A stretch of DNA of 64,000 nt. It comes from Eremothecium cymbalariae DBVPG#7215 (lineage: Eukaryota > Ascomycota > Saccharomycetes > Saccharomycetales > Saccharomycetaceae). The stretch spans positions 1 to 64,000 of the forward strand of contig NC_016454.1 in the NCBI RefSeq assembly GCF_000235365.1, written 5' to 3'. Positions within the stretch are counted from its first letter, which is position 1. Every line of letters starts with the position of its first letter. Made by a program: the position numbers and the translations under genes. The notes beneath the pieces were generated by a model that saw nothing but the letters and a program-made list of their open reading frames with translations, did not search any database and was not told where the DNA came from. Shown one piece after another: positions 1 to 64,000 of the stretch.

Positions 1-324
1 GAGACCGTACACCACACCGCTGAGGAGGACCCGTACACCACACCGCTGAGAGACCCGTACACCACACCGCTGAGAGACCCGTACACCACACCGCTGAGAG
101 ACCCGTACACCACACCGCTGAGAGACCCGTACACCACACCGCTGAGAGACCCGTACACCACACCGCTGAGAGACCCGTACACCACACCGCTGAGAGACCC
201 GTACACCACACCGCTGAGAGACCCGTACACCACACCGCTGAGAGACCCGTACACCACACCGCTGAGAGACCCGTACACCACACCGCTGAGAGACCCGTAC
301 ACCACACCGCTGAGAGACCCGTAC
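1..324. repeat. Telomeric repeat array (24-bp unit)
   Basis: About thirteen head-to-tail copies of a 24-bp unit run from the first base. The C-rich strand reads inward, as expected for the left end of a chromosome. The core GACCCGTACACCAC resembles the budding-yeast Rap1 binding consensus, so each unit probably carries one Rap1 site. The first two units are irregular (a missing C and an extra GAG), which may reflect end turnover or assembly noise. From memory, the Ashbya gossypii unit differs by one base (CCCATAC in place of CCCGTAC). The unit is identical to the candidate telomerase RNA template at 54451-54480. Confidence 0.95.
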
Positions 325-1440
325 GCTGCTCCCTGAGAGACCCGTACGCTGCTCCCTGAGAGACCCGTACACTGCTCCGCTCCCTCCCGTCGCCCGCCAG
401 ATCCACGTGACCCTCCTGGACCATACACTGCTCCCTGAGAGACCCGTACGCTGCTCCGCTCCCTCCCGTCCCCCGCCAGATACATCCACGTGACCTCAAC
501 CGTACACTGCCCTGCCCTCAAGACCTCGCTCCGCTGAGACCCGTCGCTGCCTGAAACCGCTCTCAAGACCCTCTCGCCAGATCCCACGTGACCTCAAGAC
601 CATACACTGCTCCCTGAGAGACCGTACACTGCTCCGCTGAGAGACCCGACGCTGCCCTGCCCTCAAGACCCGACGCTGCCTGAAACCGCTCCCTCCCGTC
701 GCCCGCCAGATCCACGTGACCCTCCTGGACCATACACTGCTCCCTGAGAGACCCGTACGCTGCTCCCTGAGAGACCCGTACACTGCTCCGCTCCCTCCCG
801 TCGCCCGCCAGATCCACGTGACCCTCCTGGACCATACACTGCTCCCTGAGAGACCCGTACGCTGCCTGAAACCGCTCCCTCCCGTCGCCCGCCAGATCCC
901 ACGTGACCTCAACCATACACTGTTCCCTGAGAGACCCGTACGCTGCTCCCTGAGAGACCCGTACACTGCTCCGCTCCCTCCCGTCGCCCGCCAGATCCAC
1001 GTGACCTCAACCATACGCTGCCCTGCCCTCAAGACCTCGCTCCGCTGAGACCCGACGCTGCCTGAAACCGCTCCCTCCCGTCGCCCGCCAGATCCACGTG
1101 ACCCTCCTGGACCATACACTGCTCCCTGAGAGACCCGTCGCTGCCTGAAACCGCTCTCAAGACCCTCTCGCCAGATCCCACGTGACCTCAAGACCCACCG
1201 TACGCTTGCCTGAAACCGCTCCCTCCCGTCCCCCGCCAGATCCACGTGACCTCAACCGTACACTGCCCTGCCCTCAAGACCTCGCTCCGCTGAGACCCGT
1301 CGCTGCCTGAAACCGCTCCCTCCCGTCCCCCGCCAGATACATCCACGTGACCTCAACCATACACTGTTCCCTGAGAGACCCGTACGCTGCTCCCTGAGAG
1401 ACCCGTACACTGCTCCGCTGAGAGACCCGTACACTGCTCT
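325..1440. repeat. Subtelomeric composite repeats, telomere-like variants
   Basis: This stretch is built from shuffled blocks: a degenerate telomere-like block (CTGAGAGACCCGTAC followed by GCTGCTCC or ACTGCTCC), a CCCTCCCGTCGCCCGCC block, and a block holding CACGTGACC. CACGTGAC occurs about eleven times between 404 and 1350, at roughly 60-130 bp spacing. Several long open frames cross the region on both strands, but they are low-complexity by-products of the repeat. I read it as a telomere-associated sequence that arose from telomere repeats. CACGTG is the Cbf1/Pho4-type E-box core, but its use here is unknown. Confidence 0.85.
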
Positions 1441-2311
1441 CTGAAATCTTCACTTTATTCCTCGCGGCTCGCCCGTATGCTGTTTCGAGATTTCATCGTC
1501 ACCTATTTATCACGTGACTGCTGCCTAAATGACAGTCTCACGTAGCAGGGCTGCTTCTACCGCATACGTAATGCCTTACGCAACTACCGGTATCATTCAA
1601 TTACATTTACGTAAGTAACATATCTATCATATTTATCATCACCTCCTATGTATACCTATTACCATAATAATTCCCCTCCATATGCACCCTAATCTTCTTG
1701 ACATGACAAAGCAGTTTAGTAAGGCCAACTGCGTCATCCCTATTTATTCTTTGGGTCAACTGATTTTTGTATTTTCAATGGCAACTAACTATACCCTTTT
1801 TACTGTTATCTCTAATGATACTTTAAGTCGGTTATATTATTTCCTTTTTCCTTCTCAAATACTATTTCTGCTAACAAATACTTTTTTGGATCGATGTTTC
1901 AGATTTTACCTCTTCCGTTGCAACAACTAGGCATTGCCCCTCTCTGGCTGCTGCTATTCACGGACTTACAATACTGTATTAGTTTGCTTAATTACACACT
2001 TTCATAAATTATCTCAAAAATCCTCTAATCTTTAAAAACTGTCCCCAAAATTTGTTTTAAGTTATAATGATTATTCATAAGCATACCAAAACCTTTCCCC
2101 CGGTCTACAAATGGTGCTGATAAACGATGATTTACTCTAGCACAGTGTCCGTAAATAGAATATCCTCTTTTCAATATATCTGAATTGAGTTAACTCTAGC
2201 GTATACCAACATATATATATATATATATGGGAGGAAATACAAATTGTGGAAGTAGCTGATGACATTGACAAGTGACATTGACAGGTGATTTGCGAGAGAT
2301 AATAAAACTAC
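1441..2311. other. Subtelomeric spacer, no gene seen
   Basis: AT-rich sequence between the repeats and the dioxygenase remnant. It holds one CACGTGAC at about 1503-1510 and a (TA)n microsatellite near 2211-2228. The short frame at 1682-1930 has no recognisable motif and is probably chance. Confidence 0.5.
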
Positions 2312-2647
2312 ATGAGAACTGAAATGCCTATCACAAAAGAAAATAGTTCAGGATTGCGAATTGAGAGTCAGTTATACAGCGACTCGATATCATCGTGGCC
2401 GAAACAGAAATACCCTTCCCTCAATTGTCATAGGAATTTTCATCCTGCATTAAGAGTAGATCCAAATTTCCCTAACTTGTTTAAAAATAAAGAAAAGGTT
2501 AAAGTCTCTAAGATTACACCAAAGCTTGGCAGTGAAATCAAAGGTCTGAAGCTAAATGAACTTGATGCTGCTGGAAGGGAGGAATTGGCACTATTTGTCG
2601 CACAGAGAAGAGTAGTACTTCTGAGAGAAGATGTTTGCGGGAAGTAA
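2312..2647 (+). pseudogene. JLP1-like sulfonate/2-oxoglutarate dioxygenase remnant
   Basis: An open frame of 111 codons matches the N-terminal third of the Fe(II)/2-oxoglutarate-dependent sulfonate dioxygenase JLP1 (TauD family), which is about 410 residues in S. cerevisiae. The recognisable stretch runs from HPALRVDPNFPNLF through KVSKITPKLGSEIKGLKL to EELALFVAQRRVV. The frame then ends in VCGK plus a stop, before the iron-binding HxD...H residues that would come later. I find no convincing continuation in the following 200 bp in any frame. JLP1-type genes often sit near chromosome ends, and this one appears to have been cut off and left to decay. Confidence 0.75.
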
Positions 2648-4871
2648 GACAAGTACGGTACACGATTACACTGCAAGACCTACACCATTTCACTATGCCG
2701 CTGTCTCCAAATTATGTGGCTCTCAGATATCTGACGCAACTAATAAATCATAATGGGTGGTCAAAAAGATTCTCATGTATCACTAATAATTCTTTCCGAA
2801 GGTTAAGATTCATAACTATTTTTCCTTACTAATATCTCCTTTTTGGTTACTAACATAATAATAAAGAACGTTGACCTCCTTATTGAACTACTCATGTGAT
2901 GATTACTGAGGTGCTGCTTCATTTAAGAGTATAATATAGTATGGAATCGAGAACTAGTAACGAAAAGATTAAGCTGAGTAATTCAACTTGTATTTGAAAA
3001 TGAAATGCGATTCATACATTCATAAAATTCACACGACTCAGATGTTTAATGAGCGTTCATGCGTGTAAACTATACTTCGTTCAACTTATCGGTTTCATCG
3101 TGACGTGATTTTAAGTTGTCGTGGCGCACGGATCTCTGTGAAGAATGTTTAACACATTTTCACAGCAATGCTCAAATGACGCACTATTATGACATATCTT
3201 TATCGCTCAGCAAACGTGGATTTCTGTGAATACATTAAAAGCAGCAACCATTGTGTGCACCAGGAACGAATGCAACGTCTCTTCAAATTGTTTAATAGCT
3301 TAGGAGCCCTGCAATAGACACACTCACACATGTCTCCATGCCGGCAACTTCAATAAACAAGCACTTAGTATTATATTGTATATTCTGGAAACCCTGTTAT
3401 CGCATAAGGTGATGTTTAAAAACTAAATATGAAACATTTAGAACAGCAAACAACTTCGCATCCCCGCGTCACAAAAGCACTTCGGGATTATAAATATATA
3501 TGAGGTCGCTTTCTGTGGGGAAGATGGAAAGACAACATATATAACAATCCCATTTTCAAATAGTGTGTTTACCTTTATACTATATTATTATTATTACATC
3601 AAAACTTAAATACTTTTTGCAGTTAAAACTATTAAGTAACAGCATTTGAAATATGCCTTTCTGCTCCGATCAAACTACAGGAGTTTGATCTGTATTACTA
3701 GATTACAAATATATTGCGTTAAAAATTCATGATAAAACGTTTGTACTGGTTTTCGCCCACGCGCGCAACTACTTCCAATTAAAAACATTAGCAAGGACAG
3801 AATGGCAGACATATCTTATTATGTTCTGCTATTTTCAAAAGCCGATTCAAGCTGCGCTACTGAAAATACTACAAAGTGAAACGGGCCAAAGACGCTTCCT
3901 TGCAAATCTTATTAGTAGAATTTAATATCAAGTGACTACGCATACATACAACTCGGATATTTCACAAAAACGTCACACAACAAACAGTGGCCACCTCTCC
4001 ACGCAGAAAAAACTAACACAGAACTGAATGTTGAACTACCCGTTCCCGTATCAACTCGCTTCCACCCTCATTGCATTTCCCCGGATAAATATTATTTTCC
4101 TTGTTATGTGGAGTCAGCCCACCCCACCCCACGCACAAAAGATCCTGCTTTCTCGAGAGTTTCCGTATTCGGATTATCATATGCACGCTAATGCACTTTC
4201 TTCGAAATAATTCCGCGACACACAGAAAATGAAGGAAATAAGGAAAATCAAAATGACGTTCCGGCTTTTTCTTGGGGTGACACAGAAAAGTCTGTAACGA
4301 TCCGCTCAACGGTTTTCCCGGTGGTGGTCGAACGCTACTTGAAAAAATGTTCCGCTTCAAAGCCCAGAGCAGGACGCTTCTTCTTTTCTGTTCTTCAGCC
4401 TTTCAGCCAACAATTGGAACCATGAGCAACGCGGTCATGTCCTCTCAATCGTTGGTTTAGTGAGTGAGCAAAAAAGCTACATTCATTGGGGAAGTGGTTC
4501 GATTTCTACAGGTCTTTGGGACCTACATTTCTTTTGTGCAGCGAATTTTCCGTATGATGACGACAATACAGTAATTGTAACACTTGTTCGCCATTTTTGA
4601 GGGGCACTTGTCTCATATTCTAAATGGTTGGAACTATTTTCCCCAGACGTTGTCGTCAAAAATTATTTTTAATTAGCTGGGGAAAGGTGCCCAAAAACTA
4701 TAAAAGGAGATCAAGCTAATCTTTTTTTGTTCTATTTGGGATTACCAGGCACTTCTATCTAATCTCTTCAACACTCCTCAGTTTTAACTAAGGGTTCTTC
4801 AACTGTAGAAAAATAGAATAATTTTTCTGCCACAACAAACATAACTGTTATCATATACACTAAGATTAAAA
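2648..4871. other. Long intergenic region upstream of hexokinase
   Basis: About 2.2 kb without a supportable gene. It probably holds the end of the decayed dioxygenase and the hexokinase promoter. Short frames at 4013-4360 overlap on both strands and show no family features. A perfect 9-bp inverted repeat (GATCAAACT, 5-nt loop ACAGG, AGTTTGATC) lies at 3668-3690. Confidence 0.5.
4699..4706 (+). promoter_or_regulatory. TATA box of hexokinase gene
   Basis: TATAAAAG lies about 165 bp upstream of the hexokinase ATG, within the usual yeast TATA-to-start range. A CTGGGG sequence just upstream (near 4676-4681) resembles the core of a Mig1 site but lacks the full consensus. Confidence 0.5.
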
Positions 4872-6332
4872 ATGGTTCACTTAGGCCCAAAGAAACCACC
4901 AGCCAGAAAAGGTTCCATGGCAGATGTGCCAAGAACCTTGATGGAACAGCTTGCTAACTTTGAACAGCTATTTAGCGTTTCTCCTGAGAGGTTAAGGATT
5001 ATCACAGATCATTTTGTTGGCGAATTGCAAAAAGGGTTGACTAAGAAGGGCGGCAATATCCCAATGATTCCGGGCTGGGTTATGGACTACCCAACTGGTA
5101 AAGAAACTGGTAACTATTTGGCTATCGACTTGGGTGGTACTAATCTGAGGGTAGTTTTGGTTACCCTAGGTGGGAATCACGACTTCGACACCACCCAATC
5201 CAAATATAAGATACCATCGCATATCAGAACTACCCAGAACCACGAAGAACTATGGATGTTCGTTGCTGAGAGTTTGAAAGCTTTCCTCGAAGATCAGTTC
5301 CCAGATGGTGTGAAGGAAAATTTTCCTCTAGGGTTCACCTTCTCTTACCCTGCCTCTCAGGATAAGATTAATGAGGGTATTTTGCAAAGGTGGACAAAGG
5401 GTTTCGATATCCCAAATGTTGAGGGTCAGGATGTTGTGCCAATGTTACAGAAGTGTTTGAATGACATAAATTTACCAATTAAGGTTACCGCGTTGATCAA
5501 CGATACTATTGGTACCTTGGTTGCGTCTTTGTACACCGATGCTGAAACCAAGATGGGTGTTATCTTTGGTACTGGTGTGAACGGTGCGTACTATGATGTA
5601 TGTTCTAACATTGAAAAGTTAGAAGGTAGGTTGCCAGGTGATATTCCTGCTGATTCTCCTATGGCGATCAACTGTGAGTATGGTTCTTTTGACAACGAGC
5701 ACCTTGTGTTGCCAAGAACTAAGTACGATATTCTGGTTGACGAACAGTCCCCAAGACCAGGTCAACAAGCATTTGAGAAGATGACCTCGGGTTATTATTT
5801 AGGTGAATTGTTGCGTTTGGTTCTATTGGACGTTTACGCCCAGGGTTTGATATTCCAAGGACAAAATATAACCAAATTAGAAGAGCCATACATTATGGAC
5901 ACATCCTACCCATCCAGAATTGAGGAGGATCCATTTGAGAACTTGGATGATACTGATGACTTGTTCAGGAATGATTTTGGTATCGAAACAACATTGCCAG
6001 AACGTAAGCTAATCAGAAGGCTCTCTGAGTACATTGGTGTAAGAGCTGCCAGATTGAGTGTCTGTGGTATAGCTGCTATCTGCAAGAAGAGAGGTTATGA
6101 GACTGCTCACATTGCTGCTGACGGTTCTGTTTACAACAAGTATCCTGATTTCAGGAACAGAGCAATGAGTGGGTTGAGAGATATTTACGACTGGCCTCTG
6201 TCTGCGACGAACGATTATCCAATCACTCTTGTCGCTGCGGAGGATGGTTCTGGTGCCGGTGCCGCAATTATTGCTGCTTTGACACAAAAGAGATTGGCAG
6301 AAGGCAAGTCTGTTGGTGTTATGGACCACTAA
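4872..6332 (+). CDS. HXK2: Hexokinase (HXK2/HXK1 ancestor type)
   Basis: This cytosolic enzyme phosphorylates glucose and fructose at C6 using ATP, the first step of glycolysis. The 486 residues match the length of S. cerevisiae Hxk1 and Hxk2. The phosphate-1 motif DLGGTNLRVV is at about 86-95, the sugar-binding LGFTFSYPASQ at about 150-160, and the catalytic Asp lies in LINDTIGTL near 210. The N-terminal RKGS motif (Ser15) and the flanking Lys-rich segment, which in Hxk2 control phosphorylation, nuclear import and Mig1-linked glucose repression, are kept. That favours an Hxk2-like role for this single gene. It converges on RPN12, as HXK1 does with RPN12 in S. cerevisiae. Confidence 0.97.
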   Translation: MVHLGPKKPPARKGSMADVPRTLMEQLANFEQLFSVSPERLRIITDHFVGELQKGLTKKGGNIPMIPGWVMDYPTGKETGNYLAIDLGGTNLRVVLVTLGGNHDFDTTQSKYKIPSHIRTTQNHEELWMFVAESLKAFLEDQFPDGVKENFPLGFTFSYPASQDKINEGILQRWTKGFDIPNVEGQDVVPMLQKCLNDINLPIKVTALINDTIGTLVASLYTDAETKMGVIFGTGVNGAYYDVCSNIEKLEGRLPGDIPADSPMAINCEYGSFDNEHLVLPRTKYDILVDEQSPRPGQQAFEKMTSGYYLGELLRLVLLDVYAQGLIFQGQNITKLEEPYIMDTSYPSRIEEDPFENLDDTDDLFRNDFGIETTLPERKLIRRLSEYIGVRAARLSVCGIAAICKKRGYETAHIAADGSVYNKYPDFRNRAMSGLRDIYDWPLSATNDYPITLVAAEDGSGAGAAIIAALTQKRLAEGKSVGVMDH

Positions 6333-6584
6333 ATAGGTCTATTAATGTTTTAATGACTAGTTTATTTTCTCTAAAGAATAAATATTAGAAAATATACTTT
6401 TGATGTTACTACCTTCCGTGAAAACATGCATATCCGCATGTCTATCGGCGTGGCTGGGTCAGTCTGCCCGTCTGATCCTTTTCGACTTATATAATGACTG
6501 AGATGCATTTACAAAAGATGTTTGTTGCACATTTATCGTTCTCACACTTGAAGGCTTTAAATACCGCGTGTATATTATTAAGCA

Positions 6585-7403
6585 CTATATAATACTTTCC
6601 AAGTTGATAGCATAATCCAACGCCTTCGAAACAATACTAGTTTTTGCCCGTTTGTCAACTACATCATCTTCATCAAATATAACGCTCCCATTGGTCACAT
6701 TCCAGCCTCTAGCTTTAGCAAATGACTCTGTCTGTTTTTCACTCTTAAACAAAAGTAATGCCTTAACGTTGAAAAGTGGTAATTTTGTATATGCTACTTC
6801 AGTGTTGCGTGCAATAGAGTCCCTAATCGCGTTCATTAAGGTCTCATCAAAGATGTTGAACTCATCTATCTTATCGGCGTCTTTACTATTCTGCAGCATA
6901 TCCCATGCCTTCTGATACGAACCCTCCATTAGCAATTTTTCCAATTTAATAGGATAGGATAGGTACGTATTTTCTTCTAAATTTCCAAGGTTTCTCTTGC
7001 TTAAAAACTCTAGTTCGCTGTGGAATCTAGTTACATCGCCTTGTGATAGCAGGATCAACAAATACAAACTGATTAACTTCTTCTTGTTCTCAGATTCGCT
7101 TAAATTGTGACCTTCCGTTGCCCCAAAATAAAATGCACGTAACTGAGCATAATAGTTCTCAAAATTAGTGAAATCAAGTAAATTGATAGAACTTAAAGCA
7201 CCAATTTCTAATATTTTCTTTGAAACTTCCAGGTCGTTTATATAGGCTGTGTTTCCTGATGAAATTGCATCCAAATCGGGCACTAATAGCTTTGATTTAA
7301 TCAACTCAATTTTAATGGGGGCCAATAGTTTTGCACAGCTGGAATAGTCCTTCGATTGAAAAGCTGCTTTCAAGCCCTTTACAAGTTCAGGTAGAGTCAC
7401 CAT
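6585..7403 (-). CDS. RPN12: 26S proteasome regulatory subunit Rpn12
   Basis: A subunit of the 19S proteasome lid, required for lid assembly and cap function in the nucleus and cytosol. The 272 residues align along their whole length with S. cerevisiae Rpn12 (274). Conserved landmarks are APIKIELIKSKLLVPDL near the N-terminus, KLISLYLLILLSQ and RFHSELEFL in the middle, LMEGSYQKAWDML in the helical repeat and PCI-like part, and the C-terminal ALDYAINLESII, the tail used in lid assembly. It converges on the hexokinase gene. A perfect Rpn4-type element lies 67 bp upstream of the start codon. Confidence 0.97.
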   Translation of the reverse strand: MVTLPELVKGLKAAFQSKDYSSCAKLLAPIKIELIKSKLLVPDLDAISSGNTAYINDLEVSKKILEIGALSSINLLDFTNFENYYAQLRAFYFGATEGHNLSESENKKKLISLYLLILLSQGDVTRFHSELEFLSKRNLGNLEENTYLSYPIKLEKLLMEGSYQKAWDMLQNSKDADKIDEFNIFDETLMNAIRDSIARNTEVAYTKLPLFNVKALLLFKSEKQTESFAKARGWNVTNGSVIFDEDDVVDKRAKTSIVSKALDYAINLESII

Positions 7404-7469
7404 TAGATAGGTTGGTGTTCAACTGTCCTAAAAGTAACTACAATTGTCTATATTTCCTAGTCTGTTTTA

Positions 7470-7478
7470 GGTGGCAAA
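7470..7478 (+). promoter_or_regulatory. PACE element (Rpn4 site) of RPN12
   Basis: The sequence GGTGGCAAA is the exact proteasome-associated control element bound by Rpn4 in yeasts. It lies 67 bp upstream of the RPN12 start (minus-strand gene), where it could drive proteasome gene induction. The site identity is seen; its function is inferred. Confidence 0.75.
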
Positions 7479-7615
7479 TTTCCTTAAACTCATTATCACG
7501 ATCTGTTTCGTGCATCATGATATATAATAAACGTACCTTGAATTTAACCCACGGAGCGTTACATGATTTAATGTCTTCCAAGGGCTGTTGATAATAATAA
7601 GATATTATAAAGATA

Positions 7616-9382
7616 CTACAGATCTTCTAAAAATTGTACTTCAATCTTAACCTTTTCAGAGCTACCTCTAGAAAGTTTTCGGATCTTTTTTTGCAATGTA
7701 ATGATTCGTTGCCTCACTGAAGCACTAGTTTTTAGGTCATCCCTACTAATTTTCACCAGCACTTCAAAGACACGCTTATCAGATGACTGATTGTTAACCC
7801 CACATGATGTATTGTCATTAACCGAGAGATTCTGCATCTCCTTTTCCGTTCTTTCTTTCGTTACAATATTAAAGTCAAAGACGCCTCCTCTTATATTACC
7901 ACCGGGGTGCACACCACAAATAACATACATAATAGTTCCAATATATTTTGTCCACCAAATAGTTCTCTCGCGATCCAACTTGCTGCAATCTCTCATTACT
8001 AAATCTTCTAATGCCTTCATATATGTCTCTTCTGGTTTAGGCAGGTCACCTCCCCATCTGTTACACAGGGCAATGCCAATTAGAGCCCGTATCCGATGGG
8101 ACAGGCCGTGGCATCCTGCAATAATCCCTGAAGTAGCTACATGAAGGGCAGCAGTAGGTTGTAGTTCTTTCGGATATGAAGCGTGAACAAAAGCCAAATT
8201 ACACAAAGCTGGCGCTACCCGTTCGTAGACAATTTTTGGGACTTCTTTTCCTGGAAGCGCAGACCTTAATAAGGATAAATATTTTGAGGCTAGCAAAGGT
8301 GCATAAGGCCTCGAAGCAATAAGCAGAGGGTCTTGAGCTCTTACATCACGAGGCACAATAGAATACAATATGCCCTCTCTGACACCACCTTCGCTGAAAT
8401 GAACATATTTTATTTTGGGTATCGATTCAAACACTGCACTCATTAGCAACCCCACAGCAGGTAGCTGCATAGCTCTTTTGTCAGAAATCTTAAATATTTT
8501 GGCGTCTTTCTTTTGACCAGGCACCCTCCCCTTGAGCAATAGATAATCAGCCATTGCTGTAAATTCTTCCGATGAACATGTAAAACCAGTGATAATAGTT
8601 TGAATCGGATACTCCTTAGTTTGCGATAATAATAAATGGCCAATCCCTCTTAAGCCACCCCCACATCCAAACAAATCAAACCCCCCCTTGTACTCTGCTT
8701 CAGCGATCATTTCGTCTGGTATCTGAATTTTTAAAATAGCAGCTTTAAAAGCTGCCTGGATTTCCATAAATAAATCACGCTTGTTTTCAAACTTAATTCT
8801 TCTAGCCAATGCACCCGCACCATAAGGTAACGAAACAGGTGTGGGTGACTGTTTGACTTCCCCATTTTCACATTTGATCCATGATATTTGAACACTGCCA
8901 CCACCTAAATCCATATATAACCCTGAAACAACGTTGAAAGAGGAAAACACACCGAAGGCACCAATTTTGCACTCCTCTTCCCTTGATAGTAACTCTACTT
9001 CCCATCCAGTAGATTCATAAATAGCATCTGTAAACTCCTTGGAATTAATTGCTTCTCTAGTGGCTTCGGTAGCAACCACACGTACACCTTTCTCAGGAAC
9101 TCCGAAGTCATCACAGATAAACTTAAATCTTTTCATTGCGGCAGCAACGTCATTGATTGTTTCCAACGGAATTGGATTCTTCTCTGGGGAGTTATTAGAA
9201 TATTGAACATCAAATAAGGAGATACAGATACGATCCTTGAAAACGCATGGTAGTATACGAGCATGATGTGAGGCTTTCGATGATATGCTAAAACGTATTG
9301 CATTAGAACCTATATCTACCACACCGCACAAGTTCCTAGACACCACTTCTGCCTCATTATCACCATCCACAATAGCTGACAT
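7616..9382 (-). CDS. RTG2: Retrograde signalling regulator Rtg2
   Basis: A cytosolic sensor that conveys mitochondrial dysfunction to the Rtg1/Rtg3 transcription factors by binding Mks1. It is also part of the SLIK chromatin complex in S. cerevisiae. Its 588 residues match the known length. It belongs to the Ppx/GppA (ASKHA-fold) family: phosphate-binding motifs VDIGSNAIRFSI near 22-33 and DLGGGSVQISW near 155, with FGCGGGLRG further on. The C-terminal part is the Rtg2-specific region. It neighbours HFM1 on the same strand, as in S. cerevisiae (YGL252C, YGL251C). Confidence 0.96.
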   Translation of the reverse strand: MSAIVDGDNEAEVVSRNLCGVVDIGSNAIRFSISSKASHHARILPCVFKDRICISLFDVQYSNNSPEKNPIPLETINDVAAAMKRFKFICDDFGVPEKGVRVVATEATREAINSKEFTDAIYESTGWEVELLSREEECKIGAFGVFSSFNVVSGLYMDLGGGSVQISWIKCENGEVKQSPTPVSLPYGAGALARRIKFENKRDLFMEIQAAFKAAILKIQIPDEMIAEAEYKGGFDLFGCGGGLRGIGHLLLSQTKEYPIQTIITGFTCSSEEFTAMADYLLLKGRVPGQKKDAKIFKISDKRAMQLPAVGLLMSAVFESIPKIKYVHFSEGGVREGILYSIVPRDVRAQDPLLIASRPYAPLLASKYLSLLRSALPGKEVPKIVYERVAPALCNLAFVHASYPKELQPTAALHVATSGIIAGCHGLSHRIRALIGIALCNRWGGDLPKPEETYMKALEDLVMRDCSKLDRERTIWWTKYIGTIMYVICGVHPGGNIRGGVFDFNIVTKERTEKEMQNLSVNDNTSCGVNNQSSDKRVFEVLVKISRDDLKTSASVRQRIITLQKKIRKLSRGSSEKVKIEVQFLEDL

Positions 9383-9578
9383 AACTCACAGTAAACAATC
9401 TGATTGATAAGCAAACTGTAATATAAGAACACGTTGGGTTATTGATCTTGAACACTTAATCCGAAGTAAGAAGACGAAAAACATGCACCGCAGGCATCTT
9501 CTTTCTCCTATATTATTAGGTATGCAATCTGAGTCGCTTGTACGGAGAAAAATAGTAATACACCGTATTTGATGATAG

Positions 9579-12500
9579 TTAAACAGCTAATTCGATGTCG
9601 GAGCCAAGGAAATCTAAAATGTGTTCATCGTTCAGATCGTCTGTGTCAGATTCTTTGGAAGCAATTGATTCCTCAGGCTCATCTCGTCCTTTTAGAGGCA
9701 CGGATTGTAGTTCACATTCAGAAGGAACACAATTTTTCGAGGATTTCTCCTGTAGCTGTGGAGGAGAAGGATGTTCTATCTTTACCTTATGGAAATTGGT
9801 CTCTTTAGCTTCTGAATTTGAAACTTCAAGCTTCTTCATATTGTATTTTGATGCAAGCAGTGCAACAGACTTCGGTGTTCCAATACTATAGTCTGCATCA
9901 GTTACAGAGTCAACTCTTGGAGATGAAGAAAATGACAAGTCCAATTGTTTATCCTTGGTATGGTCGTTCTGCGACTCCTCCGAACGGACGGTAATTTCGT
10001 AAGAAGTATCTTTGGAGATTTCTGCAAATTGAATATTTGGTCCAGTTATTACTGAACTATGAGTAGTGCGGGGTTTACCAGTGGATTTATTTACAGAAAT
10101 CTTTTGCTTAGAGTTTTTATTATCCTTTATCATAGAAGCTGGGATCCCTTCTTTGCAGCATAAATGACGACATGAAGCCTTGTTCTTACAGGTATGATTA
10201 CATTCATAGTTTCCGTTAGCAATCTGTCTCCTCTGTATATGCGTCACTGTCTCTTGTTTAGTATCTTCCACATAACTTAATATGTCATCGTCAGATAAAT
10301 CGAAGTTATTGAAATCTGAAATAGTCAGAGGAGACTCCTTAGTTGGTTGAACTCTATCCGCTCCTGGCAGCACGGCGGCTAAGTTAGGAGGTAAATCCTT
10401 GGCTAAAAATTGGACGCTAGCATTAATTCCAGCGACATTTTCGCATGAAATAGTGAATTCTACAATATCTTTTATGGAAGCGATACCAGCAGAAACTCGG
10501 AACTTTTTTGAGCACGTCATTTTCTGTAATGAAATCCGCCTGAAGTCCAACAGTTCACCTGATGTCTTCAGTGTGAGGACAACTAAGGATAAATTTTGAC
10601 CGTGCCATACAGAAGTTTTAAATTCTGCCCCAACTTCTATTTTAAAACATACGTCTATAACATTGCCTTGGTATTTAAAGTCCTCGGCACTGAATTCAAT
10701 ATGTAATTTTGGAAGCATTTCTAGATCTTTTTTAACCTTTAATCCTCCACCCATTCGTAAATTCAAAATACTTTCTATCTGAATGTCTGATATATTGGCC
10801 AAATCCTGTAAACTATTTACATTTCTCTGAACAAATTTCCTCACTGATATAAGACCAATATTATTCAATTGGCGAAGTACCATAGGCGAATCCTCCCATC
10901 CTTTAGCATTCACACTGCGAAGTAAAAATAATGTATTTTTCAAAGATATTCCGTCACCTTTTTCAATAAAACAGTCCACCATGCATTTCAAGATCCGGTG
11001 ACAGTGGCGAAATACAAGCATCCTTTCTTGTATCAGGGTTTGGTGGTGTTTGATAGCATCTCTGTAGGTTGGGAATTCTAAACCACAAAGTTCATATTGT
11101 ACCAAAAGTGATACTTTCTGCTGGCGAGTATCAATAACTTGGCTGTTGTTTTTTGTGTCTATATAGGGATATCTCATCAAAGGTGACATATTGATTTCAC
11201 GATATAACTTCTTCTCGCTGTGCTTCACACGGATTTGTTCAAATTCTTGGGATTCACAAAGAAGCTTTAGTATCATGTTAACTGATTGGCAAGGTGGTGT
11301 ATTGACAAAACGCTTTATTGTTTCAAACAATATATAATGTCTTGTCATTGCTTTCCCATACGGTGTTGCATCATAGAAACCATTTGACATATAGATAACT
11401 TGATTTTGTAATAAGGTCTTCAATAATTTATCACAAAAATCCTCCAAACTTCTATCCATATTTGACCCATGTGCTATATATGACCTTATCTCTTTATAAG
11501 CTGTTGGGTTTTTCTTGAACCTGATATATAGAAATGTATTCTTAAGCCATTCAACAGCAGTCTGGGTTGATGTGACTGATTTAAGAGACACCTCTGCAGC
11601 TAAATGCTCCACCAAGTTTACATGCAAACAGCTTTCTAATTGTTCAGTACCATTTACCAACATTTCATACCTCTCTTTATATTCTGAGCTGGTCATAATT
11701 ACCGCACATCCTTTTTTCTCGAACTTTGGCCTTCCTGCCCTGCCAATCATTTGGAGAATATCTAATTCAGAATATTCTTGTGAAATATTAGCTTGCCACA
11801 TCTTTGTGCCCTTAATAACGACTAGATAGGCAGGCAAATTCACTCCAACAGCCAATGTGGAAGTAGAACATAAAATTTTAATTGTACCATTTAGAAAGCT
11901 CTTCTCAATTGTATTTCTGTCATCAAGAGATAAGCCTGCATGATGGAACGCAATTCCATAAGAAGAAATATCCCTCAGCTGCTTATCTTGTAAGTCGACT
12001 GTCTTATATCTATTCACTGAAGCCAAAATTAAATTTCGATTCTGAGACAAATATTTCGCAGTTGATACTGTAGAGTTCCTAGTAGGACAGAATACCAACA
12101 CAGGCTTTTGGATTGAATGCTTGTTTATTATTTCAATTAATTTGGAATTATACATGGAATCAAGCTGGAAGTCATTTTTAGTACTAGATGGATATCCGTA
12201 AACAAATTTCTCTAGCATTACCTGCCGATAACTATCATCAAATATTAAGGTCTCGGCAGGGCTGTTGTTGCTCCCAGACTTTAGCCATTCTGATATATCA
12301 AGAGCGTTAGGAACGGTAGCACTAACTGCAATTATCCTGATATCATTGCACATAGTATTCATCCGTGTTAACACCACTTCAAGAGTGGAACCCCTTTGAT
12401 CCCGTAAGATATGGATCTCATCTACCATAATTAGACGGATCAACCTGAAAAGTCTTTCATAATCGTTCCATTTCCTAGTCAATAGATCCCATTTTTCTGG

Positions 12501-13384
12501 AGTTGTGATTATGATATTTGATGTTCGAACCTTATCAGCTTCCAAGTACGAGGTGTCACTGGTTAGCATGCCAACGGAAAGATTCAAAAACGTGCTGCCC
12601 CAGTCTTGGTACTTTTCACTACACAGTGATTTTGTAGGGGCCATATATAATATTTTGAGGTTCTTGGGATCATTAGAGGTTTTTAGCAGATTTAAAATTG
12701 CTAGTTCAAATAATACAGTTTTTCCTGATCCAGTTGGTGAACTTATAAGACAATTTGAATTGGTCTCAAACAACGTATGGAACGCCTCTGATTGCATTCT
12801 ATTGAACTTATCAAACTTGAAAACTGATTGAAAAGAGTCGGGCAAAGTGCTCACAGGGAGCAGATTCGAGTTTTTTTGTTCTATAACACGGTTGGGTTTC
12901 CGGCGTTTAACAATTGGCTTATGTCGCTTAGGGTTAGAGTAGTTGAATTGAAATGAAGTGTCTTCACTACTATGACTGTCAACTGGGCCATAGTCAAAGA
13001 CGGTATCCGATACTTCAACCCTATTATCGGTGAATACTCCTAAGTCATCTTCGTCATCATCCAATATCCTATTGTTTATAATTCCAAAGTTAAACCGTGG
13101 GCGGCTAGGATCCTTGATAGATTTATCACTAATTCTTGGAGTGGAGGTGGAATTAATTTCCTCTAATATAAGGAGATGTTAGTTTACTTGGTCCTTGGTA
13201 ACTATAATGTTATGCTTAGAATAGGATTGAGGGTATCTGATACAGCATACACGCCGTATAGAGGATCTTGTTAAGTACCGTTTGGCGCATCTGCTTCATT
13301 GTTTAAAGGGATGATATTTCTTGATGACTGGAACAAAAGACTGCGGCTAACACCATCATCAAACTTAAACCTATCTGAGTTCAT
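9579..13384 (-). CDS. HFM1: Meiotic DNA helicase Hfm1/Mer3, spliced
   Basis: A ZMM-group 3'-5' helicase that stabilises recombination intermediates for interfering crossovers. I model two exons, 13384..13279 and 13162..9579, giving 1229 residues (S. cerevisiae about 1187). The long open frame has no in-frame ATG for 150 codons upstream of the helicase core and starts right after a stop codon, so a 5' exon is needed. The ATG exon at 13384 joins in phase. Motifs follow the Ski2-like order: SPTGSGKTVL near 178, VDEIHIL, SATVPN, FHHAGLS and QMIGRAGRP, then a Sec63-type region. A Cys-rich cluster (CNHTCKNKASCRHLCC) lies near the C-terminus. It is divergent from RMR1. Confidence 0.9.
13163..13278 (-). 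other. Putative HFM1 intron with non-consensus 5' splice site
   Basis: A 116-nt intron is inferred between exon 1 (35 codons plus one base) and exon 2. The donor reads GTACTT, the branch sequence AACTAAC is at 13184-13178, and the acceptor TATTAG ends at 13163. Splicing joins phase 1 to phase 1, giving ...APN-E-EINST. The nearby GTATGC further down would be a better donor but lies after an in-frame stop and gives no open product. S. cerevisiae MER3 also has an intron with a weak donor that needs Mer1, so regulated meiotic splicing is a reasonable inference. Confidence 0.65.
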
Positions 13385-13570
13385 TCTCGATTTAGGTTTT
13401 TACATATACCGTTAACTTGTTTTAAATTTAGTGTGAAGTTTCTTCAATAGTGTGGCAAATCCCCCGATAAACAAACTTCCGGAAGATTCACGTAAACACA
13501 GGTAGAAAAACAAATGAAATTTACAACTAGCACAGCTAATACAAAAAAGACTAGTCTATAGAGGTGAGTA

Positions 13571-14434
13571 ATGACTGAAGATAACCAGCTGTCATCTGGT
13601 TCAGAAAATATTACTCAGTCTCAATTAGCTGAGGATGGAACTGCCGAGATCGATGAGCGTGGAAATAAATTATTCATAGAAAAAGATGTCGACGTTGAAC
13701 TAAATGACGTCGAGGAGGCAGCGGATATATCCCTATGGGGAGCGAACAGTGACTCAGCAGTTGCCCTTGTTTCAGATACTGATGTTCAAGAAGTGGCAAA
13801 GCAGCTGCTATCATCTAAAGCACCAAAAATTACCATGGAATATCGAGGTATCATATACAATCTTTTTGGGAATTACAATAGGGAGAAGGATAGCGATATT
13901 GAAAGTGATCCCCCGAATGAATATATCCTCGAAAATACGATGGATATGCATAAAGGGTTTAATCAACTTATTTCATCCATAAGAGAGTTTTTACAGGAAA
14001 GTTTTGGAACATTGGAATTTGCAACGAAGGAGATACAAATTAATTTTCCTGATTTAGAGCTGTGTGTAAGTGAAGACAATGCTTATACTAAAAACATAAC
14101 CATGAATGATATTGTTTCAATATTTAAGATTCTGCGGGAAAATTCATTCAAGAGGGGGGAATCGGAAGTTCCTTCCCACATTCATACTATTATTTCACTA
14201 AGCCCCAGATTCGTATCCAAATACAACGATTTAGTGGAACTAGTGGATAATAACGCTAGTTTCGCCCATGTTAAGGGGTTCTCAAATGACCAACAACACC
14301 CATTGGTTTTAGATGGTAATGAAAATGAACCTGCAAAGTGCCCAGAAGTAGTCCTAATGTCATCTTCTGGTGGAGATGAATCAGAAGAGTTACTAGAAAT
14401 AGAGGATGAGCCTGTGGCAGATCGAAAGGATTAA
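13571..14434 (+). CDS. RMR1: Probable Rmr1 (meiotic recombination factor)
   Basis: A 287-residue acidic protein with no catalytic motif. The name rests mainly on position: it sits between HFM1 and ZIP2, exactly as RMR1 (YGL250W) does in S. cerevisiae, where the protein (about 241 residues) supports normal levels of meiotic recombination and gene conversion. The N-terminus and C-terminus are rich in Glu, Asp and Ser. The middle (about 90-190), with EYRGIIYNLFG and FNQLISSIREFLQESFG, looks folded and helical. It shares a 186-bp divergent promoter with HFM1. Confidence 0.75.
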   Translation: MTEDNQLSSGSENITQSQLAEDGTAEIDERGNKLFIEKDVDVELNDVEEAADISLWGANSDSAVALVSDTDVQEVAKQLLSSKAPKITMEYRGIIYNLFGNYNREKDSDIESDPPNEYILENTMDMHKGFNQLISSIREFLQESFGTLEFATKEIQINFPDLELCVSEDNAYTKNITMNDIVSIFKILRENSFKRGESEVPSHIHTIISLSPRFVSKYNDLVELVDNNASFAHVKGFSNDQQHPLVLDGNENEPAKCPEVVLMSSSGGDESEELLEIEDEPVADRKD

Positions 14435-14789
14435 CTAAACTGAAAATAAAATGGGGTCTTCTAGTTTTATAACTACTTTATATCAATTAAATTTTATAGC
14501 GCATTGTAATATTAATTACCATTGACATTAGTTTAAAAAAAGAATATGTTAGAGTAGAGTTAGAGTACTAAGATATCATAATCAAGTAGAGGAAGCTACT
14601 CTCGTAGTTTTCGAATGTGAGATGCTCTGTTTGCTTTTGAATACTTCACACTTTTTATCTAACAAAAGAACGTTGGGATACGAAAAAACAAAAATATTTG
14701 ACGTGTTTTCAGACAAAATGTAACTTTTAGAATACAAAATAATATCCGGAGTTCACACTAGTCATCGAACCTAATCGACTTAATTTCGG
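14435..14789. other. RMR1-ZIP2 spacer
   Basis: About 355 bp of AT-rich sequence holding the RMR1 3' end and the ZIP2 promoter. I see no gene or strong known site in it. Confidence 0.5.
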
Positions 14790-16949
14790 ATGGGAGACTT
14801 TACATGGGATGATACATTAGCTACATATAATCCAACGTTGGAATTTTGGGCGACAGAAACACTTTTTCAACCGTGCACTTGCTTCGGCGGCTATGCACGG
14901 CCATCAGAAGCCCAAAAAATTTTGAAGGAGAACTTACTACTAAACAAGCGCTCTAGGCAATGGTTAGCAAGATGTTCTAAAGCTAGCTCTGATGTGGAAT
15001 TCAAGAGACTTCGTTCAGAGTTGAGAAACACACCTGAGCAGTTTTTAAAATACTTTATTATAGTTGATGATTTCTGCAGCGTCCAGAATACAACTGGTAT
15101 ACTGTCATTAGTTAGAAGAGAAGCTGTGCATAATGTGCTGAAACTTGAGAAGTGGGTCAATGATGGCAGATTAGACACTGATTTTACCTCCTTCTTTAAC
15201 CAGAAGGAAAAGATCAGTATTGATAAGGATGGGTTGGCTCTTCTTTCTTCTATAAAATTTACCGAAGAGACACAGAATCTAGAATGGAAACCACTTAGTG
15301 CCTCAAAGACACTAATTACAAAATTTAGTATTGAACGTGGCCTAAGATGTAGGAGCAAGATCTTCTCAAACAAAGCTGTGGATTTTAAACCAATGCCCAA
15401 TAAAATTGACAGACAAATAGAGGAAATTTATGATGAAAAACTCTCCAGGTCAGTGTATTTTTTTATGGAAGGAGAAAATGGTATCAAATTCAAAAAACTG
15501 CACCAGTGTAGATTCTACAAGTATTTGATCGATCAAAAATTGACTAAGCTGGGTAGCAATGCCCAGAATATAAATCGATCCGCTCAGATGTATAATATGA
15601 TAGAGAATTGGTCAGTCACAAATCCATCAACAAATAAAGTTCTAGTGAGACTTGAAGCTCAATGTAAAGAAGAAAGTTTCAGCAACGTGATCTTCTATAA
15701 AGTGAAACAACCCCACATCAAAAGAAAAACGACAAATACAAGGGACCCTTCTCTTTTGTTCCGTAGTGTAAAGTGGAGATTATATGATGGAATATTAAAG
15801 GCTATGAAGTGGGATCCATTCCAGCATGCAAAGCATATGAACATCTCTGAAATATTAGATTCCGAACCAGTTGAAAATGTACCCATAAATGTCCCAGTTA
15901 GCAAATTTACATTTAACAAGATAAGGTATAATTCAATTGAATTCTTGAGCACAATTTGCGAAAGCAAAACCACAAGAAGCCCCATAGGAGATGCAGTAGC
16001 TAACAATACTATGCAAGGAGTTGAAGACGAAGATTCTGTAGAAGGGACAAACCCCCAAGATAGCTCATCCTCTATCAATTTATCTATGGCATCAATTCTT
16101 CCAGCAAAACGAAGCTTTATCGATGATAATTTGAAAAGTCTAATCGAAAAGCGAAGATCTAAATCTCAGTCTACGCCAAACTCAACAATAAACATTCCAT
16201 CTATGGAACTATTAGGTATCACCACAAACCATAAAGAAAATGAAACTGTCAGAAGTAACGTCAGTCTTTCAAGTCCTACAAAAAATAGAAGATTGGACAA
16301 GGCTCCATCCATTGAATATAACCCTGAGTTAAATGGAAAATGCATTTTATTGAATTGGCATAAGGTCAATGAAAACTACCAGCTTCTTCAACACTTATCA
16401 AAGTTTAGCGAATTCACCATCATTGAACGTGAACTACCATACGGTTGTGACTTTATACTCAGCAGCTCTGTATGCATTGTGAGGATCCAAATACAGAAAT
16501 TTTTCCAGGTTACAAATGAAAATGAACTCTTCTATGCGTCAACTCTTGCAGAATTACATCAAAAATTTACCAACGTGATAGCATTAGTAGAGTATACAGA
16601 AACAATTGCAGAAGTGGATTCTGATTTATTTTTTAAAGTGCAACTCATGTTACAAGTTTCTGGAATTCAATGCTTCATGGTAAATGATGTACGTATCATA
16701 GCTCAATGGATCCTAGATTTGGCTGTTGACAGCCCTTTGTATGATGAGAGCTTCGATGACATATCTGATGACGAAAGAATCCTCATAAATTTGGGTATTA
16801 ACCTATTTGCCGCAAAAGAAATATGTGCCAAATGTACATCATATCAGTTTCTCACAATGACAGCAACTGATAGGTATCGAAGCTTCTATCATCTCCTCAC
16901 TGAGGACCATTTAAATCTGGTGACCAGGTTGATGAGCTTATCCTGGTGA
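14790..16949 (+). CDS. ZIP2: ZMM protein Zip2 (XPF-like)
   Basis: A meiosis-specific crossover factor that works with Zip4 and Spo16 at synapsis initiation sites. The 719 residues compare with about 704 in S. cerevisiae. Position (after HFM1 and RMR1) supports the name. The C-terminal 200 residues look like an XPF/ERCC4 nuclease-fold domain: IERELPYGCDFILSSS sits where active XPF has its GDxnERK site, but the catalytic residues are gone. After it comes a helix-hairpin-helix-like end (ILINLGINLFAAKEICAKC). This matches the non-catalytic, DNA-junction-binding Zip2-Spo16 model. The middle (about 400-510) is Ser/Asn-rich and probably disordered. Confidence 0.88.
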   Translation: MGDFTWDDTLATYNPTLEFWATETLFQPCTCFGGYARPSEAQKILKENLLLNKRSRQWLARCSKASSDVEFKRLRSELRNTPEQFLKYFIIVDDFCSVQNTTGILSLVRREAVHNVLKLEKWVNDGRLDTDFTSFFNQKEKISIDKDGLALLSSIKFTEETQNLEWKPLSASKTLITKFSIERGLRCRSKIFSNKAVDFKPMPNKIDRQIEEIYDEKLSRSVYFFMEGENGIKFKKLHQCRFYKYLIDQKLTKLGSNAQNINRSAQMYNMIENWSVTNPSTNKVLVRLEAQCKEESFSNVIFYKVKQPHIKRKTTNTRDPSLLFRSVKWRLYDGILKAMKWDPFQHAKHMNISEILDSEPVENVPINVPVSKFTFNKIRYNSIEFLSTICESKTTRSPIGDAVANNTMQGVEDEDSVEGTNPQDSSSSINLSMASILPAKRSFIDDNLKSLIEKRRSKSQSTPNSTINIPSMELLGITTNHKENETVRSNVSLSSPTKNRRLDKAPSIEYNPELNGKCILLNWHKVNENYQLLQHLSKFSEFTIIERELPYGCDFILSSSVCIVRIQIQKFFQVTNENELFYASTLAELHQKFTNVIALVEYTETIAEVDSDLFFKVQLMLQVSGIQCFMVNDVRIIAQWILDLAVDSPLYDESFDDISDDERILINLGINLFAAKEICAKCTSYQFLTMTATDRYRSFYHLLTEDHLNLVTRLMSLSW

Positions 16950-17109
16950 GTTTATCAAATATCATGTTGAACGATAAAGTAATACTTTTCCGTTATTGAG
17001 CAGGGTTACGTGTTAGAAAATGAATTTGAATTATGTAGAATATTGAGACCGCAAGAGATCTAGGTTGTGTATTAAGAAAAGTGTACAAATTAAAGTCTAT
17101 TTTAGTATT

Positions 17110-18723
17110 ATGGTTGTTTTAGCCGTATCAATAACCACTAAAAGTGGTAAGCCATTACTCTCAAGGCAATTTAGAGACATCACAAAAGACCGTGTTATGG
17201 AATTATTGTCCAACTTTCAGAACCTAGTGGCAAGTTCCTCTAGGGAACACACTTTTGTTGAAGAAGAGCATGTGAGGTACATATATATACCATTTGATGA
17301 TTACTATATTATTTTAATTACAAATCGTCAATCCAATATCATTCAAGATATGGATACCTTGAACTTATTTTCCCAAACAGTTAATTCTAATCTAAAGGGG
17401 TTTAGTGAGGAAGACATGCTGAACAGTGCATTCGATATCCTAGGATCTTTTGATGAGATTATATCTTTGGGCTACAAGGAGAGTTTGTCGTTAAGTCAAA
17501 TCAACACTTTTTTGTCTATGGAATCTCATGAGGAAAAGATTCAAGAGATTATCGAACGCAACAAAGAATTTGAAGCCGCTGAGGAAAGGAAACGTCGTGA
17601 ATTGGAGATTTCTAAAAAGGAGTTTGCAAGGAGACAAGGGAAACTTCCACCTAGTTGGAACGATAATATGAAATTCCAAGGTTCTAATATGAGCAATGCG
17701 TACAATAGTTACTACAGCAATGCGTCTCCTGCTGCGCAACAATCTTTCAAGCATCTGCAACAACAGCAGCATACAATTGAGGATGGTTCATTTCCTACAA
17801 GTCCAGCGGCATCAGCTATTAATACCCCAAGGGGATCCGGCATGAAGTTGACTGGTAAAAGGGGTATAAATGTCCCTGATTTGTCGGCTAAGACCTCAGC
17901 TAGTCCATCGAAGCCAGCTGTTAGTATGTTGCAGTCTGATGAGGTAAAAAAGATAAACAATGGCATCTTAGTCAGTGTTAAAGAGACTATTAGTGCAGAA
18001 ATTTCACGTGATGGATCTGTGACTACGTCGGAGTTGAAAGGTGTCTTAGAGCTTCGTATCAATGACCCAGATCTAGCACGTGCGAGAATACTACTAGACC
18101 CCAAGGTCGAAGTTAAGGATAGATCATTCCAGTTCAAAACACACCCAAATGTTGACAAAAATCTGTTTATGTCCTCCAAGATAATTGGATTAAAGGATCC
18201 CCAAAAGGCGTTCCCTTCAAACGATCAGAGTTTAGGTGTTCTAAGATGGCGTAAGGTTGGATCTTCTGATGATAACAGTTTAATACCATTAAATGTTTCT
18301 ACCTGGGTTTCTCCCTCTTCGGATGGCACATTCGATATCACCCTAGAGTATGACATCAACGAAGAATATAACCAGCAATTGAAGGACCTGCGCTTTGTTG
18401 TGCCGATATATACTACGAACGCCACTATAAAGGAAGATGCTAATGAAGTTAATGGTTCTATCGAGTCAATTGATGAGGAACATGGTGTTATTATCAGGGT
18501 CGATCCTATTGCGCCAGGCGAGTCAGGCGTTGTGGGCTTCACAATTAAAGCCCTGGATGAAGATGCTCTCTTCCCGATGAGTGTGGTATTTAGCAATCCA
18601 GACGAAGAGTCCATATTCTCCCAGGTCGCAGTTGCGCAGGTTCAGTCATCAACAGAGGAAGGGAAGCAGTTACCTTTTGATGTAACTTCAACCTTGCGGA
18701 CCGATGAATACGTTATTGTTTAA
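17110..18723 (+). CDS. RET2: Coatomer delta subunit Ret2
   Basis: The delta-COP subunit of the COPI coat, active in Golgi-to-ER retrieval of dilysine-tagged proteins. I start at the ATG at 17110 (MVVLAVSITTKSGKPLLSRQ), which aligns with the yeast N-terminus; a longer frame reaches 17065 only through non-ATG codons. That gives 537 residues (S. cerevisiae 546). The N-terminal half is a longin-type sigma-like fold ending in a charged helix (EERKRRELEISKKEF, about 172-186). A Gln/Ser/Pro linker follows, then a C-terminal mu-homology domain from about residue 285. The S. cerevisiae orthologue (YFR051C) sits beside RPN12 and PRE4. Confidence 0.96.
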   Translation: MVVLAVSITTKSGKPLLSRQFRDITKDRVMELLSNFQNLVASSSREHTFVEEEHVRYIYIPFDDYYIILITNRQSNIIQDMDTLNLFSQTVNSNLKGFSEEDMLNSAFDILGSFDEIISLGYKESLSLSQINTFLSMESHEEKIQEIIERNKEFEAAEERKRRELEISKKEFARRQGKLPPSWNDNMKFQGSNMSNAYNSYYSNASPAAQQSFKHLQQQQHTIEDGSFPTSPAASAINTPRGSGMKLTGKRGINVPDLSAKTSASPSKPAVSMLQSDEVKKINNGILVSVKETISAEISRDGSVTTSELKGVLELRINDPDLARARILLDPKVEVKDRSFQFKTHPNVDKNLFMSSKIIGLKDPQKAFPSNDQSLGVLRWRKVGSSDDNSLIPLNVSTWVSPSSDGTFDITLEYDINEEYNQQLKDLRFVVPIYTTNATIKEDANEVNGSIESIDEEHGVIIRVDPIAPGESGVVGFTIKALDEDALFPMSVVFSNPDEESIFSQVAVAQVQSSTEEGKQLPFDVTSTLRTDEYVIV

Positions 18724-19009
18724 TATTAGGAAAGTGCTTAAAGTATATAAAATAAAAAAAAGCCGCTGATAATGTATTTACTAGGCTTTTACTGGCGGAA
18801 GCTCAAGGAACCTAACCTCTCAAGTTTAGTTTAGCTATGTATGCTAGTTAAAGGACTCTTGATTTTGACTGTATTACATTACGATTACCCGGCCCTTCTC
18901 TGATTTATCAACATATCATTCACGTGATATCAAAATGGATATCGCCCTCTTTTCTGGCACCAGCAAACAAGGTCGAATGATTCTACAAAAAGCGCGGCGG
19001 CCGTCCTTT

Positions 19010-19018
19010 TTCGCCACC
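19010..19018 (-). promoter_or_regulatory. Variant PACE element upstream of PRE4
   Basis: TTCGCCACC on the plus strand reads GGTGGCGAA on the other strand, one base from the Rpn4 element GGTGGCAAA. It lies about 60 bp upstream of the PRE4 start, a position like that of the perfect element in front of RPN12. Confidence 0.5.
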
Positions 19019-19078
19019 TTAAATAGTGTGAAGCCCAGTGAAAGCAAGCAGGTACTAGATCAAATAGCTCAATAAACC

Positions 19079-19879
19079 ATGAATCACGATCCTTTCAGCT
19101 GGGGTAGACCATCAGACGTTCAATATGGTGCATATGATACGAAAATAGCGAACGCGTCTTCCAATGCATATCCAAGCATGAATACACAGCAACCAATTAT
19201 TACCGGTACATCAGTAGTTTCAATGAAATATAACAATGGTGTCATTATTGCAGCAGATGGCATGGGTTCCTATGGGTCTTTATTGAGATTTTCAAATGTC
19301 AATAGGCTTTTTGTGGTAGGTAACAGCACTGTAGTGGGTATATCTGGCGATATCTCAGATATGCAGTATATCGAACGCCTTTTGGAGGACATGGAAATTG
19401 AAAATAACTACGATAACGCATACGCAGAGAGCTCGGAGGCCTTGCTACCCAGCTATGTGTTTGAGTATTTAACATCGTTAATGTACCAAAGAAGGTCCAA
19501 GATGGATCCCCTATGGAACGCTATCATTGTTGCCGGTGTCGAGGACGGAAAGCAGTTTTTAAAATACGTTGACTTGAAGGGCGTTAGATACTCTTCTCCC
19601 AGTTTGGCAACTGGGTTTGGTGCGCACATGGCGATCCCTCTAATGAGAAAACTTGTAGACAATGACGAAGACGTGAAGCAAATAGATTTAGAAACCGCCA
19701 AGAAGGCGATCCTAGATTGTATGAAAGTGCTCTTCTACAGAGATGCCCGCAGCTCTAGGTCATTTTCTTTGGCAGTCATCGATCGTGATTCTGGCGTAGA
19801 TCTCCAGAAACTTGAAGTGGAAAACATGACGTGGAGCTTTGCTAAAGACATTAAAGGCTACGGAACTCAAAAAGTCTAG
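19079..19879 (+). CDS. PRE4: 20S proteasome beta-7 subunit Pre4
   Basis: A non-catalytic beta subunit of the proteasome core. The 266 residues equal the S. cerevisiae length. After a propeptide of about 40 residues comes the conserved ITGTSVVSMKYNNGVIIAAD, where the catalytic Thr of active beta subunits would be, showing that this subunit is not processed to an active Thr1 enzyme. The C-terminal extension (WSFAKDIKGYGTQKV) is the Pre4-type tail that reaches across to the opposite ring. RET2 precedes it, a conserved neighbourhood. Confidence 0.96.
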   Translation: MNHDPFSWGRPSDVQYGAYDTKIANASSNAYPSMNTQQPIITGTSVVSMKYNNGVIIAADGMGSYGSLLRFSNVNRLFVVGNSTVVGISGDISDMQYIERLLEDMEIENNYDNAYAESSEALLPSYVFEYLTSLMYQRRSKMDPLWNAIIVAGVEDGKQFLKYVDLKGVRYSSPSLATGFGAHMAIPLMRKLVDNDEDVKQIDLETAKKAILDCMKVLFYRDARSSRSFSLAVIDRDSGVDLQKLEVENMTWSFAKDIKGYGTQKV

Positions 19880-20498
19880 GAAAAGGGCCCAATTTTCCGT
19901 CTGCGTCTGCCTACTTTTAGAACTTATATGGGAAGTTAGAGATTAGATTACGAAATCGAGAGTTCTCAAGAAGAATACCCAACAACAATAGCAACACCAG
20001 TCTCTCTATGTAAGCATGTATATTAAAAATATCTTCACCTTTTATTACACAAAGTGATTTGTCATCTCTAACTGAAAGGATTTTAATGCTGGAATACTTG
20101 ACCGGCCGGTATGTACAAGAATATCTTTTTAGAAGTGGGTTTATAACCGTTTGAGGATAGAATAAACAAAAACAGGAAGTGGGGCACTTTATGCCGCATG
20201 AAACAATGAGACACTAAGACCTCTGGGAAAATCTTGATTCAGATTATATTATATAGTGATTTTCTTTTGAGTCATTATTCATAAATCGTTTTAAAAAGCT
20301 GTTTTTGCCCTGAGCGCTTGTGATCATCCTGTTTGTTACGGTTCTTTTCCCTTTGTAAAGGTTCAAACGACAACTAAAAAAAGAATAAGCCTGTATTTCG
20401 GTTTTGATATTTTGCTTAGGCTCTCAGAGATAGGTGGGGGAAAAGACTGGGTTGAAAAGGTAGTTTTAGAGCGGTATTTTTCATTCGAAGCATATATT
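19880..20498. other. PRE4-PDE1 spacer
   Basis: A 619-bp intergenic stretch. A frame continuous with PDE1 extends back to about 20412, but only through a TTG codon, so I treat it as 5' leader. No other gene is seen. Confidence 0.5.
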
Positions 20499-21596
20499 AT
20501 GGTTGGTTTTGAGCTTACTGTTCTAGGTGGATTTGGCGGACCGTGGGATGGAGGATTGCAGTCGTTTATGCTTAAACCGACAGGGTCGCAGGAATATGGT
20601 TATGTGTGTGTGGACGCGGGTACAGGGTTGAAGGAGTTGATTAGATTGGCGGCCACGCGTGGCATTGGCGGCAAAGGTATGGTGACGAGTTATTATGAGA
20701 ATGATTATGAACCTGTAGATCGGTTTCATGATTCAAGCTGCAAGATTTTATGTGGCATCGGTACTTTGAGTTCTAAGGCGGCGGACGCATTTGAAGATGG
20801 CGATGGTAAGGGCCAACGAAAAGTGTTAACTTCTGTTGAGAAGGGTTTGGAGCTATACCACGAAATTGGGGAAGTGTTTATAACACACTGCCATTTGGAT
20901 CATATCATGGCGATGGTTGTGAACTCGCCTGTGATTTACGCACATAAGAAGTCAGTATTAGGCTTACCTTTGACGATTGAGGTACTGAAGGAGCATGTGT
21001 TTAATGACAAAATATGGCCTAATTTGGTCAGCGGGGATGAGCCTCCATTCAATTTGATTACCTTTAAGCCCTATGAATCTTATATCTGCAATTCGGTGCC
21101 ACATTGGAACGTCACCTGTTTCCCAGTAAGCCATGGGCTTACTGTTGTAGATCGGAAGCCCTATTATAGCACAGCATACCTGTTCCAGGATGGCAGGGAT
21201 GGGGACTCATTGCTAGTCTGCGGCGATATGGAGTCAGATAGAATCTCAAACATGAGCCATCTCTCCGAGATCTGGAACTACTTGGCTACAAATATCCCAT
21301 TTGAAAGGGTCCGCGGGTTGGTTATGGAATGCTCGACAATGGATTTGAAGGACGAATCACATTTATATGGGCATATGTCAACTAGACATGTTATATGGGA
21401 GTTGAATCGGTTGAAAAAAGCGTACGGCAAACCATTAGATGGGTTGAATGTCATTGTGACGCATATAAAAATGGAATCTTTGGACAAGGATCCAAGAATT
21501 ATAATATTAAAAGAACTAAGAGAAAAGAGTATAGAAAAGGGGTTGGGCGCTATTAAATTTTCGGTTGCTATCCAAGGTTACACTCACTTCATATGA
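20499..21596 (+). CDS. PDE1: Low-affinity cAMP phosphodiesterase Pde1
   Basis: A class II cyclic nucleotide phosphodiesterase that hydrolyses cAMP and damps agonist-induced Ras/PKA signalling in the cytosol. From the ATG at 20499 it has 365 residues (S. cerevisiae 369). It has the metallo-beta-lactamase-like fold of class II enzymes: the N-terminal MVGFELTVLGGFGGPWDGG and the metal motif THCHLDHI (HxHxDH) at about residue 131. Further metal-site segments are CFPVSHG, VCGDMESD, YGHMSTRH and VTHIKMES. As in S. cerevisiae (YGL248W), it follows the HFM1-RMR1-ZIP2 group. Confidence 0.96.
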   Translation: MVGFELTVLGGFGGPWDGGLQSFMLKPTGSQEYGYVCVDAGTGLKELIRLAATRGIGGKGMVTSYYENDYEPVDRFHDSSCKILCGIGTLSSKAADAFEDGDGKGQRKVLTSVEKGLELYHEIGEVFITHCHLDHIMAMVVNSPVIYAHKKSVLGLPLTIEVLKEHVFNDKIWPNLVSGDEPPFNLITFKPYESYICNSVPHWNVTCFPVSHGLTVVDRKPYYSTAYLFQDGRDGDSLLVCGDMESDRISNMSHLSEIWNYLATNIPFERVRGLVMECSTMDLKDESHLYGHMSTRHVIWELNRLKKAYGKPLDGLNVIVTHIKMESLDKDPRIIILKELREKSIEKGLGAIKFSVAIQGYTHFI

Positions 21597-21916
21597 ACAC
21601 CAACGACTTGCATTTCCGTCTTTCCACCGCATACATACATAATCTGTAGTGCCTAATAAGTAATAAGCGCTGCGAATGCAAAAATAACGCCTTCAGCTGT
21701 TTGGAAGGATATCGCCATTAATAAACGATAATATAAATATGAAAGTATATAGTATTGCACTTCCATATATTTAAAAAAAAACAGATATGATGTAACGCCG
21801 AACTTCATTTGTATGATTATGTATCCCTCTGGATGTGTCACATAAATAATATAAACAACGAAGCATGGATTTCCCGCCCCTCCCCTTCCCACCGATCTTC
21901 GTCACAGTAACCCCTG
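21597..21916. other. PDE1-KGD4 convergent spacer
   Basis: About 320 bp between the 3' ends of two convergent genes, AT-rich with an A8 run near 21772. It probably holds both polyadenylation regions. No gene seen. Confidence 0.5.
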
Positions 21917-22477
21917 TTAATTTATCCCTCCATGATTGATTATATCAATCTCGAGTTCCTCCATGGGCCGCATACGGTACTTTTTAGGTAACTCGAGCAA
22001 GGATGACACCTCGTTTTCCTTCAATGGCCTCTGCTTAAACACATACTGGCCCCCGCCACCAGAACCGCCCTTACTCACATAAGGTATAACCTCAAAGGGC
22101 GCTTGCTTAGCCAGGAAATCGCGCACAGACAACCACCGATCAGATCCAGGCATCAACCCATCCACAGTGCATGGATGTGGTACCACATTCATAGCACCTA
22201 TCGCATGCCTCCCACCAACGAACTTAATCATAGGGACGTTCCCCTTAGCAAATGAAACAGCAGAACTACGCATCCCTTCCCCTTTTCCAAACCCCGAAAC
22301 AGACTTTGCTATACCACTGCTGCCTGACTCTTCAGATCGTTCAATAATAATTTTTTTCAAATCGTCCTTACCGCGTCCCAATGATCCAACTATCTTAGTT
22401 GTGCTAACCGGAGACGAGCTTGCTGGCGTAACTAAGTATTTTAATATCGAATTACCGACCTTGTTTAAGAATGACAA
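21917..22477 (-). CDS. KGD4: Kgd4/Ymr31, mitochondrial 2-oxoglutarate dehydrogenase adaptor
   Basis: A small matrix protein that tethers the E3 subunit to the 2-oxoglutarate dehydrogenase core; it was first listed as ribosomal protein Ymr31. The C-terminal 118 residues carry the family signature: VPMIKFVGGRHAIG, VVPHPCTVDGLMPGSD, RPLKENEVSSLLELPKKYR. The open frame gives 186 residues, but family members are about 120. The Met at residue 69 (ATG at 22273) starts a segment (MRSSAVSFAKGNVPMIKFVG) that lines up with the usual N-terminus, so the true start may be 22273. The Ser/Gly/Lys-rich extension upstream could otherwise be a longer presequence. Confidence 0.85.
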   Translation of the reverse strand: MSFLNKVGNSILKYLVTPASSSPVSTTKIVGSLGRGKDDLKKIIIERSEESGSSGIAKSVSGFGKGEGMRSSAVSFAKGNVPMIKFVGGRHAIGAMNVVPHPCTVDGLMPGSDRWLSVRDFLAKQAPFEVIPYVSKGGSGGGGQYVFKQRPLKENEVSSLLELPKKYRMRPMEELEIDIINHGGIN

Positions 22478-23279
22478 CGTGACTTAATGACCGAACAAAT
22501 CCACAAACCAATCTATCTGATTCCCAAATCTACACTCACACACAAATCAACCTGTGATTCAAAGGGTTAGCAAGCTCTTCAAAAAAAGTCCTATTCCTTA
22601 TCTGTTACAAAACCCATTATATAAACCGCTGTAGGAAGAGTGTGTGCGATCTTATTTTATGCTGTGTGTTGCTGGACTCAAAAAGAGAGGGAGGAGGGCT
22701 CTCTGTTCGTCTTTCGGCGTCATTCGGTTCCGATTTCAACCGATTGGCTTCCCGCCTGGCTTATAAAGGTTACCCGGATACGGAACTGTCGATTTCCTGC
22801 ATGTGGGTTACCCGGTGTAGAGGGTGTCCATCTCGTTCGGCTACCATCGTATAGGCATCGAACGTATGGAAAGCTTATGATAGACATCGCAGAAAGAAGA
22901 AGAACATCTCGTATAAGCAAGAATGCGCAAGCTCCGTGGCTCGGATCTCGTTCATTATTCTCTTCTACTTTTTCTCATAGCATTAATGAAAAAAAAATCA
23001 TGAACGGCTAGCATCTGGGTGGAACACGAAAAGCTTTTAATTCTTTTTTTTCGTGTCCTGTATCTCACTCCTCCTAGGTTTTCGCCATCTCTTATTATAA
23101 AAGAACTAGAAGCTTAAAGGTAGCAAATTAGTAAGAGCTCAGGGTTTGGAGTAATAGAGAGATCCAAGCAATAAGTAACAGACTGAAATAAGGGTGCATT
23201 TCAGGTTAATCGAGATTGGTTATACAAGATATATAACAGCACGTACAGGTTATCAGAAAATAATACGAAGGTTTTTCAA
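22478..23279. promoter_or_regulatory. KGD4-RNR2 divergent promoter with two Reb1-type sites
   Basis: An 800-bp divergent intergenic region. Two copies of TTACCCGG, the Reb1 core, lie at 22770-22777 and 22808-22815, spaced 38 bp. Reb1 sites usually mark nucleosome-free promoter regions. The frames near 22640-23011 cross these sites, show no family motifs, and are probably chance. I did not find an obvious Rfx1/Crt1 X-box, the usual DNA-damage element of RNR genes. Confidence 0.5.
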
Positions 23280-24590
23280 ATGTCAGGAGTGTCAAAAGAG
23301 ATGGCAGTTCCAAAGGAGACCCCATCGAAGGTTACAGCAAAGGTTCTATCAGGGCTGGATTTGAAGGAGTCAAAGAAGAATCTAGGGCAGGTGCTAGCAA
23401 AAGAAAATGGCAAGGAAAATGGCAAGGAAAATGGTAAGGAAAACGGTAAGGAAAACGGTAAGGAAAACGGTAATGATAGTTATAATGGAGAGGGGGAGGA
23501 AGAGATAGATTCGGTCAAGTTGAAGCTGTCACAGGCAGCGAAGGAGCACAAAGAGTTTTTGAAATCGCACCAGGTGCAACGTCATAAGTTGAAGGAACTT
23601 GAGAAAGACGAGCCATTGCTTATGGAGAACAAGCGGCGTTTTGTGCTGTTTCCTATCAAGTATCATGATATTTGGCAAGCTTACAAGAGGGCCGAGGCTT
23701 CTTTCTGGACTGCAGAGGAAATAGACTTGTCCAAAGACATCCATGACTGGAACAACCGGATGACGGATAATGAGAGGTATTTCATTTCGCGGGTCTTGGC
23801 GTTCTTTGCAGCATCTGATGGAATTGTAAATGAGAATTTGGTGGAGAACTTTTCTGCTGAGGTACAGGTTCCAGAGGCTAAGTGTTTCTATGGCTTCCAG
23901 ATAATGATGGAGAACATACACTCCGAGACGTACTCTTTATTGATCGACACGTACATTAAGGACCCCAAGGAATCAGAGTTTTTGTTCAATGCGGTAGAGA
24001 CGATCCCTGAGATCAAGGAGAAGGCGGAATGGGCGATCAGATGGATCCAGGACGAGGATGCCTTGTTTGGAGAGCGACTCGTTGCTTTTGCTGCCGTAGA
24101 GGGTATTTTCTTCTCTGGGTCATTTGCTGCTATTTTCTGGCTAAAGAAGAAGGGATTAATGCCCGGGCTAACATTTTCTAATGAGTTAATTTGCAGAGAC
24201 GAGGGTTTGCATACTGACTTTGCTTGTTTGCTCTTTGCTCACCTGAGAAACAAACCAGACCCCAAGATAGTAGAAAGGATTATCACAGAAGCGGTGGACA
24301 TTGAGAAGAGATACTTTATTGATGCCATTCCAGTGGCACTTTTGGGTATGAATGCCGGCTTGATGAGCCAGTATGTAGAGTTTGTTGCTGACAGACTACT
24401 AGTAGCATTGGGAAATAGAAAATATTTCAATGTCACAAATCCATTCGATTTCATGGAGAACATCTCCTTAGCTGGTAAGACTAATTTCTTTGAAAAGAGA
24501 GTTTCTGATTATCAGAAAGCTGGTGTTATGGCAAAGTCCAGTAAACAAGAGTCTGAAACTGGTGCTTTCACGTTTGACGAAGACTTCTAA
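23280..24590 (+). CDS. RNR2: Ribonucleotide reductase small subunit Rnr2
   Basis: The di-iron tyrosyl-radical (R2) subunit that makes deoxynucleotides with Rnr1. The metal and radical residues are all present: Asp180 (AASDGIV), Glu211 and His214 with Tyr218 ([10 protein letters not shown]), then [10 protein letters not shown] and RDEGLHTDF. This marks it as the active Rnr2 type rather than the inactive Rnr4 type. The tail FTFDEDF is the Rnr1-binding end. At 436 residues it is about 37 longer than S. cerevisiae Rnr2. The extra length is mostly a run of Glu-Asn-Gly-Lys tetrapeptides at about 42-64. Confidence 0.97.
23401..23476 (+). repeat. 12-bp in-frame tandem repeat in RNR2
   Basis: About six copies of a 12-bp unit (AAGGAAAATGGC and variants) encode repeating Lys-Glu-Asn-Gly. 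The copies differ at third positions (GGC/GGT, AAT/AAC), so the expansion is not wholly recent. The unit KEN also looks like a KEN-box degron core, but in a repeat this may be a coincidence. Confidence 0.9.
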
Positions 24591-24901
24591 ACAATTAAAC
24601 TACCCCGTTAACGCTTATGGAAGTGTTTCTACATAAGCGCTTACATATATGTCAAGTTTTTAAGTTTTTCCAAATAATTACGCTTTAATACCCTTCAAAG
24701 AACGAAGAGTGCTATGGTTCACAATGTGTACAGGCACGATGATGACATTGCAATCTACAACAAGGTAAAAATATAAATAACGAAAATAATCATATATCCT
24801 CACTGTTTCTTTATTGAACTATTCTGTTATTCATAGCAAAAATACATACTGTTCATGAGTATCTGTAGATAAGGTAAAATATATATGTACCGACTCTAAA
24901 A
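24591..24901. other. RNR2-THI4 convergent spacer
   Basis: About 311 bp between the 3' ends of RNR2 and THI4, AT-rich in its second half. No gene or known site is seen. Confidence 0.5.
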
Positions 24902-26504
<1,603 letters not shown>

Positions 26505-27455
26505 ATGTCTAAGAACATTTTAGATGAGATATTATCAGATTCAGATATTTCTAAAGATGAAGATGAAGGGTCAATGGCTAGCTTGAATGCAGATGCATTT
26601 CGATTAGATGGGAAACAACCTACCGATGGTAATGGCAATATGGAATTGTTTGTAAGGGATGAGGATAGCAGTCCGTTGGGCAAGGAAACTGCTAATTCCA
26701 ATCAAGTTTACCGTAGTATCAGTGAAGATGGATCGGATGAAGTGAGTGATATTAAAACACCCCCAAGAGAGCGGAAACGGGTTAGATTTAACGCAGGTCA
26801 AGACGCAGAGACTGATAAAGATGACGATGAGCTAAATCCATGGGACTTGAAAAGAGCTGTGCGAAAACAGTTTAAGGAGAAGCTTCCAGAAAATTACGAG
26901 ATCAAAACCTGGAAACGACCCCCCAAGCATCTAATAAGATCTCTTTTAGAGATTATGGAAGGTAATGTAGAAAGAGCGGCGGAGGACGTTATGAACAAGT
27001 ATAGCGATGAGTGTATACATACCCTAGGCCCTGAAGAGTTTGAAAAGTTCCAAGAGGACAAGAAACAGGTCCTATTCAATATGATTGGGAAGCTAAGAAG
27101 CCGTTTGAAACGAACAAAGTTTCCATCCCGAATTTCTGATCATGCACTTGACATAGAATACATATATACCAAGCGGAATTTCATTCAGCAACGTTATGAG
27201 ACAGAATTAGATAATACGGAAAAAGTGGAATTACAGCTGGTTGAAGAGCAACAAGTCTTGGCTACAATAAAGAATCAAGCCTCTCAAGCAACAGCCAAGC
27301 AGTTACTAGAACAGTTGACCGCAGATCTTCACCCCTCTTTAAATAAGGCGATATCTAACGCATATGGACTTATTAAAGATCAAGAAAATACACGAGAAAC
27401 CTACCTAAGGGATGTTGATAACCTTAACTTAAAGCCTAGCATCAGCGATGCTTAG
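26505..27455 (+). CDS. OKP1: Inner kinetochore protein Okp1 (COMA complex)
   Basis: A subunit of the COMA complex (Ctf19-Okp1-Mcm21-Ame1), corresponding to human CENP-Q, which links centromeric nucleosomes to the outer kinetochore. The 316 residues compare with 406 in S. cerevisiae. The N-terminus is acidic and disordered. The core motif NPWDLKRAVRKQFKEKLPENYEIKTWKRPPKHLI (about 109-142, quoted here as two parts: NPWDLKRAVRKQF, then EKLPENYEIKTWKRPP) is typical. Coiled-coil helices follow (about 215-300). Its position beside PBP1 matches YGR179C-YGR178C. Confidence 0.9.
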   Translation: MSKNILDEILSDSDISKDEDEGSMASLNADAFRLDGKQPTDGNGNMELFVRDEDSSPLGKETANSNQVYRSISEDGSDEVSDIKTPPRERKRVRFNAGQDAETDKDDDELNPWDLKRAVRKQFKEKLPENYEIKTWKRPPKHLIRSLLEIMEGNVERAAEDVMNKYSDECIHTLGPEEFEKFQEDKKQVLFNMIGKLRSRLKRTKFPSRISDHALDIEYIYTKRNFIQQRYETELDNTEKVELQLVEEQQVLATIKNQASQATAKQLLEQLTADLHPSLNKAISNAYGLIKDQENTRETYLRDVDNLNLKPSISDA

Positions 27456-27621
27456 CATTTCTTAAATTCGAGTAATTTCAAATGTCATCTAATACGAATA
27501 GAGCGGGCTTTTTGACTTGGAACGCCACCTTCAGAAAAGTCCACGAACTTAACAGGGTGATAAAGCACCAACAGCAGTAATTGTCGGAAGATATAGCATC
27601 GGATAAGTCACTTTCCCAGTT

Positions 27622-29703
27622 ATGAAGGGTAATTTAAATAGAAGAAAGGAGAACGGGTTTATTCCATCCTCGATAGGCAGGAATCCAAGCGAGGCCAATG
27701 GTTCTTCATCTTTCTATGAGACTGAGGATGTTAGGAAAGCATTCAATGACAGGATGAACTATTTATTTATAAATAGTATTGGTGCGACAGTTATCGTTAC
27801 AGTTTCTTCTGGTGTAAAGTATTCGGGAATCATGGTTGCGTGTAACCCAGTGACATCTAATGGGGTTGATGTTCTTTTAAAGTTTCCTAAGGTAATTGAC
27901 AAGGGAATCGATGAGGAAGACATGTCATCGCTCTCGGAACAACTTGCAGAAACTTTGTTAATCGAAGGTGAAGATGTAGCGGAATTGGAGTTAAAGGATA
28001 TTGATCTCAGTTTGGATGAAAAGTGGGAACAAGCCAGGAAAAAACAAGCGGAGGGACAAAAAACTAAGGGCAAAGAGGAAGAAGGGAGCAGAAATGCGTT
28101 CAAAACAGATATTGATATTTCAGGTACAGCGACAGAACTAAAGGAGCGTGATCTAGAAAAATGGGCGCCCGACGAGGAAGCTTTTGCTCTCGAAGAGTCG
28201 CTTGAAGATAGTGCAGGAGATTGGGATCAATTTGCCGTAAATGAACAGAAGTTCGGCATCATATCTACATTCGATGAACACCTTTATACCACCAAGATAA
28301 ATAAGGGAGACCCGAATTATGAAGCTAGACTGAAGGAGGCAGATCGAATTGCCAAAGAAATTGAATCTCAGGGTGTGGTAGGTAATGTTCATCTTGCTGA
28401 AGAAAGGGGTCTTATTATCGATGATTCGGGAATGGATGAGGAAGACAAATATTCTGGAGTTGACCGTAGAGGCGATGAGTTATTAGCCCAATTAAAGATG
28501 AATGCAAAACCTGCTACAGGAAGGCCTTCGAAATATGTGCCTCCCAGTTTGAGAAGCGAACCTCACCATACGGATCCAGCTATCATATCTTCCACTAAGA
28601 AAGGACGTTCTCCACCAATATCCAAAAGTCCAGTTGATAAAAAATTTGAGCTAGATGATCTGAAGAAGTTTTCCGAAAAGTTCAAGGTCCCCTATAAGAT
28701 GCCTGATGAGGTGAAGCATATTCTGAAGAAAAATGAAGAGACAAAATCCCCAACTTCTCTGAAGGTCAACCCGTCGCTGCCACCCAAACCTACGCCACAA
28801 CCAACCGCAACTTCTTCAACATCTACACCTGTAGCTCCTGCAACAAAATCAATCAGCAGGAATTCCAAGCCCAGCACACCTGCTTCATCCAAGGCTGAGT
28901 TAAGGAGGAATTCAAACAAATTCGGAACACAGGGTGGTCACACTCCAGTTTCTTCTCCATCTAATGGTAGGGCGAATACATATAGGAGACGCAATAACAC
29001 ATCATTTTTTGCAGACGATATTCCACGAGGAATGAAGAAGGACTTCAAAAGGAACTTTAACATGTTTTTGAAGTCTAAAGATGTTTATAACGCCAAGGCG
29101 AAGGAATTCCACAATACGGAAAATAAGAGTATGGAGCCATTCCTCATCGAGAGACCGTACATCACTACGCCTACGTGGATTAACACAATGGAGAAATCCT
29201 ACAAGAGTTTGTTCCCGGACGAAAGAACCGCCATCCAGAAAGCACAAATAAGACTTCAGCAACGTACCATGAACTCTATGAGCGGTAATATGACTATGGG
29301 AAGCATCCCAGGTATGATGGCACTGCCAGTGGGCCCAGGTGGCCCCCAATCGACTCCGTTCATGGCTTCTCCCGGCATGTTTATGCCCTTTCAACCTCAA
29401 CCAATGTTTTATCCGCCAGTACCACAGATGATTACGATAATGGGAGGCCCGGGGGATGAGCGCAGAAGCAATACTCACAGTCCTTCTCCTGGAGCAAGTT
29501 CCCCACATGGTGCCCCTGCATTCATCAATGGCGCCACTCCGATGACCCCATTTGGATATCCTGCCTCATTTCAGCCTATGATGGCTCCTTTAGGTGCGGC
29601 TACTGGTAATGGTGCTGGTGGCCCTAATGGTGGCGGATCCAACTATAAGGGCCACTACCACCATCACGGCAGCAATGGCACTCGTTACCACAGACATAGA
29701 TAA
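27622..29703 (+). CDS. PBP1: Pbp1, ataxin-2 family RNA-binding protein
   Basis: A poly(A)-binding-protein partner that regulates polyadenylation, stress granule formation and TORC1 under respiration. The 693 residues compare with 722 in S. cerevisiae. An Lsm domain spans about 40-95 (NDRMNYLFINSIGATVIVTV, then SGIMVACNP). The LsmAD domain follows, with FGIISTFDEHLYTT at about 211-224. The C-terminus is rich in Met, Pro and Phe (about 550-640), like the methionine-rich redox-sensing phase-separation segment of yeast Pbp1. It ends in a Gly/His-rich tail. Confidence 0.95.
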   Translation: MKGNLNRRKENGFIPSSIGRNPSEANGSSSFYETEDVRKAFNDRMNYLFINSIGATVIVTVSSGVKYSGIMVACNPVTSNGVDVLLKFPKVIDKGIDEEDMSSLSEQLAETLLIEGEDVAELELKDIDLSLDEKWEQARKKQAEGQKTKGKEEEGSRNAFKTDIDISGTATELKERDLEKWAPDEEAFALEESLEDSAGDWDQFAVNEQKFGIISTFDEHLYTTKINKGDPNYEARLKEADRIAKEIESQGVVGNVHLAEERGLIIDDSGMDEEDKYSGVDRRGDELLAQLKMNAKPATGRPSKYVPPSLRSEPHHTDPAIISSTKKGRSPPISKSPVDKKFELDDLKKFSEKFKVPYKMPDEVKHILKKNEETKSPTSLKVNPSLPPKPTPQPTATSSTSTPVAPATKSISRNSKPSTPASSKAELRRNSNKFGTQGGHTPVSSPSNGRANTYRRRNNTSFFADDIPRGMKKDFKRNFNMFLKSKDVYNAKAKEFHNTENKSMEPFLIERPYITTPTWINTMEKSYKSLFPDERTAIQKAQIRLQQRTMNSMSGNMTMGSIPGMMALPVGPGGPQSTPFMASPGMFMPFQPQPMFYPPVPQMITIMGGPGDERRSNTHSPSPGASSPHGAPAFINGATPMTPFGYPASFQPMMAPLGAATGNGAGGPNGGGSNYKGHYHHHGSNGTRYHRHR

Positions 29704-29936
29704 TTAGATTTATCATAGTTTTATATATTTACGTAAATGAAACCGTAAATAATGGAATGATCAGATCCTTTAATGTATTATTATACACGCCAACCTGTCA
29801 TGGTCGTGACATCTGTTGCAGAATTGTTTAACCGAAAATTTCTTATTAAGCCTTACGCCCTTTTTCAAAAAAGGCACATTAGCTTTTTCATCGTTGCAAT
29901 GAGTTATAAAAACGCCAATGCTTAAATCGATGAGCC

Positions 29937-31541
29937 ATGTCAACATACATAAAAGGTCCTGTCTGTGGTACTGATAACTGCAGAAGCAGATTATGGAGGA
30001 TAATTGATGGAAGAAGGACCTGCCAGTATGGCCACGTGATGGAAGGAGATGTGGAGTACAATGACGATGAGGATGATGCTACTGCAATGGGAATCATCAC
30101 GAGAAGGTTGAACCTATCTACAAATGCTATAGGGAACTTTCAAACCAGTCTGAGCCTTACAAAGTCTCAAACTCAGTCTCAGATTCAAGAAGCTTCTCAG
30201 AAATTGTACGGCTCTGCTGGTAAAACTCTGTTTCTGAAATGTTTTCAGCATATATTAAAATTACAATGCAAGTGGCTAATAGAAACCCATAAATTCCCGC
30301 CAGAATTCGAAAGTACAGTAAAGATTATTTGGATGCTGTACTTAAAAAGTATAAGTAGCCATAAATCGTCATTAGATCAACACGAAGAGCGAAGCCCAGA
30401 GAACGATCATGATAATGCTAGTATCATTAATGAAGAAGTTCATGACAGTCCAATCGGCAGAACAGGAAGGCTTGGCCTATCTATGGTATCAAGCATTGCT
30501 ATTATTTATTTAGCATCCGTTCACATGGGCCTTCCTTCTTTTCCCAATGATATTTTGCAATGGATTTGCTCCATGAATATGCCGTACTTTGGGTCGTCAC
30601 GCTATATTCCATCAGTGTGGCACAAGCAGTTGCCAAACTACTACTTGCAGGTACTTGAAGGTGGAACTCCACCTCGAAATGCCCAGCTATATCATAAAAT
30701 CTCATCAATATCAAGGGAGATCAACTTTTGCGCGAAGTTCCAGCATCGGATTCCGTTCCGATTATTACTGTTCAAAGTACTTATCTTGACAGCTCTTCCA
30801 CCAGAATTCTATCTCTATGCGTTATCCCTAATAAACATTACAAATGATCAAGCATCCTTCCACATCGTAAGCCACGACGGTGCACGTTTTACCAGATTGT
30901 ACATGTATCCAGAGATACGTGCTGTCTCCTACTTTATTGTAGCCGTTGACTGGATGTTACAACAACAGAATCATTACAGTAAGAATTTCCTACAATCTTG
31001 GCTACGGTATAAATCAGATAATCAAACACCGGGAAACACTTTTGAAAGAGATAAAAAATTGGTATCCCTTTCCTACCAGAATTCATCACCGTCTCTGTAC
31101 AATTGGCTTCCAGAACAAACTTCATCGTACCTAGACTGGATTGAAAAGAAGTTCCTACCACACTACGATGAGAATTCCAACAGCCATATTCCACTAGATC
31201 ACAAGATTGCGAGACGAAAACTATACAATATTCTACCAATATCTAGACCGATAGACACTTTAAAGGAATCCACCGCTCCACAAAATGTCGCGGCAGATCC
31301 AGCTTCCATTAACCCCACAGAAGCTTCGTTTATTGATAGATTACAAGAGCTATATTTAGATGTGGCCTTGTCTGATGCACCAGCCGTATGCATATCACGT
31401 GCCACACTAGTAGCGAAGGTCAAATCGAAGCTAATACACGACATCGCTTTAGACTTTGGCATCGGATTCAATCAGCTTTCTGAGGCTGTGCAAAGTATCC
31501 AAAAACATTGCATCACTACAATTCGTCGTTACAACAGCTAG
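29937..31541 (+). CDS. RRN7: RNA polymerase I core factor subunit Rrn7
   Basis: A TFIIB-like subunit of core factor (with Rrn6 and Rrn11) that recruits RNA polymerase I to the rDNA promoter in the nucleolus. The 534 residues compare with 514 in S. cerevisiae. The N-terminal zinc ribbon uses Cys10, Cys15, Cys29 and His33 (CGTDNC...CQYGH). An acidic linker and the two divergent cyclin folds follow. The name is supported by the ribbon and by the neighbours RNR2 and APS3 (YJL026W, YJL025W, YJL024C). Confidence 0.93.
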   Translation: MSTYIKGPVCGTDNCRSRLWRIIDGRRTCQYGHVMEGDVEYNDDEDDATAMGIITRRLNLSTNAIGNFQTSLSLTKSQTQSQIQEASQKLYGSAGKTLFLKCFQHILKLQCKWLIETHKFPPEFESTVKIIWMLYLKSISSHKSSLDQHEERSPENDHDNASIINEEVHDSPIGRTGRLGLSMVSSIAIIYLASVHMGLPSFPNDILQWICSMNMPYFGSSRYIPSVWHKQLPNYYLQVLEGGTPPRNAQLYHKISSISREINFCAKFQHRIPFRLLLFKVLILTALPPEFYLYALSLINITNDQASFHIVSHDGARFTRLYMYPEIRAVSYFIVAVDWMLQQQNHYSKNFLQSWLRYKSDNQTPGNTFERDKKLVSLSYQNSSPSLYNWLPEQTSSYLDWIEKKFLPHYDENSNSHIPLDHKIARRKLYNILPISRPIDTLKESTAPQNVAADPASINPTEASFIDRLQELYLDVALSDAPAVCISRATLVAKVKSKLIHDIALDFGIGFNQLSEAVQSIQKHCITTIRRYNS

Positions 31542-32069
31542 GAACACAAGATCGCCTTTCAAGCATTAAATTCCGCAGGCTGATTCCGAGGATGTTCACC
31601 TATCATGCAGATACCGTTGATAACTTTATTCCAAACATAACTCGAGCTCTCGTTTAATACTTTTTCACTTCATTTACGCGGTCGGTGTTTAACTCTTCTA
31701 AGTTACTTTTTTATAATCATTAATCACGATATCACCATCTGTTAAGAACCTCATGATTATGACTTTCAGCTTCCCGTTTCCCATTTCCCAGATTTAGCCT
31801 TCTGCTAACTCTGTTGAAGTTTGATTCTGCCATTATATATGTAAATATTAACTATAAAAAGCCGTTAAACGATTTGCGAACTCTAAGCTTAACAATTTTA
31901 TAACAAACTGCCCAAATCAAGTTTTTGCATAGGAAAGCTAATCAAAATCAATTATCCTATACGAAGAAAAAAGTTTACATATATTGGACCTGGTTTTGGC
32001 TCTTTATCATATTATTGATCTAGGATCTGAGTGTTTTTGCAGTTGGTTGTTTTCTTTGTTTAATCAGAA
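31542..32069. promoter_or_regulatory. ERG1 promoter with paired sterol/anaerobic-type elements
   Basis: About 528 bp upstream of ERG1. TCGTTTAA occurs at 31650-31657 and, inverted, at 31865-31872. This resembles the sterol response core TCGTATA and the anaerobic AR1 element TCGTTTAG that Upc2/Ecm22 bind in S. cerevisiae. Whether it is used here is inferred. Confidence 0.45.
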
Positions 32070-33563
32070 ATGTTGAATGGTAAGTCATATCCAGAAGAGT
32101 TGCTTAACGCAGATGCTTCGTTAACCTACGATGTGATTGTAGTTGGAGCCGGGGTAGTTGGACCCTGCATCGCGACAGCATTGGCAAGAAAGGGAAAAAA
32201 AGTTTTGATCATTGAACGGGAATGGACGATGCCAGATCGTATTGTTGGTGAATTAATGCAGCCTGCTGGTGTGCGTGCATTGCGCTCCCTGGGGATGGTT
32301 CAGGCGATCAATAATATTAGTGCTTGGTCGACAACAGGATACACTATCCTCTATAATGGGGAGCAGGTTGAAGTTCCGTATCCATACAAAGCAATATCTC
32401 CACCTATCGACAAGATCCCTGATCTTGTTTTTGATGGCAACGATAAGGTGGTGGATGATGGGACAATTTCCATTAAAGATTACGAAGAAGACGAGCGGGA
32501 GAGGGGTGTTGGATTTGTTCATGGCAGGTTCTTGCAAAACTTGCGGACAATTTGTGCTGCAGAACAGAATGTTACAAGGTTACAAGGAAATGTTATCGAA
32601 ATTCTTAAGAACAAATCGAAGGAGGTTATAGGAGTGAAGGTCGATGTTCCTACGCGTGGGAAGCAAGAATTCAGGGCACACATTACATTTGCGTGCGATG
32701 GTATCTTCTCTAAGTTTAGAAGGGAACTATCCAAAAGTCATGTACCTCAGGTTTGGTCTTCTTTTGTTGGGATGTCTTTATACCATACTGATCTTCCTAA
32801 GAAGCATTATGGTCATGTGATATTAGGATGTAATCACATGCCTATTCTTGTTTACCAGATTTCTCCTACGGAAACTAGGGTTTTATGTGCTTACAATTCC
32901 GCTAAGTTACCACGAGATGTCTCATTGTGGTTACGGAGTAGTGTTCAGCCTTTTGTTCCTGATTTCCTGCGAAAATCCTTTGACAAAGCTCTAGAAGAAG
33001 GCAAGTTCAAGGCGATGCCTAATTCGTGGCTACCTGCAAAACAAAACAATGTAGTTGGGTTATGTGTCATTGGTGATGCTTTGAATATGAGGCATCCACT
33101 AACAGGGGGTGGTATGGCTGTTGGATTGATGGATGTGGTATTAATGGTGCAGAAGATTGGCGATATGGACTTTTCAGACCGTGAGAAGATCTTAGAAAAG
33201 ATGATAGACTTCCATTTCGATAGGAAGTGCTATGCCGCAGTAATGAATACCTTATCAATTGCCTTGTTCGCACTATTTGCCGCTGATAGTTATTATCTGA
33301 AGCTTTTACAGAAGGGTTGTTTCAGGTACTTTCAAAGGGGCGGAAAGTGCTTAACCTTGCCTGTTGAGTTTTTATCCGGGGTATCTCACAAACCATTTCT
33401 GTTAACCAAGGTGTTCTTTTCTGTGGCTCTGTATTCCATATATGTTAATTTCGAAGATAAGAGAATAGCAGAATTAGGAGCAGCATTTTTTGAGGCGTTT
33501 GGAATTATATATACAGCTATAAATGTTTTCACATATTATCTTTTGGAACAGTTATTCGGATAG
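32070..33563 (+). CDS. ERG1: Squalene epoxidase Erg1
   Basis: An FAD monooxygenase of the ER and lipid droplets that turns squalene into 2,3-oxidosqualene, an oxygen-dependent step of ergosterol synthesis. The 497 residues match S. cerevisiae Erg1 (496). The FAD dinucleotide motif VVGAGVVGPCIATALA is at about 26-41. The DG motif is FACDGIFSKFRREL, and the GD motif is VIGDALNMRHPLTGGGMAVG at about 337. A hydrophobic C-terminal membrane anchor follows. It neighbours CBP4, as in S. cerevisiae (YGR175C, YGR174C). Confidence 0.97.
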   Translation: MLNGKSYPEELLNADASLTYDVIVVGAGVVGPCIATALARKGKKVLIIEREWTMPDRIVGELMQPAGVRALRSLGMVQAINNISAWSTTGYTILYNGEQVEVPYPYKAISPPIDKIPDLVFDGNDKVVDDGTISIKDYEEDERERGVGFVHGRFLQNLRTICAAEQNVTRLQGNVIEILKNKSKEVIGVKVDVPTRGKQEFRAHITFACDGIFSKFRRELSKSHVPQVWSSFVGMSLYHTDLPKKHYGHVILGCNHMPILVYQISPTETRVLCAYNSAKLPRDVSLWLRSSVQPFVPDFLRKSFDKALEEGKFKAMPNSWLPAKQNNVVGLCVIGDALNMRHPLTGGGMAVGLMDVVLMVQKIGDMDFSDREKILEKMIDFHFDRKCYAAVMNTLSIALFALFAADSYYLKLLQKGCFRYFQRGGKCLTLPVEFLSGVSHKPFLLTKVFFSVALYSIYVNFEDKRIAELGAAFFEAFGIIYTAINVFTYYLLEQLFG

Positions 33564-34001
33564 AATTATCACTTTTATGGGATCCAGATATATGATGTTT
33601 TAAACATGAAAAGAAAGCGTGATATAATGTAGGAACAAATGTTTATTTATACTCATGGACTTAACTTTTTGAAGAAACGTTCTGGTAAGTAACGCGAACA
33701 ACTGCAATAAAGTTGGTGATATGCTATTACTTTCTGTTATAAGATTATATATATTCTAGGAAGATCAAAATTACGATGTTAAATTCATCTCGATCTATAC
33801 AAGATCTTCGCTTACAGTTATATACAATTTATCATGTTAGTTGTGCATCCATTATTTTATTAATATTGAATTTGATATGAGTATGATGATATCCGAAGTT
33901 TTCATTACCCGCATTTAAACTTGAAATTATAACATCAGCTTCATCTCTTCTTGGACATTTAGATTGGTAGCACGTTATAGGATACCAAACCGCATTGAAG
34001 G
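33564..34001. other. ERG1-CBP4 spacer
   Basis: About 438 bp, AT-rich. No gene is seen on either strand; it probably holds the ERG1 3' end and the CBP4 promoter. Confidence 0.5.
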
Positions 34002-34436
34002 ATGGGAGCGCCACTTTGGCTTCGTTGGCTAAAGGTCTATGCATATGGAGGTTGCATTATTGGTACCGGGGTTTTACTTTTTAACTATACTACGCCGACG
34101 GATGAAGATATCATTAACGCTCTTTCGCCTGAATTAAGATTGCAGTATGAAAGGGAAAGAGGTTTGCGCAGAGCAGAGCAGCAGAATCTTATGCAGATTG
34201 CAAAAGAAACTTCAGCGAGTAGCAATCCTATTTGGCAGACTGGAGCCATCCAATCTCCCTGGGAAAAGAACCCATCCGCTGTAAAGAGTAGTGATCATTT
34301 TGAGAAGTTGAAGGCTGATCAAGTGCAGAAGGAAGAGCTTGACAGGATAAGGAAGCAGTTAGCAGAAATAAGGGAGAAAAGCGAGCAAAAGACGAAGCAA
34401 TTCGTCAATGATAGAAGTTGGTGGAAGCTGTGGTAG
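34002..34436 (+). CDS. CBP4: Cytochrome bc1 assembly factor Cbp4
   Basis: A mitochondrial inner-membrane protein that binds newly made cytochrome b (with Cbp3-Cbp6) during complex III assembly. The 144 residues compare with 170 in S. cerevisiae. The N-terminus [17 protein letters not shown] leads into a single membrane segment (about 12-28). The family signature [20 protein letters not shown] follows, and then a long charged coiled-coil tail. Confidence 0.95.
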
Positions 34437-34639
34437 CCTCAAGGTAAAATAGCTAGCCTTTTCTACAGTTTGCAAAATATTTATTACACCAATGGACTGC
34501 TTGCAGAGACATTTTATTTATTTGGGCAAATACACAGTAGCCAAAGAGATCATAATATACAAACATATCTTATCTATATATATAATTGAAATTCTTAGAA
34601 TTCATTGTAATTTTATACTCATTTTCCTTAGAAAACGGG

Positions 34640-35259
34640 CTATTGATGTGAACCCCAGTTGATGAAACCTCCTTGAGTGAATGCGTGTATTGCATTTCCA
34701 AAATTCCGACTAAACCGATTATCCTGATCAGAAGTCTTGTTTAATTCATCTACAGCTTCCACTATTTTCCTAACGTTTGTTTCAATTACCATTCCACCTT
34801 GTATAATTTCCTCCAATACGCTTTCCAACGTTTGCCAATTAAAAATCAAGTCTAACTCATTTACCTCAGCAAAACATCTGTCCAGTGCTGCAACAAAAGT
34901 CTGGATTAGGTCTAATATAGCCAGCTCAGATTCTTGATCATCTACGATAAATGTAAAGTACAAGGTGGCATAATTCTTGTAAATTATCTGGATATCTTCA
35001 TTTATATTTGGTCCATCGCCACCAGACAAAAGAGAGGGTGGGGTAACTAAAAATGAGGATTGAATAGAACTATTGCGTTGACTTATCAATTCATATACCT
35101 GATCAAGCAATAACTTCTGTTTTGGCAATTCCACTGGGGTATAAAACTTTACCAATCTTGGTTGGCATTTCTTGTTGACTAAATATCTAGATTGTTAGTT
35201 ACTGCTCGGAATGAAATTTGAACATTAAGATGCATACATATTAGAACTGCATGGATCAT
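34640..35259 (-). CDS. APS3: AP-3 adaptor sigma subunit Aps3, spliced
   Basis: The small subunit of the AP-3 adaptor that carries alkaline phosphatase and other cargo from Golgi to vacuole. The main open frame lacks the start. A 22-nt first exon at 35259..35238 encodes MIHAVLI plus one base. It joins at 35178 to give F-NKKCQPRLVKFYTPVELP, matching the S. cerevisiae protein. The mature product has 186 residues (S. cerevisiae 194). YKNYATLYFTFIVDDQESEL (about 85-104) is nearly invariant in the family. The S. cerevisiae gene (YJL024C) also has an intron after a very short first exon. Confidence 0.95.
35179..35237 (-). other. APS3 intron
   Basis: A 59-nt intron with donor GTATGC, branch sequence AACTAAC about 17 nt before the acceptor, and acceptor TTTAG. 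The same AACTAAC branch sequence appears in the inferred HFM1 intron, which suggests a species preference for it over TACTAAC. Confidence 0.9.
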
Positions 35260-35384
35260 TGTAAGATATCAAAGAAAAGACAGTGATCCTCAATGGCAGA
35301 CAAAATACTGTTGTTGTATCAATAGAAAGTGGCACTAATAAAGATTTTTGATATATCCAGAAACCTCTTCCAAAAAGAGAAAAA

Positions 35385-35455
35385 TGCGCAAGCCCGGAAT
35401 CGAACCGGGGGCCCAACGATGGCAACGTTGGATTTTACCACTAAACCACTTGCGC
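35385..35455 (-). tRNA. tRNA-Gly (GCC)
   Basis: A 71-nt cloverleaf on the minus strand. The acceptor stem GCGCAAG pairs with CTTGCGC, with discriminator A. The D-arm holds GTGGTTTAGTGG, the anticodon loop carries GCC, and the T-arm box GGTTCGATTCC is intact. A T5 run on the minus strand directly after the gene serves as Pol III terminator. An LTR-like element begins 64 bp upstream of its 5' end. Confidence 0.97.
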
Positions 35456-35519
35456 TAACAATTGATATTACTGTCATACCTATCAAAGAGGCATTATAAA
35501 CACCATTCAATAAATGTCG

Positions 35520-35892
35520 TGTCGTAAAATCAAAAGAGCATCCCGATAGTTATGATAGTCAGGCTAAGGAGCATGTTGTTAGTCACGATAACAAGACAAA
35601 GAAGCAGCGAATCAGAGTCGTTAGGAGACTATGAAGATGATAACCATTGTATAACAGCGAATCAGAGTTGTTAGAAGTGTCAAGATAACCATTGAGCTGT
35701 TATCGGCTAGGAATCTGCATAGCAAGTAAGCAAGAGAGCTTAAGTAGGACAACAGAAACTATATAAGACCAAACTAGCTAGATTAGATTAGATTAGATTA
35801 GATGCTAGGTCCAGCTAGATCCCCATAGGGTAATTGACCAGATCAGAGACTATAGAACGGTAACTGATCATCAACCTAAGTATTAGCTGGCA
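35520..35892 (-). mobile_element. Solo LTR-like element, copy 1
   Basis: A 373-bp element in minus orientation, from TGCC at 35892 to ACGACA at 35520. It is homologous to copies at 36878 and 40478. Ends are TG...CA. It contains a GATTA pentamer run (near 35783-35805), TCTTATATAG as a TATA-like box, and two GATTCGCTG-type repeats. It is 64 bp upstream of tRNA-Gly and points toward it. I find no internal gag/pol sequence, so it is a solo LTR. No convincing 5-bp target duplication was seen. Confidence 0.75.
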
Positions 35893-36877
35893 CGTGACGA
35901 GAAGTTCAAGCTAGCACGTGACCCCAACTAGTGGCCCTCGACAGTGCATTTTCCTCCCGAGCTGTTATATTTACATAAAACGATCACTTGTTCTTTTACT
36001 GGCCAATTAAGTGCCAGAACGTTTGCCCGTTTATACTTTTTTGAATCGCAGTTCAAGTGCTAATAATCTAATTTATTTACTTGGAGTACGTAGCATACTT
36101 CAGGATCGTTTGCTGTCTTTTCTCGGTTAGAACCTACGTAGTTTGCTTATTAAACTCCATTATCTGTTAAAACATTGAGTATGATAAGTAAGACCACCTA
36201 ATAAATCTATGTAAACAATATTTAACGTTTTTCTCGAAGTTAATCCTTTAATTTCCTGCCAGTCACTTTCTACTATTAGCAAATAATTGTTCTGCAGATA
36301 TACTTTTTAAGTGCTATACTGATATATGAAGTTAATATTGCTGAGAAGGGCTTCATAAAGTGTACCAGAGTGGCTGGTGCGTTGCAAAAGGGAATGAAAC
36401 GTTTATATACATATTCTAAAAATATTACAACGTTGTTTATGACATAAATGCAGAATGAACGTTATGATAACAAGAGTATCAGTCACCTGTTTAAGGATCC
36501 CTTCGTCAACGACTATACTAATTATACCCTCCTGAAAGCCCATTCTGATACATTCTGCTTTACAAAAGGTAGTTACCATTCAGCTAATATTCCCCTAATA
36601 TCTAAATGCCGCTCTTGAGACTCAAATACATCTCCAACAATAGACTTTTCACCAAATTATGGAATCCGCTCCTCCGAGTTCGCCGCTATGTACATCGAGA
36701 CATTGATCTCTCCTCTAGATATCAAGACAATTTTTCTTTCTTTTTGCTACTGTATCTTATCTTCCATCATCATGGGTATAACCCATCGCTGTAAAACACG
36801 AAACTTGACTTTCATTGGTTCTGCTTCGTTGCCGCGACAACGATTTTCCTTGTAGAGGGCGCTTAGCTTCAGTCACG
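35893..36877. other. Sequence between inverted LTR copies
   Basis: About 985 bp between two oppositely oriented LTR-like copies. I see no retroelement protein motif. The 62-codon frame at 36606-36794 is probably chance. Since the copies face opposite ways, this is not a retrotransposon body. Confidence 0.5.
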
Positions 36878-37164
36878 TGCCGCTAATACTTAGGTTGATG
36901 ATCAGTTACCGTTCTATAGTCTCTGATCTGGTCAATTACCCTATGGGGATCTAGCTGGACCTAGTATCCAATCTAATGTAGCTAGCTTGGGTCTCCTTAT
37001 ATAGTTTCTGCTGTCCTACCCGGGCTCACTTAAAGCAGTCATCGGTGGTTTCACACTGACATCTTCAAAGTGACTATCAGCCTCATAGTCTGCTGACAGC
37101 TCTGATACGCTGCTTCTTGGCTTGGTTGTCGCTGTCTCCTAGCTTCTCTTTTGATTTTACGACA
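36878..37164 (+). mobile_element. Solo LTR-like element, copy 2 (shortened)
   Basis: A 287-bp copy in plus orientation, starting TGCCGCTAATACTTAGG and ending TACGACA. It shares the CTTATATAG box and the end sequence with the other copies but lacks part of the middle and has diverged there. It ends 57 bp upstream of tRNA-Pro, in the same direction. Confidence 0.72.
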
Positions 37165-37221
37165 CATGACCAACCCCGCAATATGAATTCAATCCTCATC
37201 AAAGACGCTTAATAAGATTAT

Positions 37222-37330
37222 CGGGCGTGTGGTCTAGTGGTATGATTCTCGCTTTGGGCGAAGCCTAGCTGAAACTGGGTTAAACTACTAAGCATGCGAG
37301 AGGCCCTGGGTTCAATTCCCAGCTCGCCCC
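37222..37330 (+). tRNA. tRNA-Pro (UGG) with intron
   Basis: Acceptor GGGCGTG and 3' CTCGCCC plus discriminator C bracket a cloverleaf with D-box TGTGGTCTAGTGG and T-box GGTTCAATTCC. The anticodon TGG is at 37254-37256. A 37-nt intron (37258-37294) follows the base 3' of the anticodon, as in nuclear yeast tRNA-Pro(UGG) genes. The T6 terminator follows directly at 37332. The mature tRNA is 72 nt. Confidence 0.97.
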
Positions 37331-37897
37331 CTTTTTTCAGTTGTTTGCGAAAAGTAACATTCTTCCAAATTGCCTACACGGCATTTTTCAAGTACAACCA
37401 CACACCACATAATTATGTCGTTGATAGCTCTATTTTAAATGAAGTCATACAACCCATCAGGATACTGCATTTCTTATCTTCCCCTACTTTATCCTATCAA
37501 TTGTAAAGCTCCGTCAGGTCTCTTCCGACATAGGTTCTCCTGTAATTTCTAAAATATCTTATCACAACATTTGTTTCGGGATTTGGTTCGATGTCTGATT
37601 TTTATCTTGCTGTCCACGATTTTCTCGTAATCAATAGATATCGAACTATGAGTAACGAATAATTTCCATTGAACAGAGAAGTAAGACGGCAGACTGTTTT
37701 TAGTTTTAGATATTAAAGATATTTAAATAGAGGATAAATTGATTTCATGTTGAGGCTGTTGGCGAAGTAATCTTTTGTTTACGAAGCGGTGTCAGTGCAG
37801 AATTGTTAAGTTTTCACTCTAAAGTTTCGCACACAGACAGGGAAAATAGGTCTAGAAAATATTGCATTGAAATACACTATATACCTCTATTCAGAAT
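37331..37897 (+). promoter_or_regulatory. GAP1 promoter with GATA-factor sites
   Basis: About 567 bp between tRNA-Pro and GAP1. CTTATC (GATAAG on the other strand) is at 37473-37478 and 37558-37563, and a further TTATCT lies near 37613. GATAAG is the Gln3/Gat1 site that drives GAP1 under poor nitrogen in S. cerevisiae. The sites are seen; the use is inferred. Confidence 0.5.
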
Positions 37898-39700
37898 ATG
37901 CAGCAGGATATTTCGAAGGAAGGCGGGCCATCGGTCATTGATGAGAAGAATAAAAACTATATTTCGAATCAAGAAAATGTTGTAGAATCTGGGGCATCTC
38001 AAGAAGACTATTCGAACAGTAGTTATCCCAAGAGTGGTTCTAAATGGAAGGATTTTAAGGATTCGTTTAAGAGAATGGATTCAGTTGATCTGGATCCAAA
38101 CTTGACGGATGCTCAAAAAATTGCGATTTTAACTTCCCAATCTCCATTGCAAAGAAAGTTAAAAAATCGACATTTGCAAATGATTGCAATTGGAGGTGCA
38201 ATTGGAACAGGTCTGTTTATCGGTTCCAGTAAGGCGCTAAGAACAGCTGGTCCTGCCGGTATCTTGATTGGGTGGGGGTTGATGGCCACCATGATCTTGT
38301 GTATGTGTCTGTCGTTGGGAGAGATGGCTGTGACGTTCCCTGTGTCAGGTGGGTACACGACATACGCTACGAGGTTTATCGACGAGTCTTATGGGTTTGC
38401 TAACAATATAAATTATATGATGCAAGCGTTAGTTGTGCTGCCGTTGGAGATTGTAGCTGCGTCAATTACCGTGGATTACTGGGGTCCCAAGAGTCAATAC
38501 AGAGCAGCTTTCGTTGCTCTTTTTTGGTTATGCATTGTTTCAATTAATATGTTTGGTGTTAAAGGCTATGGTGAAGCGGAGTTTGTCTTTTCATTGATTA
38601 AGGTTGTCACTGTTATTGGGTTTATCATTTTGGGTGTGATTTTGGTTTGCGGAGGGGGTCCTACTCATGAATATATCGGTAGTAAGTTCTGGAGTAACCC
38701 TGGTGCGTTTGTTGGTGACACAGCAGGACAAAAGTTCAAGGGTATATGTAGTGTGTTCGTCACAGCTGCATTTTCTTTTGCAAATACAGAGTTGGTTGGT
38801 CTTGCTGCCGCTGAGACTGAGGATCCAAGGAAATCTGTGCCCAAGGCTGCCAAACAAGTGTTTTGGAGAATTACGCTGTTTTACATTTTGAGTTTGTTAA
38901 TGGTTGGTTTGCTTGTTCCTTATACGGATCCTCGTCTGTTGGGATCTAGTATTGTTGACGCCGCTGCATCACCGTTTGTTTTGGCATTGAAGAATCATGG
39001 TATCAAGGGTTTGCCTTCTGTAATTAATGTTGTGATTTTAACTGCCGTTCTATCTGTTGGTAATTCCTCTGTATTTAGTTGCTCTAGGTGTTTGACTGCA
39101 TTATCGGAACAAGGATTCTTACCAAATGTGTTCGGCTACATTGACAGGAAGGGAAGGCCTCTAGTATCCATTATTTTCTCATCTGCTTTTGGGTTGTTAT
39201 GTTTCCTAGCAGTCTCTCATCAGGTCCAAGAAATATTTGACTGGATGTTGTCATTGTCTGGATTGTCCTCCTTGTTTATATGGTTGACAATATCGCTATG
39301 TCACATTAGATTCAGGAAAGCCCTTTCCGCTCAAAACAGAAGTATAGACGAATTAGCATTTGCATCTCCAATCGGTATTTGGGGTTCCTATTATTCTGTA
39401 TTTTTGATCATTGTGGTATTAATTCTTCAGTTCTGGATTGCCCTTTTCCCAGGTCACCAAAAACCTAGCGCTAGTAACTTCTTCAAAGCATATTTGTCGA
39501 TGCCAATCGCCGTGGCTATGTATCTGGGCCATAAAATCTACACCAAAAACTGGAAACTGTTAATAGACCCTAAATATATGGACATTGATACAGGTAGAAG
39601 GGAACTGGATATAGAGCTGTTCAAACAAGAATTACTCGAACAGAATGCTATAATGGCGAAAAAGCCGTTCATCTACAGGGTCTACAATTTCTGGTGTTAG
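37898..39700 (+). CDS. GAP1: General amino acid permease Gap1
   Basis: A plasma-membrane proton symporter for most amino acids, of the yeast amino acid transporter (APC) family. The 600 residues match S. cerevisiae Gap1 (602). The cytosolic N-terminus has GSKWKDFKDSFKRMD and Lys residues that could serve endocytic ubiquitination. LKNRHLQMIAIGGAIGTGLF starts membrane segment 1 at about 88-107. GYTTYATRFIDESYGFANN and VKGYGEAEFVFSLIKVVTV are family signatures among about 12 membrane segments. The C-terminus ends IMAKKPFIYRVYNFWC, the Gap1-type tail. It is closer to Gap1 than to Agp1 or Gnp1. Confidence 0.93.
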   Translation: MQQDISKEGGPSVIDEKNKNYISNQENVVESGASQEDYSNSSYPKSGSKWKDFKDSFKRMDSVDLDPNLTDAQKIAILTSQSPLQRKLKNRHLQMIAIGGAIGTGLFIGSSKALRTAGPAGILIGWGLMATMILCMCLSLGEMAVTFPVSGGYTTYATRFIDESYGFANNINYMMQALVVLPLEIVAASITVDYWGPKSQYRAAFVALFWLCIVSINMFGVKGYGEAEFVFSLIKVVTVIGFIILGVILVCGGGPTHEYIGSKFWSNPGAFVGDTAGQKFKGICSVFVTAAFSFANTELVGLAAAETEDPRKSVPKAAKQVFWRITLFYILSLLMVGLLVPYTDPRLLGSSIVDAAASPFVLALKNHGIKGLPSVINVVILTAVLSVGNSSVFSCSRCLTALSEQGFLPNVFGYIDRKGRPLVSIIFSSAFGLLCFLAVSHQVQEIFDWMLSLSGLSSLFIWLTISLCHIRFRKALSAQNRSIDELAFASPIGIWGSYYSVFLIIVVLILQFWIALFPGHQKPSASNFFKAYLSMPIAVAMYLGHKIYTKNWKLLIDPKYMDIDTGRRELDIELFKQELLEQNAIMAKKPFIYRVYNFWC

Positions 39701-40477
39701 GCTAGAATCAATCATTCTGTGAATTTTATTAGCTACATACGTTATCCCGGAGTGACTAAGTTTTTTAATGGAGCTGTCCGTATATGGTAAAATTGTGTAG
39801 TATGTAAGAAAGAATATCAACTAAATACGCTAGGGTAGCGGTGTGTTGCATGAAGTCTCCGGGTTTAAATTAAACGCAGCTGGATTTGGATAACTGAATT
39901 CCAGAATTGGAATTTGGCTACCAAGCACACTGACAGCCTCATGTTTCAGTTTTGGAGCTAAAACTTGCCTTCTACCGGAAGTTTACATAGACGAAACTAA
40001 ACAGGCGCGATGTAGTTTTCAAAATAAGACAATATGCTGTTTTCTGCTTCGGAACTAACAGATCTAAGGAATTTTTAACAAACGCTATATTATTCATGCT
40101 AACTTTGAAGGTACGACGGTGCCTTACACAGGTCATCTTTACTCCAAATTTGCTAGAAGCCAACGAAAGCCTTATCGAAGCAATTTTAAAGAGTTTATTT
40201 CAAGCAATAGATGGCTTGTGTGTCAACACTTATCAAGATAACGTTAACCATTTTAAGGCCTATTGGCTGTCCCACCCGGACTTCTAATTTATTCTTCAAG
40301 CAACTTGATTTGTTAAATTATCGATTTCAGCATAAGAATTTAGATAAGTTCGAGCTTGTTACATACCCCACCATCATTGTTAATAATGTGCACAAGACCG
40401 ATTTAGGTCATAAGCACGGCTTTCCTCATGTCGAGGGCGCTATGGTTGGTCACGTGATGGCCGAAGATATTGTCACG
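39701..40477 (+). other. GAP1 downstream spacer, possible decayed coding remnant
   Basis: A 777-bp stretch. Two overlapping plus-strand frames in different phases (40096-40287 and 40211-40486) have protein-like composition. The second runs into LTR copy 3 and stops nine bases inside it. I do not recognise a family. They may be fragments of one broken gene, or chance. Confidence 0.25.
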
Positions 40478-40843
40478 TGCCGCTAATACTTAGGTTGATG
40501 ATCGTTACTGCTTGTGTAGTCTCTAATCTGGCTCAACTACCCTCTGGGGATCTAGCTGGACCTATATCTAATCTAATCTAGCTAGCTGGGGTCTTCTTAT
40601 ATAGTTTCTGTTGTCCTACTTAAGCTCTCTTGCTTACTTGCTATGCAGATTCCTAGCCGATAACAGCTCAGTGGTTATCTTGACACTTCTAACAACTCTG
40701 ATTCGCTGTTATACAATGGTTATCATCTTCATAGTCTCCTAACGACTCTGATTCGCTGTTTCTTTGTCTTGTTATCGTGACTATCAAGATGCTTCTTAGT
40801 CTGATCATCATAACTGCCGAGATGCTCTTTTGATTGTACGACA
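40478..40843 (+). mobile_element. Solo LTR-like element, copy 3
   Basis: A 366-bp copy in plus orientation from TGCCGCTAATACTTAGG to TACGACA, close to full length when compared with copy 1 read in reverse. It has the CTTCTTATATAG box and the paired CTCTGATTCGCTG repeats. It ends 59 bp upstream of tRNA-Lys and points toward it. Confidence 0.75.
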
Positions 40844-40902
40844 AACACGTCAACTATAAGATTCGATTAATGATCCACCTCAACTCTGGAATGTCATCTC
40901 AT

Positions 40903-40975
40903 GCCTTGTTGGCGCAATCGGTAGCGCGTATGACTCTTAATCATAAGGTTACGGGTTCGAGCCCCGTACAGGGCT
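40903..40975 (+). tRNA. tRNA-Lys (CUU)
   Basis: A 73-nt cloverleaf. GCCTTGT at the 5' end pairs with ACAGGGC, with discriminator T. The D-arm holds GGCGCAATCGGTAGCGC, the anticodon loop CTCTTAA carries CTT, and the T-arm box GGTTCGAGCCC is intact. No intron. A T-run lies near 40990. Confidence 0.97.
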
Positions 40976-41250
40976 TCACTTTTCGAATTCTTTTTACAAG
41001 AACTGAGTTCGTGCCAATCACATAGGGATATAATGGTTGCTTCGATAGCGTCACTGAGATGGATTAGTGCAGGTATTTGGGTTTTAATTTTCTTTGCAGG
41101 TCCATGCATTCTCAATTTAGCCTGCCGATGAGCGGTTCAAATTTTTCAATATCGTAGTGCGCACAAACTCACCTTTAAAATTTCAAATCTTGAGATGACA
41201 TACACTTATCTTTAACAATAATGTTGTAAGAGTGTCATTACAGATAGCAT

Positions 41251-42909
41251 ATGTTTGGAATGTCAAATACTAATCAAAGTGATCTCAAGAACATCTTTTC
41301 ATTTGTAGAAAATTGTAATGGGTTTTTCCTTCACTCACACTGTGAAATAAGGCCTTCTCAGCACGGTGGCTTGGGAGTATTTGCTACCCAAGATATTGAA
41401 GCAGATACAGTGCTCTTAAGAGTTCCAAAGAGCTCGATATTTTCGGCTCCCAATAGCAGTATAGCAAACCTACTTTTTGACGAAGGCATAGACGGGATGC
41501 TTGCTCTGAACATTGCCTTCATTTATGAAACTACAGTATTCAAGAACGACAGTCATTGGTTCAAATACTTAGACAGCATAAAACCTACAGATGATCAAGG
41601 AAAATTAATCTTACCGCCATCGTGTTGGCCAGCTGAAAGTAAAGTGGCACTGAAGGGTACAGCGTTGGATCTGTTTTATGATGCTCTGAACCCGGAGGAA
41701 GAAGTAGAAGAAGGGTTTGAAATTGCAATGGATCTGGCGTATAAATGGCAAGCAGAGGCACATTTGCCGATCCCGCCGGCTCTGAGCAGAGGTGTCAATG
41801 CCAAAACGCAGTTCCTCTATTTTGTAGCAGTTGCATATGCTTTGTCATCAAGGGTCTTCGAGATAGACGGTTATCATGAAAGTGCACTTGTTCCAATAGC
41901 AGATCTTTTCAACCATCATCCCACTGCCCCTAATGTCGCATTCGAATCAATTACTGACGTTTGTGAAAAATGTGGTGAGGTGGACAATTGCGGCCATATT
42001 ATAGCGGAGATTCACCTTCCTGATGATCAACCGGCTGACGAACCTTTGCCGTCCAACTCGGACAACATCACTATTAGTCCCTCCTTAATAGAAGAACTTG
42101 AAATGGCCCCACAAAATTTTCAAGACCATGAACAGCATCCAACCTCCCGAAGAGATTCAACGGAGTCTTCATCAAATCGTCTTCATCCTTACATCCAACT
42201 CCAATCATCTTCCCTCCATCCCGATAACTGTGTGGATATACAATTAATCACTCCAGTTAGAGAGGGCCAAGAAATTTACAACTCTTACGGTGAATTGACA
42301 AATTCACTACTACTAGCCAGGTATGGTTTCTGTATTAAAAATAACCCGCACGATGTCGTACCCTTCTACCTTGAATTTATGAAACTACGTGACAAGTCAA
42401 GAAAGCTAGAAGAACGATTCATCTGGTGGGAAAAACTCGGCAACAAATCCTTTTGCGATTGGCTGAATTATAACAATAGCAGCCTCGAGGATGATGATAA
42501 CGATGGTACTAGTGATAATGAAAATTACATAAATTCTTCAAGTCACCATCAAACAATAACTCCATGGTACCACCAACTCTATGTAAACGCAAAATCAGAG
42601 CCCAGTCCCCACATGACTACTCTACTAACTTTACTAGCGCTCAATCAATTAGAGTGGAGAAAATTCCAATGCCTGCATCACCACAATAATAAAATCTGGG
42701 CAAAGTTTCACCTTCTGTACTCCAACAGACAAAGAAATCGGAAAACTTATCCCCTCTTGCGCAAAATTCTCTCATACAAGAAACCTCTTTCCTTGCCTGT
42801 TCGCAAAGCTAACGACAACGACGACTCTTTGCTAAGAGCAGTCGCAATACTCGTAGAACACGAAAATGCTATAGTCGCTAACCTATTTCCTCATTTGGTC
42901 TATAAATAG
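41251..42909 (+). CDS. RKM3: SET-domain protein lysine methyltransferase, probable Rkm3
   Basis: A SETD6/RuBisCO-LSMT-type SET protein of 552 residues. The N-terminal SET part has HGGLGVFATQDIEADTVLLR (about 33-52). Substrate and SAM-pocket motifs LVPIADLFNHH (about 213-223) and EIYNSYGELTNSLLLARYGF (about 342-361) follow, with an acidic Ser-rich insert between (about 265-320) and a C-terminal Rubis-subs-bind-like helical region. In S. cerevisiae RKM3 (YBR030W, 552 residues) lies beside RPL4A and methylates ribosomal protein Rpl42. The same neighbourhood here, with JEN1 inserted, supports Rkm3 over its relatives Efm1 and Rkm4. Confidence 0.82.
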   Translation: MFGMSNTNQSDLKNIFSFVENCNGFFLHSHCEIRPSQHGGLGVFATQDIEADTVLLRVPKSSIFSAPNSSIANLLFDEGIDGMLALNIAFIYETTVFKNDSHWFKYLDSIKPTDDQGKLILPPSCWPAESKVALKGTALDLFYDALNPEEEVEEGFEIAMDLAYKWQAEAHLPIPPALSRGVNAKTQFLYFVAVAYALSSRVFEIDGYHESALVPIADLFNHHPTAPNVAFESITDVCEKCGEVDNCGHIIAEIHLPDDQPADEPLPSNSDNITISPSLIEELEMAPQNFQDHEQHPTSRRDSTESSSNRLHPYIQLQSSSLHPDNCVDIQLITPVREGQEIYNSYGELTNSLLLARYGFCIKNNPHDVVPFYLEFMKLRDKSRKLEERFIWWEKLGNKSFCDWLNYNNSSLEDDDNDGTSDNENYINSSSHHQTITPWYHQLYVNAKSEPSPHMTTLLTLLALNQLEWRKFQCLHHHNNKIWAKFHLLYSNRQRNRKTYPLLRKILSYKKPLSLPVRKANDNDDSLLRAVAILVEHENAIVANLFPHLVYK

Positions 42910-43494
42910 TATATACACCAAGAAGTGTCCTTGGCCAATCACGATGCCCGCCCTATGCATGTGGGGAGGGGGAGAGACGGAAGGGGCGGAGGAAGGGGAG
43001 GTACTCGACGTTACTACCAGTATCTTGGCAGCCGGAATTTGTGGGCAATTGTGAAAGTGGTCATGATATCCAACAATCCATACAATAGCAACCCGGAGTG
43101 TACTGAGGGAATTGTTTAGCAAAACAATAGATCATGTATGCGTGAGCTAAGAGCTTTCTAACTTGTATGTTAGTATACGGCTAAGTTCTGTTGTAAGACA
43201 GGAGGTAGGGTCGGGGAAGATAGCTATAGAAGTTTTAGGATGAGAAATAGCTTAATTACTCACTCTTATGGGATTATTTGAGGGGCTAAGCCGGTATCTG
43301 CATCCCCAGACTCAGTTCTCTTCTCCCGGTTAATAATAAATGTGGGAGGATGTGGTTTAGTTTATTATGCTTGAAATTATTTGAAGTATTAAAGAAGGTA
43401 GATTTTGAAAAGTTTTACAAATGTGAAATAAGGTTTTGTAGAGGTCCAGCAGAGGTCTCACATAGTCAGCCATTTATACGATAGAATAGTTGGG
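42910..43494. other. RKM3-JEN1 spacer with G-run cluster
   Basis: About 585 bp holding the JEN1 promoter. At 42963-42998 the plus strand has four runs of four or five G separated by 1, 10 and 8 bases, which could form a G-quadruplex. No coding sequence is supported. Confidence 0.5.
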
Positions 43495-44964
43495 ATGGGC
43501 AAGGTGAAGGATTACCTAAGGGGTCGAGTTGTCGAACTATTACCAAAGCGCGATTTAAAATGGAAAGACGTTCGTCAAGAGATGAACCCAATACCAGTTC
43601 TGCGGTTGATCAACTCAAGAACTTGGCTTTTCGTTTTGAGTGCATTTGGGTCTCTTACTATTGAGGCAACGGACTTTTTTATAGTTGCATTAAATGTTAA
43701 GAAGCTCTCGGGGGATTTCAACGTGAAAACGGCGAGTATAACGTGGGGTATAACGTTAGCATTGATGACCAGGACAATTGGTGCGGTCATTTTTGGGTAC
43801 GTGGGTGATCGTTATGGGCAGAAAACGTCGTTTTTAGTGAACTTGAGTATCATGATGGCGTTACAGATTATCATAGGATTTGCGACCAGTTTCAGATATT
43901 TCTTGGCATGCAGAGCGTTGTTTGGGATTGCTTTAGGTGGTTGTTTTGGTACGGCCACTACTCAATGCTTGGACGATTTACCCAAGGAGGCATATGGTTG
44001 GGTGTCAGGTGTTTTCCAGCAGGCTTATGCTCTGGGATATTTGTGCGCAGTTGTTCTAACAAGAGCTTTAGCGGATACAACACATAAAACTTGGAGATCC
44101 TGTTTTTGGTTTGTCTCTGGAACAACATTGATGATGTTAATATTTAGAACCATGTTACCCGAAACAGATGCCTTTTTGGAACGTAAGCGTATTAAAGAGC
44201 AAAAGAAACTGAACAATGAACAAACAACAAGCACCATTATGCAGATATATCAATCTTTTGTTAAGGAATGGTATATGGTTATCTACATGGTGTTGCTAAT
44301 GATAGGTTTCAATTACTTTTCTCATGCATCTCAGGATTTATTCCCAACCATGTTGACAAACCAGCTTGGGTTCTCTGCGGACAGATCTACGGTGACTAAT
44401 TGCCTTGCCAATATTGGCGCTATAACAGGGGGTATTGTACTGCCACATTTCTCCAGTTTAAGTTCCCGTCGTTTCATTATAATCCTAGCCGTACTTTTAG
44501 CCGCATGTGTAGTCTATCCATGGGGTTTCATTCATGACAACAGTATCAATGCCTCTGTGTTTTTCCTACAAATGTTCGTTCAAGGTAGTTGGGGATTGGT
44601 GCCTTTCCATCTACACGCTTTAGCACCCGCTTCTGAAACACAGAGTTTCTTTATCGGTGTCTCATACCAGCTAGGTAACTTGGCGTCTAGTGCCGCTTCG
44701 ACCATAGAAAGTACTTTGGGTGAACGTTACCCGATTAAAACTGAATCAGGAGAAATTTTACATAATTATGGCTTGGTAATGGCGATATTAGTCTATGCAA
44801 CTATAGGCTATATGCTGATAGTCGTATTTTTTGGACCTGAAAGCAATCCGAATAGAACAGACTTATCCTCAGACATTGAGGAAAAGTCAGATGTCATTAT
44901 TTCGCTACATAGTCATGTTGGAAACAAGAAAGGCGAATATGATGATGGCAAAGATTCGATTTAG
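43495..44964 (+). CDS. JEN1: Monocarboxylate/proton symporter Jen1
   Basis: A plasma-membrane major facilitator transporter for lactate, pyruvate and similar acids. The 489 residues are shorter than S. cerevisiae Jen1 (616), mostly at the N-terminus. Twelve membrane segments are expected. The Jen-family signature NYFSHASQDLFPT (NxxS/THxS/TQDxxxT) is present in segment 7 at about 273-285. GYVGDRYGQKTS between segments 2 and 3 is the general MFS motif. It could be a Jen2-type dicarboxylate carrier instead, as I cannot tell these apart by eye. S. cerevisiae JEN1 is on chromosome XI, so the position here is not shared. Confidence 0.9.
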   Translation: MGKVKDYLRGRVVELLPKRDLKWKDVRQEMNPIPVLRLINSRTWLFVLSAFGSLTIEATDFFIVALNVKKLSGDFNVKTASITWGITLALMTRTIGAVIFGYVGDRYGQKTSFLVNLSIMMALQIIIGFATSFRYFLACRALFGIALGGCFGTATTQCLDDLPKEAYGWVSGVFQQAYALGYLCAVVLTRALADTTHKTWRSCFWFVSGTTLMMLIFRTMLPETDAFLERKRIKEQKKLNNEQTTSTIMQIYQSFVKEWYMVIYMVLLMIGFNYFSHASQDLFPTMLTNQLGFSADRSTVTNCLANIGAITGGIVLPHFSSLSSRRFIIILAVLLAACVVYPWGFIHDNSINASVFFLQMFVQGSWGLVPFHLHALAPASETQSFFIGVSYQLGNLASSAASTIESTLGERYPIKTESGEILHNYGLVMAILVYATIGYMLIVVFFGPESNPNRTDLSSDIEEKSDVIISLHSHVGNKKGEYDDGKDSI

Positions 44965-45289
44965 ACCCCGTAGCTGATGTAGCGTGTCTCGATCTAATAC
45001 CGCTGATCCAGAGACGGTTTATGAATAGTACATATAATTCGTTGCACAAATAGTTGTTAGGTAAGCAGACTTTTTTATGGACAATGTGGCTTACGGCATT
45101 TGTATTTCGTGTAGAAGTACAGACTCAATTTTCGGTTTTTCGTTTCTTTTTTATTTGAAAAATTTTTCAACATCATACATATAAGGAGATGAGATATAAT
45201 TCAACTATTAGTCTATAGATCTTAACGTTTTTTTGGAGTTGTATTCTCTCAGTTTCGTTTCTAAGATCCACACTATCACGCATTTAAAT
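44965..45289. other. JEN1-RPL4 spacer
   Basis: About 325 bp with T-rich tracts upstream of the ribosomal protein gene. The open frame that reaches back to 45233 uses a non-ATG codon, so I place the RPL4 start at 45290. I did not find a clear Rap1 site. Confidence 0.5.
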
Positions 45290-46381
45290 ATGTCTCGCCC
45301 ACAAGTTTCTATTCTATCTTTGACCGGAGAATCTACCTCCGCTGCTTTCCCTTTGCCAGCTGTTTTCTCAGCTCCAATTCGTCCAGATATTGTTCACTCT
45401 GTGTTCACCTCTGTGAACAAGAACAAGAGACAAGCTTATGCTGTTTCTGAGAAGGCTGGTCACCAAACATCTGCTGAATCATGGGGTACAGGTCGTGCCG
45501 TTGCTCGTATTCCACGTGTTGGCGGTGGTGGTACCCACAGATCCGGTCAAGCTGCTTTCGGTAACATGTGTCGTGGTGGTCGTATGTTTGCTCCTACTAA
45601 AACCTGGAGAAAGTGGAACGTTAAGGTTAACCACAACGAAAAGCGTTATGCCACTGCTTCTGCCATCGCTGCTTCTGCTGTTGCCTCTTTGGTTTTGGCC
45701 AGAGGTCACAGAATCGAAAAGATTCCAGAAATTCCATTGGTTGTCTCCTCTGACTTAGAATCTATCAAGAAGACTAAGGAAGCTGTTGCTGCTTTGAAGG
45801 CTGTTGGTGCTCACTCCGATGTCGTCAAGGTTTTGAAGTCTAAGAAGTTGAGAGCTGGTAAGGGTAAGTACAGAAACAGAAGATTCACTCAAAGAAGAGG
45901 CCCATTGGTTATCTACTCTGAGGACAATGGTATTGTCAACGCTTTCAGAAACATTCCAGGTGTCGAAACTGCCAACGTTGCTTCTTTAGGCTTGTTGCAA
46001 TTGGCGCCAGGTGCTCATCTAGGTAGATTCGTCATCTGGACTGAGTCTGCTTTTGCTAAGTTGGACCAAGTTTGGGGTTCTGAATCTGTCGCTTCTGTCA
46101 AATCTGGATATTCCTTGCCAACCAACATCATTTCTACTACTGATGTTACCAGAATCATTAACTCTTCTGAAATCCAGTCCGTTGTCAGACCAGCTGGCCA
46201 ACCAACTCAAAAGAGAACTAATGTTCAAAAGAAGAATCCTTTGAAGAACAAACAAGTCTTATTGAGATTGAACCCTTACGCTAAGGTTTTCTCCGCTGAA
46301 AAGTTGGGCTCCAAGAAGGTCGAGCAAACCGCTAGATCTCAGCCAGCTGAGTCTTTTACTGAAACTTTGAAGCACGATTAA
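45290..46381 (+). CDS. RPL4: Ribosomal protein uL4 (Rpl4)
   Basis: A large-subunit ribosomal protein whose loop lines the exit tunnel. The 363 residues compare with 362 in S. cerevisiae, and identity is very high throughout. The start [14 protein letters not shown] aligns with the yeast N-terminus. [20 protein letters not shown] (about 82-101) is the tunnel loop. The eukaryotic C-terminal extension ends in ETLKHD. Codon use is strongly biased (TTG, GGT, GTT, AGA), as expected of high expression. The single gene stands for both RPL4A (YBR031W) and RPL4B (YDR012W). Confidence 0.98.
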
Positions 46382-46672
46382 GTTTTTGGATAAGAGCTGT
46401 GTAATAGTATGTATTGCTATGTCTATACGTTGTTAATAGGTCTTTTAACCATTTTTACTTAAAATATGATTTTCTTGTATTCATGTTTGTCTATCTAAAG
46501 AAATTAATGGTCTAGTGATGACGAATTCACTGCTATTATATGTTAGAGTTAAACAGGTTGCCAAACTCAGGCAAGTTTAGGTGCACATAACCAGCAATTT
46601 TCTTGTGGTGAAATAAAACTACACAGATTATAGTACAATTGACGTTCTATTATAAAAGATGAAATAAAGGTT

Positions 46673-47719
46673 TCAATGCATTAAATAGTTGTTCGTGTTT
46701 TGTGTAGACCTTTCTGCAGCATCAGGGCCAATAGCCTTAAAGTCATAAGAGATTTTAATATCCAAATCTCTGCTATGTAGCTTATTAGGTGTACAGGTTA
46801 ACTTACCCTCTAAGATATCCCCTGAATCAGCTTCTAAATCGTCATTCAGGTAAAACACCGTTTGTTTCCAATGCGTGTATGGAGCATGTGAACCGGTAGA
46901 AAATGTAACTGGCTTCACACCTTCTGGGGCGGGAAACTGAATGTCAAACCATGAAATCAAACCGTTTATAAAATCCTTTCTCTTAGCAGTAAGTGTAAAT
47001 TTACTTTCAAATGCTAGATCCGCAACAGTAACCGTATTTAAATCAAATTCAATTAACTTACTTTTGGTGGTGTTGACAGCCGCATTGTCGACAGTGTCAA
47101 CCAAAGGCTCCCTCATAACCAACGGCATAAATGGCGAATAATCGAATCCGTAAACATCCTGCCAATAGTTAACCTTTTCATCCTTATATTGAGCATCTTC
47201 TAAGCCAGCAACATGCAAAGAACATTTATCTGGGAAAATAAGCCCCCCTTCCACTAAGTATTTGTCACGAGCAAAGAGAACAGTGTCTAACATAGACTCG
47301 TAGAGCAAAAAGTAACCCATCCATTCTGAAATAATAATATCAACCTTCTTGTACGGAAGTTCAACGTCTTCTAGCTTACCACGTAGCAAAGTAATCCTGT
47401 CAGATAACCCATTAATGTCAACAATTTTCTTTGCCATCTCAATGATACTGGACATATCCACACCAATAACATGCTTTGCTCCATTTTTTGCAGCAAACAT
47501 CGACAAAATACCGGTTCCACAACCAACATCTAGCACAATCTTGTCTTTGAATAAATCCTTGTTCTGAATAATGGCGTTACGATAAGATAGCGTACGAACA
47601 GTGTCCTGTAACATCTCTTCATGGATACCATAGTGATCATAGGAGTTGAAATAGTGTTGCTCGAATTCATTAAGTTCATTTTTATCAGTAGCTGATTCAA
47701 CAGCATTAGTCTTAGACAT
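46673..47719 (-). CDS. HMT1: Protein arginine methyltransferase Hmt1
   Basis: The main type I arginine methyltransferase (PRMT1 orthologue); it methylates nuclear hnRNP-type proteins and histones. From the ATG at 47719 (MSKTNAVESATD) it has 348 residues, equal to S. cerevisiae Hmt1. A frame upstream to 47803 is not supported by alignment. EQHYFNSYDHYGIHEEMLQD, the SAM motif VLDVGCGTGILS, the double-E loop SEWMGYFLLYESM and the THW loop PYTHWKQTVFY are all present. Confidence 0.97.
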   Translation of the reverse strand: MSKTNAVESATDKNELNEFEQHYFNSYDHYGIHEEMLQDTVRTLSYRNAIIQNKDLFKDKIVLDVGCGTGILSMFAAKNGAKHVIGVDMSSIIEMAKKIVDINGLSDRITLLRGKLEDVELPYKKVDIIISEWMGYFLLYESMLDTVLFARDKYLVEGGLIFPDKCSLHVAGLEDAQYKDEKVNYWQDVYGFDYSPFMPLVMREPLVDTVDNAAVNTTKSKLIEFDLNTVTVADLAFESKFTLTAKRKDFINGLISWFDIQFPAPEGVKPVTFSTGSHAPYTHWKQTVFYLNDDLEADSGDILEGKLTCTPNKLHSRDLDIKISYDFKAIGPDAAERSTQNTNNYLMH

Positions 47720-47896
47720 ATTTTCAGGAGTATATAACGCAAATAACGAGATAATACCGTTTATTATACTTTTTACTTTGTATGAGATGGTACGAGATGC
47801 CAAGGAAGTGTATGCGGAACCGCCTTTTTCAACACGGAAAATTTTTCATGTTAGATGAACTAAAGAAGATCCTAAAGGGAGTTTAAGGTTATATGA

Positions 47897-49099
47897 ATGA
47901 AGACGTTTAAATTCCACGAACTTGTAAACAAGTATCCAGAATTACGCAAATACTGGGTTAATGGTCGGTATTACTTCGAAAATAATGAAGCGGTGGCTCT
48001 CCTGAACCGAATGCTGTTTAAGGACATTTTTAATGTCGATGTCAATGATGAGAACATAACGAAAGACAATTTATTTCCTAGAATACCAGGTAGATTTAAG
48101 TACTGTGAATGCTTAGTTGACTGTTTCCTAACTCCTTTAAACTGGTTATATGGGTACCAGCAGTTTTGTTTTATTGATGTAGGTACCGGTGCATATGCAG
48201 TCTATGCCGTGCTGCTCAGTAAAATGCTTGGTGACGCTGTAAAAGTAATTGGTAGCGACATAGATGAAAAATCAGTTGAGAACGCTTCTAATATTATCAT
48301 CAAAAACAATTTACAGGGTAACATAACTTTAGTTCTAAAAGATGAAGGGTCGAACGTTTTCGACCTAGAGTTCCCTAATGATAGACCTGTGCTAACGATG
48401 TGCAACCCTCCTTTTTATTCTTCAAGAAAGGAGATTGAAGATGCACGAAGGATCAAGTCGTCAGGAAAAACGCTTCTTCCAATACAGGGTACTGATAGTG
48501 AATTGTTGACAACTGGAGGCGAGTTAAGGTTCATTACGCAGATGATTAAAAATAGTATGGAGGTTGTTTCTCAATATCCTATATGGTTTACTACACTTGT
48601 TGCGAAAAGTCGATCATTGAGCAAACTTGTTAAACAATTGGAAGGGAGTTCAGTAACTGACTATTATGTACATGAATTCTTAATTGGAACCACTACACAA
48701 TGGGTATTGAGTTGGAACTTCTGCAACTTGAAGCCCCTGCAAACTAATAAGCGGCAAGCAAGATTTAACAAATACCTTACATTTTCAAGTATCAAGAGCA
48801 GAAAAGTGAGCACTCAGCCCAGTATTTATCAAATCAAGGAGCTAATCAGGGAGAAGTGTTGTGATAGATTGATACTGGACATTGTCGAAGATAGTAAGTT
48901 ACTTATTCGAACAGAGCATGGCGACGTTTGGTCTCGTCAATATAGACGACAAAACCGACCATGCGGTACTGCTGCAAACGTATTTTTAGTTGAAACGACC
49001 TCGGAGTCCTGCAATTTGTATTGGCTACAAGGTAGCAGTGTGAAAATATTTGAGTCATTTAACGGATTCATTTCGAGAATAATAAAATGTGGTCTATAG
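47897..49099 (+). CDS. METTL16-family RNA m6A methyltransferase
   Basis: A 400-residue class I methyltransferase with the METTL16 (Methyltransf_10) layout. The N-terminal helical module has FHELVNKYPELRKYW (about 5-19) and RIPGRFKYCECLVDCF. The SAM motif is FIDVGTGAYAVYAVLL (about 92-107) with GSDIDEKSVENA after it. The catalytic NPPF is in MCNPPFYSSR (about 168-177). TGGELRFITQMIKNS and TTTQWVLSWNF match METTL16 landmarks. METTL16 and fission yeast Mtl16 put m6A into the U6 snRNA ACAGAGA box. To my knowledge S. cerevisiae has no orthologue, so this is a gene kept here and lost there. Its stop overlaps the PSF1 stop tail to tail. Confidence 0.88.
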   Translation: MKTFKFHELVNKYPELRKYWVNGRYYFENNEAVALLNRMLFKDIFNVDVNDENITKDNLFPRIPGRFKYCECLVDCFLTPLNWLYGYQQFCFIDVGTGAYAVYAVLLSKMLGDAVKVIGSDIDEKSVENASNIIIKNNLQGNITLVLKDEGSNVFDLEFPNDRPVLTMCNPPFYSSRKEIEDARRIKSSGKTLLPIQGTDSELLTTGGELRFITQMIKNSMEVVSQYPIWFTTLVAKSRSLSKLVKQLEGSSVTDYYVHEFLIGTTTQWVLSWNFCNLKPLQTNKRQARFNKYLTFSSIKSRKVSTQPSIYQIKELIREKCCDRLILDIVEDSKLLIRTEHGDVWSRQYRRQNRPCGTAANVFLVETTSESCNLYWLQGSSVKIFESFNGFISRIIKCGL

Positions 49100-49705
49100 C
49101 TTCTGTAAGTAACCTTGCTGAATAAGCCTTTCAACGTCTGCCTGTCGCACAAAGAACTGTGAACCTTTGATTAGGTTGAAGACCCCATATTCAGTCTGAA
49201 TTTCCCCTGCATCCCTAAGCACTCTAACATCGATGAACACATCACTGGGTGGTGTGAGGCTACCGGATAAGTCTACATCTATCAGGTCTCCGGTTTTCAT
49301 GTCAGAAACCAACTGTGAGTATTCTTTTAAGTATTCCTGCTCATAATGTGATAAGTTACCGCTGTCTTGTGTCTTGCCGGTTATATCACTAAAGAATTCC
49401 ATCCCATTGTGTTCCCATGCTAAAGAAGCTAAAACCTCACTTCTAACCTTTTCATATGCCAACAGACACCGTTTATTCCGTTCCATACATAGCATAGTTA
49501 CAAAATATTGGCATTTTGACACTTTGCCGCCTTCTTCTTGTAATTTCAAGAATTCTGCATTTCGCTGTAACTGTGAAACTTCTTTTAGAATTAAGTGTAC
49601 CATTTCTTCCTGAAACATAGGAAGTTCTGATGAAGCATTTGTGTTAACCAATTGCTGAGTTCTCTTAGCTTCCAATATAAGCTTATTTGCCAAATCTCCA
49701 TACAT
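49094..49705 (-). CDS. PSF1: GINS complex subunit Psf1
   Basis: A subunit of GINS (Sld5-Psf1-Psf2-Psf3), part of the CMG replicative helicase. The 203 residues compare with 208 in S. cerevisiae. MYGDLANKLILEAKRT starts the helical A domain. CQYFVTMLCMERNKRCLLAY is its core. The B domain ends with VLRDAGEIQTEYGVFNLIKG and VERLIQQGYLQKL. It is divergent from RAD61, as in S. cerevisiae (YDR013W, YDR014C), and overlaps the methyltransferase gene by six bases at the 3' end. Confidence 0.97.
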   Translation of the reverse strand: MYGDLANKLILEAKRTQQLVNTNASSELPMFQEEMVHLILKEVSQLQRNAEFLKLQEEGGKVSKCQYFVTMLCMERNKRCLLAYEKVRSEVLASLAWEHNGMEFFSDITGKTQDSGNLSHYEQEYLKEYSQLVSDMKTGDLIDVDLSGSLTPPSDVFIDVRVLRDAGEIQTEYGVFNLIKGSQFFVRQADVERLIQQGYLQKL

Positions 49706-49871
49706 TTGTGATTGGCTGTCTTTTGTCTCTCAGTATTCTGAAGTTTTGCTGCGATTGAGCTTTTGGTCCTAAAGTCTTCAAAAATATGTGAACGCGTAAA
49801 TCCAAAGCTTCCTTCGATCTGACAATTGACGTACGAACGAAGTTCAAGGCATCCCATGGGAACCCGAACTT

Positions 49872-51578
49872 ATGCAAATGAAGGTTTATGGAAGATTCAG
49901 AAAGTATACTGCTGTTTTAGATAGTCTAAAGGATGAACGAAAGGAAGATAATTCCTTCAGTAGTGACGATGAAAATGGCTACAAGGTGGTAAGTGATGAT
50001 ACAACAACGGTCAACGCAACACAGGAGACTATACCAGAGATAACAGAGAATATTATTACTGTAAATAAAAGATCATCCGCTGATACTTCCGTGAAAGATG
50101 GTTGTGTGTGGAAATTTTTAGAGAAACCAGGAGTGACGAAGGTTAAAAGAAGGAGGGTTTTAAGGGAGGAATGTGTGAATGACCCCACTGATACAGTGTT
50201 CTCCAAAGCTGTTAACACTGTACAGGATATAATCTCCTCATTGAAACCTGCAGAGGAAGTTATTAGAGGTCTGGAGCCAAAGATGACTGTTGAACGGTGT
50301 CAATGTGCTGATTCAAGTAAAATCAGCTATGGTAGAACAAGAACTATGTTAATGAAAACAGAACAGGCTTCTGAGGATGAAGGCAATATAGTTGAAGAAA
50401 ATTCACTTGAAGATGAAGGCGATGATCCTTCTGGGATTATGGAATCGCAACATTTTAACCAATTAAGAAACATGGGCGAATGGGTAAAGTACCAAGACGA
50501 TTTGGATATTGTTATCAACTATGAATATAATTCAGTTGGAGACAAAAGGGCAGCGTTACTCAGTTTATGTCTAGACATGATCAACAATGAAAAACTATCA
50601 CAATACATCGTAAGATATCGCCACCACGAGTTCTGGAAATGGTGTTTTGAGTTTACAGATCCTAACCAGAAAGTGCTGTCATTCTTACAGTGCTTCATTG
50701 TTGATACAATTCCCCTTAAAAATGATGATAGCTTCTGGCGTATGATTTCTCTGGAAGAATTCATTTTACCCCTTGTTACTGAGGAATCACTTCCTAAGCA
50801 AATCGCGGGATCTCGATTAGTGAAGTTGAATTATAAAGATTTCATGAAGGTGTTTCCACACCGTTCTCTTGGAAATTTGGTATTGAAGATTTGGAATCGG
50901 CATACTGATTCCATTGGAACTAGTGAGATATCTATCCCCGTGTTCAGCGCACTGTTACCTACTACTGATATAGAGGATACTACTACGATTCTCTGTCTAA
51001 TTGAGAAAAACATACCAGCATCTCATAGTCCAGATACTCGCTACAAGAAACAATATCAATCTCTTTTCAACCTATTAATGTCTCTGAGAAACAATGTGCT
51101 TGATAAAGAAGCTATTCTAAAGTGTTTTATCAAACTGACAAACCATTGCCATTTGTTAGAAATGAAAAAAGACTCATTGACCATATTATTTCAAGATTCG
51201 GTAACTCTTCTTCATAAACTTAAAAAGTCATTTTTATCTACTGACGAAGATCCAATGATAAATATGCTTATTCTACACCTCGGGTTATGTCTGAATGTTA
51301 TAACAGAAGTGCCTTTGACTATCGGCACTACCCAACTTGATTCTTTAACAAAAATTTTTAACACCATTTACAAGAATGAGAACATTAAACAGGAATTATC
51401 CTTTATTCATGATCTATTTCTACTGGTTTTTGCTTATAGCATCCATGAATATAAAATGGTTATCGGTGGGTGTGAACTGGCATACCTGAAAACGCAACTT
51501 AGTGTGTTTGCATCCGATGTTGAGTCATATAACAATAGCATATATGAAAGGACCGCCTATATTCTACAACGAATATAA
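49872..51578 (+). CDS. RAD61: Cohesin release factor Rad61/Wpl1
   Basis: The Wapl orthologue; with Pds5 it opens cohesin and limits loop size and cohesion. The 568 residues compare with 647 in S. cerevisiae. The N-terminal 190 residues are charged and probably disordered. The Wapl C-terminal helical domain begins near FNQLRNMGEWVKYQDDLD (about 195-212), which matches the yeast NELKNMGDTIKYQDD segment, and LILHLGLCLNVITE (about 467-480) matches LLLHLGLCLNICS. Either Met1 or Met3 could be the start. Position beside PSF1 supports the name. Confidence 0.92.
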   Translation: MQMKVYGRFRKYTAVLDSLKDERKEDNSFSSDDENGYKVVSDDTTTVNATQETIPEITENIITVNKRSSADTSVKDGCVWKFLEKPGVTKVKRRRVLREECVNDPTDTVFSKAVNTVQDIISSLKPAEEVIRGLEPKMTVERCQCADSSKISYGRTRTMLMKTEQASEDEGNIVEENSLEDEGDDPSGIMESQHFNQLRNMGEWVKYQDDLDIVINYEYNSVGDKRAALLSLCLDMINNEKLSQYIVRYRHHEFWKWCFEFTDPNQKVLSFLQCFIVDTIPLKNDDSFWRMISLEEFILPLVTEESLPKQIAGSRLVKLNYKDFMKVFPHRSLGNLVLKIWNRHTDSIGTSEISIPVFSALLPTTDIEDTTTILCLIEKNIPASHSPDTRYKKQYQSLFNLLMSLRNNVLDKEAILKCFIKLTNHCHLLEMKKDSLTILFQDSVTLLHKLKKSFLSTDEDPMINMLILHLGLCLNVITEVPLTIGTTQLDSLTKIFNTIYKNENIKQELSFIHDLFLLVFAYSIHEYKMVIGGCELAYLKTQLSVFASDVESYNNSIYERTAYILQRI

Positions 51579-51669
51579 GCGGCACATAAAACCTTTATTA
51601 GATTTTTAATTAGTGTTTAGGTTGAAGTATATGTTTTATATTAAATAACTCGAAATAATTCCTATTCAA

Positions 51670-52347
51670 TTAAGGTGCTACCCTTACTATTTTCCATGGG
51701 TCGTGTTCGCCATTTCTTTTATACACGATACGGTCGTGCAGACGACAATTTCTCCCTTGCCAGAACTCTATTTCCAATGGAACCACTCTGAGGCCACCCC
51801 AATGAGGTGGGCAAGAGATATCATCCACACCTTCAAACTCAGCTTCCTTCTCAGAAACCCTTCTGTCTAATTCTGTTCGGTCTTCAATCTGCTGAGATTG
51901 AGGCGATGCCCAGGCACCAATCTTAGAACCACGAGCTCTTAGCTTAAAGTACCGCTCTGACAACTGTCTGCTCACGAACTCAGTTGGACCCTCAATGCGA
52001 ACTTGCCTCTGGCTGTTTTTCCAAAAGAACGTAAGTGCTGCATGCGGATTACTTTGAATATCACGAGCCTTTTTAGACGTTTCCCAGTTGGAGTAGACAG
52101 TAAAGCCCCGCACGTCTAACTCTTTAAACAATAGAATTCTGGAAGATACCCTGCCACTTGGTAATTCTGCCGTTGCAAAAGTTACTGCTTCAGCAAGAGT
52201 TTCATCTGGATCATCTGTGGCTTCCTTGAACCATTTAGTAAACTGCTCAATTGGATCTTTTTCAACATCACCTATATCAAGAGAATACTTATTATATTGA
52301 AAGGTCTCTGGTGCAAAGATAATAGGCTCCTCTTCTGGTGCTGACAT
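51670..52347 (-). CDS. PDX3: Pyridoxamine-phosphate oxidase Pdx3
   Basis: An FMN enzyme that oxidises pyridoxine/pyridoxamine 5'-phosphate to pyridoxal 5'-phosphate. The 225 residues compare with 228 in S. cerevisiae. PSGRVSSRILLFKE and YSNWETSKKARDIQSNP bind FMN phosphate, RQVRIEGPTEF is the family core, and EFWQGRNCRLHDRIVY is the C-terminal PNPOx signature. In S. cerevisiae PDX3 (YBR035C) is the neighbour of the telomerase RNA gene TLC1; here a candidate telomerase RNA lies 1.5 kb away. Confidence 0.97.
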   Translation of the reverse strand: MSAPEEEPIIFAPETFQYNKYSLDIGDVEKDPIEQFTKWFKEATDDPDETLAEAVTFATAELPSGRVSSRILLFKELDVRGFTVYSNWETSKKARDIQSNPHAALTFFWKNSQRQVRIEGPTEFVSRQLSERYFKLRARGSKIGAWASPQSQQIEDRTELDRRVSEKEAEFEGVDDISCPPHWGGLRVVPLEIEFWQGRNCRLHDRIVYKRNGEHDPWKIVRVAP

Positions 52348-52598
52348 CTATAAATAGCGAAAGGTCTTAATAGACGTGCGCTGAATGAATACAGGCAGTT
52401 ACTGTGATAAGATGGGTGCTGAGTTTAAAGAAGTTATTGGTTGACAAATACACGTCTTACGTGATGATGTAAATAAAATATTAAGCCCACACTCACTCGA
52501 ATGATGATTATAGTTGGACAAACGATTAATAGTTATCTAATGTTTATAAATGCTAAGGAATTACTTGGTCACAAATCATCTTATTCTATTAAGATAGG

Positions 52599-53603
52599 TC
52601 AACAAACAGCAGGAAGAAGTCCTTTTGTCCAAGCATACAATCCTAATGTCAAAACGATATTTATATATGTCACTACAACAGTGCTGGCGAAATATGCAAG
52701 CATATCCATGAAATTTAATCTGGATCCCTCATAAATCAATGAACTGATTGTACTTAAACCACCACATAATCCTGTGTTTAATGCGATCAATATTTGGCAA
52801 TCAGATCTAGAATTTACAATAGGATGCATTGTGTCTTGCTTGCCTCTTTCTACTATTATCAGTATGCTTAATATCAAGGTACTTAGAAGATTTGCAAAGA
52901 ATGTTCCAACATAGAAGCGCTGACATGTGGGATTCCAATATTTATTAAGGTAGAACCGACCTAGCGATCCGAAGATGGCAAATAGGGCAGGAAGAGTCCA
53001 ATTTCTTGAATCGACATTTAAAATAACCAAAGCCATATTCATTATTACCAAAGGAATTGCAAGAAATGCTGATAAAATGTAAACCTTATCGAAAGCCAAG
53101 GATATATACGAATTTGCCCTGTGTTTAGACGTAGCACTCAGAACCCGGTTATTAAACTCTTCAGCTAATTTATAACCGAATAAAAAGCTGCTCATGCTCA
53201 CGAAAAACTGCACAATCAATACTGAAAGAAACTCCATAATACCATATCCCTTATTGGGAAGACGTTTCATGTTTTGATCCAAGTTTGTAGAGTGTAAAAA
53301 GACTTCCATTATTAGGGATGAATATGAAGAAACTGTCCCACAATAACCACTTACCAGACATACAAATATATCGATATTGATAACCTCACGTTTATTCAAC
53401 CCTTGGAGTAAACCCATAAAAATACATGCCACAAAATTTGACCACAGGACCGTTCTTGATTTAATATAGCTGTCATCGTAGTCCGATAGTGCTGAAAGTC
53501 CAACTCTTGTATATGTCCCTACAATCACCCAAAAGATAAAGCTAAGATGGAAACAAATCAATGCCTTTACCTTCGAAGCTTTCTCACATGTAACTAGAGC
53601 CAT
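52599..53603 (-). CDS. FEX1: Fluoride channel Fex1 (double CrcB/Fluc domain)
   Basis: A plasma-membrane fluoride exporter. The 334 residues (S. cerevisiae Fex1/Fex2 375) hold two CrcB domains in tandem. Repeat 1 has GTYTRVGLSAL (about 29-39), SNFVACIFMGLLQG and GYCGTVSSYSSLIMEV (about 86-101). Repeat 2 has IFGSLGRFYLNKYWNP (about 215-230), TFFANLLST (about 240-248) and GLCGGLSTISSLIYE (about 282-296). The Asn and Ser/Thr pore-track and Phe-box positions are recognisable though partly altered. In S. cerevisiae the FEX genes are subtelomeric, not beside PDX3. Confidence 0.9.
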   Translation of the reverse strand: MALVTCEKASKVKALICFHLSFIFWVIVGTYTRVGLSALSDYDDSYIKSRTVLWSNFVACIFMGLLQGLNKREVINIDIFVCLVSGYCGTVSSYSSLIMEVFLHSTNLDQNMKRLPNKGYGIMEFLSVLIVQFFVSMSSFLFGYKLAEEFNNRVLSATSKHRANSYISLAFDKVYILSAFLAIPLVIMNMALVILNVDSRNWTLPALFAIFGSLGRFYLNKYWNPTCQRFYVGTFFANLLSTLILSILIIVERGKQDTMHPIVNSRSDCQILIALNTGLCGGLSTISSLIYEGSRLNFMDMLAYFASTVVVTYINIVLTLGLYAWTKGLLPAVC

Positions 53604-53863
53604 TTACGGATTCTTTGATGTTAGTAATAGAACAGCTCAAGAGCTTTTTTATGTCATGATAATGAGATCACACAACGGGTGAGACATTTCTTAGATAAAA
53701 ATGTAGCTAATTTTTCTAACTGTTATTTCCCAAGCATTACAACTGAAACAAGAACAGAATATAGTAAAACCTAGTAGTATGTTAAGTTTATGTGCGGTAA
53801 GAGAATTTATAGTTGCGTCCATTGTGATCAATACATAAAGGTATTGATAAAATCGACAAAATT

Positions 53864-53912
53864 CCAAAAATTGAATTCCACTAGTAGAGAGCATACAAAT
53901 TTTGCTCAGTGG
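53864..53912 (-). other. Telomerase RNA 3' terminal stem and Sm site
   Basis: Reading 5' to 3' on the minus strand: CCACT-GAGCA, a 9-nt loop, TGCTC, six unpaired bases, AGTGG (53912-53878), then five bases and AATTTTTGG (53872-53864). A stem followed by an AUUUUUGG Sm site is the usual 3' end of yeast telomerase RNAs and is needed for Sm-ring binding and stability. Confidence 0.75.
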
Positions 53913-54142
53913 CCATTGATCACATAGTCAAATGTCAACGGCCACCTTAATAAAGTATTGATTGAATCTTAGTAAAAAATTCAATTTCTCTGCTGATGGA
54001 TTGAAGGGAGTCCCAAAACACCATTGTTGGAGAATGGTTTATTCGTTAAAGGGACACGAAAAACCAATAAAAAGAATCCATCTAATGGTGGAAGATCATT
54101 CCAAGTTGCCCAATTCAAGCTAGGAGACCAAGTCATTAAAGA

Positions 54143-54173
54143 CTTGCAAGACATCCAAAAATGGACTTGCAAA
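54143..54173 (-). other. Bulged hairpin in telomerase RNA with second Sm-like sequence
   Basis: The RNA can fold as TTTGCAAG paired with CTTGCAAG (8 bp, one G-U), a TGT bulge on the 3' side, then TCCA paired with TGGA around a TTTT loop. It contains ATTTTTGG, the Sm core, but inside a stem, so it is less likely to be the real Sm site. A bulged stem is the kind of site Est1 or Ku binds in TLC1; I cannot assign it. Confidence 0.4.
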
Positions 54174-54450
54174 ACTAGGGTTCGCAAGCCCACAAAGGTT
54201 ATCTAGTTGTCACGGATTATCGATGATTTGGGCATTGCTAACAATGGAATCTAAAGCAATATCAGATTCCTTTTGTAAGCCATAGACATCCTAGATTAGG
54301 ATGCCACAGAACAAACCAAATCCCATAAACTAGATCTTGGATGCTGAACATGCTAGGGGCTTTAATAATTTGTATAAACCCTCCCAGACTAAATTGACAA
54401 CTACTCCTGTAAAAGCAGAAGAGTGCCCTAACATAAGTGGTTCGCACATT

Positions 54451-54480
54451 TCAGCGGTGTGGTGTACGGGTCTCTCAGCG
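54451..54480 (-). other. Telomerase RNA template
   Basis: Thirty bases on the minus strand start and end with CGCTGA and hold GACCCGTACACCAC between. This is 24 bases of telomere unit plus a 6-base terminal repeat for realignment, the layout of the 30-nt Kluyveromyces lactis template with its 5-nt terminal repeats. It is the only telomere unit seen outside the chromosome end in this window. Confidence 0.95.
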
Positions 54481-54481
54481 A

Positions 54482-54694
54482 TCTTGTCCGCATCTTAAAA
54501 CAGATCCAGTCCTTAAACATCCTCCCTCACCTCTACAGTTCAAACCCTTTAAAAGTGTTGAAACCAACCCCGCTGGAGATATCCAAGAACACAGAGGTGC
54601 GATCCTGCTTGTGATCAGGTATCGAACCCTGGGGGTTAAGGTAAAACGGAGGTGTATTCAAAACACCGGAACTGATCAGGAAATAAGGACAAGA
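54482..54694 (-). other. Template boundary helix of telomerase RNA
   Basis: RNA bases UCUUGUCC (54694-54687) can pair perfectly with GGACAAGA (54489-54482) to form 8 bp. The 3' arm ends one base before the template. Helices directly 5' of the template set the template boundary in S. cerevisiae and K. lactis. About 197 nt lie between the arms. Confidence 0.75.
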
Positions 54695-54963
54695 AACGAT
54701 TCCAACCTTAGCATAATGGGACTCTGATGATGTTGCCAAGCGCTAAATACACTGAGCACAAGCGTTTGACGACCTCTTGGCGAATGTCTAATAACAATTC
54801 ATGAGTTGTAAGTAGAGGAGAAAACCTGAAAATGAACGAAAAATCGCTACCGTTTGCGAAAATTGAACCGCGTCCGGACATCTCATACGGAGCCTGATAA
54901 GAACCCTGACTGACCAAGGTTTTTAATACCAAATCTTCGACAGTCATCATTATCCCTAATAGT

Positions 54964-55296
54964 TCAAGGGCTTCTATTCTCACTGTCATCTGTTTGTTTA
55001 TTGCTTTCAGACGTCGGATCTGCTTCTATATCCTGCGAAGATGTATTAGGGACACTACTAGAAGCTCCAACCCCATTACCGTTTGCCAGACCATCGTAAA
55101 ACAATTTCCAAAGCTCCGAAACACTCTCAAACTCCTTTCCAACTGCAATGGAATTCTCTAATGATATATTGAGCCCATTTAAATGATTTAAAATAGAATC
55201 TGTCGTATTATTAATATCTTGTAGGAGCAAATCTCTTTGTTCCATGAAGTATTTATCGGATTCTGATACCTCGCCGATAGCAGCATCTTTAGACAT
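54964..55296 (-). CDS. DAD1: DASH/Dam1 complex subunit Dad1
   Basis: A small subunit of the ten-protein DASH ring that couples kinetochores to microtubules. I start at the ATG at 55296 (MSKDAAIGEVSES), giving 110 residues (S. cerevisiae 94). The family core SDKYFMEQRDLLLQDINNTT (about 13-32) and ILNHLNGLNISLENSIAVGK, then EFESVSELWKLFYDGL, are nearly invariant. An in-frame extension upstream to 55422 adds no family sequence. The acidic Ser/Asn-rich tail is longer than usual. In S. cerevisiae DAD1 (YDR016C) neighbours KCS1. Confidence 0.95.
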   Translation of the reverse strand: MSKDAAIGEVSESDKYFMEQRDLLLQDINNTTDSILNHLNGLNISLENSIAVGKEFESVSELWKLFYDGLANGNGVGASSSVPNTSSQDIEADPTSESNKQTDDSENRSP

Positions 55297-56221
55297 TGGT
55301 AAATCAACTTGGAATTGGTATTGAGGTGTCCCTTTCTTGTGAATTCTTTGATTATTAGACTTTAGATGTTTCATATTGGCGTTAAAAGGAACCCACTGTG
55401 CTACCAGCGAAATTTGGCACAATGTGCTTTAAACGTGAAAGATGACTAAATCATGTGATCACATGCCTTCCGATACAAAAGTCTAACTACTAACATACTG
55501 ATAGTTAAAGTTAATATGAACATATACAATATATAACTAAAACCAGTGTTAGTTCTACTACAGTGAATGGGTACCTAATGTGTAGCAGAGTGCACTAATC
55601 ATTCTTACGACTCCCATTAAGATTTAAAGCCCTAATAGGTTGTCAGTTACCGTGACAACTGTTAAAAGAACGCTTCAACATCACGAAAAAATCTTTAGTA
55701 GAGTATTTAAATGGGCTTGTCCATTTTAATTTAATAGTTTTATATAGGTATATTAAATCATAAGAAAAGTAGCTAAAAATAACCAGTAACATTGGCTGTC
55801 TGTGCTTATCATCAACTTTCAGATGGTCTCATTAAGCTGGGAGAATATGTTTATTATGCTATACGCAGATAAGGAACAACTTAAGTTCTGTCGCTACTGA
55901 AGGTACATATGCTCTACTTCAGGTGACACTAATGTTGTTCATACATTTTGTAGAATATAAAACGAAACGTTGTGCTTGATAGTAGCAATATTTGGTACCT
56001 GTTAGGTGTGTTTCTTCTCTCAAGGAAGAGGTTTGTTGAATTGTGTTAATTAACCAATCAAGTAAAAACAATAAAAATTATTACATATTATTTCATTAAA
56101 TCGAACTACCGGTATGGAGAAATCATACAATACCCGAAAATCAAAATTGAATGCCATAAAAAGTTGGTCAAATCATTAATGGTAATGATATTAAACGGAA
56201 ACATAAATCTCAATATGGGAG
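55297..56221. other. DAD1-KCS1 spacer
   Basis: About 925 bp, AT-rich, upstream of DAD1 and downstream of KCS1. I see no gene, tRNA or repeat in it. Confidence 0.5.
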
Positions 56222-58740
56222 TTAATCACTAACATCTTCGTCTCCATACCTTGGCTCTACATCAAATATCAATTCGTACTTTCTCCATTTCTTTCGTAAT
56301 TCATCGCCAGGATCATTGAATCTTGCTTCGTCTTCTTTATCAAATTGGTCGACCCAATCCCATGAAGTTTTGAACTCTTCGTTGGAGTCTAAATATTGTA
56401 GTAACTCATCATCCTTGTACACTAGTGGATGGTCACTCGTTAAGTGATTCCAAATGATTAACAGATAGAACTTGAGTGACTTTAATCCACGCAAGAACCC
56501 TCTATCTTCAAGTTCGGGTCTCTTTGGAGGGATTTTAAATGTGTCTATCGACGTGTCCATGTCATTTTTGGTAACACACCGTGCAAAATCAATGAGATTT
56601 AATTTCACTTTACAACGCTTAGTTGAAGGATTTGTGCCGTCATACATTAATAGTAGTGAGGCGCCATACATACGATACGACTTCAATTTGACTGCTTCGT
56701 TGCATAAAGTATCCAACTGTTTGATCAGACAAGGAATTTGTTTTAGAATACTTCTTTTAGAAAGCCCATCGTACAAGAACCTTGCAAGAACGCGGACAAA
56801 CTGCCAACCTATCTTCACGCGTCGACCAAAGTACTTGTCTCTTGTGATGTAATAATCTTTATTCCATATCTTGAGGCCGCAGATACGAACACCAAGTTTA
56901 CGTGATGTAGTGTTCCTACATTTTTCACGCTGAGACAACTGCTTGGACCTTTTGGCATCGACACCATATTGCCGGGTTCCCATTTTTAAATCTAATACGC
57001 ATGGCTTACTCAATTTGCGAGTCAAATCTTCCAAAAGGATAAATTTTGACACGACAGTGTGAGAATGTTCTTCGTAAGAAATGGACTCATGAGTTGGTTG
57101 CTGAGGTTTAGAATTTGGTGAATTAGGCACTGATGCCATTGCAGAAGAGCTATCATCTAATTCAAATAAGTCAGGTACCGCGTCTCCAGATATTACTTGC
57201 TGCATTTCTCTCAGATCTACTAAGGAATTATGGGAGTCTTGCCTCTTCTTGCGGTGAACAAACCTCATAGTGGTTGAAGATGAAGTTGAGGATGATCTCG
57301 ACTGCTTATTCTTTTGGAAATTCGCTAGACAATCACTGGACTGTACTCTTATGGATTCAGTGCCAAGGTTACCACTATGGCTGTGCAATGGGTGAACTAA
57401 ATGATGCATGGGACTGCGTCCACAATAGTGATGATTATTGTTGGCAACCAGATGATGATGGTGGTGGTGATGGTGAATATGGTGATGATGATGATGATGA
57501 TGTGGTTGTTGTTGTTGTTGCTGCTGCTGCTGCGACTTTGAAGTTGAAGGTTGTCCAAATACTTCTTCTATTATCAACTCTTTTAAACGGGTATTAATCA
57601 GTGTAGATCCCGTAGGGTATGGGGGCGTAACTGCAACGCTGTTCCTAGGACGGTCATGGGAATTTACTGCTGAATTGTCTCCACAAGCATTATCAGATGG
57701 CCATGAATCCTCGCTAGGCAACGATGTTGGAGAATGGGAATATTTATACCATAGGGAATCTGGAATAATGTGTTTATTGTCATCAAGGCAGACCTCGGGT
57801 AACGGGGTATCTTCGACATTGGGAAGGGATATAGTATACTGTAGTGGTTCTAATTTGGGCGTTGGTAGTGTTTCCATACTGTCCGGTACCGGCACGGAGT
57901 CAGTAACATCTATTGTCTTTGGCTTTTTTGAAGAGATGCTATTCAAAAAATCCTCTTTTTGAAGTAAAATGCTGCCTCACGTTTAGAACACCTATATAAC
58001 GAGGCATAAACTGCAACAGATCTGGGTGATTCAATTCTAAAGTTTCATACCAGCTGTTTTCTCTATTAACCAATGCTTTACAAACTGCCCTTTCACTAAA
58101 CCTAAAAATTGCAGTGTGACCGCCAACATTGTCTGTAAACGGCTGTAGTTCTACCTTCAATGGGAACTCCTGTGTCTCGTCAGAAGACATAACGTTATAT
58201 TCGTCTTCATCGTCTTCATCGTCCTCCTCGTCTTCATCGTTATCAACGTCATCACTTTTATCGTTAACATCTTCATCTTCATCTAAAACTACTACTCCAT
58301 CTGTCTCCACTAATAACGATTCATCACTGTCTGACGTGTCAGCCGCTGCTAGCAAAGGCTGATGCTGCGAATAAGCCGCTGCGCTTTGTTCGTCCTTTAC
58401 CTTATGCGGGAAATAAGTTGCAGAAGAGATCGGCTTAGAGACCAAGTCCTGAGAAGGCGATGAAGTAGACAACCGTCGATTGTACAACTCAAGATCCTGC
58501 TGAGCTGATACCAACGATGAACTAGTCATCTTAGACACAAACCTGGCCTCAGTGAGTTTCTCACTATCCCGCTCTTTATCCTTCTTCTTCTTCCTCCGCC
58601 TCCGCTGTTCTTCGCTAAAACTCAACAGCTCGTTAACGGCACCTGAATACTGCCTCTGCTTCTGCTGCTGCCCTTGGGCCTGCTGTGTGTGCTGTTCCTG
58701 TGACCCTTGCGGCTGCTGTGCGTGCTGTTTCTGTGGCCCT

Positions 58741-58774
<34 letters not shown>

Positions 58775-59063
58775 GTTGCTCCTCATCTTGCTCCTCCTGC
58801 TGCCCTTGGTATGCTAACTGCTTCTTGCACACTTTCGCAGACTTGCTCTCCACTAGCGGCGGCGAATTATCAAATATCCCCAAATAAGTACTCGCCTTCC
58901 GTCCCAAGATCATATGCGGCGGGGAAACCTGTTGCTCACCATCCTGCTGGTGCTGGTGCTGCCGCTGCACAGCAGCAGCAGAACCTCCCACACTCCCTCC
59001 TTGAGTTTCCAAACCACACTCTTTCACTCTCACCTCTTCCTCACCTCTTCCTGTCTCCACCAT
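56222..59063 (-). CDS. KCS1: Inositol hexakisphosphate kinase Kcs1, frame broken
   Basis: Kcs1 makes the inositol pyrophosphate 5-IP7, which acts in phosphate, vacuole and telomere-length control. The gene lies in two overlapping frames: 59063-57939 (374 codons, ending SKRGFFE-stop) and a second ending at 56222. Together they give about 945 residues (S. cerevisiae 1050). The first part carries the start of the kinase domain (FRFSERAVCKALVNRENSWY, then ELNHPDLLQFMPRYIGVLNV). The second carries VLDLKMGTRQYG (PxxxDxKxG catalytic motif), GASLLLMYDG and LNLIDFARC. Neither half can be active alone. The N-part has a long poly-Gln tract and an acidic block; the second has Gln and His runs (near 57430-57530). 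Confidence 0.88.
57945..57960 (-). other. Frameshift site in KCS1
   Basis: On the coding strand, five A (57960-57956) and six T (57950-57945) flank GAGGA. Removing one A would read SKEDFLNSISS, close to the S. cerevisiae SKDDFL; removing one T would read SKRGFLNSISS. So the sequence has one base too many in one of two homopolymers. It could be a sequencing error, a real mutation, or +1 ribosomal frameshifting on AAA. Confidence 0.8.
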
Positions 59064-60133
59064 TATGCTGCGAACTCCTACCCTCCTCTCTGGACAGCTA
59101 ATATAACCAACACAGCCTCTGTTTTATCACTTTGGTGTCTCAAACTATCACTCTTTGTATAACCTTTTGCTTATTTGGGATATTTCAAGTATGCAATAGA
59201 AAGGTAATAAAATGATAGTATAAAATATACAACAAATCAAAACAAAGTACACAGAACAATCAAAAAACAAAGTACACAGAAAAATCAAAAAAAGACAAAT
59301 ATTATTAACCTGACCTGTCTTATTATATCAGTCACTGCAATATCTATCTTCTTAGGTATGGTGATATTCTTATATTAAAAATTAATACTTATTATAGATC
59401 AGCAACAGAGGGAGTACTTTAAAATAAACGATAGTTAAAAAATAACATAAATATTATTTACTATAATTATTATATGTATGTATTTTAACTTAACAAAGAT
59501 TGAAAAAGTGCAAGGTTAGACCGCATTTCTTTTTTTCACCCCCGGTCCAATTTGCGTAACGTGGGAAAAAAGAAATGAAATATGGGTCACGTGCTAACAC
59601 GTGGTTGGGCCACAACACGGTGGGCGCATTCACACAACGGAGTTTTGTGAAGAACATGCGTGTTGCAATGATAGATTGGCGTTGGCACATGGCTTGTTTC
59701 AGCCTCTTGGGGAGGTGGTGTTGCGGTCCGCTGGCCTCTGCGAACGGGTTGCGGGGAGGGAGATCCGGACACCTGTGAGGTCACGTGACTGTGGGCTGCG
59801 GGGGGGCATGGGACCATGGTCAATTCAACATGCTTTTGAGATTGCCATATCAATTCATGGGGAGGGGCAGGTTGGGTTCCATATATTAGTGTGAGACGCA
59901 AGGAACACGGGACGCGGTGGAGCCTCGGTTGGTCGAAGGACCATGGACAAGGGCTTAGGTCCAGGTGTTTGTATTTCATGCGTGTTCAGTTGTCTGCGTG
60001 TATAAACCAACGGTGTCGCCCTCTGTAGTCCGAGGCCCTCTTAATATTTAAAACAATGTTCATCGAGAATTGCATTTTGATGAACTCTTCAAACCAATTA
60101 CCATGATACAGTACATAAAGAATCGAGGACCAG
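59064..60133. promoter_or_regulatory. KCS1-MSO1 divergent promoter with E-box sites
   Basis: About 1070 bp. The KCS1-proximal half (59140-59520) is very AT-rich. CACGTG, the Cbf1/Pho4 core, is at 59588-59593, 59598-59603 and 59782-59787. The GC-richer half has no supported gene; the frames near 59575-59979 overlap one another on both strands and have no family motif. Confidence 0.5.
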
Positions 60134-60745
60134 ATGGCAACACAGAGCCGTTCAGATATATGGAATAAATTCAAGTCTTCCACAAAGTCTTTATCATCTT
60201 CTTTATCGCAACTATCTATCAAAGCGGAGAAAGATGGAGATACACCTACGACTACTTTAATACACCGGGCATTTGTAAAGTACTACAAGAAACAAGAACC
60301 ATTTCAAGGTTACCCAGATTGGTTGGGCCATACAGAGGATAATTCAGACGAACAGACAATACTAAGTGCGAACAACTCTAGCCCAGGACAATCGTTAGGT
60401 AGTGCAGACAGTGGCACTAGAACAACAGCTGGGATGGCCTTTCAAAAAATATACAATAGTGTTCAAGCGAAAAAATCTTTCGGTGACCAAACTGGAAACA
60501 ACAGTAATTCTATGAGGTATAACACTGTTAATTCACGTTCTACAGGCCAATTATCAGGCGCTGGGAACCATGGTGCAACGTGGGGTATTCAGCGTCAGCA
60601 AACATTCGGGAATGACAGGTCTCAATCTGCTGACGTAGATAATGTGGTGACCAGCAGTCAACCCGCGGAATCACGCATACAATCACAACTGATGCGTGAA
60701 CGAATGAAAAGAAGCATGACCAGGCGTGGAACGTTTGAGGTATGA
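60134..60745 (+). CDS. MSO1: Sec1-binding exocytosis protein Mso1
   Basis: A partner of Sec1 that helps SNARE-mediated vesicle fusion at the bud and in prospore membranes. The 203 residues compare with 210 in S. cerevisiae. The conserved N-terminal Sec1-binding segment is DIWNKFKSSTKSLSSSLSQL (about 8-27), followed by DGDTPTTTLIHRAFVKYYKK (about 35-54). The rest is Asn/Ser/Gln-rich and disordered. A basic C-terminal segment (MRERMKRSMTRRGTFEV) fits a lipid or Sec4 contact. Confidence 0.88.
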   Translation: MATQSRSDIWNKFKSSTKSLSSSLSQLSIKAEKDGDTPTTTLIHRAFVKYYKKQEPFQGYPDWLGHTEDNSDEQTILSANNSSPGQSLGSADSGTRTTAGMAFQKIYNSVQAKKSFGDQTGNNSNSMRYNTVNSRSTGQLSGAGNHGATWGIQRQQTFGNDRSQSADVDNVVTSSQPAESRIQSQLMRERMKRSMTRRGTFEV

Positions 60746-60994
60746 GCTGCGATTTTGGGCAACAGTAGTCTCACTAAGCTTGGTCTTATTAAAGTTTTTG
60801 GGTGTCCGCAGTTCGGGTCCGTGCTGACTAACGTCCAGGGCATGGTGTGTTTAAATAATAGTTAAAAAAATATCTGACTCCTTATCAAACGGAACTGCAG
60901 ACATCTTATTGCAGACCAGTGACCTGCGTTCCGGAACTAGTTCATTGTTCTTAAAGTTATACAATTCTTATATATACAATTCAGTCACGAGACT

Positions 60995-63900
60995 ATGGGT
61001 GGTATTAGGATCGCAATAGATCGGGGTGGTACCTTCACCGATTGCATTGGAACTCGTGGGTCTGGGAAGGCTGAAGATGATACAATTATCAAGTTGTTAT
61101 CTGTTGATCCAAAAAATTATCCTGATGCCCCCTTAGAGGGCATCAGGCGTTTATTGGAGATCTTTAGGAAGAAGAAGATACCCCGAGGGCACCAACTTGA
61201 TATATCAGATGTGGAGAGTATTCGAATGGGTACAACTTTAGCTACAAATTGTGTTTTGGAGCGGAATGGGGAGAAATGCGCACTTGTGACTACTAGAGGG
61301 TTTAAAGATGCACTTCTTATTAGGGATCAGACGAGACCAAAAATCTTTGATCTGGCTATTCGTAGGTCAGATGTGCTGTATGATTCCGTGGTGGAAATTG
61401 ACGAAAGAGTGACCTTGGAAGATTATGCAGAGGATCCAGCTAATCAGAAGTCAGTTGCTTCTCCTCATAATCACACATATACAGGAAGATCGGGTGAAGT
61501 GGTAAGAGTCATAAATAAACCCAATGAAGCAGACATTCGCTCAGTTTTACAAATGTTATATGCTACTGGTATTCGTTCTATAGCAGTAGCTTTTTTACAC
61601 TCTTACACGTTTCCTGAACATGAACTCCTAGTTGAGGATATTGCGAGAGATATTGGTTTCACTCATATTTCGTTGTCTTCTAAAGTATCTCCAATGATTA
61701 AATTTGTACCAAGGGCCAACTCTTCAGTTGTGGATGCCTACTTGACTCCTGTAATTAGGGCGTACCTTGATAGCATTGAATCTGGACTGCAGAATAGTGA
61801 AAATACCAATATGCAATTTATGCAATCTGATGGCGGGCTAGTAAATTCTCGTAATTTTTCAGGTTTGAAGGCAATATTGTCTGGCCCTGCTGGCGGAGTC
61901 GTAGGTTATTCAGCAACTTGCTACGATTCCAATAAAATTCCATTGATAGGGTTTGATATGGGTGGAACATCCACGGATGTTTCCAGATTTGGTGAAGGAA
62001 AGCTGGAACATGTGTTTGAGACAACAACAGCAGGTATTATCATTCAATCATCTCAATTGGATATTAATACAGTCGCTGCAGGCGGCTCTTCTAGGCTGTT
62101 TTGGGAAAATGGGTTGTTTAGAGTAGGCCCAGAATCCGCTGCTGCTGAACCTGGCCCAACTGCCTACCGAAAAGGTGGACCACTAACAATTACGGATGCT
62201 AATCTGGTACTGGACAGACTGATTCCGGAGTTCTTCCCTAAGATATTTGGCCCCGATGAAGATCAGTCGTTGGATTTAGAGGCAAGCATAGAAGGTTTTA
62301 GGAAATTAGCTGAACAAATAAATCAGGATTTGGGTACTAGTATGACTATTGATGAAGTGGCGTACGGGTTTATCAAAGTTGCAAATGAATCTATGGCTAG
62401 ACCTATTAGGGCTTTGACTGAAGCCAAAGGACATATTGTATCCCATCATAGGCTGGTTTCGTTTGGGGGAGCTGGTGGTCAACATGCAATCGCTGTCGCA
62501 GAGGCTTTGGGAATAAGTACTGTTTTAATTCATAGGTATTCGTCTATTTTATCGGCGTACGGAATGCTTTTAGCTGATGTAGTAGAGGAAGCTCAGGAAC
62601 CTTGTTCTTACAGTTTAACTGAAGCAAATATAGCAGGTATATTAGGCCCCAAATTTGAAGAGTTGACAAAGAGAACTAAGGATAAATTGATACAACAAGG
62701 CTTTGCTTCTACACAAATTCTATTTGACAAATATTTGAATTTGAGATATGAAGGTACTGAAACCAGCCTGATGGTTCTACAAAAGAACCCAGAAAGTTGG
62801 CAGTTTGAGGATTGGTTTGCAGAACTTCACAAACGTGAATTTGGATTCGTTTTCCCCAATAAGCATATAATTGTTGATGATATAAGGGTTCGTGCAACCG
62901 GTAAATCTAATACCAGAGAGGAGGAATCTATTGCTTACCAGTTGGCAAATCTTACAAAGATTACTGTCAAGGATGATAAAATATCCTTCTTTAATAACGT
63001 ATACTTTGAAGGTGGCCGTATAAAGACGCCAGTATACAGAATTGATGATTTATTGGTCGGTAGCGTTGTTAAAGGTCCTGCAATTTTAGCAGATGGTACC
63101 CAAACAAATATTATCCCTCCAAATGCTGAAACTACAATCCTGAACTCTCATATTTATGTCGAAATTTCTTCTAAAATCAACGAGAATATTGGTAGCAGCG
63201 ATAGAATTGATCCTGTGCTGCTTTCTATATTTAGTCATAGATTTATGGATATTGCCGAACAAATGGGAATCCAGTTAAAGAAAACCTCTGTATCTACCAA
63301 TGTTAAAGAGCGATTAGACTTTTCTTGCGCCTTATTTGACTCATATGGTAATTTGGTTGCTAACGCGCCACATGTTCCTGTCCATCTAGGCTCCATGTCT
63401 ACGTGCATAGCTGCTCAAGCAAAACTTTTGGAGGGCAAGTTGAAACCTGGTGATGTTATAATTACCAACCATCCGGATATTGGCGGTACTCACTTGCCTG
63501 ATATTACAATTATAACGCCAGCATTTTCTTCGGACAATACTGAAATAGTATTTTATGTAGCTTCCAGAGCACATCATGCAGATATTGGTGGTACATTACC
63601 GGGGTCAATCCCACCAAATTCTACAGAATTGTACGAAGAAGGTGCAGCAATATACTCAGAATTAGTAGTTAAGAGTGGAGTTTTTGATGAAGCATTGCTC
63701 AAGAAGTTATTTTATGAGGATCCTGCCAAATACCCAGGATGCTCTGGATCAAGATGCTTATCTGATAACATAAGTGATATTAAGGCCCAAATTGCAGCGA
63801 ATAATAAAGGGATTCAGCTAATCAATAACTTAATTAGTGACCTTGGTTTGGATGTTGTGATGACATATATGAAGGCTATTCAATCCAATTCCTCCATCAC

Positions 63901-64000
63901 AGTCAAGAAAATGTTTAAGAAAATTGTCGGTCATTTTGGCCGCAATGAATTTGCTCATGAAGATTACATGGACGATGGATCTGTCATAAAGTTGAAGATA
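60995..64000 (+). CDS. OXP1: 5-oxoprolinase Oxp1 (partial, runs off window)
   Basis: An ATP-dependent cytosolic enzyme that opens 5-oxoproline to glutamate in glutathione turnover. The frame is open from the ATG at 60995 to the window end, 1002 codons of an expected total of about 1286. The hydantoinase A part starts MGGIRIAIDRGGTFTDCIG, with MGTTLATNCVLER and the nucleotide-binding DMGGTSTDVSRFGEG (about 322-336). The hydantoinase B part begins at about residue 738 (DPVLLSIFSHRFMDIAEQMG) and has NHPDIGGTHLPDITIITP. The missing quarter would lie to the right of this window. Confidence 0.96.
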   Translation, partial: MGGIRIAIDRGGTFTDCIGTRGSGKAEDDTIIKLLSVDPKNYPDAPLEGIRRLLEIFRKKKIPRGHQLDISDVESIRMGTTLATNCVLERNGEKCALVTTRGFKDALLIRDQTRPKIFDLAIRRSDVLYDSVVEIDERVTLEDYAEDPANQKSVASPHNHTYTGRSGEVVRVINKPNEADIRSVLQMLYATGIRSIAVAFLHSYTFPEHELLVEDIARDIGFTHISLSSKVSPMIKFVPRANSSVVDAYLTPVIRAYLDSIESGLQNSENTNMQFMQSDGGLVNSRNFSGLKAILSGPAGGVVGYSATCYDSNKIPLIGFDMGGTSTDVSRFGEGKLEHVFETTTAGIIIQSSQLDINTVAAGGSSRLFWENGLFRVGPESAAAEPGPTAYRKGGPLTITDANLVLDRLIPEFFPKIFGPDEDQSLDLEASIEGFRKLAEQINQDLGTSMTIDEVAYGFIKVANESMARPIRALTEAKGHIVSHHRLVSFGGAGGQHAIAVAEALGISTVLIHRYSSILSAYGMLLADVVEEAQEPCSYSLTEANIAGILGPKFEELTKRTKDKLIQQGFASTQILFDKYLNLRYEGTETSLMVLQKNPESWQFEDWFAELHKREFGFVFPNKHIIVDDIRVRATGKSNTREEESIAYQLANLTKITVKDDKISFFNNVYFEGGRIKTPVYRIDDLLVGSVVKGPAILADGTQTNIIPPNAETTILNSHIYVEISSKINENIGSSDRIDPVLLSIFSHRFMDIAEQMGIQLKKTSVSTNVKERLDFSCALFDSYGNLVANAPHVPVHLGSMSTCIAAQAKLLEGKLKPGDVIITNHPDIGGTHLPDITIITPAFSSDNTEIVFYVASRAHHADIGGTLPGSIPPNSTELYEEGAAIYSELVVKSGVFDEALLKKLFYEDPAKYPGCSGSRCLSDNISDIKAQIAANNKGIQLINNLISDLGLDVVMTYMKAIQSNSSITVKKMFKKIVGHFGRNEFAHEDYMDDGSVIKLKI

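Follow-up and report, generated by a model that had tools for sequence, protein, structure and literature searches.

Strand, 3' end and predicted architecture of the telomerase RNA locus of Eremothecium cymbalariae

The first 64,000 nucleotides of contig NC_016454.1 from Eremothecium cymbalariae (the window, below) begin with a telomere and hold one further copy of its repeat in an internal gap of 1.36 kb. Is this copy the template of a telomerase RNA gene and, if so, which strand is transcribed and where does the RNA end? An earlier note on this DNA had placed such a gene on the minus strand, and the proposal is supported by the identity of the template, its uniqueness, its strand sense and a downstream Sm motif, all observed in this analysis, as is the stability of the fold. 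We conclude with high confidence that the locus is the E. cymbalariae telomerase RNA gene (TLC1/TER), transcribed from the minus strand. The novelty that the earlier note implied does not hold, however: the gene has been in print since 2011 (Wendland and Walther, 2011) and appeared again in 2018 (Waldl et al., 2018), so that the finding is mainly a confirmation. What is new is the correction of the strand, an extension of the 3' end that takes in an Sm motif, and a model of the structure in keeping with the family.

In the part of its text available to us, the 2011 paper (PMC3276169) describes a 24-bp repeat and 9 of the 16 telomeres of E. cymbalariae, and names the sole repeat copy outside the telomeres, on CHR6, as 'putative EcymTLC1', syntenic with S. 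cerevisiae TLC1, which lies between YBR035C and YBR036C. The present locus agrees with that account in chromosome, in the 24-bp repeat and in synteny with the S. cerevisiae and A. gossypii TLC1 genes, while the available text gives no strand, coordinates, Sm site or structure. Table 1 of Waldl et al. (2018; PMC6115765) lists NC_016454.1, strand 'pos', TER 54,147-54,960 and template 54,451-54,480. The template is identical to ours; the strand and the interval differ, since we place the gene on the minus strand with a 3' end at about 53,854 and with the Sm consensus present. As far as its accessible text goes, the 2018 survey reports no Sm, Est1, three-way-junction or Ku element for Eremothecium, and leaves open whether these RNAs have a three-way junction. 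Within the open-licence literature we found no printed correction of the strand or the Sm site.

Synteny and neighbouring genes

The gap (53604-54963) is flanked by genes for CrcB (PF02537) and DAD1 (PF08649). Among ATG open reading frames of at least 60 aa, only two small ones overlap it, neither with a Pfam match, which bears out the earlier description of a stretch between DAD1 and the fluoride channel gene that is free of protein genes. Pfam domains identify the neighbours as PSF1, a Wap1-domain protein, PDX3 (PF10590/PF01243), the CrcB fluoride channel, DAD1 and an inositol polyphosphate kinase; judged by position, we take the Wap1-domain gene to be RAD61 and the kinase gene to be KCS1. 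From the PDX3 start codon (52347) it is 1.26 kb to the gap and 1.5 kb to the Sm site described below. YBR035C, which we take to be PDX3, is a Crick gene in S. cerevisiae, to go by its systematic name. With the PDX3 domain present and the syntenic position already in print, synteny with TLC1 on the YBR035C side is in place, as the earlier note had argued from the TLC1-PDX3 neighbourhood.

Two further features of the locus deserve mention. The CrcB-type fluoride channel gene (52599-53603) separates PDX3 from the telomerase RNA gene. It may be the one extra gene, common to the deduced ancestor, that the available text of the 2011 paper mentions at the TLC1 locus (PMC3276169). On the other side, an H/ACA snoRNA gene lies between DAD1 and the kinase gene, 0.8 kb past the telomerase RNA gene:

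55769..55948, plus strand: snR161 H/ACA snoRNA, neighbouring gene (RF01237, 97 bits)

As snR161 presumably also adjoins TLC1 in S. cerevisiae, the two are perhaps an old pair of RNA genes, parted here by DAD1. The Rfam telomerase family itself gives no match in the window at gathering scores, nor in the gap at E values up to 10, a point of difference from the Kluyveromyces and Saccharomyces telomerase RNAs.

Template, telomere repeat and strand sense

Two stretches of the window share the repeat:

1..324, plus strand: telomere array, C-strand sequence with a 24-nt unit (read from the sequence)
54451..54480, minus strand: template, one 24-nt unit plus a 6-nt repeated alignment region (CGCTGA at both ends); exact telomere match, same coordinates in Table 1 of Waldl et al. 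(2018)

Read on the minus strand, 54480-54451 is CGCTGAGAGACCCGTACACCACACCGCTGA, 30 nt consisting of the 24-nt telomere unit and six repeated nucleotides. The array at 1-324 contains these 30 nt without a mismatch, as had been claimed, and one added base at either end ends the identity, so the match is exactly 24 plus 6 nt long. By chance, the 24-mer would be expected about 7e-8 times on both strands of 9.67 Mb. In the assembly of 9,669,424 bases it has at least 66 exact sites (50 forward, 16 reverse), totals that are lower bounds because of the way repeats are counted, in an assembly that comes without some chromosome ends. At least 65 of these lie in arrays at eight contig ends, within about 320 nt. 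Among the matches listed in this exact search of the whole assembly, the sole internal 24-mer is at C6:54452-54475 on the minus strand, and no full 24-mer lies outside the telomere arrays apart from the TLC1 locus.

A 14-mer core of the repeat occurs at four further exact internal sites and at six more with one mismatch, compared with five sites at up to one mismatch for the reversed control. At the four exact sites the identity with the repeat spans just 14-18 nt. They are not rival templates, and these searches of the assembly gave no better template at another locus; a better one elsewhere was part of what the earlier note had named as able to refute its proposal. All four (L010, L011, L012 and L013, at position 1501) carry exact CCGTACACCACACC, for which 0.07 sites would be expected of a random 14-mer; ACCCGTACACCACACC is present at three of them, and the L011 site lies between divergent open reading frames, one of them PRPP synthetase-like by eye. 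To judge by the Rap1 consensus, the four sites may serve to bind Rap1 or another telomere protein.

Next to the telomere, 325-1444 is a mosaic of degenerate telomere-like units that includes a 23-nt variant, TACACTGCTCCCTGAGAGACCCG. An exact search of the genome returned 19 copies of TACACTGCTCCCTGAGAGACCCG, none of them internal: they lie on C4, C5, C6 and C8, no more than about 1.1 kb from a contig end. The variant is thus not encoded by the telomerase RNA of today; it may be a relic of an earlier template or else a subtelomeric repeat.

The sense of the template decides the strand. Read 5' to 3', the plus strand begins at the left end of the window with C-rich telomere sequence. Telomerase extends the G-rich 3' strand; the RNA template must therefore carry C-strand sequence. 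Since the internal copy reads as C-strand on the minus strand, the gene lies on the minus strand, and 54451-54480 there has what a template needs, complementarity to the telomere G-strand and short repeated ends. The printed 'pos' cannot fit a working telomerase RNA, because the plus strand has G-strand sequence at this place; on this point the strand given in the earlier note is better than that of the 2018 table. S. cerevisiae TLC1 is on the plus strand in the accessible part of that survey (PMC6115765). With TLC1 on plus and PDX3 on Crick in S. cerevisiae, and both genes on minus here, the direction of the RNA gene relative to PDX3 differs between the two species; the 2018 assignment may perhaps have been made by analogy with the S. 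cerevisiae arrangement.

Sm motif, fold and candidate helices

We place the gene and its 3' landmark as follows:

53854..54960, minus strand: telomerase RNA gene (EcymTLC1/TER), revised extent (template, Sm motif, fold z -7.0/-6.6 against -3.7 on plus)
53864..53872, minus strand: Sm motif AATTTTTGG, exact Saccharomycetaceae consensus (motif search), 579 nt from the template

The 3' end at 53854 follows the convention of Waldl et al. (10 nt beyond the Sm site), while the 5' end at 54960, directly after the DAD1 stop codon, is approximate. AATTTTTGG is the conserved Sm motif of the 2018 survey, which, in its accessible text, did not find it in Eremothecium (PMC6115765). At 53872-53864 it lies downstream of the template on the same strand, near the 3' end, as a predicted binding site, and 275 nt outside the published interval. 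The 9-mer occurs three times in the window against 1.84 expected, and downstream of the template in 3.2% of 2000 shuffles of the minus strand from the template to the CrcB gene; on the plus strand, the 483 nt downstream of the template contain none. The shorter ATTTTTGG is also found on minus, at 54162-54155. A looser pattern, AT{4,6}G[AG], was discarded as uninformative, occurring at least once in 58% of shuffles. The minimum free energy (MFE) fold pairs the Sm site weakly, with a probability of 0.19. In the listed species with both elements (computed from the available part of PMC6115765), the distance from template to Sm motif runs from 581 to 1700 nt, except for C. castellii with 369; the 579 nt found here are thus at the low end, next to 581 in K. 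aestuarii, and compare with 673 in S. cerevisiae and 789 in K. lactis. According to the accessible text of PMC7151599, the mature 3' end in S. cerevisiae is fixed by the Sm ring.

Folded over its full length, the minus-strand RNA (54960-53854) has an MFE of -351.9, with z of -7.0 against 325 shuffles that held the template and -6.6 against 60 full shuffles. For the plus strand the MFE is -290.1 and z is -3.7 (60 shuffles). A profile of 200-nt windows in 100-nt steps (60 shuffles each) confines the signal to 53801-54400: the five windows starting at 53801-54201 have z of -3.6 to -5.8 on minus, with the plus strand lowered too (-1.7 to -3.7). The window starting at 54301 has z +0.3, the profile being without signal at 54301-54600, and the 5' half of the gene ranges from +0.3 to -1.8. 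Averaged over the ten gene windows, z is -1.9 for the minus and -1.4 for the plus strand, and windows in the flanking genes average -0.3 to 0.6. The profile is not a sensitive one, because it fails to show snR161, which is certainly an RNA gene (z 0.2 and -0.05 on the strand of that gene). At the resolution of 100-nt steps the structured part ends close to the Sm site, and the interval published by Waldl et al. misses about half of it.

The helices of the predicted fold, which was computed without constraints, individually candidates only and several of them weak when taken singly, come from a structural model built on one sequence:

54701..54724, minus strand: core-enclosing helix candidate, 5' strand (20 bp with 54031-54008, pair probability 0.98-0.99)
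54687..54694, minus strand: template-boundary helix, 5' strand, at the base of a long arm 54694-54482 (predicted fold)
54482..54489, minus strand: template-boundary helix, 3' strand, 1 nt from the template (8 bp with 54694-54687, pair probability 0.99)
54151..54344, minus strand: branched arm between template and pseudoknot, Est1-arm candidate (z -5.1 for 54101-54300, -3.8 for 54201-54400)
54035..54076, minus strand: pseudoknot stem 2 candidate (54066-54056/54046-54035, 11 bp plus a bulge) with U-rich third strand 54076-54067 (fold; 7 pyrimidine triples)
54008..54031, minus strand: core-enclosing helix candidate, 3' strand (predicted fold)
53877..54000, minus strand: branched 3' domain, three-way junction (CR4/5-like) candidate (z -5.8 for 53801-54000)

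From 5' to 3' the predicted order is enclosing helix, boundary helix, template, Est1-arm candidate, pseudoknot candidate, branched 3' domain and Sm site, which matches the order in the Kluyveromyces and Saccharomyces telomerase RNAs (TER1, TLC1). The order of boundary helix, terminal stem and Sm site that the earlier note had described is confirmed, with unequal strengths: the template is decisive, whereas the Sm motif has the shuffle frequency given above. Shuffling the full-length sequence gave a boundary helix of at least 8 bp (within 3 nt of the template) in 9 of 325 cases; shuffling the 5' arm, which by itself has z -2.0, gave one (within 2 nt) in 17 of 500, and an equally stable one in 6 of those 500. 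In the present sequence the predicted 8 bp stand one nucleotide from the template with a probability of 0.99, and the MFE fold leaves only 10 of the 30 template bases unpaired. The length of the enclosing helix is no evidence, because stacks with as many pairs are not unusual (119 of 325 shuffles). A competing pairing, 54713-54698 with 54251-54236, was set aside, as the predicted fold prefers the enclosing helix. The 3' domain as predicted has a 5-bp closing stem and three hairpins, that is, a four-way arrangement.

Yeast cores share a template, a boundary element, a triple-bearing pseudoknot and an enclosing helix, with 2 nt at the junction between the last two, according to the available text of PMC7685517 and PMC7619062, and K. 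lactis has a pyrimidine-rich triplex pseudoknot (PMC4689454, likewise in part). Here, the stem 2 candidate ends 3 nt before the enclosing helix, as opposed to those 2 nt. When stems flanked by a U-rich strand were scanned for C.G-C and U.A-U triples, 7 triples were reached in 33 of 10,000 shuffles of 54032-54450, in 39 of 5,000 shuffles of 53604-54450 and in one of 310 tiles of the window on both strands, namely the tile that holds 54076-54035; a first run of the scan had given 1 in 600. As the scan was written after the candidate had been seen, these statistics are flattering and should be interpreted with caution. A stem 1 candidate, 54084-54076 with the 9-nt loop 54055-54047, was judged by eye, is weak and shares one base with the third strand.

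Genes for telomerase proteins occur in the same genome. The TERT gene has a Telomerase_RBD match at C1:909140 (E 1.5e-35, open frame of 855 aa; the sole open reading frame of at least 400 aa at this locus has 850 aa), and an EST1 gene lies at C4:328135 (E 6e-32). By analogy with yeast telomerases generally, from which we infer the binding of Est2, Est1 and Sm proteins and the catalytic cycle, an RNA of about 1.0-1.1 kb would be bound by the Est2 reverse transcriptase, and the chromosome 3' end (...TCAGCG) would pair with CGCUGA at the 3' end of the template. Est2 would then copy 24 nt until the boundary helix one nucleotide upstream halts synthesis, the six repeated nucleotides would permit realignment before the next repeat, and an Sm ring on AAUUUUUGG at 53872-53864 would set the mature 3' end.

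Competing readings and the annotation of the genus

Three other readings of the locus have to be weighed. That the gene lies on the plus strand at 54,147-54,960 is what the accessible Table 1 of the 2018 survey prints, and it would retain the S. cerevisiae direction relative to PDX3; yet the 30-mer on that strand is G-strand sequence, which cannot template G-strand synthesis, no Sm motif follows downstream on plus, and the fold is less stable there (z -3.7 against -6.6). We regard this placement as very improbable.

Still less credence is due to the view that no functional gene exists and that end-joining, repair or transposition left the repeat copy behind as an interstitial telomeric sequence. 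A lone internal telomere sequence would look the same, and four further internal sites match over 14-18 nt, but such an origin leaves unaccounted for a copy of exactly one unit with a 6-nt overlap in the syntenic TLC1 slot, surrounded by boundary-helix, pseudoknot and Sm candidates, with no second full 24-mer outside the arrays among the matches listed. Just as improbable is a binding site for the telomere protein Rap1, the core of which is CCCGTACA, unrelated to telomerase. The four other exact internal 14-mers, one of them (L011) between divergent open reading frames, show that short matches of this kind do occur, while the match here, with its 30 nt in a 24 plus 6 layout, exceeds these other sites in the genome and occupies the published syntenic TLC1 position (in the accessible text of the 2011 paper). 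A telomerase RNA gene on the minus strand is the reading we retain.

The strand question may extend to other species. Computed from the accessible part of the table of Waldl et al., the distance between the template and the listed 5' end is 400 nt for E. coryli, 743 nt for E. gossypii and 735 nt for A. aceri; because of this difference, the strands of the latter two need checking, and they may also be inverted. We consider it likely that the published annotation gives E. cymbalariae, and possibly E. gossypii and A. aceri as well, the wrong strand and 3' end, and that on the correct strand the Eremothecium RNA shows the architecture usual for yeasts, with the Sm consensus and a pyrimidine triple-helix pseudoknot. 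If so, the genus would not be the exception that it appeared to be in the 2018 survey.

Models built from the printed strand would rest on antisense sequence. The correction of strand and 3' end matters in a small way, in that it brings out a stable 3' domain and an exact match to the Sm consensus, and it provides testable boundaries for work on this RNA in the genus of the riboflavin overproducer A. gossypii.
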